The translations under genes were made by a program, and so were the position numbers. A stretch of 40,080 bases of DNA. It comes from Sulfurovum sp. (GTDB lineage: Bacteria > Campylobacterota > Campylobacteria > Campylobacterales > Sulfurovaceae). Location: assembly GCA_024763175.1 (NCBI GenBank), contig JANTGA010000007.1:1-40080 (forward strand). The letters run 5' to 3'. This document shows positions 1 to 40,080 of the stretch, piece after piece. Position 1 is the first letter of the stretch, and every line of letters starts with the position of its first letter. The notes beneath the pieces were generated by a model. That model made no database searches. It had not been told where the DNA came from and saw nothing but the letters and a program-made list of their open reading frames with translations.

Positions 1-395
1 GAATTACTGTTTTTGAGCGGAAACATGACTGTTTTCATCGTGTCACCCTCTCCCACACTGCTATCTACCTGCAATCCTTCCCCTGCTGCTTCCGAGGCTT
101 TGACTACCTGATAGAAATCACCCTGATCTACCAGAGTCAAACCCTTGCTTGCCAAAATAGAATTTGCCAATGGGATAAGAGAACTTTTTTTGATCGGTGT
201 TGTAGATACGAAGTTCACCTTGCCCTTTAGCTCACCATTGATCAGAATATTCTTTTGGGTGATTTTCCCTACCATCTCCACGAAATCTTTGACGCTCAAA
301 TCCCTGAAGTTAACATCTACTTTCTCTTCATCTGCCTGCAAGCCTGACACCAGCACCAATGCTATGACCACCACAATTTGTCTAATTAATCTCAT
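1..395 (-). CDS. gspD: Type II secretion secretin GspD, N-terminal part (truncated by window edge)
   Basis: This is the start of the outer-membrane secretin that forms the exit channel of the type II secretion system. I translated it from the minus strand: 131 codons are visible before the window edge, so only the signal peptide and the N0/N1 region are present. Residues 1 to about 21 form a Sec signal peptide (MRLIRQIVVVIALVLVSGLQA). The following stretch (VDVNFRDLSVKDFVEMVGKI, then QKNILINGELKGKVNF) matches the secretin N0 fold, where the phrase 'fRdlsvkdfvemvgkit.knilin' is typical. The ATG overlaps the 3' end of gspC by 14 bases, so the two are co-translated. The membrane-embedded C-terminal half lies outside the window. 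Secretins of type IV pili share N0, but the gspC-gspK context supports GspD. Confidence 0.9.
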   Translation of the reverse strand, partial: MRLIRQIVVVIALVLVSGLQADEEKVDVNFRDLSVKDFVEMVGKITQKNILINGELKGKVNFVSTTPIKKSSLIPLANSILASKGLTLVDQGDFYQVVKASEAAGEGLQVDSSVGEGDTMKTVMFPLKNSN

Positions 396-1221
396 ATTCC
401 AACTCCATTTCTTCTTCTCCTCTCTGGATGGTCAAAGAGAGCCCATCCATTGTATCAATATTTCTATAACTATCAAAAGCACTTTTGTAATCATGGATCT
501 CCTGACCATTGATCGATTTGATCACATCTCCGCGCCTGAGACCAAGCTTGGCAAAATCACTCCCTCTTTTGATAAAGTTGACTTTGAAGCCCTTGATCTT
601 CTCACCCTCTTTGACATCTGTAATCCCAATATTTTTCCAAATATCATTGATATTTTTTTGATAATGTTCCAGCAGTGTTCGATCTACAACCGTTACACTT
701 TCATCTTGCACAATCTCGCCTTTGTCATCACTTTTTTTCTCAGGTATTTTTTTCTCTTTACTATCGATATATTTTACACTGCTGCTGCCCCTGTTTTGTT
801 TGGAAGATTCAATCAGCCTAATCCTGTAGCTCTTGCCATCACGCAAAAAAATCGCCTCTTGCGCTGTTGCATCCTCAAGCCTATAACCATCAATCTCATC
901 ACCCTTCGTCAATACAGAGCTTTTTCCTTTTTTGGAGATGGTTACCACCACCCTGTCGGGAGAGTGATAAATAGCAAGCAGTTTGAAACTGTTGATATCA
1001 CTGACGGGCCTGGCTTTCACGATATGTTTTTGTTTCAGCTTCTGCGCAGCAAACCGTGTCCTGTAGTAGAGAGATTTTGCCTGCGATGATTTCGCATAGT
1101 TCACCCCTTCGGCACTCAGGAGTGTCATCTCCACAACAAACCATCCCAGTTTGACCAGGAGCATCAGACTCAGCACTATGATCAGTGTTCGGATCGTTTC
1201 GGGCTTAGAAAGAGCTTTCAT
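382..1221 (-). CDS. gspC: Type II secretion inner-membrane protein GspC (HR + PDZ domains)
   Basis: GspC bridges the inner-membrane platform and the secretin. The product is about 279 residues from the ATG at 1221, which follows a GAAGGGG ribosome site and overlaps the upstream gspN-like stop; a longer start at 1269 is open but less likely. One membrane helix lies near residues 13-33 (RTLIIVLSLMLLVKLGWFVV). A basic linker leads to an HR-type domain (KKGKSSVLTKGDEIDGYRLE, then AIFLRDGKSYRIRL). After a Lys/Glu-rich spacer comes a C-terminal PDZ domain (SDFAKLGLRRGDVIKSINGQ), the arrangement of classical GspC/OutC. It is flanked by a gspN-like gene and gspD, which strengthens the call. Confidence 0.85.
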   Translation of the reverse strand: MKALSKPETIRTLIIVLSLMLLVKLGWFVVEMTLLSAEGVNYAKSSQAKSLYYRTRFAAQKLKQKHIVKARPVSDINSFKLLAIYHSPDRVVVTISKKGKSSVLTKGDEIDGYRLEDATAQEAIFLRDGKSYRIRLIESSKQNRGSSSVKYIDSKEKKIPEKKSDDKGEIVQDESVTVVDRTLLEHYQKNINDIWKNIGITDVKEGEKIKGFKVNFIKRGSDFAKLGLRRGDVIKSINGQEIHDYKSAFDSYRNIDTMDGLSLTIQRGEEEMELEYEIN

Positions 1222-1720
1222 AATACCACCCCTTCTCACCTTTTTCCAGGAGAGGCTTGAGTGCCCCAAGTTCCTTCTCCTCTATCAGATCAAGATGCAA
1301 AAATCTTTTTTTGATCAAGAGATACCCCGCTGCCCTGCCAAATGGACCCTCTACGGTCAATGCCACTCTGTCTGGACTTAGCAATTGATACTCTATCTTG
1401 ATCATTTCGATCAACTCGGGAGCCCATCTCTTCAACAAAGCATCAAGTTTGACATTGCTTGCCTTCAGCGTACTATAGGCAAGCAGCGTAAAGAGCCTCA
1501 CCTCTTCTATCTCTGCGACCTTGATCCCTTTGACATATAGCACAGGATGCTTCAGCTTTAGTGACAGAAGGCCACTTTCGATATCTTCATTATCGATAAT
1601 GATATCCTCTCTCAGCAGTCGATCCTCCAGTAGATAATAGAGTTCGCGCTTGGGTGCGAAAATCATCAGAGAGAAGAGTATGACGACAGTAAAAAGAAGT
1701 ACTTTTTTTACCATTTGCAT
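1205..1720 (-). CDS. GspN-like type II secretion protein
   Basis: A 171-residue protein with one N-terminal membrane helix (residues 5-22) and a beta-rich periplasmic remainder. Its composition and repeated hydrophobic strands (GLLSLKLKHPVLYVKGIKVA, LTVEGPFGRAAGYLLIKKRF) fit the GspN family, and it sits between gspM and gspC. The start codon follows a GGAGG site; an in-frame ATG two codons later is equally possible. It overlaps gspM at its 5' end by 13 bases and gspC at its 3' end by 17 bases, so the block is translationally coupled. GspN is optional in T2SS and its exact role is unclear. The call rests mainly on position and architecture. Confidence 0.55.
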   Translation of the reverse strand: MQMVKKVLLFTVVILFSLMIFAPKRELYYLLEDRLLREDIIIDNEDIESGLLSLKLKHPVLYVKGIKVAEIEEVRLFTLLAYSTLKASNVKLDALLKRWAPELIEMIKIEYQLLSPDRVALTVEGPFGRAAGYLLIKKRFLHLDLIEEKELGALKPLLEKGEKGWYYESSF

Positions 1721-2112
1721 GTAACCTCCAAACTATAGCTTTCACCTTGTCGTTTCGCACTGAGTTTGGTGATTTGCACGGCAATATTTTCCAGTTTCAA
1801 AATGATAGTATTCATTTCCATTGCACTCAAACCCGCAAAGGATGCAAAGAGTTTTTTCTGCTTTATTGTAAATTGCTTTATTTTATCAGGAGCAATATTC
1901 GTCTTGATCTTCTCTATTTTTTTACTTAGGTTCTCGCTGCCCCACTGCTTTTTAAGTGCTGCGATTTTTCCGATCTGGGTAACGGAGACCTTCACTTCCC
2001 TGTTCGTGCTATCGAGCCTGTCGGCAGCACTGTTTTTATAGAGCAGTGCTGTAAGCATCAAAAGAAAAGAGACAACAATAAAGAGCTCATTGCGGTAGCG
2101 CTTCCAAATCAT
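1708..2112 (-). CDS. gspM: GspM-like type II secretion protein
   Basis: A 134-residue bitopic protein with a short cytoplasmic start (MIWKRYRNE), one membrane helix at residues 10-26, then a helical periplasmic region and a small ferredoxin-like end (EMNTIILKLENIAVQITKLS, ESYSLEVTCKW). This is the size and order expected of GspM, the partner that stabilises GspL in the inner-membrane assembly platform. Its ATG overlaps the gspL stop in an ATGA arrangement. Sequence conservation in this family is low, so the identification depends on neighbours K, L, N, C and D as much as on the protein. Confidence 0.65.
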   Translation of the reverse strand: MIWKRYRNELFIVVSFLLMLTALLYKNSAADRLDSTNREVKVSVTQIGKIAALKKQWGSENLSKKIEKIKTNIAPDKIKQFTIKQKKLFASFAGLSAMEMNTIILKLENIAVQITKLSAKRQGESYSLEVTCKW

Positions 2113-3041
2113 ATTTTTCCTTCAATCGTAATCTGCTTTTTGCTGCCAGTCCTTCTGACCGTATAGCCCTTGCTCTTGGCCTGGGACTCTACACGCTGGA
2201 GTGTTTTTTCATCCGGACACTGCAGTACCAACAAAAATTGTTTTCCCCCGAGTGAAAGCGTCTCTACTTCTACACCCGGAAAGACCAGCCTTGAGAGATC
2301 CTTCAGTATTTCACGCTTGTGCCGCTCCTCCTGATCAATTCGTTGATATTTTGTTTCGATATTATCCCTGGCATACTGACTTTGAAGGGCAGGATACTCC
2401 TTGAGAAGCACCGCTACTTTCTCCTGCATGGCAACTGTAGCTTGCCGATACCTTACACCTTCTGCCGCAAACATCAATCCAAACAAGATAAAAATACTGC
2501 TAATGATCCAAGCTTCTCTTGATTCAAAAATCGAATTTGAACCTGCAGAAAATGTCACACCCTCTGATGGCTTGAAGGCATCAGAAAAACCTTGACACTG
2601 CACTCTCTCAGAGAGAAGCATCCTGGGGGTCACCGTTGCGGTATGCTGGATGTTGCTCAAGACCTCATCTTTATCCAACAAGACTGGTGTCATGAATTTG
2701 TCAGCAACCTGTTGTGCAAAATAAAGCTTTGAAATGCTCTCCACTGTGGCACCTCGAGACGCTAAAAATTGAATGATCTCTTGAGGGTCATACGCTATAA
2801 ATACCCACATATCATCCTCTCTGAAGGCGTAGTACCTATAGGCTCTACCCGGAGGAAGCAGATCTTCAAGGATCGACGGGGCAAGCTTCTTGGCCTGATA
2901 ACGATACTTCAAAGAGAGATCTTCCCGCTTCATCGTATAAAATTGGGGCGATAGCATGATGTCGAACGCTTCGCTTCCTCTGACGGATGACATCGCCTGA
3001 TGTACCAGTACCAGCGGCCTATTGTTTCCCGTAAAATTCAA
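2109..3041 (-). CDS. gspL: GspL-like type II secretion protein, probable TTG start
   Basis: GspL normally has a cytoplasmic actin-like domain that binds the ATPase GspE, one membrane helix and a periplasmic ferredoxin-like domain. Here a cytoplasmic part of about 190 residues precedes a helix (AWIISSIFILFGLMFAAEGV). A coiled-coil segment with a QSQYARDNIETKYQRIDQEE stretch follows, then a compact C-terminal domain (VEVETLSLGGKQFLLVLQC). The frame is open back to an ATG at 3104, but that lies 86 bases inside gspK. A TTG at 3041 has a GGAAAGG site nine bases upstream and overlaps gspK by only 23 bases, so I prefer it. The cytoplasmic domain is smaller than in well-studied GspL proteins. Confidence 0.65.
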   Translation of the reverse strand: MNFTGNNRPLVLVHQAMSSVRGSEAFDIMLSPQFYTMKREDLSLKYRYQAKKLAPSILEDLLPPGRAYRYYAFREDDMWVFIAYDPQEIIQFLASRGATVESISKLYFAQQVADKFMTPVLLDKDEVLSNIQHTATVTPRMLLSERVQCQGFSDAFKPSEGVTFSAGSNSIFESREAWIISSIFILFGLMFAAEGVRYRQATVAMQEKVAVLLKEYPALQSQYARDNIETKYQRIDQEERHKREILKDLSRLVFPGVEVETLSLGGKQFLLVLQCPDEKTLQRVESQAKSKGYTVRRTGSKKQITIEGKI

Positions 3042-3936
3042 ATTTTTCTGCCTTTCCTTCCAAATAATCAAAACCCAATGCATAAACGTTGCCCTGATAC
3101 CCATAACTGATACGACAGTTCATCCGCTCAATGGCCTCTGCTGCAAAAAGCTTGGCATTGTATCGTGACATATCGCCGCCCTGGCCGGCAACAAATTTTT
3201 TGAGATCGTCGCCCTCGAGCCACTCCTCCTTGACCAAATCAAGTTCCATATCAAAAAGAGATGCAATGAGCTCTGCAGATAGATAGCTGCCATCCATCAC
3301 ACTGTCCTGAGAATCAAAGGAGAAATATTTTTCCCACACGATATCTTCTACGGCAGCATCATCCGCTTCAAATCGATAATCTCTGACAATATCCTGCATT
3401 TGTGAAAGTGTTAGTATACCTTTTTTCTGGGTAAATTTGTCTTGTGTTTGAGCGTTGGAGCCATCTTGGCCATCGATAGCCTCTCTGATCCGCTTCAGCA
3501 ACAGGGCTGAATCCTGAAGATTATATCTTTCGGCCAACTCATCAAAGAGTGTTTGTGCCGTATTATAGCGTAACTGGGCACTACTGTTCTCCTCCATACC
3601 CAGCCAGTTGATATTGACGCCTTTGTCCAGTGGCTGGCAGTAAAGCATCATGAACATCTCCTCATTCTCTTCTGCCTGCAGTGTGATCGGTGCAAGATAG
3701 AGTGTATCCAGAATTGTTTTTTTTGTCTCCTTATCCTCGGCCCCCTGTTTCAGCAGTGCTGCAATCGTATCCTTGCTGTCACGAAACAAAAGATCTGCCT
3801 GTATCAGGGCTGCCGTATAAGATGCACTGTCTCTACTTTTTTCCAAATAGGCAAAAATGACTCCCACCATCGCCAACATCGCTGCAATCACCGACAATGT
3901 AATAAAAAGCACTACCCCTCTTCTCATCTTCTTCAT
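3019..3936 (-). CDS. gspK: Type II secretion minor pseudopilin GspK
   Basis: A 305-residue GspK-like pseudopilin that would cap the pseudopilus tip. The N terminus MKKMRRGVVLFITLSVIAAM shows a basic leader, a glycine cleavage site for prepilin peptidase and a hydrophobic helix. Position +5 after cleavage is isoleucine rather than glutamate, which is the hallmark that separates GspK from other pseudopilins. The long body with an insertion of helical segments (ISKL-free, rich in Asp/Glu, e.g. DGQDGSNAQTQDKFTQKKGI) fits the large globular GspK domain. It is the first gene of the leftward arm, and its promoter faces that of gspG. Confidence 0.85.
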   Translation of the reverse strand: MKKMRRGVVLFITLSVIAAMLAMVGVIFAYLEKSRDSASYTAALIQADLLFRDSKDTIAALLKQGAEDKETKKTILDTLYLAPITLQAEENEEMFMMLYCQPLDKGVNINWLGMEENSSAQLRYNTAQTLFDELAERYNLQDSALLLKRIREAIDGQDGSNAQTQDKFTQKKGILTLSQMQDIVRDYRFEADDAAVEDIVWEKYFSFDSQDSVMDGSYLSAELIASLFDMELDLVKEEWLEGDDLKKFVAGQGGDMSRYNAKLFAAEAIERMNCRISYGYQGNVYALGFDYLEGKAEKFEFYGKQ

Positions 3937-3992
3937 CTCTTGCGTTTCATCCTTTTAAAAGCACTAATCAAGTAAAATCGCTATCATCCTCG

Positions 3993-4025
3993 ATTATACC
4001 CGATTAGATCGAAATTATGTATAAT
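3993..4025. promoter_or_regulatory. Divergent promoter pair between gspK and gspG
   Basis: The 109-base gap between the two arms holds two exact TATAAT hexamers facing away from each other: positions 3993-3998 on the minus strand for gspK and 4020-4025 on the plus strand for gspG. They are 21 bases apart, so polymerase could hardly bind both at once. Clear minus-35 elements are not visible, as is usual for housekeeping promoters in this phylum. Two CGATTA copies lie between and around them and could be part of an operator, but that is speculative. Confidence 0.55.
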
Positions 4026-4045
4026 TCTGAATAAAAAGGAAATCT

Positions 4046-4495
4046 ATGTCTCGAAAATCAGCAGCAGTCAAAAGAAAAAAAACAAAAAATGCTTTCAGTC
4101 TCCTGGAGCTTCTTGTCGTCATTCTCATCCTTGGTATCCTGGCAGCCTTTGTGGCACCCAACCTGATAGGAAAAGGAGAGCAGGCCAAGCGTGATCTGGT
4201 CTGCGTACAGATGAGCAGTGCAGGCCAGGCTCTTGATATGTTCAAGCTGGACAATGGACTCTACCCTGAAACAGAAGAGGGATTGGAGGCCCTGATCAGC
4301 AATCCTGATCCGGATAAATACCCCAATTACCGAAATACACCCTATATGAAATCGCTCCCCAAAGATTCATGGCAAAATACTTTTGGCTATCTTAAGAATG
4401 AAAACGGCTATGAGTTGATCAGTTTTGGCGCTGACCGCAAAGAGGGTGGAACCGGAGACGCCGAAGATATCTTTTTCAGCAAGTGTCGCAAGTAG
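4046..4495 (+). CDS. gspG: Type II secretion major pseudopilin GspG
   Basis: The main pseudopilus subunit, 149 residues. A basic leader of about 16 residues ends in NA, followed by the class III prepilin motif FSLLELLVVILILGILAAFV with glutamate at +5. The globular part contains the GspG signatures ALDMFKLDNGLYPETEEGLE and the C-terminal region FGADRKEGGTGDAEDI that corresponds to the calcium-binding loop of GspG. The leader ends in alanine instead of the more common glycine; prepilin peptidases tolerate this. A strong AAGGAA ribosome site precedes the ATG. It starts the rightward arm, followed by two further pseudopilins. Confidence 0.93.
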   Translation: MSRKSAAVKRKKTKNAFSLLELLVVILILGILAAFVAPNLIGKGEQAKRDLVCVQMSSAGQALDMFKLDNGLYPETEEGLEALISNPDPDKYPNYRNTPYMKSLPKDSWQNTFGYLKNENGYELISFGADRKEGGTGDAEDIFFSKCRK

Positions 4496-4506
4496 TCCCG
4501 GAAACC

Positions 4507-5055
4507 ATGCGTAGCAGACGAAGGTTATGGTATGAAGGCCGCTTGGCCTTCTCTCTGCTTGAGCTGATGATTGTCATCATACTCATCTCCCTTGTCTATG
4601 CTCTTGTTTTTGCCTCCATGCAGCAAAAACAAAAAGAGCCCAAAGCGATGCAGATCGAAAATCTCAAATCAACACTTCTCGAACAGGGACTCTCTCACGC
4701 AAAAGCTGAATTCTTCTGTCTCGACAAATGCCAAAAGTGCTATCTTTATCAGAATCAAGAAACGACCGAGTATGAAGGAAAGTTGGCACTGGGAGACCTC
4801 ACTGTTTATCATATGGGTAGTGATGGCAAATTGGAAAAGATCGATTTCGGACGCTATCAAGACCATTCCGTTTGCTTGCGCTTCAAACTTTACAACAATG
4901 GCAGCTCATCACAAATGGTCATTCAAAACAAAACCGGAACCTATTATCTCCCGGCACGCTTCGGGAAACCCGTCAAGACAGCCTCGATCGAAGAAGCTGA
5001 AACGCTTTGGCTCAAACGCAGGGATCTTCTAGGGGACAGTGGAGAGTATTACTGA
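4507..5055 (+). CDS. Minor pseudopilin, GspH/GspI-like, with cysteine cluster
   Basis: A type II secretion minor pseudopilin of about 182 residues. The prepilin motif is AFSLLELMIVIILISLVYAL after a basic leader, with alanine before the cleavage site and glutamate at +5. The body carries an unusual cluster FFCLDKCQKCYLY, giving three cysteines within seven residues, perhaps a disulfide or metal site. I place the start at the ATG at 4507; a GTG at 4483 inside the end of gspG is also in frame. Its stop codon overlaps the ATG of the next gene by one base. Which of H, I or J it represents cannot be decided by eye. Confidence 0.75.
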   Translation: MRSRRRLWYEGRLAFSLLELMIVIILISLVYALVFASMQQKQKEPKAMQIENLKSTLLEQGLSHAKAEFFCLDKCQKCYLYQNQETTEYEGKLALGDLTVYHMGSDGKLEKIDFGRYQDHSVCLRFKLYNNGSSSQMVIQNKTGTYYLPARFGKPVKTASIEEAETLWLKRRDLLGDSGEYY

Positions 5056-5468
5056 TGAGAAAAGTTTCTTATCCGGAAAAGCAGCATCAAGCCTTTACCA
5101 TCATAGAAGTATTGGTATCCGTAGTGCTCATCTCAATCGTAGCATTAGGTGCCGTCAAACTTCAGCAGGAGAGTCGTGATATGGCACTCTATCTCTCAAA
5201 TCGAGGCAAAAATGAACTCTCCAATACACTCTTCCTCGGTAAAGAAGCATTGCGTTATCACAAAGAGAAAAAAGATGCCTATTCGCTTATTTCAAATAGA
5301 TTTAAAATTTCCGATACCGTAAGCCGGGATATCCTCAAAAAATCTACCCGTTCTATCTTTATCTCTGACCCTGTCAAGCTTAGCGATGATACACTGCCCA
5401 TCAAAGTCAACGAAATACTCCTGAAGGGTCACTATTCGTCACGCTTTTTTCATTTCGACATGCAGTAA
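5055..5468 (+). CDS. Minor pseudopilin, GspI/GspJ-like
   Basis: A small pseudopilin of 137 residues from the ATG at 5055, which overlaps the previous stop (TGATG). The leader ends HQA, then FTIIEVLVSVVLISIVALGA, a standard prepilin cleavage and assembly motif with glutamate at +5. The remainder is short and helical at first, then mixed. A longer start at 5007 would overlap the previous gene by 49 bases and push the leader to an unlikely length. It completes the rightward arm; typA begins 79 bases later behind its own promoter. Confidence 0.75.
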   Translation: MRKVSYPEKQHQAFTIIEVLVSVVLISIVALGAVKLQQESRDMALYLSNRGKNELSNTLFLGKEALRYHKEKKDAYSLISNRFKISDTVSRDILKKSTRSIFISDPVKLSDDTLPIKVNEILLKGHYSSRFFHFDMQ

Positions 5469-5503
5469 AAAGTCTAAAATACTCCATCCTAATACTATTT
5501 GGG

Positions 5504-5509
5504 TATAAT
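5504..5509 (+). promoter_or_regulatory. Probable minus-10 element of typA promoter
   Basis: An exact TATAAT preceded by GGG lies 39 bases upstream of the typA ATG, in the gap after the pseudopilin operon. No good minus-35 hexamer is visible at 16-18 bases. The typA ribosome site is AAGGAA at about eight bases before the start. Confidence 0.5.
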
Positions 5510-5547
5510 GCGCGAAAAATCAGAAGAAAAAGAGTAAGGAAATTTTT

Positions 5548-7365
5548 ATGCAAAAAATCAAAAATATTGCCGTCATCGCGCACGTCGACCATGGCAAAAC
5601 AACACTGGTTGACGAGCTTCTCCAGCAGAGCGGTACCTTCTCTGAACACCAGGAAGTCGTAGAGCGTGTCATGGACAGCAACGACATCGAAAAAGAGCGG
5701 GGGATTACGATCCTTTCCAAAAATACAGCGATTACCTATGGTGACTATAAGATTAATATTATTGACACACCAGGTCACGCTGACTTTGGCGGGGAGGTCG
5801 AACGGGTGCTCAAGATGGTCGATGGTGTACTACTCCTTGTCGATGCGCAGGAGGGCGTGATGCCTCAGACCAAATTTGTCCTCAAAAAGGCCATTGAACT
5901 GGGGCTGATCCCCGTCGTAGTCATCAATAAAATCGACAAAGAGGCAGCAGAACCGGACAGGGTGATGGACGAAGTCTTCGATCTGCTCGTTGCTCTCGAT
6001 GCCAACGAAGATCAGCTGGAGTTTCCCGTACTCTACGCAGCAGCCAGAGATGGCTACGCCAAGTGGGAAATGGAAGATGAAAACAAAGATATGACGCCGC
6101 TCTTTGAAGCGATTTTAAAACAAGTTCCCTCACCGGAAGGTTCAGCGGATAATGATACCCAAGCACAGGTATTTACTCTTGATAGTGACAATTTTGTCGG
6201 CCGTATCGGTATCACCCGTATTTTTAATGGCAAAGTAAAAAAGGGGGATGAGTATGTACTCGTCAAATCGTGTGGCGAAAAAACAAAAAGTCGTATCTCC
6301 AAGCTGATCGGCTTCAAGGGACTTGAACGTATTGATATTGCTGAAGCAGAGGCAGGTGACATCGTAGCAATCGCCGGCTTCTCGGATATCGATGTAGGTG
6401 ACAGTATCTGCGATGTAAATAATCCATCCCCTCTTGATCCAATGCATGTCGAAGAGCCTACCCTCTCCGTCATCTTCTCGGTCAACGATGGACCGCTTGC
6501 CGGCACCGAAGGCAAGCATGTCACTTCCAACAAGATCCATGACAGGCTCGCCAAAGAGATGGAGACCAATATTGCGATGCGGATGGAACCGATCGGAGAT
6601 GCCTCCTTCAAAGTTTCCGGCCGCGGTGAACTACAGATCGGTATCCTTGCTGAAAACATGCGACGAGAGGGCTTCGAGTTCCTTCTGGCGCGTCCGGAAG
6701 TCGTCATCAAAGAAGAAAATGGTGTCAAGATGGAGCCTTTTGAACATCTCGTCGTCGATGTGCCTGAAGTATTTCAAGGGGTTGCGATCGAGAAGCTGGG
6801 CAAACGAAAAGCAGAAATGACCTCTTTGGTCCCCATGCCTGACGGTACTGTCAGAATCGAGTTTGAAATTCCAGCCAGAGGATTGATCGGCTTTAGAAAT
6901 GAATTTCTCACCGATACCAAAGGAGAGGGGATTATGAACCACTCTTATCTGGACTACAGGCCCTACACAGGTATCGTCGAATCAAGAACACCGGGCGCAC
7001 TGGTCTCAATGGATAACGGAGAAGCGGTTGCCTTCTCGATCTTCAATCTCCAAGCGAGAGGAACGATGTTTATCAAGCCACAGGACAAGGTCTATAGCGG
7101 AATGGTCATCGGCGAATCTGCCAGACCCGGAGACCTCGATGTCAACCCACTCAAGGGGAAGCAGCTGACCAATATGCGTACTTCCGGTGCTGACGATGCC
7201 ATCAAGCTCGTACCGCCACGGGAGATCACGCTCGAATCAGCCATGGAGTGGATCGAAGATGATGAACTCGTAGAGATCACACCCATCTCTATCCGTATCC
7301 GTAAAAAATCTCTCGATCCAGTCATCAGGAAGAGACAGGCACGAGATAAGAAAAACGCGAAGTAA
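5548..7365 (+). CDS. typA: Ribosome-associated GTPase TypA/BipA
   Basis: A translational GTPase of 605 residues, the normal family length, acting on the ribosome in assembly and stress adaptation. The G domain shows G1 AHVDHGKTT (residues 10-18), G2 ERGITI, G3 DTPGHADF (near 73) and G4 NKID (near 128). These are followed by an EF-Tu-like domain 2, an EF-G-like domain III ([20 protein letters not shown]) and domain V ([20 protein letters not shown]), the last being diagnostic for TypA over LepA or EF-G. It appears to be monocistronic: the next gene converges on it from the other strand. Confidence 0.97.
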
Positions 7366-7441
7366 GTTTCGCTTTTCCCAGCGTGGGCACATCTGCCCAA
7401 AATACCAACTACCCTGATAAACGAAACAGAGATATGGCGAC

Positions 7442-9091
7442 TTAGTACCGATTGCGATACTTCAGCTGCTCTTTGTCATATCCATAGATATCCCCACGTA
7501 TCTGAAGTATACCATTGCTATCAACCCAGGCAGTCAAATAACTGACATCGACTGGAACTTGCTGTACGTTGTAATAGGTCTGTTTTTTACCTTTGAGAAT
7601 TTTCTGGGCTTTCTTGTAGTCAAGATTTGGATTGAGCTCGGCAAATGTTTTCATCAGTTCCCTGGGTTTTTCCAATCGAATACAGCCATGGCTATAGGCT
7701 CTAATATTACGCCTGAAGAGCTTCTTGGTCGGAGTATCATGCATGTAGACAGAAAATTTATTGGGAAAAAGAAACTTTACTTTTCCCAGTGCGTTTTTAT
7801 AGCCCGGTACCTGTGCAAAACGGTAAGGCACTGTTTTGCTGTGACGATATTGACTCCAGTTGACAGAGCGGGCAGAAATCTTCTCGGCATTCGGACCCCA
7901 ACCATTGCGTATCTCAATACCTTGCTTTTTCATCGCATTGGGATTACGCAGTAATTTGGGAATCATCTCTTTTTGAATGATGCTTTTGGGGACGTTCCAG
8001 TAGGGGTTGAGCACCACTGTTTTGACAGACTTACTGAAGACCGGTGTAGGATGGTTTCTCTTTCCGGTGATCACCTTCATCGTTTGAAATACTTTTCCAT
8101 CATTATAAAAATAGAGCCTGAAGGCAGGAATATTGATCATGATGTGAAGGCCGTTGTCATGGCGCTTCATCATCTTTATGCGATCCAGGTTAAGTGCCAG
8201 CTTGGTTAAAATCTGATTGAGACTCTGGCGAAGAGCAAGACGGGTATTCTTCCCTATCACGCCATCGGCTCTTTGCCCATGACGCCGTTGGAAACGCTTG
8301 ACTGCCTTGACGAGACACGGGTCATAGAGAGACGAACTTCCTGGCTCACACCCCTGAAGATCACCGCTCAGATAGAGACGTTTACGAACCAACGGTATCA
8401 CTCGGTTGCTCTGGCCTGGCTTGATCGTGCTGAAGGCCGGAATCACCGGCCACTCTCTGCTCCGTGCAATCTTCAGATAGTGGTAGTACCACTTTTCCAA
8501 GCTGATATAAAGCTGTGTTTTGGGGGTCGTCTGGTCAAACAGCTTTTTTACCTCTCCGGTCTGCATCATGGCCCGTAAAAGTGTATAAACAGTATATTTT
8601 GGATAGATTTCCCAATCTGCATGGATATCGTCTGTTACGATGATCTGCTGCAGGCGACCTCTGAATATTGGCCAGTTAATCATCCCGTAAATCTTATAGT
8701 TGGCATAATTTTTATAGAGTTTGGAGATCTTGAACTCTAGCTTGACCTGCCGCTTGATAGACTCTTTTCCTCCGAAGAGAGAAGAAGAGGTACCAAATGC
8801 TTCAATGGCCTGATAGTCTCGATAGAGCTTGCTCTTGTGGCTTAGTTTTGGGTCGGAATCCACCTGCTCCAGAAACGCTCTACCCAACTCCGAGAGTCCA
8901 GTCATTGTCACCCAGATAGGACGATTGCTGCTGATTTGATACATTCTACGTATCGAGCTGTTTTTTGGCTGTATTTTGACAACTCTGGCGATAATCGTCG
9001 GAGCCATAGTATGAAAATTAGCAGCCAAAAGCGGTGTAGTGGCAACACTGACCAAAAGCAGCAGTGCACCCATAAATGTCTTCACTTTCAT
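7442..9091 (-). CDS. L,D-transpeptidase, YcbB-like, with peptidoglycan-binding domain
   Basis: A 549-residue periplasmic enzyme predicted to form 3-3 peptidoglycan crosslinks or attach lipoproteins. Residues 1-23 are a signal peptide (VKTFMGALLLLVSVATTPLL then AA). The order is an N-terminal scaffold region, a peptidoglycan-binding domain near residues 245-295 (YDPCLVKAVKRFQRRHGQRA, GVIGKNTRLALRQ), then a YkuD catalytic domain. The catalytic cysteine is about residue 470 in YSHGCIRL, and the upstream histidine is in VYMHDTP. A second member of the family lies at 35453-37249. It ends 76 bases from the convergent typA gene. Confidence 0.92.
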   Translation of the reverse strand: MKVKTFMGALLLLVSVATTPLLAANFHTMAPTIIARVVKIQPKNSSIRRMYQISSNRPIWVTMTGLSELGRAFLEQVDSDPKLSHKSKLYRDYQAIEAFGTSSSLFGGKESIKRQVKLEFKISKLYKNYANYKIYGMINWPIFRGRLQQIIVTDDIHADWEIYPKYTVYTLLRAMMQTGEVKKLFDQTTPKTQLYISLEKWYYHYLKIARSREWPVIPAFSTIKPGQSNRVIPLVRKRLYLSGDLQGCEPGSSSLYDPCLVKAVKRFQRRHGQRADGVIGKNTRLALRQSLNQILTKLALNLDRIKMMKRHDNGLHIMINIPAFRLYFYNDGKVFQTMKVITGKRNHPTPVFSKSVKTVVLNPYWNVPKSIIQKEMIPKLLRNPNAMKKQGIEIRNGWGPNAEKISARSVNWSQYRHSKTVPYRFAQVPGYKNALGKVKFLFPNKFSVYMHDTPTKKLFRRNIRAYSHGCIRLEKPRELMKTFAELNPNLDYKKAQKILKGKKQTYYNVQQVPVDVSYLTAWVDSNGILQIRGDIYGYDKEQLKYRNRY

Positions 9092-9153
9092 TGATATACT
9101 TCCTGTTCAAAGGGATATTTCGGGCCATTATACCCAAAAAATAAGCAACAACT

Positions 9154-9387
9154 TTATTTTTCAGGCAATTTTTTCACTTCTATCTGCTCCGCCTCTTCTG
9201 CTCTCAGTGCAACAGCCGTAGCACCTATCTCAATCTCCATCGTCTGCTTGGCAAGCGAACAGGCTTTGACTACGATCTCTTCACCGCGCATAATGCCAAA
9301 TGATGCGAAACGGTCCCTCAGTGTTTTTTCAGCATGGAGCTTGGCAATCACTGCCCGATCCCCTTTGTGTAATTTGTTCAATAGCAT
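9154..9387 (-). CDS. feoA: FeoA-domain protein (solo)
   Basis: A 77-residue SH3-like FeoA protein. Family features include LRDRFASFGIMRGEEIVVKA, the central strand MEIEIGATAVALRAEEAEQI and the overall length. FeoA normally supports the ferrous iron permease FeoB, but no feoB gene is present in the window. The gene lies 24 bases downstream of the cation/proton antiporter gene and is likely co-transcribed with it; the L,D-transpeptidase gene follows 62 bases later. The cysteine at residue 43 is not a family requirement. The annotation of the domain is secure; the physiological partner is unknown. Confidence 0.85.
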   Translation of the reverse strand: MLLNKLHKGDRAVIAKLHAEKTLRDRFASFGIMRGEEIVVKACSLAKQTMEIEIGATAVALRAEEAEQIEVKKLPEK

Positions 9388-9411
9388 CTTACTCTCCTGT
9401 CAAATTATATA

Positions 9412-10482
9412 TCATACAAATACCAGAAACGCAAAAACTACAAACAGGATAACATGGAGAAATCCCTCGAGCACATTTGTTTCACCATCATTGAAATTGA
9501 CGATACTGACGAGAAAGGTCAATCCAAGCATCACGCTCTGTATAGGCGTCAACTCCAGATCAAGTTCCATTCCGATAACTTTTGTCACGACTATCACGGC
9601 AGGTATGGTCAAAAGGATCGTAGCCAGACTGGCACCCAAGGCAATATTGACAACCGTTTGCATCCGATTGTCTACTGCTGCACGTATTGCCGTGATCAAT
9701 TCAGGAGCAGCAGAGATCACGGCGACACTCACTGCACCGATCGCCATAGGCATACCGAAATGCTCCAATGTATGACCCATAAAGAGTGCCAGTATCTCTG
9801 AAAGCATTCCGATCAAGACAATTGATAAAATCAAAATGGAAGCATGGTACCAAGCATTGATCTCATCAGTTTGATGATCTCTCCCCTCCCCTTCTCCCTC
9901 GTATTCAAAAAAGTACTTATGTGAAGCAAGCTGTATTCTGGTAAATGTTATATAGAGAAGAATAAAAAGAACAACATTGAAACTCATATACATCGAATGG
10001 TGCGACTCCTGCACAAAATGCGGGATTATCATCGCGATGCCTGTCGCCACCAATAGAATTGAGAGATAAGAATTGCTCGAATCCACATTGTACGGCTGCT
10101 CACCATGTTTCAAGCCGCCGATAATCGCTGCGAGGCCAAGCAGCCCATTGATATCAAGCATCACAGCCGAGTAGATCGTATCACGTGCCAGTGTCGGATT
10201 GTGGTCGTGCATCATCATGATCACAATGATCACGATCTCCACGACAACGGCCGATATAGTCAGGATCAGCGTTCCGTATGGCTCTCCAAATTTTTCTGCC
10301 AGGATCTCCGCATGATGTGCAACACTCAGCGCCGAATAGATGATCACCCCAAAAAGTATGGCAAAACCGAGTAAATTTCCTACTACACTTTCCGCCAGCA
10401 TATGTTCAAAGTAACGAATAACAAAAAAAGTGATAATCGCTATAAAAATACTATACTCTTTGCTCAATTGTTTCAACATCAT
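9412..10482 (-). CDS. ChaA-type Ca2+(Na+,K+)/H+ antiporter, CaCA family
   Basis: A polytopic membrane protein of 356 residues with about ten to eleven hydrophobic segments arranged in two halves. Each half carries an alpha-repeat acidic motif: GEPYGTLILTISAVVVEIVI in the first and SAAPELITAIRAA in the second, as in CaCA exchangers. A His/Glu-rich cytoplasmic loop (FEYEGEGEGRDHQTDEINAW) separates them. The closest described group is ChaA, which exports Ca2+ or Na+/K+ in exchange for protons, with a role in salt and pH balance. Two adjacent ATG codons can serve as start. It follows pcm by 78 bases and precedes feoA by 24. Confidence 0.85.
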   Translation of the reverse strand: MMLKQLSKEYSIFIAIITFFVIRYFEHMLAESVVGNLLGFAILFGVIIYSALSVAHHAEILAEKFGEPYGTLILTISAVVVEIVIIVIMMMHDHNPTLARDTIYSAVMLDINGLLGLAAIIGGLKHGEQPYNVDSSNSYLSILLVATGIAMIIPHFVQESHHSMYMSFNVVLFILLYITFTRIQLASHKYFFEYEGEGEGRDHQTDEINAWYHASILILSIVLIGMLSEILALFMGHTLEHFGMPMAIGAVSVAVISAAPELITAIRAAVDNRMQTVVNIALGASLATILLTIPAVIVVTKVIGMELDLELTPIQSVMLGLTFLVSIVNFNDGETNVLEGFLHVILFVVFAFLVFV

Positions 10483-10560
10483 CTATCCTCGTAAAATTTC
10501 TCTACTCTCATTTGAATGCGGTGCCGGTAAGCCGCAATTTCCTTTCCCAAACTGGGACGG

Positions 10561-11193
10561 CTATTTCTCTGTCCCATCCAGTACAGGAACAAAGTGGCAA
10601 GCCTCGATCACTTCACTGCTGATGCGTCCATTGTGTTTATAAAATCGCGTGATAATCTCCATCGGACCTTCCTGTATCGGAGCGATCAATATCCCTCCCT
10701 CTGCAAGCTGGCCAAAAAGTACCTGGGGGATCTTGCTGGCAGTTGCAGAAAAAAGTATACGCTCATAGGGGGCGTACTCTTTCCATCCTCTTTGGCCATC
10801 ATCAAAACGGGTAAAAATATTGTTGATCTCCAGCTCAGAAAAGCGCACTCTTGCCTCTTTGATCAGCGTATCGATACGTTCAATCGTAAAAATACGCCTG
10901 CATATTTGACTCAGTATAGCTGCTTGATAGCCGCTGCCGCATCCTACCTCCAATACACTGTCAACGCGCTTCAGTTCAAGGTGTTGTGTCATTTTGGCGA
11001 CCGTGAGCGGGGAGCTGATCCATTGACTCGCAGCCATGGGAAGTGCATCCAGGGTATAAGCCAGATGGCGAAAACCTCTCGGTACAAAAGCTTCACGGTT
11101 GACTTGCAAAAAGGCATCCCGTACATGCGGATCAAGTGTAAACTCTTGTTCGATCTCCTCAACCATTCTTTTGAGCTTGATAGTTTCCGGCAT
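10561..11193 (-). CDS. pcm: Protein-L-isoaspartate O-methyltransferase
   Basis: A 210-residue SAM-dependent repair enzyme that methylates isoaspartyl residues in damaged proteins. The SAM-binding motif is VLEVGCGSGYQAAILSQI (near residues 80-97). An upstream conserved block, ISSPLTVAKMTQHLE, matches the family pattern 'iSqP.ivA.Mte.L'. The post-motif region (RIFTIERIDTLIKEA, then FSATASKIPQVL) is also typical. The start ATG lies 11 bases downstream of the end of a 45-codon open frame that continues from the cytochrome gene. The ribosome site is a weak GAGAAGAGAG. Confidence 0.93.
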   Translation of the reverse strand: MPETIKLKRMVEEIEQEFTLDPHVRDAFLQVNREAFVPRGFRHLAYTLDALPMAASQWISSPLTVAKMTQHLELKRVDSVLEVGCGSGYQAAILSQICRRIFTIERIDTLIKEARVRFSELEINNIFTRFDDGQRGWKEYAPYERILFSATASKIPQVLFGQLAEGGILIAPIQEGPMEIITRFYKHNGRISSEVIEACHFVPVLDGTEK

Positions 11194-11342
11194 AGTCTCT
11201 CTTCTCAGTAGTATAAACCCGGACTATCCAAACATATTCGCCGACCTCTCTCGAAGGCAAACGCTTTGGCATACTCCGTAATCAGTCGGATTTTATCCAA
11301 AATGTCATTAAGAGCTCCTCTTAAACGCTGACACGTTTGGGC

Positions 11343-11651
11343 CTACTCTTCGACTCCCACATGTCTTTTTTTCGCATAATTTGTCGACAAGTAGTGCAGA
11401 ATACGCTTTTTGGTCTCCTTATCAAGTTCCCATAGACCAAACCCCTTCTGCATCACCTTGATTTTATACTTCCAAAACTTTTCCCCACCGCCATTGACAA
11501 CGATAAACCTACCCGGATGACATACATTACAATGCTCCTTGATATCATCGATACCTTCATCGATAACCAGTCCGGTAACAACATCATACTCTTTGGCACT
11601 TAGTGTCAAAACGAAACAAACCATACTTATCAATAGTGCTATTTTTTTCAT
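11343..11651 (-). CDS. Small periplasmic cytochrome c-like protein (CxxCH)
   Basis: A 102-residue protein with a signal peptide (residues 1-19) and a single heme c motif CNVCH near residue 41. The region after it (KFWKYKIKVMQKGFGLWELD, then RILHYLSTNY) matches the small sulfite dehydrogenase/SorB-like or diheme-fragment cytochromes in which a helix ending in 'i.dYL...Y' closes the fold. A methionine in KVMQKG is a plausible distal ligand. The gene sits eight bases downstream of the NIT-domain protein, so the two are probably one operon. Electron donor and acceptor are unknown. The reading frame stays open for 45 codons after the stop. Confidence 0.75.
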   Translation of the reverse strand: MKKIALLISMVCFVLTLSAKEYDVVTGLVIDEGIDDIKEHCNVCHPGRFIVVNGGGEKFWKYKIKVMQKGFGLWELDKETKKRILHYLSTNYAKKRHVGVEE

Positions 11652-11659
11652 CTCTTGCC

Positions 11660-12568
11660 TTATATGTCTAATGATTTTTCGATATCTTGAACGATCTCTT
11701 CAGAGTACTCCAACAGTTTCGGTTCGTACTTTTCCAGGATTTGCAACTCTTTTTTGCTGATAGTCGGTTTCTTATAAATCCCTTCTATCCTTTTCCATAT
11801 TCTCCAGGTTTTTCTCAATGGAACCTGGATCTCCTTGTTGGCAATCTTCACCAAACCTCTTCTGTTTTCTCCCTCTATCAAACCCTTCAGGCCATTTCCA
11901 AATAAAATAATACTGCCTCTCAATCGTGCACGATTCCTTTCTTCATCTTCATGATAAAACAATAAAAGTTTTTCTTTGAACATTTTTTGGGAAAGCATAC
12001 GCTGTCTATCTGCAATTTTGAGACTATGCTCCACCACTTCATTGAACCTCGTCGACAGTTTACTCTCGCTTTTAAGTGTCTGGGTAAGCTTATGACTCAG
12101 TCGTAATAGTTTTTCATTATTCAGCAGAATGTAATGATAGGCATTTTTGTCGATTTTCCCATCAACTTGCAGCTTTTTGACTTGCGCATCAAATGGTCTC
12201 CAGACGGTGTACACTTCCTCTACATATTTCAATACTTTCTCATCCGCTGCTTGAGTGATATGAAGGGATGGATCACCATTTTTCAATCCGTTCAGTACAC
12301 GATTGAATGTTTTTGCAGACAGGAGCATATCCTTGTAGCTCTTTTTTCTCTCGACATCATAATAGACTTTGACTGCATCTTTTGCCATCTTCTGAGTGAG
12401 CATCTTGTTTCTTGCCGCCAGTGCGATCACCTGATTCTGCTTCTCTTGTGCTATAAATGCCTGATTGACAATACCTGACAATGCCTGCCGTATATCAACT
12501 TGCTCTTCAGCCTGTAAAAACAGGGATGAAAAAAAGAGAAGCCAATAGAGTTTTTTGATATGTTTCAT
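11660..12568 (-). CDS. Periplasmic protein with two NIT/PilJ-type sensor domains
   Basis: A 302-residue secreted protein with a signal peptide (residues 1-20, cleaved before EEQVD). It contains two copies of the type IV pili chemotaxis transducer N-terminal (PilJ/NIT-like) motif: AARNKMLTQKMAKDAVKVYY near 51-70 and IADRQRMLSQKMFKEKLLLF near 188-207. In receptors and kinases such domains bind small anions like nitrate. Here there is no transmembrane segment after the signal peptide and no kinase or chemotaxis domain, so the protein is a free periplasmic module that must work with a partner. It is followed by the small cytochrome c gene and is divergent from the rhodanese cassette. Confidence 0.75.
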   Translation of the reverse strand: MKHIKKLYWLLFFSSLFLQAEEQVDIRQALSGIVNQAFIAQEKQNQVIALAARNKMLTQKMAKDAVKVYYDVERKKSYKDMLLSAKTFNRVLNGLKNGDPSLHITQAADEKVLKYVEEVYTVWRPFDAQVKKLQVDGKIDKNAYHYILLNNEKLLRLSHKLTQTLKSESKLSTRFNEVVEHSLKIADRQRMLSQKMFKEKLLLFYHEDEERNRARLRGSIILFGNGLKGLIEGENRRGLVKIANKEIQVPLRKTWRIWKRIEGIYKKPTISKKELQILEKYEPKLLEYSEEIVQDIEKSLDI

Positions 12569-12727
12569 ACAAATACCTGCCTATTTTTTATGCTTTTTTG
12601 TTTATCGGTGTCATACGACTTGGAAAGCTGCATCTCATCTTTTTGTCTGATCAAAGCACAGCCAACAACGCTTATGCATCCTCTCTTGCATATTTTACCA
12701 TTTTGAATATTTATCTTCATTGATTAC

Positions 12728-12797
12728 ATTATCACTGCGTTGCAACAACAATGCAACATTGTCATTATATAATTTTAATGTTGCAATCAGTGATAAT
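12728..12797. promoter_or_regulatory. Nested inverted repeats around a TATAAT, upstream of first rhodanese
   Basis: In the 299-base gap between the divergent NIT and rhodanese genes, ATTATCACTG (12728-12737) is matched exactly by CAGTGATAAT (12788-12797). Just inside, TTGCAAC (12740-12746) is matched by GTTGCAA (12780-12786). A perfect hairpin with arms ACAATG/CATTGT lies within (12748-12762), and an exact TATAAT sits at 12768-12773. This is most simply an operator for an unknown regulator over the rhodanese promoter. The rest of the gap is AT-rich, with no other clear feature. Confidence 0.5.
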
Positions 12798-12867
12798 TAA
12801 GGAAATAACTAACTTGTCTATCATAAAATACATAATGTTATTTTATGGAGTTTAAAAAGGATTATTT

Positions 12868-13503
12868 ATGAAAAACAATTTTCTAGCGGCACGCACACTA
12901 CTATCTTTGATATTTTTCATATCTTCTCTCAGCGCAGTAGAGGTAAATATCAAAAAAGGTTTGCCTTTTGTGGATGTTGATATCGGCGGCAAGTCAGTTA
13001 GAATCGAGAGGATTCAGGATCTAAACCATAAACTCAAAAATGCATATACCAAAACCTCACGACCCGCTCCTCCGTTTTCAGTACAGCCCTTTCAACCCAT
13101 TGAAGGTATCAAAACGGTGAGCGAACTTGATGTTATTGATTTTATTGCGCAAGATATGAATCGCAGTTCAGGTCTTCTTGTGGATGCAAGAATGCCCAAG
13201 TGGTACCAGGTCGGTACCATCCCCGGAGCTATCAATATTCCTTTCTCTATCTTATCAACAAAAGGCGAAAATCCTTTCATCGGAAAGATATTGGGACTGC
13301 TTGGCGCCAATCATGAATCAGGTAAATGGGATTTTTCCAAGGCACAGAATCTTCTTATTTTTGATAATGGACCATGGTGTCAGCAGGGCGTTCGTGCTAT
13401 GAAAAATCTTATCCGGATGGGATATCCCAAGTCTAAAATAAAATACTATCGGGGGGGGATTCAATTTTGGCAAATCTTGGGCTTAACAACCCTGAAGCCC
13501 TAA
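12868..13503 (+). CDS. Periplasmic rhodanese-like protein, lacking usual loop cysteine (paralog 1)
   Basis: A 211-residue exported protein: signal peptide residues 1-23, a conserved N-terminal segment of about 70 residues shared with the gene at 14929, then a rhodanese domain. The CH2A-type segment is LLVDARMPKWYQVGTIPGAI near 103-122. The active loop reads FDNGPWCQQG (165-174). The residue where a rhodanese cysteine is expected is Asp166, and only Cys171 remains. In the second paralog the corresponding loop is FCNGVWCEQS, and an upstream CPPFC motif is APPFS here. The protein therefore probably does not transfer sulfur in the usual way and may bind or scaffold. The C terminus, RGGIQFWQILGLTT, is conserved between both copies. 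Confidence 0.8.
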   Translation: MKNNFLAARTLLSLIFFISSLSAVEVNIKKGLPFVDVDIGGKSVRIERIQDLNHKLKNAYTKTSRPAPPFSVQPFQPIEGIKTVSELDVIDFIAQDMNRSSGLLVDARMPKWYQVGTIPGAINIPFSILSTKGENPFIGKILGLLGANHESGKWDFSKAQNLLIFDNGPWCQQGVRAMKNLIRMGYPKSKIKYYRGGIQFWQILGLTTLKP

Positions 13504-13519
13504 GAAAAGGAAAAATATT

Positions 13520-13651
13520 ATGTTTTTTCTTAGAAACAATAGCCCGATCGCAGCAAAGCGAAGCAGCCGAGAAATAAAAGTAAGCATGCCGCACACAACG
13601 AGTGCAGTGAGGCTCAATTCAGCACAAAGGAGAGTTTATGCCAAACAATGA
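13520..13651 (+). CDS. Candidate small basic protein, 43 residues
   Basis: An open frame with an AAAAGG site nine bases before its ATG fills the gap between the first rhodanese gene and the LysM gene, and overlaps the LysM start by 14 bases in another frame. The product is strongly basic (many Arg and Lys, no Asp, one Glu) with no membrane helix. I do not recognise it. The local base composition is richer in G+C than the flanking non-coding DNA. It may be a real small gene, a translational coupler for the LysM gene, or chance. Confidence 0.3.
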   Translation: MFFLRNNSPIAAKRSSREIKVSMPHTTSAVRLNSAQRRVYAKQ

Positions 13652-14828
13652 AGATGGATATGATGTGGACAAGTACGACTTGGGCGCATATAAAGATTAT
13701 ATCAAGCCGAAAGAAGAAGGCACTCAAAGCAGAGGTGGAAATGAGAACGGCGGAAGTAACAAGCTGATTCCTCTCCTGCTGTTCATTATAGTGCTTCTAG
13801 TTGCTGGAATAGCTTACTTTTTGGGAAGAGGATCAGCTTCTTCTGAAGTGATTTCCAGTAGCGAAAAGAAACCAAACAGAGTTGCAGAGACAGAGCCAAA
13901 AGTAGTCACAAATGAGGAAACTCCAGACGAAAAACAGGTCTCAAATGCCAACACTATTGCAACACAGGTTAAAAATGCTGCTGCTTCTACTCATCCAAAA
14001 GGAAAAATGAGTCAGGCAGAGATTGCAGCGATTGTTCAAATGGTCATCACAAAAATGGACAAGAAAAAGAAAGAGACCAACAACTCTGCCGCAAGGATAG
14101 CTGCAAAGATAACAGATGATACCCTCAAGGATCACGGCGCCAAAGTCTCTACTGCTACAAAAGTTAACAGCCATATCAAAGCAGGCAAGATCGGGTCAGA
14201 GTCGAAAAGCGCTGCAAGCACACAAGATCAAAGTCAAGACAATGACTTGATAGCTTCTCTATCAGATACAGAGGTCGACACTCTGGCTCCAATGACTGAC
14301 AAAGCATACACACTTTCACAGGGAGACAAGAAAAAGAAAGCCAGCAGCAAAACCGCAGCCAATACTTACAATAAAGTGGCCATAGGAAATAAGGCACCTG
14401 ATCAGGACGATGAACTCAGCAGACTCTCGAATGAGATCTCAAGCCTGGCTGATTTGGACGATACAAAATCTGACACAAGCAGTGCATCGACTCTCTCAAA
14501 GGCGGTCGATAGCAATGGTAGCAAAAAGGTAGTCGCAGCGGCCAAAAAAGAGAGTGCTGGCAGTTCAACCAAACTATCAACTGCAACCAACAAGAAAAAG
14601 AAAAAAGCTACTAAAGAGTCAGGTTATGCTAAAGCGATCAAAAAAGAGGTCAAAACAAGAACCAAAGAGATGAGGTTTATCGTTGTCAAAAAAGGCGACA
14701 CACTAGGTGGAATCGCCCGTAAAGCGTATGGGGATGCAAGAGAATACAAAAAAATCTTCAAGGCAAATCCTGATATCCTGAGACAAGCGGACATGATCCA
14801 TATCGGCCAAAAGCTTAGAATTCCTTAG
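13638..14828 (+). CDS. Membrane-anchored LysM-domain protein
   Basis: A 396-residue bitopic protein: a charged cytoplasmic N terminus, one membrane helix at residues 43-63 (KLIPLLLFIIVLLVAGIAYF), a long low-complexity periplasmic region rich in Ala, Ser, Lys and Asp, and a C-terminal LysM domain (about 345-396; VVKKGDTLGGIARKAYGDAR, then HIGQKLRIP). LysM binds N-acetylglucosamine of peptidoglycan, so the protein could tether the inner membrane to the wall. Short runs of lysine (KKKK) recur in the linker. It lies between the two rhodanese paralogs and is probably co-expressed with them, a context that has no obvious textbook explanation. Confidence 0.85.
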   Translation: MPNNEDGYDVDKYDLGAYKDYIKPKEEGTQSRGGNENGGSNKLIPLLLFIIVLLVAGIAYFLGRGSASSEVISSSEKKPNRVAETEPKVVTNEETPDEKQVSNANTIATQVKNAAASTHPKGKMSQAEIAAIVQMVITKMDKKKKETNNSAARIAAKITDDTLKDHGAKVSTATKVNSHIKAGKIGSESKSAASTQDQSQDNDLIASLSDTEVDTLAPMTDKAYTLSQGDKKKKASSKTAANTYNKVAIGNKAPDQDDELSRLSNEISSLADLDDTKSDTSSASTLSKAVDSNGSKKVVAAAKKESAGSSTKLSTATNKKKKKATKESGYAKAIKKEVKTRTKEMRFIVVKKGDTLGGIARKAYGDAREYKKIFKANPDILRQADMIHIGQKLRIP

Positions 14829-14848
14829 GAATCAAAGTGTCTATCGGC

Positions 14849-14907
14849 GATGATAACAACTCTAAAAAGCGTGATGATATGTTTTTGATAGTTGCTTATC
14901 ATCACGC
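14849..14907 (+). promoter_or_regulatory. Mutually exclusive stem-loops in leader of second rhodanese
   Basis: GCGTGATGATA (14869-14879) is perfectly complementary to TATCATCACGC (14897-14907). An upstream segment GATGATAACAACT (14849-14861) can instead pair with 14890-14903, leaving one bulged C and using the same 3' arm. The two structures cannot coexist. No U-tract follows, so this is not a simple terminator; the next gene starts 21 bases later behind an AAAGGAAAG site. Confidence 0.45.
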
Positions 14908-14928
14908 ATCGAAGAAAAAAGGAAAGAA

Positions 14929-15573
14929 ATGAAAAAACTGCTTATACTCCCTCTCTTTACCTTGCTGCTTTTAGCGAAAAATGAGCAGGTATCTGTAAAA
15001 ATCACAAAAGATATCCCCTATATCACTACTAAAGATTCCGGACAAAAGATCAGGATAGAGAGGATACAGGATACGGACTATCGTCTGACAGATGACTATA
15101 CAAAAACCTCACGTCCCTGTCCACCTTTCTGTATACAGCCAACCCAAGTCGCTCCCGGTATTCAAAATATAGAAGAGATCGAGCTCATAAACTTCATAAA
15201 GACAAAATTACCGGACAAAACCGGTATCGTTGTCGATGCCCGGCTGAAAAGCTGGTTTGAGCTTGAAACGATTCCTTCTGCTATCAACATCCCCTTCACC
15301 ACAGTACAAAATGCTTCTGAAGCAAAAATAGAGAGGATTTTTAAACTATTGGGGATGAAAATAGACAAAGACGGAACTCGGGATTTTTCACATGCCAAAG
15401 ATCTGGCTATCTTCTGCAACGGTGTCTGGTGCGAACAGAGCAAGCACTTCATAGATGCTTTACTCAAGCACAACTATCCAAAAGAAAAACTCTTTTACTA
15501 TAGAAGCGGATTTCAGGGATGGAAACTTCTTGGATTGACTACCGTCGTACACAAAACAATAGAAAAAAAATAA
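14929..15573 (+). CDS. Periplasmic rhodanese-like protein with two cysteine pairs (paralog 2)
   Basis: A 214-residue exported paralog of the protein at 12868. After a short signal peptide (residues 1-16) comes the shared segment (KIRIERIQDTDYRLTDDYTK), then SRPCPPFCIQ with Cys64 and Cys68. The rhodanese domain follows, with VVDARLKSWFELETIPSAIN near 101-120 and active loop FCNGVWCEQS, with Cys163 and Cys168. Cys163 stands at the rhodanese nucleophile position, so persulfide chemistry is possible. A CxxxC plus CxxxxC pattern in a periplasmic protein could also form disulfides or bind metal. It closes the rhodanese-LysM-rhodanese cassette and converges with trmO. Confidence 0.83.
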   Translation: MKKLLILPLFTLLLLAKNEQVSVKITKDIPYITTKDSGQKIRIERIQDTDYRLTDDYTKTSRPCPPFCIQPTQVAPGIQNIEEIELINFIKTKLPDKTGIVVDARLKSWFELETIPSAINIPFTTVQNASEAKIERIFKLLGMKIDKDGTRDFSHAKDLAIFCNGVWCEQSKHFIDALLKHNYPKEKLFYYRSGFQGWKLLGLTTVVHKTIEKK

Positions 15574-15587
15574 ACTCTCTCAAACGA

Positions 15588-15607
15588 AAGGGATGGCCCG
15601 ATCCCTT
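15588..15607. terminator. Stem-loop between convergent rhodanese and trmO genes
   Basis: AAGGGAT (15588-15594) and ATCCCTT (15601-15607) form a perfect seven-pair stem around a six-base loop, placed in the 40-base gap between convergent genes. Neither side has a proper run of T, so it is at best a weak or bidirectional terminator or an mRNA end stabiliser. Confidence 0.4.
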
Positions 15608-15613
15608 CCCGAT

Positions 15614-16108
15614 CTATACTTGCACGAAACGATTGTCCGACTTTTTTTGACAAACCTCTTCGCGCGACGACTTCATCCAGCCTGACCTCACTTCTCCCTC
15701 TACTTTGTCAAAATTTTCAATATAGGGCTTGATATCCAGCAGCGGTGTACCGTCCAGGATATCAACTCCTTTGATGGTGACGACATTCTCCTCTACTGAT
15801 ACCAACTCTACTACCGAAAGTCCCAAGCTGTTGGGGTGCATCGGTGTTCTTGTTGAGAAGACACCACGGGGGGCGTGCGTCCTATCATTGAAAGGAATCA
15901 CACTCATTTTTGGCTCTTTCACCTTATGAAAATAGTAGATCAAATAGACATGTGAAAACCCTTCGAGATCTTGCAATCCATCCTGATACTGCGCATCAAA
16001 CTCTATGGTTGCGAAGAGATCTTTTGCACCTTTGGGCTGGACCGGCATATTGACCAAGTCACAGAAAGGGGAACGGATAGTCGCGATCTGGTCCAGCGAA
16101 AATACCAT
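15614..16108 (-). CDS. trmO: TsaA-like tRNA (m6t6A37) methyltransferase TrmO
   Basis: A TrmO/TsaA-like protein (UPF0066) of about 164 residues that in characterised members N6-methylates t6A37 of threonine tRNA using SAM. Family signatures are IATIRSPFCDLVNMPVQPKG at the start, LEGFSHVYLIYYFHK, the core block THAPRGVFSTRTPMHPNSLG, and VDILDGTPLLDIKPYI. The frame is open to 16150, but family members begin with 'mv.sl..Ia.irSPf', so the ATG at 16108, two bases after the upstream stop codon, is preferred. It is the last gene of the DUF134-NifX-NifX operon, an unexpected companion for a tRNA-modification enzyme. Confidence 0.88.
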   Translation of the reverse strand: MVFSLDQIATIRSPFCDLVNMPVQPKGAKDLFATIEFDAQYQDGLQDLEGFSHVYLIYYFHKVKEPKMSVIPFNDRTHAPRGVFSTRTPMHPNSLGLSVVELVSVEENVVTIKGVDILDGTPLLDIKPYIENFDKVEGEVRSGWMKSSREEVCQKKSDNRFVQV

Positions 16109-16109
16109 A

Positions 16110-16475
16110 TCAATGTGTCGAACAGGTCCCATGGCCACCAAGCAGATCAAGCTTCCCTGCTAGCAAACTGGCAACACTCGCCTCAACAGTCGGTGACGTC
16201 TGGTCCACATAGACATCCAGGCCTGCCCGCGCAAAACCCTCTGCCGGTGAAGCACCGATACCGCCTACCACCAGTGCATCCGGCCTCAGCTCCAGGATAT
16301 TGGTCACAGCATTGCCACAGGCACCTCCGCTGTGTCCTGGGTTGGGGATGCCTTCTACATCCACGATTTTGCCCTCTTCCAGCGTCACGATTGTATAAAA
16401 CTTCGCCTTGCCAAAATGTGCACCTCTTTTACTCAAGTACCCCATATTTTCATCTGTTGGAAAAATCACTCTCAT
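16110..16475 (-). CDS. NifX/NifB-C-like iron-molybdenum cofactor-binding domain protein
   Basis: A 121-residue single-domain protein of the dinitrogenase iron-molybdenum cofactor biosynthesis family (NifX, NafY, C-terminal NifB; MTH1175-like). Typical segments are MRVIFPTDENMGYLSKRGAH at the start, HFGKAKFYTIV, and the glycine-rich centre DALVVGGIGASPAEGFARAG. It has Cys in HSGGACGNAV and in the C-terminal GGHGTCSTH, both near histidines, so metal or Fe-S cofactor binding is plausible. No nitrogenase genes occur nearby, so it probably serves another metallocluster or is a regulator of metal traffic. It follows a second family member with a His-rich tail by 18 bases. Confidence 0.82.
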   Translation of the reverse strand: MRVIFPTDENMGYLSKRGAHFGKAKFYTIVTLEEGKIVDVEGIPNPGHSGGACGNAVTNILELRPDALVVGGIGASPAEGFARAGLDVYVDQTSPTVEASVASLLAGKLDLLGGHGTCSTH

Positions 16476-16493
16476 TGTTTGCTCCTCGTATAT

Positions 16494-16892
16494 TTAGTGC
16501 TGGTGGTGTCCATGTCCTTCACCATGTGAATGGCTTCTCTCATGGTGGGCGATAATCTCCTGCATTTTTGTATCATCTACAGGAGAGAACGTACCATCAT
16601 TGAGTTTTTGCAGGGCATCCTCTACTGTGATACGCTCATCACCGACATGATAGAGCTTGATAGCAGTATGTTTCCTGATAGCCTGATAGGGACTTGCTCC
16701 CATCTGCTGCATGAGGATCGCATCCACACCCTGCTCATCAAGCCAGCCGACGACTGCCTGTCCGCCGCTTGCAGGGTTTTTCTCGATTGTTGTTTTGCCG
16801 TTTTCTACAAAGGCAAACCACTTCGCCTTCCCAAAGAGCGGCGCTACTGCCGGGTTTTCTTGGTTTGTTTTTACCGGTATTGCTATTTTCAT
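16494..16892 (-). CDS. NifX-like cofactor-binding domain protein with His-rich C terminus
   Basis: A 132-residue relative of the preceding NifX-like protein (MKIAIPVKTNQENPAVAPLF, FGKAKWFAFVENGK, DAILMQQMGASPYQAIRKHT). It ends in a histidine-rich tail HHERSHSHGEGHGHHQH that would bind Ni, Zn, Co or similar ions. The ATG at 16892 has an AAAGGA site eight bases upstream; an earlier in-frame start at 16928 would overlap the DUF134 gene's end closely and lacks a site. The tail makes metal storage or delivery more likely than a pure structural role, but no metal can be assigned from sequence alone. Confidence 0.8.
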   Translation of the reverse strand: MKIAIPVKTNQENPAVAPLFGKAKWFAFVENGKTTIEKNPASGGQAVVGWLDEQGVDAILMQQMGASPYQAIRKHTAIKLYHVGDERITVEDALQKLNDGTFSPVDDTKMQEIIAHHERSHSHGEGHGHHQH

Positions 16893-16931
16893 TGTTGTCC
16901 TTTTTGTGTCTGTTTTTCTAGTGTTCATTTT

Positions 16932-17219
16932 TTATCTTTTTTCGATTCTGATAGCTTTTTGATTGAGTAGTGCATCGGCTATCTTTTTTCTGGCAGACTC
17001 GACAACCCTCGAAAAGGTCGTTCTGGATATCCCCATCCGCTCAGCACACTCCTGCTGATACAAAGATTCGAAATCAGCCAATCGTATCGCTTCCATCTCA
17101 TCTTCATAGAGTACCACTCTTTCGAGTCCCTCTCTTCTGATGCCACAGGGCTTGAAGCAGATACTGCTGTGATCCACATCGATATTCCTACTCTTTCTTT
17201 TTCTGCCAAAACCATTCAT
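16932..17219 (-). CDS. DUF134 (UPF0251) helix-turn-helix protein
   Basis: A 95-residue DNA-binding protein of the DUF134 family. Visible features are CFKPCGIRREG near residues 22-32, LYEDEMEAIRLADFESLYQQ, and the sigma-like helix-turn-helix ECAERMGISRTTFSRVVESA followed by ARKKIADALL. The CxxxC motif could sense a metal or redox state. It heads the operon with two NifX-like genes and trmO, and the gap upstream holds two copies of a palindromic 11-mer, so it probably autoregulates. The target regulon is inference. A good AGGAA ribosome site precedes the ATG. Confidence 0.85.
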   Translation of the reverse strand: MNGFGRKRKSRNIDVDHSSICFKPCGIRREGLERVVLYEDEMEAIRLADFESLYQQECAERMGISRTTFSRVVESARKKIADALLNQKAIRIEKR

Positions 17220-17236
17220 TTGCGTTCCTGTCTATA

Positions 17237-17269
17237 GACATATGTTCGTATTGTATCGGACATATGTTC
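17237..17269. promoter_or_regulatory. Tandem palindromic operator upstream of the DUF134 operon
   Basis: GACATATGTTC occurs at 17237-17247 and again at 17259-17269, 22 bases apart (about two helical turns). The core ACATATGT is a perfect palindrome. The copies lie 18 and 40 bases upstream of the DUF134 ATG, where a repressor would block transcription. The remainder of the roughly 310-base gap to mutY is AT-rich up to about 17420, then holds a leader-like short frame and a GC-rich hairpin. Confidence 0.55.
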
Positions 17270-17433
17270 AAATGTCAAGGATTTACAGTATAGTATGAAA
17301 TTATTTTAAAAATCAGATCATTTTATGATAGACAAGATGGATTTCATATGATTTAGCCTGCACTTAAAGATGATTTAAGTTCCAGTAGCTACTATCGGCT
17401 CATCTTATGATACAAAGACAAAAGGAATTGGAA

Positions 17434-17478
17434 ATGTTTGCAATCAATATCAAGCAAGAGTATGGATGCTTCAGGTAA
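17434..17478 (+). CDS. Possible 14-residue leader peptide upstream of mutY
   Basis: ATG at 17434 follows an AAAGGA site at seven bases, the best initiation signal in the region, yet the frame closes after 14 codons (MFAINIKQEYGCFR). The mutY frame is shifted by +1 relative to it. It could be a leader peptide, the displaced start of an older mutY reading frame, or chance. Confidence 0.3.
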   Translation: MFAINIKQEYGCFR

Positions 17479-17482
17479 GCCC

Positions 17483-17524
17483 TGCAGGCAGGAAGCCAAA
17501 GCACTAGCCGCTGCTTCCTGTGCA
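17483..17524. repeat. GC-rich interrupted palindrome before mutY start
   Basis: CAGGAAGC (17489-17496) and GCTTCCTG (17513-17520) form a perfect eight-pair stem with a 16-base loop, extended by TGCA on both outer sides (17483-17486, 17521-17524) across a two-base bulge. It ends seven bases before the likely mutY ATG. Composition differs from the AT-rich gap, suggesting an inserted repeat element. Confidence 0.45.
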
Positions 17525-17530
17525 ACAGAC

Positions 17531-18493
17531 ATGTATGCCCAAACACATCAAAGCATAATTCACTGGTACACAAAAAACGGCAGGCATGATCTGCCGTGGC
17601 GATTGACAAATGACCCTTACAAGATCTACCTCAGTGAAGTGATGCTACAGCAAACCCAGGTCAAAACCGTATTGGAGCGCTTCTATTATCCTTTTTTGGA
17701 GCGCTTTCCCACTCTGGAATCTCTAGGCAGTGCGCCGCTCGATGATGTCCTCAAGATGTGGGAGGGACTGGGCTACTATACCCGTGCCAAAAATCTGCAC
17801 CGTTCGGCACAGCAGTCTCAGGGCACCCTGCCCTCCACTGTGGAAGCGCTCATCAAGCTACCGGGTATCGGGGTCAATACTGCCCATGCTGTGGCAGCCT
17901 TCGCCTTTCATCAGCCTGTACCGGTGATGGAAGCCAATGTCAAGCGCATCCTCTGCCGCCTGCACCGACTCGAAGAACCCACGCCAAAGAGTCTCTGGAG
18001 CTATGCAGAAGAGCTGCTCGATCGAGAGAACTCCTATGACTACAATCAGGCAATGATGGATATCGGCAGTATCGTCTGCCTCCCCAAAAAACCACTCTGC
18101 AGCTCCTGTCCGCTTGAAGCGATCTGCGAAGGCAGGGAAGAGCCGGAGCTCTATCCACTGAAAAAAAAGCGTATCATCCCTACCAGAGAAGAAGAGGTCG
18201 TCATCTACAGTTATGATGATCGGATCGCTTTGCGGCAGAGAGAGAAGAGATTTTTGCATGGTCTCTGGGGATTTTATGCACCAGAGGAGAGGCCTTGCGG
18301 GGCGGAGTATCTCGCAGAAGTGGTACAGCAATACACCCATTTCAAGCTCAAATGTCATATCTACCACTATCCAGAAACCATGCCGGAGCAGGAGCACTAC
18401 TTTTCACTCGAAATGATCGACACACTGGCGATCTCCAAAGTCGATGAGAAAATCATCAAAGTTTTGCTACAATTGGGAAATAAATTATCATAA
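17531..18493 (+). CDS. mutY: A/G-specific adenine glycosylase MutY
   Basis: A base-excision enzyme that removes adenine opposite 8-oxoguanine. The start at 17531 gives about 320 residues beginning MYAQTHQSIIHWY, matching the usual MutY N terminus; the frame is open 31 codons further upstream without support from the family. Features are the DLPWR motif, SEVMLQQTQV with the catalytic glutamate, the helix-hairpin-helix LPGIGVNTAHAVAAFAF, an iron-sulfur site CxxxxxxCxxCxxxxxC (CLPKKPLCSSCPLEAIC), and a C-terminal NUDIX-like domain. The residue expected to be the catalytic aspartate in 'LDGNVKR' is glutamate here (VMEANVKRI). folE follows 12 bases later. Confidence 0.92.
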   Translation: MYAQTHQSIIHWYTKNGRHDLPWRLTNDPYKIYLSEVMLQQTQVKTVLERFYYPFLERFPTLESLGSAPLDDVLKMWEGLGYYTRAKNLHRSAQQSQGTLPSTVEALIKLPGIGVNTAHAVAAFAFHQPVPVMEANVKRILCRLHRLEEPTPKSLWSYAEELLDRENSYDYNQAMMDIGSIVCLPKKPLCSSCPLEAICEGREEPELYPLKKKRIIPTREEEVVIYSYDDRIALRQREKRFLHGLWGFYAPEERPCGAEYLAEVVQQYTHFKLKCHIYHYPETMPEQEHYFSLEMIDTLAISKVDEKIIKVLLQLGNKLS

Positions 18494-18505
18494 CAGGTGT
18501 TGACA

Positions 18506-19084
18506 ATGAATAAAGAAGAAGAGTTTGAAGCAGCAGTCAGCAGAGTACTCGAGCTACTCGGTGAAGATCCGCAAAGGGAAGGCTTGCTCAAAACGCCCAA
18601 ACGGGTCGCCAAGTCATTGAAATTTTTGACAGAGGGATACCACCAAGATCCCAAAGAGATCCTTAACCAGGCACTCTTCAGCAGCAGTAATGATGAGATG
18701 GTCGTCGTCAGGGATATTGAGTTTTACTCCATGTGCGAGCATCATATGCTTCCGATCATCGGACGTGCCCATGTCGCCTATATCCCTGATGGCAAAGTCG
18801 TCGGCCTCTCCAAGATCCCACGCATCGTCAATCTCTTCGCACGACGACTACAGATCCAGGAGCAGATGACAGAGCAGATCGCCGATGCTATCTCCGCAAC
18901 GATCAACCCAAAGGGTGTAGCCGTCGTCATCCATGCACGCCATATGTGTATGGAGATGCGGGGCGTCCAGAAGATCAACTCGACGACCGTCAGTTCAGCT
19001 CTGCGCGGACTTTTCAAAAGTGACCAGCGCACACGCAATGAGTTTTACAACATTATCAATACACCGGCACCATCCAATTTTTAG
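18506..19084 (+). CDS. folE: GTP cyclohydrolase I
   Basis: Converts GTP to dihydroneopterin triphosphate, the first step of folate synthesis. About 192 residues. Zinc ligands are visible in MCEHHMLP and in [11 protein letters not shown], and the substrate-binding block [20 protein letters not shown] is fully conserved. I chose the ATG at 18506 because it has an AGGTG site upstream; a GTG nine bases earlier is in frame. It is placed directly behind mutY. Folate supply also matters to ThyX at 38336, which uses methylene tetrahydrofolate, but the genes are far apart. Confidence 0.96.
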
Positions 19085-19142
19085 CCTGGATATCACATCT
19101 GCTCAGGAGAGGTTCAAGTCGCTTTGCACACTGCGCCAGCCG

Positions 19143-19532
19143 TCAGTCCAGTAACCACTCCAACGCTTTATCCCTCTCTTTGAAAAACTTCATTTTCCCT
19201 TTGGAGAGATGATCCATCATTTCGATAGAAATCTCTTCCCACTTTTTATCACCGATGATTGCCATTTTTCTGAAATCATTACGATGTTTCACTCCAAATT
19301 TGAGATCATCCCAGGAAGCCCTGATCTCCCAGCCTTTGAAATTTCTCATATCAATCAAGAGTTTTGTATCCAATCCCTTCGCCTCTTTGAGTGCCTTGTC
19401 TATCATCGGCACAAAGACTTGATAGTCATCGTGTGTCAATTTCCCTATCATCGTCAACTCGACAAAAAGCTTCGATTTTCCCTTTTTGATCGCGATACCA
19501 ATGCCATGCTCTTTGATTTTTACTGCCATCAT
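19143..19532 (-). CDS. SpoIIAA-like (STAS/Sec14-type) domain protein
   Basis: A 129-residue cytoplasmic protein of the SpoIIAA-like family (DUF3478 type). Typical elements are HGIGIAIKKGKSKLFVELTM, GKLTHDDYQVFVPMIDKALK, TKLLIDMRNFKGWEIRASWD and the end FKERDKALEWL. These proteins have a STAS/CRAL-TRIO-like fold and are often induced with stress or surface growth, but the function is not established. It converges with folE and is divergent from nifS. Confidence 0.75.
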   Translation of the reverse strand: MMAVKIKEHGIGIAIKKGKSKLFVELTMIGKLTHDDYQVFVPMIDKALKEAKGLDTKLLIDMRNFKGWEIRASWDDLKFGVKHRNDFRKMAIIGDKKWEEISIEMMDHLSKGKMKFFKERDKALEWLLD

Positions 19533-19674
19533 CTATCCTTTCTTTTGAGATAAGTGATTATAACATATTTAGAAAATTATCTATCAAATCAAACAAACAG
19601 AAGGATAACACTTCTCACTGTTTCCTCTTTTTATGTTACTTTAAGAGAGCTTGATGTAGTATGCAGAATATTAA

Positions 19675-20910
<1,236 letters not shown>

Positions 20911-20919
20911 AGACAGAGT

Positions 20920-20936
20920 ATTTGGCAGCACCAAAT
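20920..20936 (+). promoter_or_regulatory. Small stem-loop between nifS and nifU
   Basis: ATTTGG/CCAAAT arms around a CAGCA loop lie ten bases after the nifS stop. With no T-run it is unlikely to terminate; it might mark an mRNA processing or stability site that sets the NifS:NifU ratio. Confidence 0.3.
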
Positions 20937-20981
20937 CTACAGAAATAGATGATAATTAAAACAAAGATAAAAGGATAAAAT

Positions 20982-21953
20982 ATGGGAATGGATAGTTTGA
21001 TAGGCGGTACCATCTGGGATGAGTACAGCCAAAAAGTCACAGATTTGATGAATAACCCCAAAAATATGGGAGAGATTACAGAAGATCAGGCCAAAACGAT
21101 GGGTGCCAAGCTGATCGTCGCCGACTTCGGTGCAGAGAGCTGCGGTGATGCTGTAAGGCTCTACTGGGCCGTAGATCCCAAAACAGACAGGATTTTGGAA
21201 TCCAAGTTCAAAAGCTTCGGCTGCGGTACAGCGATCGCCAGTTCAGATACCATGGCAGAGCTTTGTCGGGGAAAAACCGTCGATGAAGCGGTCAAGATCA
21301 CCAATATCGATGTTGAGCATGCGATGCGGGACAATCCCGATACGCCGGCTGTACCGCCTCAAAAGATGCACTGCTCAGTTATGGCATATGATGTTATCAA
21401 AAAAGCAGCAGCACAATACAAGGGCGTCGATATAGAGAGTTTCGAACAAGAATTCATCGTATGTGAATGTGCTCGTGTCTCCCTATCGACACTGAGAGAA
21501 GTAATCCGGCTCAATGAATTGACGACGGTAGAGCAGATCACTGATTATACCAAAGCAGGGGCTTTCTGCAAATCCTGTATCCGACCCGGCGGCCATGAAG
21601 AGAAAGATATCTATCTCGTCGATCTGCTCGAAGAGTATGAAAAAGAGAAGATATCCAAAGCTGCAGATGCTTCAGCAAGTGGTGCTGATGCTTCATTCGC
21701 TGAGATGACACTGGTACAGAAGATCAAAGCGGTCGATAAAGTCGTCGATGACAATATCCGACAAATGCTGGTCATGGATGGTGGTGACATGGAGATCCTC
21801 GACATCAAAGAGAACGGTGTCAACATCGATATCTATATCCGATACCTCGGTGCCTGCAGCGGCTGTGCCAGCTCTGCCACCGGTACTCTCTTCGCCATCG
21901 AAAATATCCTCAAAGAGAAGCTCGATCAAAATATCAGAGTCCTGCCTATCTAA
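20982..21953 (+). CDS. nifU: Fe-S cluster assembly scaffold NifU (three domains)
   Basis: A full-length 323-residue NifU. The N-terminal IscU-like domain shows three cysteines (ESCGDAVRL, FGCGTAIASS, MHCSVMAYD). A central [2Fe-2S] BFD-like domain has CECARVSLSTL and AFCKSCIRPG. After an Ala/Ser-rich linker near residue 225, the C-terminal NifU domain carries the CSGCASS cluster motif. It accepts sulfur from NifS and holds clusters for delivery. It follows nifS in the same direction and has its own AAAGGA site. Mrp, a possible cluster carrier, lies 329 bases downstream. Confidence 0.96.
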   Translation: MGMDSLIGGTIWDEYSQKVTDLMNNPKNMGEITEDQAKTMGAKLIVADFGAESCGDAVRLYWAVDPKTDRILESKFKSFGCGTAIASSDTMAELCRGKTVDEAVKITNIDVEHAMRDNPDTPAVPPQKMHCSVMAYDVIKKAAAQYKGVDIESFEQEFIVCECARVSLSTLREVIRLNELTTVEQITDYTKAGAFCKSCIRPGGHEEKDIYLVDLLEEYEKEKISKAADASASGADASFAEMTLVQKIKAVDKVVDDNIRQMLVMDGGDMEILDIKENGVNIDIYIRYLGACSGCASSATGTLFAIENILKEKLDQNIRVLPI

Positions 21954-21980
21954 GCTCTCCTCTTCTTGACACTACATACA

Positions 21981-22170
21981 TTCCCAAGCTGAAGCTTGGG
22001 AAAAGAGTGGAATCATCCATATTTGCCAAAATTATACAAAAACCACACTCTCTGAAACTTGGAAATAAGGAAAAGTACTGAGCTTGGGACACTCGAACTT
22101 GTTCGAGTCTGAAAAGATCCAAAACACTCTTGTATGGCATTGTCGTTCTCAAGCTCCAGCCTGGAGACAA
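21981..22170. repeat. Cluster of REP-like palindromes
   Basis: The 329-base gap between nifU and mrp contains three palindromes: TTCCCAAGCT/AGCTTGGGAA with two-base centre (21981-22002), ACTCGAAC/GTTCGAGT (22091-22108) and CTCCAG/CTGGAG with flanking TTGTC/GACAA (22140-22170). AGCTTGGGA also recurs at 22081-22089. These resemble the AAGCTTGGGAA-type REP elements found dispersed in many bacteria and mobilised by RAYT transposases. No transposase is present here. The rest of the gap, up to 22282, is AT-rich and holds a CATAAT promoter-like hexamer at 22239-22244 for mrp. Confidence 0.5.
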
Positions 22171-22282
22171 CTATTGGAAGAAACAAGGCAATGATAATAA
22201 AAAACTTTTTTACACTAAAGATTCTTGCTTATCTATGGCATAATCATACTAAAATAATAAAACAATTCAAAGGTTTCTAAAT

Positions 22283-23368
22283 ATGATAGATAAAAGCAGT
22301 ATTGAAAATATTCTGGCAAAGGTAATCTACCCAGGCTTTACGAAAGATATCGTAACATTTGGCTTTGTCAAGGAGATTGCAGTTGAGGATGGTGCCCTGT
22401 TGGTTCACCTGGACATTCCCTCTACCGCAGCAGAGATAGAGAGCCAGCTTCGAGAAGAGATCACCAAAAGACTCTCCGTACTGGGAGCATCTAAAATCGA
22501 TCTCACTATCGACAAACCCAGAATACCCAGAGAGACCAGTTCTCACGGTAAAAATCTACTACCAAAGATCCAAAACTTTGTGATGGTCAGCAGCGGTAAG
22601 GGTGGTGTAGGCAAATCGACTACGACTGTCAATATTGCGATAGCTCTCGCTCAACAGGGCAAGAGAGTAGGGCTGCTCGATGCAGATATTTATGGGCCAA
22701 ACATCCCCAGAATGATGGGGATAGAGGGCCAACAGCCTGTATTTTTGGGAAAAACCATCAAACCGATCCTGGCACACCATCTCAAAGTCATGTCCATAGG
22801 ATCACTGATAGAGAGAGGTGCCTCTCTCATCTGGAAAGGGGCAATGGTCACTCAGGCGATCGAGCAGATGCTCGAAGATATCGAATGGGGCAGCCTTGAT
22901 GTCTTGCTCTTCGATATGCCTCCAGGCACAGGAGATGCGCAACTGGCCCTGGCACAGAGTTTGCCGGTCACAGCAGGGGTTTGTGTCACGACTCCTCAGA
23001 AAGTCGCTCTGGATGATACGATACGCAGTATGGATATGTTTACCCAGCTTCATATCCCTATCGCCGGCCTCGTCGAAAATATGAGCGGTTTCATCTGCCC
23101 GGAGACAGGCAAGGAGTATGATATCTTCGGCAAGGGCACGACGCAGCCTCTGGCAGATGCTTATGATACAGTCGTTCTGGGGGATATCCCTATCGAACCG
23201 GCTATCCGGGAGGGAGGAGACAGTGGTCTGCCCATCACAGTCATCGCGCCCAGCTGTGAAACATCAAAACGCTATCAAGCGATCGCCTCTACGCTCTGGG
23301 ACACGTTGCAAAAAGTCAATGAAGAGGGTGGAGTCGATAATGAGGCGATACAGCCTACGATTTTTTAG
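22283..23368 (+). CDS. mrp: Mrp/ApbC-family P-loop ATPase
   Basis: A 361-residue ATPase of the Mrp/NBP35 group, thought to carry Fe-S clusters. A DUF59 (MIP18-like) domain occupies residues 1-80. The deviant Walker A is SSGKGGVGKSTTT (103-115), with LLDADIYGPNIPRMMG and FDMPPGTGDAQL as further signatures. The usual CxxC motif near residue 272, involved in cluster binding in other members, is incomplete: ICPETG has Cys272, but position 275 is threonine. Location beside nifS/nifU agrees with a role in Fe-S metabolism. Confidence 0.93.
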   Translation: MIDKSSIENILAKVIYPGFTKDIVTFGFVKEIAVEDGALLVHLDIPSTAAEIESQLREEITKRLSVLGASKIDLTIDKPRIPRETSSHGKNLLPKIQNFVMVSSGKGGVGKSTTTVNIAIALAQQGKRVGLLDADIYGPNIPRMMGIEGQQPVFLGKTIKPILAHHLKVMSIGSLIERGASLIWKGAMVTQAIEQMLEDIEWGSLDVLLFDMPPGTGDAQLALAQSLPVTAGVCVTTPQKVALDDTIRSMDMFTQLHIPIAGLVENMSGFICPETGKEYDIFGKGTTQPLADAYDTVVLGDIPIEPAIREGGDSGLPITVIAPSCETSKRYQAIASTLWDTLQKVNEEGGVDNEAIQPTIF

Positions 23369-23408
23369 TAATTTTTTGATTTGATTCTTTACACTCTATC
23401 TCTATTCC

Positions 23409-23422
23409 ACCTCAGGAGAGGT
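23409..23422. terminator. Weak stem-loop after mrp
   Basis: ACCTC/GAGGT arms with an AGGA loop lie 40 bases after mrp in the gap to the convergent psrC. A second pair GCAGAG/CTCTGC spans 23442-23465 with a loop containing five T. Either might end transcripts from one side; both are weak. Confidence 0.3.
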
Positions 23423-23472
23423 AGAACGTTTTGAGAACTATGCAGAGAGGTTTTTATCTACTCTGCTGAAGG

Positions 23473-24711
23473 TCAATGCTGCTCGTCAGCATCCAGGTTG
23501 AAGAATTTACTTCCTATATAATAAAGAAGCAGACAAACTCCCAAGCCGCCTAGAGAGATCATAATCTCTGTAGAGGAGGGGAAATAATGAATCCACTCGG
23601 GAGAGAGTTGATACTCTCTGATCTTCATCATTTGAAGCGGTTTGAGCTGTGTATCGTGGACGAGGTTGTATCGCATAAAAAAGATACCGACCATACCGCT
23701 CAATGAAGCCCAAAACATACCGTTGATATTTCTACCCATATCTTTGAGAATAATAAACAGAGGGATCAACATCGCCAGGATCACTTCTGCCCAGAATGTC
23801 CAGGAGTGGAAAATATGCACTGCAACTTCTGAACGGTTCGGCATACCGCCATATACATCTGTCAACATCTTCCAGCTGACAAAGAAGATCAGGATAGAGA
23901 TAAGCAATCCCTGAATCTTTGCGAGATTGGTCAGCATGACCTTGACAGGTTCAGGCCAGTTCATTTTGTACCTGAAACCCATCATAATATAGGCAATAAA
24001 AATACCTGTGATAAAGGCAGTTAAAATGAAGTATGTTGGATAATAGACACCATTTGAAATGGGTCTGGCATTCAGAAATCCAAAAACTGAGCCGAGATTG
24101 GAGTGTGCCGCAAGTCCCACCAGCAAACCTGTCAAACCAAAAATCTTCGCTTTTTTCATATCATGCTTGAGCAGGAAAATGAATTCGATGATCATAAAGG
24201 TCAGGTAAAGTCCATAGAGGGTACCCATCCACCAGATCGCCGAAGTCAATCCTGGCGTCAAGACATTGTAAATCAACATCGTTACAGGGTGACCGATCTC
24301 AAAAGCGATCACAGCAAATCCTGCCAGTATTGTGACGATCGAACCAAAAATCGCCCGCTTGGAGATCAGCTCATAATCTTTGAAGCCAAAAACATCGCCT
24401 AATGAACCGACAATACAGAGTCCCGTGGAACTCACAACAAAGAAAATATAAACGGCGATCAAAAGACCCCATGGATGTTCTCTGGTAATATTGTAGGCAT
24501 GGTGACCATGTGTCAGATAGCTTGCAACACCGATCACGAACATCGCCAAAAAAGCTACGATCAATACGGCAAGAAGGTTATTAAGTGGCGTTTTCTCATA
24601 ATTGATCAGATCTTTAATGCCTATCTTGTTATAAGGAATTGTAGAGATAAACTCTCTCACTTTGGCCACAACGCCTGTTTCTTCTACTTGTTCTACTGTT
24701 TGTGCCATCAT
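23473..24711 (-). CDS. psrC: NrfD/PsrC-type membrane subunit of polysulfide/thiosulfate reductase
   Basis: A 412-residue integral membrane protein of the NrfD family, which exchanges electrons with quinol for a periplasmic molybdoenzyme. At least eight hydrophobic helices are visible, with conserved segments GVASYLTHGHHAYNI, IAFEIGHPVTMLIYNVLTPG, WWMGTLYGLYL and WPEPVKVMLTN. An N-terminal cytoplasmic stretch of about 40 residues (EQVEETGVVAKVREFISTIP) precedes the first helix. It is the last gene of psrABC, seven bases after psrB. Two adjacent ATG codons can be the start. Confidence 0.85.
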   Translation of the reverse strand: MMAQTVEQVEETGVVAKVREFISTIPYNKIGIKDLINYEKTPLNNLLAVLIVAFLAMFVIGVASYLTHGHHAYNITREHPWGLLIAVYIFFVVSSTGLCIVGSLGDVFGFKDYELISKRAIFGSIVTILAGFAVIAFEIGHPVTMLIYNVLTPGLTSAIWWMGTLYGLYLTFMIIEFIFLLKHDMKKAKIFGLTGLLVGLAAHSNLGSVFGFLNARPISNGVYYPTYFILTAFITGIFIAYIMMGFRYKMNWPEPVKVMLTNLAKIQGLLISILIFFVSWKMLTDVYGGMPNRSEVAVHIFHSWTFWAEVILAMLIPLFIILKDMGRNINGMFWASLSGMVGIFFMRYNLVHDTQLKPLQMMKIREYQLSPEWIHYFPSSTEIMISLGGLGVCLLLYYIGSKFFNLDADEQH

Positions 24712-24718
24712 TCACTCC

Positions 24719-25282
24719 TTATGTTAGATAGAATAGTTTTGGTTTAGTGCCCAGGTTTTCTTTGAGCGAAAAGTGTTCTCTCGTTCTGAGCAGTTCACTG
24801 ATTTCACTGTCATAGTCATCCAGGTCACCAAAGGTTCGCACTTTGGTCGGGCAGGTATTTTGACATGCAGTCGTCGTCTCGCCCCGTGCCAATCTTGTAT
24901 CCGTACAAAAAGTACACTTATCGACTGTCATCGTCCTGTCATCGACATAGCGCGCATCATAAGGACAGGCATTCATGCAATAACTACAGAGAATACATTT
25001 CTCCGCATCGACAAGTACAACACCATGCTCATTATAATAAGTCGCATTGGTTGGACAAACTTCCTGACAGGGAGCCTCTTCACAGTGCTGACACTGACTG
25101 GGAAGAAATGCTGCCGAAGCGATATCCAGAAGCGGCCACTCCCCTTTGACATCATTGGCACCTACCCAGATCCTGTGTTTGTCTGCACCCAGCAGTACAC
25201 CATTTTCCTCTTTACAAGCAACTTCACATGCTTTGCAATTGATACAATTTTTGTAATCAAGTGCCATTCCATAGTTAGCCAT
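24719..25282 (-). CDS. psrB: Four-cluster [4Fe-4S] ferredoxin subunit PsrB
   Basis: A 187-residue iron-sulfur subunit carrying electrons between PsrC and PsrA. Four cysteine groups are visible: CINCKACEVACKEENG (near 13), CQHCEEAPCQEVCPTNATY (near 63), CILCSYCMNACPYDARY (near 96), and CTFCTDTR with CQNTCPT (near 123-145). This is the pattern of DmsB/PsrB/NrfC-type proteins. There is no signal peptide, as expected for a partner co-exported with a Tat-dependent catalytic subunit. It begins two bases after psrA ends. Confidence 0.92.
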   Translation of the reverse strand: MANYGMALDYKNCINCKACEVACKEENGVLLGADKHRIWVGANDVKGEWPLLDIASAAFLPSQCQHCEEAPCQEVCPTNATYYNEHGVVLVDAEKCILCSYCMNACPYDARYVDDRTMTVDKCTFCTDTRLARGETTTACQNTCPTKVRTFGDLDDYDSEISELLRTREHFSLKENLGTKPKLFYLT

Positions 25283-25284
25283 AA

Positions 25285-27744
25285 TTACACCTTCCTTATT
25301 TCTACATTGGTTTCATGCATCGATGCTGCACCATAGACCGGTTCCGTAACATCTTCAATGACTGCATTGTCATTACCGCCATTCTTGTACGCCCAGGTCA
25401 ATGCTTCACTCTCTTCGCCAAATCCATGGACAAAAAAGATCGTTTTCGGCCCGACTTTTTCAGTAGGGTAGGCTTTGATCACTGTTTTTCCTGTACGACT
25501 GGAGATTTCAAGTTCATCACCAAACTTGATACCTTTCTCCTCTGCTACCCGTCTGTTGATCCAGGCATAGTTTTCGAAGATCAAGTCTCTCAACATCGCA
25601 TTGTTAGCAGTACCACTCTGGGTAAATTGCGCGTGACGACCTGTCAACATCCTGAATTTTCCATCAGGTACAGAGAAATTATATTCCTCTTTCCAGATTG
25701 GCATCGGATCGATACCTTTCTTTGCCATATTGGGGAGATTACACTCGATTTTCCCTGATGGCGTTTTAGGCTTACCGCCGTTGACACGATACGCTTTCTC
25801 TTTTTCCGGATAATATTGATGTTCATTGACTGAGAGCGGCTTAAAGAACTTATCCATATTGGGGTAGAAGACACCGTGCTCTTGCAATGTTTTCACTGCC
25901 TCTTCGCCATACACACTCTCAACCATATGTCTGTTGATCTCTTCTTGTGAATGCTCAAAAGGTTTAGTCAAATCAAACTCGGCATAGATTTCCACTGCTT
26001 TCTGCTCGGGTGTTTTTTTCTCTTCACCTTCACCCAGATCAGCTAACTCTTCTTTTACATCATCATCATATTTTTTGGTGATTTCAAAGAGTGGCTTGGA
26101 GATCTTCTCAGTCAAACCTTTCATGATCTCTATAACCGGCTTTGTTTCAAACATAGGATCGAGTACTTTATTTCTTTGTGCAATAGAGGGTTCAGCGCCG
26201 CCAAATGTCTTGACAGGATCAGTTCGTTCGAGATAGGTACACTCGGGCAATACGACATCTGCATACATCACTGTATCACTGGGCATCGTATCGATCGAGA
26301 CAACCAGTTCCATTTTCTTCATCATTTCCGCTGTTTTTTCTCTGTTTGGCATATTCATCATCGGATTGTGCTTATAGATAAACATTCCTCTGACTTTGTA
26401 GGGCATGTGTCCTTCCAAAAATCTGTTTCTCCATGCGATCCATGAACCGCCGCCGCTGACGACGGCACAGTCAGAGTAACCTGAATGTCCTTTTTCAGGA
26501 TGTTTCTCTTTTTCGATCGCTCTTGATTCAGCTCTGGCATAGATGGGTTCGAGCCCTTCATGTTTTCCAAGTTTCAGTTTTTTACCAAAGACCAATCCTC
26601 CTTTGGTATCGATACCACCGCTCAGCCCCTGGAAGATCGCCATAGCACGTCGCAGCTGGAAATCATTGTTAGAAAAAGTACTTCTTCTTCCCGGATAATA
26701 GACTGCTTTAGGAGCGTGTGCCATAAACTCTCTGGCGATTTTATAGATATCTTTGGCTTTGATACCCGTGATCTTTTCAGCCCACTCAGGAGTATATTTG
26801 TTCTCTATGACACTCTTGCTGTATTCATCAAATCCATTGAAGTTTTCAGCCACATAGGCTTTGTCATAAAGCTCTTCTGTCAGAACGACATAGGTCAATG
26901 CCAGGACAAATGCCAAGTCTGTACCCGGATTGATCGCCAGCCATTTGTCTGCTTTGGCTGCTGTATTGGTAAATCTCGGATCGATACAGATCAGCTTCGC
27001 ACCCCGGCCTTTGGTTCGCTTGAATCCATCCATCGTATCAGGGGTAACGATCGCTTCTGCTCTGTTGGCTCCTGCCATGATGATATACTCGGCATTTTCC
27101 AGATCTGCTGCTGCATAACCGCCGATCGTAACGCCGTAACCGGAGATCACTGTCTGTAGGCAGAGTGATGCATGGTTGAGCCAGTTGGATGAACCAAAGG
27201 CAGAATAGAATGTCTTGAAAGTATGTTCCGCCATCCCCTCACCGGCACAGAAGAGAAAAGAGGAGCGATTGTCTTTTTCCTCCTCCAGAATTTTACCCAT
27301 TCCCGGGAATTTATCCGTACCATTCAAAATCGCATCATAGGCTTCTTCCCAGGATACTCTTTTGAACTTCCCTTCACCCTTTTCGCCCACACGAATCATA
27401 GGATACTTGAGTCTGTCCGGATCATAAAGAGCTTGAATCCCTGCATTTCCTCTCGGACAGAGCATATTCTTTGATTTTGGGAAGAGTGGATTGGGATTGA
27501 GCTTGGTCACGACCCCGTTTTCTACTCTCGCTATGGCAGCACATTTGTTGACACACATTTCACAGAGCGTCGCAACCTCTGTCGCTTCACCTGTTCCCGT
27601 CTTCGTCGTAACTGCTGTTTCACCCTTTTCATCTTGACTCTCATGGCCACCCAAAAGGTTTGTTACACTGAGACTTGTCCCACCAATCACACTCAAAGCA
27701 ACACTACCCTGAAGAAATCTTCTTCTCGATACTTCAACCTGCAT
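25285..27744 (-). CDS. psrA: Molybdopterin catalytic subunit of polysulfide/thiosulfate reductase (PsrA/PhsA-like)
   Basis: An 819-residue member of the DMSO reductase family with a Tat signal (SRRRFLQGSVALSVIGG). The [4Fe-4S] site is CEMCVNKC near residues 56-63, with the fourth cysteine in NMLCPRGNAG. Molybdopterin contacts include YIIMAGANRAEAIV and VVSIDTMPSDTVMYADVVLP, and NHASLCLQT could provide the Cys ligand to Mo. Gene order A-B-C with an NrfD-type anchor supports polysulfide, sulfur or thiosulfate reduction. The substrate cannot be fixed by eye, and tetrathionate or arsenate enzymes remain possible. A lysine/glutamate-rich stretch after ITKKYDDDVKEELADLGEGE (about 580-620) looks like an insertion. 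Confidence 0.88.
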   Translation of the reverse strand: MQVEVSRRRFLQGSVALSVIGGTSLSVTNLLGGHESQDEKGETAVTTKTGTGEATEVATLCEMCVNKCAAIARVENGVVTKLNPNPLFPKSKNMLCPRGNAGIQALYDPDRLKYPMIRVGEKGEGKFKRVSWEEAYDAILNGTDKFPGMGKILEEEKDNRSSFLFCAGEGMAEHTFKTFYSAFGSSNWLNHASLCLQTVISGYGVTIGGYAAADLENAEYIIMAGANRAEAIVTPDTMDGFKRTKGRGAKLICIDPRFTNTAAKADKWLAINPGTDLAFVLALTYVVLTEELYDKAYVAENFNGFDEYSKSVIENKYTPEWAEKITGIKAKDIYKIAREFMAHAPKAVYYPGRRSTFSNNDFQLRRAMAIFQGLSGGIDTKGGLVFGKKLKLGKHEGLEPIYARAESRAIEKEKHPEKGHSGYSDCAVVSGGGSWIAWRNRFLEGHMPYKVRGMFIYKHNPMMNMPNREKTAEMMKKMELVVSIDTMPSDTVMYADVVLPECTYLERTDPVKTFGGAEPSIAQRNKVLDPMFETKPVIEIMKGLTEKISKPLFEITKKYDDDVKEELADLGEGEEKKTPEQKAVEIYAEFDLTKPFEHSQEEINRHMVESVYGEEAVKTLQEHGVFYPNMDKFFKPLSVNEHQYYPEKEKAYRVNGGKPKTPSGKIECNLPNMAKKGIDPMPIWKEEYNFSVPDGKFRMLTGRHAQFTQSGTANNAMLRDLIFENYAWINRRVAEEKGIKFGDELEISSRTGKTVIKAYPTEKVGPKTIFFVHGFGEESEALTWAYKNGGNDNAVIEDVTEPVYGAASMHETNVEIRKV

Positions 27745-27750
27745 CGGTAC

Positions 27751-27802
27751 ACCTCCTTTTATAAAAAATACTTATCTTTTAAATAGGAGTATTTTTCTCC
27801 TA
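27751..27802 (-). promoter_or_regulatory. psrA leader with very strong SD and competing hairpin
   Basis: On the minus strand, AAAAGGAGGT (27760-27751) is a near-perfect Shine-Dalgarno six bases before the ATG. Upstream, TAGGAG (27802-27797) pairs with CTCCTA (27789-27784). CTCCT of that second arm can alternatively pair with AGGAG of the Shine-Dalgarno. TATAAT-like hexamers lie just upstream at about 27804-27820. Confidence 0.45.
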
Positions 27803-27905
27803 ATTATAAGAATACATTATATTTTATACAAATTAGACTTATAAAAGTATAATTTAGAGCAATTATAACGATTTAATCAATAAATTTGTCTATTTTTACC
27901 GTCAG

Positions 27906-29492
27906 TTATGTGATCTTATCAATAAGAAGTTGTAGAGATATCTTTCCTCTGAAGTGATTTTCTTGTACAGTATAGGAGATATTCACCTGTTCACCTGCAT
28001 CAAATTGATCATTGCTTTTAAATTTGACACCCGTGAAAATCACACCCTTTTGTTCAAAGGCAAAACGCAGGTGTTCTCCCCCTTTGCCCATTGTATCTGA
28101 CTGGATAATTTTGACTCCGGATGTTATAAATTTCGGTTTTGGGTTTCCCTGTCCGTAAGGCTCATATTGTCTGATCAGCTTTGTCAAATCAAAGGAGATT
28201 TCCGTAAAATCAAGCTCTCCGAGAATATCAGGATCATCGCTATCTGATCGATAAGCCTTCAGTCGATATGACTCTTGCAGTTTCTCTCTGAAGTGTGCGA
28301 TATTCTCTTCAGGGAGACTCAAGCCGATCGCAGCCTGGTGCCCACCAAACTTATGGAGAAAAGAGCGGCAACTGCTGGTGATCTCAAAAAGGTCACAAGC
28401 ACCAAAACTTCTTCCGCTCCCCTTAAAATCTCCATTTTTACACCGGGAAAGAACAATGGCAGGTTTTTCAAAATGACGTGATACTCTTGCCGCAACAATC
28501 CCGATCACCCCTTCGTGCCAGGCATCGCCATGCACTACCAATACATCATCTTCTTGGCAAGCCTGTTCCATTGCTTTTTGGGTGATTTGATATTCGATCT
28601 CTTTCCTTTCGCTATTGAATGCAACAAGTTTTTCAAGTTTTGTCCTGGCTTCATAAATGTTTCTACTGGATAAAAAATCAACCGCCGCAGAGGCATCCGC
28701 CATGCGTCCTGCACTGTTGAGGATCGGAGCCAATTGGAAGCCGATATCATCTCCAGCGAACTGCTCCTTGTCCAAATGCTCTTTAAACGCACGGATTGAG
28801 GGTCTATTGCTTTGATTGAGGAGTTGAATACCTGAGAGTACCATGGCCCGGTTAATATGCTTCAGAGGCATCATATCGGCGATAATCGCGATCGCAACAA
28901 GTTCCAGATAGTTTTTGGTATCGATTTGTACATTTAAACGGTTTTTGAGAGAAGCGATCAGATACCAGGCGATCTGTGCCCCGCAGATATCACTGTAGGG
29001 AAAAGTACAATCTTCCTGTTTTTGATCGACGATGGCATAGGCTTCGGGTATCTCAGGAGGGAGGAGATGATGGTCAGTGATGATCAGGTCGATACCCAGT
29101 TTTTTACACATCCTGGCTGCTTCTACGGCAGAGATACCATTGTCTACCGTTATCACGAGATCATACCCTTGAATCTTTGGTATCAGAGTAGGGCTCAATC
29201 CATAACCATCCCTGAAACGGTTTGGAATGATCCAATCCAATTCAAAACCGATCTCTTCAAAAAAGAGTTTCATCACTGTCGTAGAGACCACACCATCGAC
29301 ATCATAGTCTCCGATCAGGACAATCCTTTCACCTGTCTCAATCGCCAGGGCAATACGCTGGGTTGCTTTTTCCATATCTTTGAGCAGAGAAGGGTGGGGC
29401 AGGTCTCTGAGTGTCAGGAAACCCTCATCATTGAAACGTTCGTGCAGGGTTTGATGGAGAGAAGAGCGTGTGATTTTCGGGTATTTATGCAT
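27906..29492 (-). CDS. recJ: Single-strand-specific DNA exonuclease RecJ
   Basis: A 5'-3' exonuclease of 528 residues acting in recombination and repair. DHH-phosphoesterase motifs are IGDYDVDGVVSTTVMKLF (motif I), TVDNGISAVEAARMCKKLGI, LIITDHHLLPPEIPEAYAIV (DHH) and FPYSDICGAQIAWYL. The DHHA1 region has VARVSRHFEKPAIVLSR and KFGGHQAAIGLSL. The C-terminal OB domain ends RGKISLQLLIDKIT. It lies 125 bases downstream of pyrG; the gap holds two small stem-loops (CCTC/GAGG near 29571 and CGAT/ATCG near 29584), whose function is not evident. Confidence 0.95.
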   Translation of the reverse strand: MHKYPKITRSSLHQTLHERFNDEGFLTLRDLPHPSLLKDMEKATQRIALAIETGERIVLIGDYDVDGVVSTTVMKLFFEEIGFELDWIIPNRFRDGYGLSPTLIPKIQGYDLVITVDNGISAVEAARMCKKLGIDLIITDHHLLPPEIPEAYAIVDQKQEDCTFPYSDICGAQIAWYLIASLKNRLNVQIDTKNYLELVAIAIIADMMPLKHINRAMVLSGIQLLNQSNRPSIRAFKEHLDKEQFAGDDIGFQLAPILNSAGRMADASAAVDFLSSRNIYEARTKLEKLVAFNSERKEIEYQITQKAMEQACQEDDVLVVHGDAWHEGVIGIVAARVSRHFEKPAIVLSRCKNGDFKGSGRSFGACDLFEITSSCRSFLHKFGGHQAAIGLSLPEENIAHFREKLQESYRLKAYRSDSDDPDILGELDFTEISFDLTKLIRQYEPYGQGNPKPKFITSGVKIIQSDTMGKGGEHLRFAFEQKGVIFTGVKFKSNDQFDAGEQVNISYTVQENHFRGKISLQLLIDKIT

Positions 29493-29617
29493 CTGCGTGC
29501 CTATGAAAGATTTGCTGACTACTTATGAAAGCTTCTCTTTGTCAATCATCCAAATGTTACGTCAGAACCTCACTATAAGAGGCGATTCGAGATCGGATGA
29601 CAATGATAAAATGTCTA

Positions 29618-31240
29618 CTATGACTCGTTTTTTTCTATCGCCGCTTTAACAAAAGCCATAATAGTAGGATTTGGATTTTGGAGTCTGGAGGTAAATTCCG
29701 GATGGAATTGTACACCTAAAAACCAGGGGTGGTCTGTGACTTCTACTGCTTCGATCAAACCATGAGACTCCCCGGTAATTGCCATTCCTGCGGCTTCCAA
29801 CGCTTCTCGATATTTGGGGTTGGCTTCATAGCGATGGCGGTGTCGTTCGAAAATCACACTGGCATCGTACGCATCACGCAGTTTGGAACCCTCTTTGGTT
29901 TTACACTCATATTCACCCAGTCTGAGAGTACCGCCCATCGGAGATGTCATTGTTCTGACCTGCTGTGTTCCATTGGCATCGATAAATTCATCAATGAGGT
30001 AAACCATGGGATAGTTCGTATTTTCATCAAATTCCACAGAGTTTGCATCTTCATACTTCAGTACATTTCTGGCAAATTCGATTAGTGAGAGCTGCATTCC
30101 AAGACAAATACCCAAAAATGGGATTTTCTTTTCTCTGGCAAACTGTATCGCCTTGATCTTGCCTTCTATACCTCTCGGTCCAAATCCCCCGGGAACCAGG
30201 ATACCATCACAATCGAGCAAATACTTATCAGCTCCTTCTTCTTCTAACTTTTCACTATCAACCCATTTGATCTTGACATGGGTATCCAAATGTGCTCCTG
30301 AGTGGATCAAGGCTTCTGTTAAAGATTTATAAGACTCTTTTAGATCGAGATACTTCCCTACAAATGCAATCGTTGTTTCTGACGATGGTTTGAGAATCTT
30401 AAGAACCAATTCATTCCACTCATCCATATTGGGATTGAGTTCGCCCAGATGGAGTTGCTTGGAAATAGGTGTCAGAATATCCTGCATCATAAAGTTGATG
30501 GGTACTCGATAGATTGTGGCAGCATCGATAGCATCGATGACACTATCTTCCTCTACATCGCAATTGTATGCGATTTTTCGTTTCAAGGCAGCAGGTACAG
30601 GCTGCTCTGCTCTAAGTATGATCATATGGGGTGCAATACCGATCCGACGCAGTTCCTGTACAGAGTGTTGTGTCGGTTTGGTCTTGAGTTCACCGGCTGC
30701 CTTGATATAGGGGAGCAGTGTTACATGGATATTGAAGACGTTTTCACGACCCAATTCATGTTTCATTTGCCTGATCGACTCAAGAAAAGGCAATCCTTCG
30801 ATATCTCCTATCGTACCACCCAGTTCAACGATCAGGATATCCCTTCCTTCACCGGCTCCTACGATTCGTTCTTTGATCTCATCTACTATATGGGGTACTA
30901 CTTGGATGGTTTTGCCAAGATATTTTCCTTTCCTCTCATTTTCTATGACGGTTTTATAGATCAATCCTGTAGTAAAATTGTTTTTTTGTGTTAAAGAAGT
31001 ATCAAGATATCGTTCGTAATGGCCCAAATCAAGATCAGTCTCTGCACCATCCTTGGTAACAAAAACTTCCCCATGTTCGAGAGGACTCATCGTACCGGGG
31101 TCGACATTGATATATGGATCAAGTTTGAGAACTCCTACTCTAAAACCTGACTGTTTTAAGAGTGTTCCGACACTGGCTGCTGTGATTCCTTTACCTAAGG
31201 AGCTCAATACTCCACCGGTTACAAATATAAATTTACACAT
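29618..31240 (-). CDS. pyrG: CTP synthase
   Basis: Makes CTP from UTP with glutamine and ATP. Length 540 is normal. The synthase domain begins [20 protein letters not shown] and includes [20 protein letters not shown] and [20 protein letters not shown]. The class I glutamine amidotransferase domain has the nucleophile in [11 protein letters not shown] and the His/Glu pair in [10 protein letters not shown]. It begins nine bases after dnaN ends, so it is likely co-transcribed from the dnaA side. In many relatives gyrB follows dnaN instead. Confidence 0.98.
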
Positions 31241-31249
31241 TTTTTCTAC

Positions 31250-32317
31250 TTAATTGATGATGGGCATGATGATGGTTACGAAATTGTCATTTTTGACAAC
31301 AAAAGGAAGGTTGGGTTCGTTGATGGCAAGCTCGAAACTATTACCATCTATTTGAGAAAGAAAGTCAAGCAAATGTTTGCTATTGTAGCCGAATTCAAAT
31401 TTTTCATTCATACCGGTAACAATATCCAATTCAGTCTTGGCTTCTATATTATCTGCTGTCAGTGAATGAAATAGAATTTTTTCTTCCAACAAAGTCATTT
31501 TGATCTCTTGTGATATAGTGGTGATCATTTTGATAGCACTGATCATCTCTTTTTTTGGGAGGTTGATACTATGTTTGATATTTCTGGGTATGATCCTTTC
31601 ATAATCTGGAAATTTTCCATTAATCAATCGCGTGTAGAAAGAGTAGGTATCGTTCGTAATGATAAGATTTGTTTCATCATACGTAATCGTGATTTTATCG
31701 AGAAAAAGTTTTTGTATCTCGAGAATTGCTTTTTTGGGAACGATAATGGATAACTCTTCTGATGAACTTCCAAGGATAGTTGCAATGGCAAGACGCTTGG
31801 TATCGGTTCCTACGAGATCGGTTTCGTCTGTTTTGATATTGATCAATGCTCCATTGAGCTCAAATTTGGGATTATTAGTGTCGATTGCAGGTGAAATCTT
31901 TTTGAGATTATGGATGAGGCTGTGGGAATCAAGTGAAATTTGAGGTTTATCAGCTTTTTCCGGGAAAAGAGGGAAAGCACTGGAATCAAAAGTAGGAAGT
32001 TTGAATTTGGAGTGCTTCTGTTTGATCAGGAGTGTCATATCTAATAGCTCTAATGTTATTTCGTCATCTCTTAAGATACGGACAATATCCAACAATTTTT
32101 TACCATTGGCGGTAAAGGAACCTTCGTGGTCTATTTGTATCTGCTCAGTTGTTATTCGCAAACCGATTTCTGAATCGGTTGCTTTGATGATACACTTTTC
32201 GTTTTCTGTACGAAAGAAAACATGTGAAGTGATTTGACTGGCATCTTTTTTTTCTAAAAAAGGTTGTAGATTGATCAGTATCGATTCAATGATCTGCTTA
32301 GGTGCTCTGATTTTCAT
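31250..32317 (-). CDS. dnaN: DNA polymerase III beta subunit (sliding clamp)
   Basis: The processivity clamp, 355 residues, comparable with related species. Three clamp repeats can be followed, with FTANGKKLLDIVRIL in domain 1, GALINIKTDETDLVGTDTKR in domain 2, and the family end LPFVVKNDNFVTIIMPI. The run TDTKRLAIA is the classical DnaN motif. It is separated from dnaA by 169 bases that carry part of the replication origin. Confidence 0.97.
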   Translation of the reverse strand: MKIRAPKQIIESILINLQPFLEKKDASQITSHVFFRTENEKCIIKATDSEIGLRITTEQIQIDHEGSFTANGKKLLDIVRILRDDEITLELLDMTLLIKQKHSKFKLPTFDSSAFPLFPEKADKPQISLDSHSLIHNLKKISPAIDTNNPKFELNGALINIKTDETDLVGTDTKRLAIATILGSSSEELSIIVPKKAILEIQKLFLDKITITYDETNLIITNDTYSFYTRLINGKFPDYERIIPRNIKHSINLPKKEMISAIKMITTISQEIKMTLLEEKILFHSLTADNIEAKTELDIVTGMNEKFEFGYNSKHLLDFLSQIDGNSFELAINEPNLPFVVKNDNFVTIIMPIIN

Positions 32318-32343
32318 CGATTATCCTTTATTTCTTATATAAA

Positions 32344-32451
32344 TAGTAGATAGTAGTAGTATCGACTGAATAGGTGAAAAAGCGCTGGAAGGCTTAGTTT
32401 CAGGCATTTACCATAACACTTTTCCATTTTAGTTATTCACATTTATTCACT
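32344..32451. other. oriC2: DnaA-trio-like repeat and DnaA boxes between dnaA and dnaN
   Basis: Two DnaA boxes, TTATTCACA (32433-32441) and TTATTCACT (32443-32451), stand ten bases apart in the same direction. A weaker one is TTTTTCACC on the minus strand (32373-32381). At 32344-32361 the plus strand reads TAGTAG-A-TAGTAGTAG-TA, a run of TAG triplets that fits the DnaA-trio rule and points towards the boxes. The 169-base gap is AT-rich near its ends. In Helicobacter the unwinding site is in this same downstream half of a split origin. Confidence 0.75.
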
Positions 32452-32486
32452 GGATATGATTATATCTTTTTTTTATTTGAGGCGTC

Positions 32487-33812
32487 CTAAATTATTTGGT
32501 TGTAGGTATTGACTTTATTGGAGAGTTCTTCAAGCTGAACTTTGAAGTTTTCATCATTGTCGATGATCTCATTGATTTTTTTCATTGTATGACTGATTGC
32601 CGTATGGTCTTTCATCCCAAAAAAGAGTGCGATTTGGGGCATAGAGTTGGGTGTTAGATTTCTGGCTAGATAGATGACGATTCTTCTTGCATTGACGACA
32701 TTTTTGGTACGCTTTTTTGATTTGATATCTGAAGGTTTGATATTGAGTTCCTTAGAGATTATTTTGACGATACTATCGATAGTAATACTCTCTTTTTTCT
32801 CTTTGAGTTGGTCTTTGATGGCATTTTGTGTGAACTCCATCGTGATAGTTTGATTCAGCATGGATGCCAAGGCATTGAGTTTTATGAGCGTTCCTTCAAT
32901 TTCACGAATATTATCGCCCATATTGGTTGCAATATAGTTGATGATATCTTTGTCAAGTCTGATACCATCAAGTTCACACTTTTTTTGGATGATCGCGATC
33001 TTTGTCTCCAATCCAGGAGGTTGGATATCCGCCATCAGACCCCACTCAAAACGACTTTTGAGTCTATCTACAAGACCGGCGATTTTATTGGGTTGGCGAT
33101 CGGAGGTTAAGACGATTTGTTTTTTGGCATTGTGCAATTCGTTGAAGGTGTGAAAAAACTCTTCTTGTGTCTGTTCTTTCCTGCTGAGGAACTGCACATC
33201 GTCGATGAGAAGGAGATCACACTCTCTAAACTTATCCCTGAAGCGATCCATTGTCTGAGTACGGAGATGTGAAGTAAAACTATTCATAAATTGCTCTAGT
33301 GTTGTGTAAATCACTGTTTTTCCAAGATTGAGATGATAATTACCGATCGCTTGAAGCAGGTGTGTTTTTCCCAACCCCACGCCACCATAGAGAAAGAGTG
33401 GATTGTATTGCTCTCCGGGCTTTTCCGCAGCACTCTTTGCTGTGGTGTAGGCAAATTGATTGGAGTCACCGACGATGAAGCTTTCAAACGTGAAAGAGGG
33501 GTTGAGTTTGGTACTTTTTGTATTGCTCTTTTGCTCTATCGTATTGACTGTTGGATGGGCTTTTGTTTTCTGTTTTTCTATACTGATCTCTACTTCAGGT
33601 TTGATACCATTTTCCAGTTCGAAAAGATGTATAATTTTTTCAGTATATTTGGTTTTAACCCACTTGGCTACAAGCATATTGGATGCCACAAAATAGACAA
33701 TATTACTGCGTGAACGCTGTGTATCAAATTGCAAATTTTTAACATAGCGTTCAAATTCCATAGGTGAAATCTCATTTTTTAACTTTCCCAATACTTTTTG
33801 GCCAATATTCAT
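32487..33812 (-). CDS. dnaA: Chromosomal replication initiator DnaA
   Basis: The AAA+ initiator, 441 residues. Domain I covers about 1-80, a short linker follows, and domain III has Walker A GGVGLGKTHLLQAIG and Walker B LLIDDVQFLSRKEQTQEEFF. Domain IV carries the DNA-binding signature FGMKDHTAISHTMKKI. The gene is flanked on both sides by DnaA boxes, so it is embedded in the origin and probably autoregulated. Its start is 142 bases from ruvC, which is divergent. The ruvC-dnaA-dnaN arrangement is a hallmark of many epsilonproteobacteria. Confidence 0.98.
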   Translation of the reverse strand: MNIGQKVLGKLKNEISPMEFERYVKNLQFDTQRSRSNIVYFVASNMLVAKWVKTKYTEKIIHLFELENGIKPEVEISIEKQKTKAHPTVNTIEQKSNTKSTKLNPSFTFESFIVGDSNQFAYTTAKSAAEKPGEQYNPLFLYGGVGLGKTHLLQAIGNYHLNLGKTVIYTTLEQFMNSFTSHLRTQTMDRFRDKFRECDLLLIDDVQFLSRKEQTQEEFFHTFNELHNAKKQIVLTSDRQPNKIAGLVDRLKSRFEWGLMADIQPPGLETKIAIIQKKCELDGIRLDKDIINYIATNMGDNIREIEGTLIKLNALASMLNQTITMEFTQNAIKDQLKEKKESITIDSIVKIISKELNIKPSDIKSKKRTKNVVNARRIVIYLARNLTPNSMPQIALFFGMKDHTAISHTMKKINEIIDNDENFKVQLEELSNKVNTYNQII

Positions 33813-33830
33813 GGTCTCAACCCTCTATTA

Positions 33831-33958
33831 ATGTGAATAAATATCATCTTATTTCTTAATGTGAATAACTTGATTGATTTTAGCCAATTTTAGCTAAAAT
33901 AAGGGTATCAGACGTGGTTGAATACTTTTATTCACCATGTGAACAAAGGTGTGAATGA
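33831..33958. other. oriC1: five DnaA boxes between dnaA and ruvC
   Basis: Boxes with the TTCAC core lie at 33832-33840 (minus, TTATTCACA), 33860-33868 (minus, TTATTCACA), 33928-33936 (plus, TTATTCACC), 33938-33946 (minus, TTGTTCACA) and 33950-33958 (minus, TCATTCACA). The last overlaps the ruvC start codon. An AT-rich stretch with TTAGC repeats (33880-33900) lies in the middle. The set is also positioned to control both dnaA and ruvC. Confidence 0.85.
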
Positions 33959-34431
33959 AAATACTTGGAATTGACCCCGGAAGCCGTAATTTAGGCTATT
34001 GTATCCTCTCGTATGATGGTAAAAACTATTCACTGGTTGAAGCAGGCCTGCTTAAAATCAAAACAAATTCACTTCAAGAGCAGATTGTTGAGCTGGTAGA
34101 GGGCTTGGACTTGATATTAGGCGCTCATTCTATCGATGAAGTGGCGATAGAAGATATCTTTTATGCTTATAATCCAAAAAGTGTCTTGAAACTTGCACAA
34201 TTCAGGGGAGCACTCTCTCTCAAGATTCTGCAGGAGATTGGATATTTCTACGAATATACCCCGTTGCAGGTCAAAAAAGCATTGACCGGGAACGGAAAAG
34301 CAGCGAAGGAACAGGTGGCCTTTATGGTCAAGCGACTGTTGAAGATCAAGAGAGAGATCAAGCCTCTTGATATTACCGATGCGATGGCGATTGCGATTGC
34401 CCATACGCAGCGGATTAGATTACGTAAGTAA
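33955..34431 (+). CDS. ruvC: Holliday junction endonuclease RuvC
   Basis: A 158-residue resolvase that cuts Holliday junctions with RuvAB. Catalytic acidic residues appear in [12 protein letters not shown] (Asp near 6), [14 protein letters not shown] (Glu near 65) and [12 protein letters not shown] (Asp near 142). The DNA-binding loop region [20 protein letters not shown] is conserved. The ATG lies inside the last DnaA box of oriC1, with an AAAGGTG site close by. The gene converges with the flavoprotein gene, four bases apart. Confidence 0.97.
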
Positions 34432-34435
34432 GTTC

Positions 34436-35425
34436 CTACAATACCTTGACGACTGCATCATCCCTGCGTAAGGTATGGTCATTTTCGAGGATATGTCGGG
34501 CGATGGCATAGCCATGATTGAGTCCGAGTGCGATGGATCCTCCGGATTCTTGTGTGATATCTCCAGCTACATAGAGTCCTTTGATACCGGTCTGGTAATA
34601 TTCATCGTGTACCGGTTTACCGTCTCTCTCCTCTATCCCTGACCCTGAGAGAAAACTGCTGGGGGTCGTACCGCCGATAGCATAGATGACACGGTCATAA
34701 CTTTCTGCTTCTCTATCCTTGAAGAGTACACGAACTTTCCCCTCATCTTCTTCCAAGCACTCTATATCTATACCCAGGATCGGTTTCACACTGCCATCCT
34801 CTATCACTCTGGCGATATCTGACTGGTTGGTAGGGTTGGCGCGGCGGAAGGTTTCTCGACGATAACAGATCGCTACATCGTTGTGTCCTGCCAGCTCAAC
34901 AGCATATTCGATGGCTGAGTCCCCACCGCCTACGATCAATACTTTCTTATCAAGACTACAGCTCTCGAGTGTGAAATTGACTTTTTTTCTGATAGATGGA
35001 GGGATTTTATAATCTGGTTTATTTGGCTTGCCCATACGACCGATTGTGACGACGACATATTTTGCCTGGATAGCGCCTCCGGCAACCATGACACTGAACC
35101 CTTCCTCATTTTTGACGATTTTTTGTACTTCAGTATGGGTTCTGAGATCAACGGAGTGAAATTCCAGTATTTCATCAAAAAAGTCCAGCGTACTCTCTTT
35201 GGTGCCATCCATAAAGTAGATATTACCATCGAGTTCCACTTTTTGGCCTTTCCAGTCCTTGTCCACACGTTTTCTATCTTTGTAAAATTTTCGTATGGTG
35301 GCATTATGGTTTTCATCTTTTTCGAGGACGATGATATCACGTATGCCCAGCATATAGCTCTCGACAGCTGTTGCAATGCCTGCCGGTCCGGCACCGATAA
35401 TGGCCAATTGGTAATTCTTATCCAT
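34436..35425 (-). CDS. FAD/NAD(P)-dependent oxidoreductase, YpdA/thioredoxin-reductase-like
   Basis: A 329-residue flavoprotein with two Rossmann motifs, IGAGPAGIATAVES at the N terminus (residues 9-22) and VLIVGGGDSAIEYAVELAGH near 163, and the C-terminal FAD block GLYVAGDITQESGGSIALGL. It has the two-domain layout of thioredoxin reductase but lacks the CxxC redox pair between them, which points to the YpdA (bacilliredoxin reductase) or ferredoxin-NADP reductase-like groups. The electron acceptor is unknown. It follows the L,D-transpeptidase gene by 27 bases on the same strand. Confidence 0.82.
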   Translation of the reverse strand: MDKNYQLAIIGAGPAGIATAVESYMLGIRDIIVLEKDENHNATIRKFYKDRKRVDKDWKGQKVELDGNIYFMDGTKESTLDFFDEILEFHSVDLRTHTEVQKIVKNEEGFSVMVAGGAIQAKYVVVTIGRMGKPNKPDYKIPPSIRKKVNFTLESCSLDKKVLIVGGGDSAIEYAVELAGHNDVAICYRRETFRRANPTNQSDIARVIEDGSVKPILGIDIECLEEDEGKVRVLFKDREAESYDRVIYAIGGTTPSSFLSGSGIEERDGKPVHDEYYQTGIKGLYVAGDITQESGGSIALGLNHGYAIARHILENDHTLRRDDAVVKVL

Positions 35426-35452
35426 ATTGATTCCTTTTGTTTTGATTACTTT

Positions 35453-37249
35453 TTAAAACAAGTCACCATCTTGTGGTGGTGGCGTCGGAGCAGGGCGCTT
35501 TACAGGCTGTTTCACTGCCTCATTTCTCAACCGTTCTTTTTTTGTTTGCCCATTCTTTTTGACATCGATGAAGCGTTTGGGTGGGATTTTAAATGTAGAT
35601 TTTTTGTGTCCGGCACTTGATTCCCAGACCATCTGGTTGTAGAGATAGATATCATTTTTGAAATAGGCAAGTCCATCCTCTTTGTATACAGTAAAATAGA
35701 GGATATGGACAGGTATGGCTTTGGTCAATTTGATGGTCGTTGGCTTCATCGTGTCCAGTATACTCTGTATACGGGCCTGTGAATAGTTTCCTCTGGTATG
35801 GGTGAGCAGTATATTCATCAAGTCAAATGGTCTGTCGACCCGCATACAGCCGGAACTGTAGATCTTGTAGCGCCTCTCAAGGAGGGATTTGTTGTCTGTG
35901 TCGTGCAGATAGACGGCATACTTGTTGGGGAACATAAACTTAACACGCCCCAAGGCATTACTATCTCCGGGATACTGTACAAAACGATAGGGGACATGCT
36001 TGTCGCTATGTTCATAGGCATCGAGGTCACTGCTGCTGACCTGCACCTCTTTGTCGGCCGAAAAGACTCGGATGTTGTTTTCCTGCAGGTAGTATGGATT
36101 GTCCCTCAACACGTGAATAAGGTCACGTTTGATGAGATTGTCCGGGATGGTCCAGGTAGGGTTGAGCACCATATAGGTGATCTCATCACTGAAGATTGGA
36201 GTCGGCCGGTCGATCCGACCTACAACGATACCCGTCTTAAAGAGCCGTTGACCGTTTCGGTAATACCGGAGGTTGAAGTCGGGTATATTGACTTCTACAT
36301 ACTCATTTTCGAACTGTTTGGGATAGAGTTTGCAGATATCGAGATTGGCGATGATCTGCTGGATATTTTTTTTGACGGGGAGATTGAGATAGTACGTCAT
36401 GACTTTATCTACTTTGCCATTGACTTTGAGGTTGTAGCGTTTTTGATAGGTCAATACCGCTCGCTTGAGTTGCGCATCAAAGCTTTTGTTGAGTGCTGCG
36501 CTTTGAGGCAGGTCACCCGAAATCTTCAGCCGCTTTTTTATTTCAAGGATACGTGAGTCACTATCTCCCTGTTTGAGCACCTTGTTGGTATAGGCTATTT
36601 TGGGAAATTTTGACATCCTGCGGTAGTCCCTGAGCATGTTTACCAGTTTTCTATAGCGATGCTCCAGCGGAATCAGTGAATTGAGATAAGGTTTTATCTC
36701 GCCACTTGCTACGGCGCTGTAGAGCTTCTCTTCGGAGGGGAAGCTTTTGGGCGTGATCTCCCATTTGGCCTGTATATCATCGCTGGCCTTGAGGGCTCTC
36801 ATCTTTCTCTTGACCAGATCCCAATCGACATCACTCTGGACGATGAAACGTACCAGACTGACATAACTGTTGCTGAGCATCATATCCAGACGGGCGTAGA
36901 CCTCTGCCTTTTTTTCTGAAGAGATTTCGTTGTTATCGAGTAGAAAAAAGAGATGTTTGATCTTTTTTCTACCCATTGGTTTGTTTTTATAATTGTAAAG
37001 GGGGGAGTTGAGAGCTGTGATCAGTTGAGATTGTCTGTGTGCATTTGTACTGCCGACCCATAGTGGCTGATAGCTGTTTTTTTCGTACAATCTCCGAATG
37101 ATCGCTTTGTTGCGTCCGGTTAGTTTGGTATCGATACTGCTTTTGAGGGAAGTACTGATCGCCTCTGCTGATATGACTTCCGCTTTGAGAAACGAAACAA
37201 ACAGCAACAGTGGCATCATAGTCAAAAATATTTTCAAAGATCTCTCCAA
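35453..37249 (-). CDS. L,D-transpeptidase, YcbB-like, with proline-rich tail
   Basis: A second large L,D-transpeptidase, 598 residues, with signal peptide MERSLKIFLTMMPLLLFVSF. A scaffold region and a peptidoglycan-binding repeat (RILEIKKRLKISGDLPQSAA, LKRAVLTYQKRYN) precede the YkuD domain. The catalytic cysteine is about residue 468 in YSSGCMRV and the histidine is in VYLHDTDN; SSGC rather than SHGC is the YcbB variant. It differs from the copy at 7442 in having a basic, proline-rich C-terminal tail of about 60 residues (VKRPAPTPPPQDGDLF) that may contact other wall proteins. Confidence 0.92.
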   Translation of the reverse strand: MERSLKIFLTMMPLLLFVSFLKAEVISAEAISTSLKSSIDTKLTGRNKAIIRRLYEKNSYQPLWVGSTNAHRQSQLITALNSPLYNYKNKPMGRKKIKHLFFLLDNNEISSEKKAEVYARLDMMLSNSYVSLVRFIVQSDVDWDLVKRKMRALKASDDIQAKWEITPKSFPSEEKLYSAVASGEIKPYLNSLIPLEHRYRKLVNMLRDYRRMSKFPKIAYTNKVLKQGDSDSRILEIKKRLKISGDLPQSAALNKSFDAQLKRAVLTYQKRYNLKVNGKVDKVMTYYLNLPVKKNIQQIIANLDICKLYPKQFENEYVEVNIPDFNLRYYRNGQRLFKTGIVVGRIDRPTPIFSDEITYMVLNPTWTIPDNLIKRDLIHVLRDNPYYLQENNIRVFSADKEVQVSSSDLDAYEHSDKHVPYRFVQYPGDSNALGRVKFMFPNKYAVYLHDTDNKSLLERRYKIYSSGCMRVDRPFDLMNILLTHTRGNYSQARIQSILDTMKPTTIKLTKAIPVHILYFTVYKEDGLAYFKNDIYLYNQMVWESSAGHKKSTFKIPPKRFIDVKKNGQTKKERLRNEAVKQPVKRPAPTPPPQDGDLF

Positions 37250-37371
37250 TTTATAGTTAAAATAAGCCCTTTGAATCTAATAGTACTAGGCAATTAAAAG
37301 TTATTATAGTGAAAAAAGTTGAAGTATAAAGAAGAAAATGAAATTTTTGGAGAAGTATTACTTGTTTACCA

Positions 37372-37383
37372 AGCCCGAAGGCT
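37372..37383 (-). terminator. UUCG-type hairpin after the outer-membrane protein gene
   Basis: On the minus strand AGCC-TTCG-GGCT lies 17 bases past the stop of the gene at 37401. A stable UUCG loop suggests an mRNA 3' structure; there is no T-tract, so classical termination is doubtful. The remaining 120 bases to the transpeptidase gene are AT-rich and probably hold that gene's promoter. Confidence 0.35.
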
Positions 37384-37400
37384 CAGTAGAGAAGGGTTTC

Positions 37401-38102
37401 TTAGAATCTGTAAGAAACACCAACGTTGATAGTATCGATAGTGAAGTCACTTGAAGCAAGTGCATCATAGTCATACTCATCATACGTATCGTCATAGAGA
37501 CTTACATAGTCAACAAAGATAGATACGCTCTCGTTGAATGTATAAGAAGCTCCAAGACCCCAAGAGAATCCGTCAAGGTCAGTTGAAGTGCTGAATTTTG
37601 GGTTTCCGATTGCACTATTAACCTGAGCAGTTTGATCCAATGTAGTTGTAGCATATCCAAGCAATGCATAGACAGTAAACTCTGGAGTTACTGGATACTG
37701 TGGCTTCACATAGATACCCCAAGCGTCAAGCTCATTTTTAGTCATTACGAGTTCACCTTCGTACCAGAAGTTGTCAGTCAGGTCATTCATACCCAACCAG
37801 TAACGACCTTCAACAGTTACATAAGAGTTGAACTGGTATCCAGCCATCAAAAGAAGCTGATCAAAGTCTCTGCTCTCTTGCTCGACAGTTACTTCTCCGC
37901 CTAAAGGACCACCATATGTATATGTCTCATCCCCACTCAATACGCCATAACCAAGACCAAGATAGAAACCTGCATCAGTTACTGGTGCTACGACTTCTGG
38001 AACCTCTACTACTGGCTCTTGAATAGGAGCGATATCTCCTCCTGCTACTGCGAAAGAACTCATTGCGAATACAGCTGCTGCTGATAATACGATATTTTTC
38101 AT
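37401..38102 (-). CDS. Outer-membrane beta-barrel protein
   Basis: A 233-residue porin-like or OmpA/OprF N-domain-like barrel of the outer membrane. Signal peptide residues 1-22 (MKNIVLSAAAVFAMSSFAVA) precede a short Pro/Val/Glu-rich segment (PIQEPVVEVPEVVAPVTDAG) that could span the gap near the wall. The rest alternates aromatic and polar residues in about eight strands (FYLGLGYGVLSGDETYTYGG, WGIYVKPQYPVTPEFTVYAL, FSWGLGASYTFNESVSIFVD) and ends in phenylalanine (VSYRF), the usual BAM signal. No C-terminal OmpA peptidoglycan domain is present. The strong promoter upstream suggests an abundant protein. Confidence 0.85.
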   Translation of the reverse strand: MKNIVLSAAAVFAMSSFAVAGGDIAPIQEPVVEVPEVVAPVTDAGFYLGLGYGVLSGDETYTYGGPLGGEVTVEQESRDFDQLLLMAGYQFNSYVTVEGRYWLGMNDLTDNFWYEGELVMTKNELDAWGIYVKPQYPVTPEFTVYALLGYATTTLDQTAQVNSAIGNPKFSTSTDLDGFSWGLGASYTFNESVSIFVDYVSLYDDTYDEYDYDALASSDFTIDTINVGVSYRF

Positions 38103-38132
38103 AATATCCCCTTGTTTTATTAAGATAGTACA

Positions 38133-38162
38133 ATTATAACATAGGGTGTTTGGCAATGTCAA
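38133..38162 (-). promoter_or_regulatory. Near-consensus sigma70 promoter of the outer-membrane protein gene
   Basis: On the minus strand TTGACA (38162-38157), 18 bases, then TATAAT (38138-38133), with TGT directly before it as an extended minus-10. Both hexamers are perfect. It ends 31 bases before the ATG, which has an AAGGGG ribosome site. It is the strongest promoter found in the window. Confidence 0.85.
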
Positions 38163-38335
38163 GGATTTTTGGTAAAAAATTAACAAATAATTAATTGGAT
38201 ATTAACCAAAGCCCTAATATTGGGTCTTTACCAGAGAATTGTACCCCATCGTTAGAAATATAGTCTACTTCAAATACAGGTTTTATAGCCCTTTGAGGAT
38301 CTATTATTTAGGAAAAGCGATCATTAACAGTGCTC

Positions 38336-38965
38336 TTAGCTGTTAGCCTTTTCTTTATAGAGACATGTTTCAAAGAGGTATTGATGTTCTTCAGGCAGTG
38401 AGCCATAGAGTGCATAGGCCATTTTGCGAATCTCCCAAAGTGCTGCTTTGTTGCTGCGCAGCGTGAGAAAATTTTGCAGTGAACGGGCATTGATCGTCCA
38501 GGTGAGTTCTGTTTTGTAGCTTTCAGGCAGGCAAAATTTGGCCAGATCATTGCTTACGCCGCTTTTGAGTATCGCCTGGAGGTTGTTGAGTGCCTTGATG
38601 GATGCGCTGTCTACCAGTGCATTTTTTGTCAACACGATAAAGCGTTCAGCACCCTCATAGTCGTCTTCGGCAAAGGGTTCGGTCTCTTTGAGTTCTTTGA
38701 GGGTATAGCGTGTACTTTTGACGCTGGGACTTGCCAGTCGATGACGCGCCAACTCCTGAAGCAGGGCACGACTGACTCCCTGGATATAGAAGGTGTAGAC
38801 CAAATGCTCCATTGTCGATGCATGTTTGAACTTATTGCCTACCCGGTCGATCAGAGCTTTATCTTTCTCTCCGCCCTCGTCACCCTTGTCAAAACTCTGC
38901 CAGCAGGTACGAATAGCATGGGCGCAGACATCCAGCGGCGTATAGTGTAAGAGTGTGATTTCCAC
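38336..38965 (-). CDS. thyX: Flavin-dependent thymidylate synthase ThyX
   Basis: Methylates dUMP to dTMP with FAD, NADPH and methylene tetrahydrofolate. The ThyX signature RHRLASPSVKSTRY (pattern RHRxxSxxxxSxRY) is complete, near residue 75-88. Other typical segments are LEHLVYTF-like (MEHLVYTFYIQGVSRALLQE) and WTINARSLQNFLTLRS near the end. Length 209 fits. A minus-strand TATAAT with TGC before it (38992-38997) gives a likely promoter 27 bases upstream of the start. A hairpin with arms TAACAG/CTGTTA (38325-38345) overlaps its stop codon. The dGTPase gene is divergent from it. Confidence 0.96.
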   Translation of the reverse strand: MEITLLHYTPLDVCAHAIRTCWQSFDKGDEGGEKDKALIDRVGNKFKHASTMEHLVYTFYIQGVSRALLQELARHRLASPSVKSTRYTLKELKETEPFAEDDYEGAERFIVLTKNALVDSASIKALNNLQAILKSGVSNDLAKFCLPESYKTELTWTINARSLQNFLTLRSNKAALWEIRKMAYALYGSLPEEHQYLFETCLYKEKANS

Positions 38966-39171
38966 AGGTATATCCTTTTGTATAAATAAGAATTATAGCA
39001 AAAACTATCTTTTGTTAATCAATCTTATATGGAAGATTAATGTATTGATAAGCCTTAGTGTGATTTTGGAACACTCTTCCTGCTTCATCGGAATTTTAAA
39101 GTATTTCTGATCATAACTTGTTTTGGCTACAATAACAAGAGGGCCATTATAGCAAGAAGGAACGAAAGAGG

Positions 39172-40080
39172 ATGAAACCGACAGAACGATTTTTTGGATT
39201 TGAAGAAGATTTCAGAGAACCTTTTGCGAGGGACAGGGACAGGGTGCTGCATTGCAGCTCTTTTCGGAGGCTGGAGTATAAGACTCAGGTATTTCTCAAC
39301 CATGAGGGGGATTATTTTCGTACACGGTTGACACACTCTCTGGAGGTAAGTCAGATCGCACGAACACTTTCGCGAATGCTCAAGCTCAATGAGACGCTCT
39401 CAGAAGTGATCGCGCTTTCACACGATATCGGACATACACCCTTTGGACATATTGGCGGTGATGAACTCGATCGTTTATTGAGAGAGGATGGGCATCCTTT
39501 TGGGTTTGAACACAATTTTCAATCTTTTCGTGTTTTGACCAAGCTTGAGAAACGCTACAAAGCGTTCGATGGATTAAATCTTACTTTTGCAACACTGGAG
39601 GGTGTCCTCAAGCACTCTTACCCCTATGAGAAAAACTTTCTGAAAACGCTTGATTCCTCTTTTGCTCTAGATAAACATCCCTCCCTTGAAGCAATGGTTG
39701 TTGACCATGCCGATGAGATCGCCTATACGAGCCATGATATTGATGATGGTATCAAATATAGTTTGATCTCTTTTGATGAACTGATGGAAAATGAATTGGT
39801 GCAGCGTGTGGACAAAATGGTCTTGGAGGAGGGTATAGGCCGAAATGAAAAGCTCTACCGCCATCGTTTTGTCGCGGCGCTGATCAAACTATTGGTTGAG
39901 GACTTTATCGCTTCATCAAAGCAGGGGGCCGGGAAATACCATTCAGAGTATCCGCTCTGTGCTCAGATAGATACGACTACTGCGATGCCTGTAGGTTTTT
40001 CAACAGAGACGGCGACGCAGCTGAAGAGACTCAAAAGGCTCCTTCACCAAAAACTTTATAGACACCAGAAAATTGCAGAA
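39172..40080 (+). CDS. dGTPase-family HD hydrolase (truncated by window edge)
   Basis: An open frame of 303 codons runs from the ATG at 39172, behind an AAGGAACGAAAGAGG stretch, to the window edge without a stop. The HD-domain metal motif is seen as RTRLTHSLEVSQIARTL, then VIALSHDIGHTPFGHIGGDE, and VVDHADEIAYTSHDIDDGIK. The start ERFFGFEEDFREPFARDRDR with SSFRRLEYKTQVF is the classical dGTP triphosphohydrolase opening. It would convert dGTP to deoxyguanosine and triphosphate, controlling dNTP pools; being next to thyX fits nucleotide metabolism. The C-terminal end is missing. Confidence 0.92.
   Translation, partial: MKPTERFFGFEEDFREPFARDRDRVLHCSSFRRLEYKTQVFLNHEGDYFRTRLTHSLEVSQIARTLSRMLKLNETLSEVIALSHDIGHTPFGHIGGDELDRLLREDGHPFGFEHNFQSFRVLTKLEKRYKAFDGLNLTFATLEGVLKHSYPYEKNFLKTLDSSFALDKHPSLEAMVVDHADEIAYTSHDIDDGIKYSLISFDELMENELVQRVDKMVLEEGIGRNEKLYRHRFVAALIKLLVEDFIASSKQGAGKYHSEYPLCAQIDTTTAMPVGFSTETATQLKRLKRLLHQKLYRHQKIAE

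Follow-up and report, generated by a model that had tools for sequence, protein, structure and literature searches.

The window analysed here, a stretch of 40,080 nucleotides from a Sulfurovum sp., carries a putative operon (Table 1) that is headed by a gene for a DUF134 (UPF0251) protein and continues with genes for two NifX-like proteins and for a TrmO/TsaA tRNA methyltransferase, the latter overlapping the end of NifX-like gene 2. A preliminary description of this DNA had recognised DUF134 as the head of an operon with two NifX-like genes, an assignment which Pfam supports, and had pointed out a His-rich tail on one of the two proteins, which is indeed present in the sequence, but it drew the operon too short by omitting the TrmO gene. 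The assignments are based on (i) the score of the DUF134 protein against PF02001, for which the cut-off is 27 bits and which covers profile positions 4–90 of 98, (ii) scores of 44.3 and 49.5 bits for the NifX-like proteins against PF02579 (cut-off 26.3), and (iii) a score of 122.2 bits for TrmO, of which a single copy was found in the window's genome, against the TIGR00104 equivalog model (cut-off 93.25). The DUF134 protein scores below the equivalog cut-off of NF003257 (PRK04217; 64.7 vs 115 bits). Beside the operon, two rhodanese-domain proteins (12868–13503 and 14929–15573) that by eye look exported and alike flank a LysM-like protein (also assigned by eye), and the opposite strand encodes, at 19675–23368 and thus 2.4–6.1 kb from the DUF134 promoter, a NifS-family cysteine desulfurase, NifU and an Mrp/ApbC-type Fe-S carrier.

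Table 1. Features of the putative DUF134 operon and of its promoter region (positions in the window).
Feature	Position	Strand	Basis or remark
-35 hexamer TTGACA, operon promoter	17273..17278	-	promoter match 11/12, 17-nt spacer
Candidate operator O1 (GAACATATGTC on - strand)	17259..17269	.	within -35/-10 spacer
-10 hexamer TACAAT	17250..17255	-	sigma-70 type, 11/12 consensus matches
Candidate operator O2 (GAACATATGTC on - strand)	17237..17247	.	directly after -10, over expected transcription start
DUF134 protein, 95 aa, predicted sigma-region-4-like helix-turn-helix	16932..17219	-	PF02001 77.3 bits; AlphaFold2 model
CFKPC motif, residues 21-25 of DUF134 protein	17145..17159	-	sequence; low-confidence part of model
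SRTTFSR, start of putative recognition helix, residues 65-71	17007..17027	-	model; correlation with operator
NifX-like protein 1 (PF02579), 132 aa	16494..16892	-	Pfam
His-rich tail of NifX-like protein 1, HHERSHSHGEGHGHHQH	16497..16547	-	sequence
NifX-like protein 2 (PF02579), 121 aa	16110..16475	-	Pfam
TrmO/TsaA tRNA methyltransferase (TrmO_N), last gene of putative operon	15614..16132	-	PF01980; TIGR00104

The usual annotation of DUF134/UPF0251 already implies DNA binding. The window protein belongs to this same family (PF02001), and its similarity to sigma region 4, detected both by HMM and by fold comparison, likewise implies DNA binding. The AlphaFold2 model (pLDDT 85.7) exhibits helices at residues 39–50, 55–62 and 66–85, and a Foldseek search with it ranked sigma region 4 folds first, with none at E ≤ 0.001; a sequence search found no solved DUF134 structure. 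Since the model is weak over residues 1–30, it is silent on the cysteines located there. Under the family's names, the accessible parts of the literature contained no operator, regulon or function, and in the portion of PMC5886521 available to us the family is named in a line of a table. PMC10434189, PMC8346489 and PMC7970244 were rejected as sources on DUF134, their accessible text concerning DUF1349 or DUF1345. Likewise, the excerpts available from the literature on NifX regulators and on the plasmid island described below held nothing on DUF134.

Upstream of the DUF134 gene, GACATATGTTC occurs twice on the + strand, at the positions of O1 and O2 and with its palindromic cores ACATATGT at 17238–17245 and 17260–17267. 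Direct reading places the two copies 22 bp apart, so that the coordinates bear out the double palindrome, two helical turns apart, of the preliminary description. Within the window, the pair accounts for both exact occurrences of ACATATGT; with one mismatch allowed, 16 matches are found vs 15.9 expected, and the single 8-mer is thus not rare, whereas the exact pair is. The two copies are set into a near-consensus sigma-70 promoter (TTGACA-17-TACAAT), the remaining promoter-like matches between 17100 and 17500 scoring 9/12. The candidate operator, which is also conserved along with the gene (see below), overlaps the promoter core, as would be expected of an autorepressor.

Among 199 genomes of the Campylobacterales, DUF134 was found in 59, at 69 places of which 68 are usable (L082, truncated by the end of its contig, yielded no DUF134 and is not counted). 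An exact ACATATGT is present between -260 and +60 at 55 of the 68 loci, compared with 0.60% of 11,392 control windows taken from these same loci, and two sites within one mismatch are found in this interval at 52 loci (controls, 0.63%); the exact site is absent from it at 13 loci, including L020, which is without any site. The palindrome is thus kept upstream of DUF134 homologues, which is the test that the preliminary description had itself set for its proposal. The distances between sites fall mainly into two classes of 22–23 and 30–34 bp. The strict pattern ACATATGT-N10-18-ACATATGT occurs in 7 of the 199 genomes and is located directly upstream of a DUF134 gene in 6 of those 7. An independent scan of these genomes for a relaxed spaced pair hit 67 places, and at 40 of these a DUF134 start was no more than 1.5 kb away.

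The promoter register was analysed at the standalone DUF134 loci, 31/32 of which have a site that in each of the 31 cases lies within the best sigma-70 match, the latter agreeing with the consensus at 11–12 of 12 positions in 30/31. Measured from the first nucleotide of the -35 hexamer, O1 begins at a distance of either 3 nt (16 loci) or 11–12 nt (15 loci) and O2, where present, mostly at 33–45 nt; at the 16 loci of the first kind O1 shares bases with TTGACA, so that operator and promoter can not be counted there as independent features. Ten loci of Campylobacterota in which DUF134 is internal in a run of genes, and which have no site within -300, were inspected in addition (gene calls in these relatives are mechanical): the pair precedes the first gene of the run at four of them (L102, L103, L104 and L109), a single variant was found at one, and no site was found at five within the 4 kb searched.

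This register bears on two alternative explanations. If the repeats were a transcript structure or a plain promoter element rather than a protein site, overlap of O1 with the -35 hexamer in one register would be accounted for, but the near-helical spacings of 22–23 and 30–34 bp recur in both registers, the position of the sites is tied to the promoter and not to the start of the reading frame, O1 is located upstream of the expected transcript, and the change from ACATATGT to GCATATGC described below keeps the palindrome, so that we regard this reading as very improbable. Alternatively, DUF134 might be an activator, or a stand-alone sigma region 4 aiding RNA polymerase, as its fold, its HMM similarity and the overlap of O1 with -35 at 16 loci could be taken to indicate. 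Such a role is nonetheless unlikely, given promoters that are near consensus unaided and an O2 at the transcription start, where bound protein would block transcription.

What comparison of the genomes shows is a conserved candidate operator that is linked to DUF134 and keeps its register with the promoter. From this register we infer repression rather than activation; we also infer direct binding by DUF134, with a dimer on each palindrome. We thus consider it likely that DUF134 is a helix-turn-helix autorepressor of NifX-type metal-sulfur operons that acts via CATATG palindromes. In such a mechanism, the protein would occupy a CATATG-centred palindrome between or at the -35 and -10 elements of the near-consensus promoter as well as a second one at the transcription start, and would thereby shut off its own gene together with its NifX-type metal-sulfur-binding partners and, in the window, TrmO.

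A further alternative is that another, host-wide regulator binds the palindromes and that DUF134 is merely among its targets. An 8-mer is short, and the window's genome contains 13 exact copies of ACATATGT, which do not exceed the 14 obtained for the reversed control, so that a broad regulon in this genome was rejected as a candidate. The same regulator would, however, have to explain why spaced pairs track DUF134 and drop to background level in genomes devoid of it (13 pairs, vs 16 for the reversed control pattern over all 199 genomes), why the linkage is common to Campylobacterota, Gammaproteobacteria, Bacillota and mobile plasmids, and why the outer base of the operator changes with the recognition helix of DUF134. 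Hence, a host-wide regulator appears improbable.

The phylogenetic breadth of the linkage emerged from 80 named DUF134 loci, a set that overlaps with that of the 199 genomes (e.g., the contigs of L111 and L112 occur in both), so that counts from the two sets must not be added. With loci matched at a contig start excluded, RCATATGY is present between -150 and +20 at 36/51 loci of Campylobacterota (background 0.019 per window), at 8/9 of Chromatiaceae and Competibacter (0.002 per window) and at 10/17 of other groups (0.006 per window), in the latter mainly as GCATATGC. Chromatiaceae, deltaproteobacteria, Bacillota and plasmids of Enterobacteriaceae all provide examples of CATATG-centred palindromes at DUF134 genes. 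Plasmid records with DUF134 number 185, mostly from Klebsiella and Citrobacter; no match was obtained in phages. Three of four plasmids read from Klebsiella, Citrobacter and E. coli have two GCATATGC sites 29–30 bp apart before a DUF134–NifX pair, and the fourth combines an exact with a variant site. Two such sites are 23 bp apart in Morganella, and Roseburia and Selenomonas exhibit sites of the TTGACATATGTCAA type, the Selenomonas plasmid having a further site 66 bp before an Mrp/NBP35 gene.

The variants of the operator pair with variants of the putative recognition helix. Of 16 loci with SRQT, 12 have a symmetric site, which is GCATATGC in 12/12, and of 135 loci with SR[TSPA]T, 100 have one, which is ACATATGT in 98/100, L147, L208 and L209 being outside this count because their helices did not match the expression. 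This pairing supports a direct reading of the site by DUF134, but the tree accounts for it by about two changes of the operator and, with p = 1 in a test of independent pairs, it was rejected as statistical proof.

Two of the 13 exact sites in the window's genome are the pair itself, one on contig C59 is promoter-like, one on contig C60 follows a gene where nothing promoter-like was recognised, and nine are apparently coding. For the C59 and C60 sites the script's 'inside ORF' label was overruled on reading the sequence, and the site on C91 was assigned to coding sequence of the strand opposite to the reading frame that the script had given. From the C59 site (C59:11209) it is ∼45 nt to a downstream reading frame rich in Gly and Arg, after which another NifX-like gene begins and the contig ends; SLAC1 is located on the other side of the site. 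The Gly/Arg-rich protein and this NifX-like gene are probably a trans target of DUF134 in the window's genome. Comparable arrangements were seen in two relatives: in genome G088 a NifX gene, whose contig is not the one with DUF134, has a promoter-like pair in front of it, and so has a DUF4405 gene in genome G075. A 28-bp palindrome, ACATATGTAAGGGTTCCCTTACATATGT, which is situated between genes and not at a DUF134 locus (G078:C1:438433; L202), was also noted and is perhaps a terminator or the site of another protein.

The preliminary description had proposed a metal- or cluster-responsive, self-regulated operon in which DUF134, a protein with CFKPC, binds ACATATGT. Self-regulation at this site is strongly supported by the conservation, register and linkage of the predicted operator; for a response to metals or clusters the evidence of gene content is circumstantial, and CFKPC can not be upheld as a metal site of the family: it is found in 88/101 short DUF134 proteins without a Cys tail, in 3/36 long ones and in 0/10 with a Cys tail (two overlapping sets pooled, relatedness ignored, loci matched at a contig start excluded). 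Nearly all of its occurrences are in short DUF134 proteins from Campylobacterota and Chromatiaceae, and it is missing from most other phyla sampled.

The company that DUF134 keeps points to metal-sulfur chemistry. In the 80 named loci the neighbours include NifX-like proteins (44), TrmO (14, in all 14 cases on the same strand), NifU (14), MBL-fold proteins (8) and SLAC1 (7); these are sequence clusters with one member each named by Pfam, or by the window proteins in the case of NifX and TrmO, and relatedness is ignored in the counts. TrmO on the strand of DUF134 recurs in Campylobacterota, Omnitrophota and deltaproteobacteria (including L160, L168 and L169). On plasmids, the neighbours comprise Dps, TauE, DUF6691 and Sulf_transp as well as a BigR-like ArsR protein and a CoA-disulfide reductase with a rhodanese domain, both of which score below their NCBIfam equivalog cut-offs. 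A metal-sulfur or sulfide-linked DUF134 regulon is thus plausible. Sulfide in particular is not indicated by those neighbours that encode MFS, cytochrome c, NifU, MBL and Dps proteins, and the signal is further blurred by the higher frequency of nifD in genomes with DUF134 (see below).

NifX-like partners also raise the question of whether the operon serves nitrogenase cofactor assembly. The earlier statement that no nitrogenase is near holds within the window but not for the genome (G000), which carries nifD above the cut-off on contig C31 and is the genome of a probable nitrogen fixer. Moreover, nifD is more frequent in genomes with DUF134 (23/59 vs 23/140; Fisher p ∼0.0009, relatedness ignored). 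Still, 36 of the 59 genomes with DUF134 have no nifD above the cut-off, on which ground nitrogenase regulation was rejected, contigs C28, C31 and C133 are devoid of exact operator sites (13 in the genome), the window's NifX-like proteins match neither NifX nor NafY in NCBIfam at E 0.01 and only part of MrpORP, below its cut-off, and the plasmid copies are without nif genes in the stretches read. A role in nitrogenase assembly is hence distinctly improbable. Other nif-type genes of the window's genome, assigned by eye as NifN-like, NifV-like and ferredoxins, lie on contigs other than C31, the contigs noted for nif-type genes being C28, C31 and C133 (L220, L221 and L222).

Several known systems invite comparison. 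BigR/SqrR-type ArsR persulfide repressors control sulfide-detoxification genes, and a BigR-like gene shares a plasmid island with DUF134–NifX, but the two families are unrelated and DUF134 is not an ArsR protein. The ORP/MrpORP systems of Desulfovibrio resemble DUF134 loci in that NifX-type proteins are clustered with MinD/Mrp-type P-loop ATPases that carry ferredoxin motifs, an ATPase cluster that adjoins DUF134 in 21 of the 80 named loci (one member checked by Pfam). MrpORP carries Fe-S clusters, and the orp operons of Desulfovibrio are under the control of sigma-54 promoters, according to the accessible part of PMC6345978, while the window operon has DUF134 and a sigma-70 promoter. No Orp3/Orp4-type MinD ATPase (two 4Fe-4S motifs) was found in the window operon, which thus does not belong to the ORP systems, and the window's genome (82% complete) yielded three weak partial matches (best E 1.4e-4). 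In known cases, PF02579 proteins are binders or carriers of metal-sulfur clusters. As described in the part of PMC5524996 available to us, the ligands of NifB, NifX and NafY are complex Fe-S clusters, and a NifX-family protein of Pyrococcus furiosus with a NifB/NifX-family domain, IssA, is sulfur-responsive and stores thioferrate. The likeness to IssA consists in this domain and in the pairing of a Gly/Arg-rich protein with a NifX-like gene at the probable trans target on C59; the window's NifX-like protein differs by its His-rich tail, and sulfur-responsive expression is a property of IssA.

About half of the DUF134 loci in the order encode a protein with a C-terminal extension (referred to as 'long' or 'fused' if exceeding 180 residues). 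At 26/32 long DUF134 loci a divergent gene within 1.5 kb encodes NifX (16/32), cydA (11/32) or SLAC1 (3/32); at L063, CydA, CydB and DUF4492 were identified by Pfam. Five of seven long proteins scanned match PF02579 C-terminally at E < 0.001, two of them above the cut-off, and since the other two have no such match, 'fused NifX' is not established for all. According to the accessible part of PMC4815019, bd oxidases allow E. coli to respire in sulfide. The link between cydAB and a regulator with a NifX-type domain hints at a way in which respiration might be coupled to metal-sulfur status in some sulfur bacteria.

Our guess at the inducing signal derives from the gene neighbours. Tentatively, and with somewhat more doubt than confidence, we propose sulfide, a metal-sulfide or an iron-sulfur species, which would be sensed via a NifX-type domain, located either in the partner protein or in the C-terminal extension of DUF134, and/or via the N-terminal cysteines. 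It is tempting to speculate further, on yet less secure ground, that DUF134 might be a cross-phylum regulator of sulfide or metal-sulfide stress with a NifX-type sensor, one which would switch on metal-sulfur carriers, anion/sulfite exporters and, in many Campylobacterota, a sulfide-resistant bd oxidase, and which conjugative plasmids would have carried into Enterobacteriaceae. Since DUF134 is widespread and has been given no function in those parts of the literature that we could consult, it is of importance that a defined candidate operator, a promoter register and a set of putative targets render it directly testable, and the plasmid copies offer a simple bench system in laboratory E. coli.

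The E. coli plasmid block is present in 22 of 5426 E. coli genomes. On plasmids of Enterobacteriaceae (L205, 5995–11125; L210; L207), the DUF134–NifX pair forms part of a sulfur/stress island together with PaaI, Dps, the BigR-like ArsR protein, the CoA-disulfide reductase with rhodanese domain and PEMT, and the NifX protein of this island has a Cys/His-rich tail.
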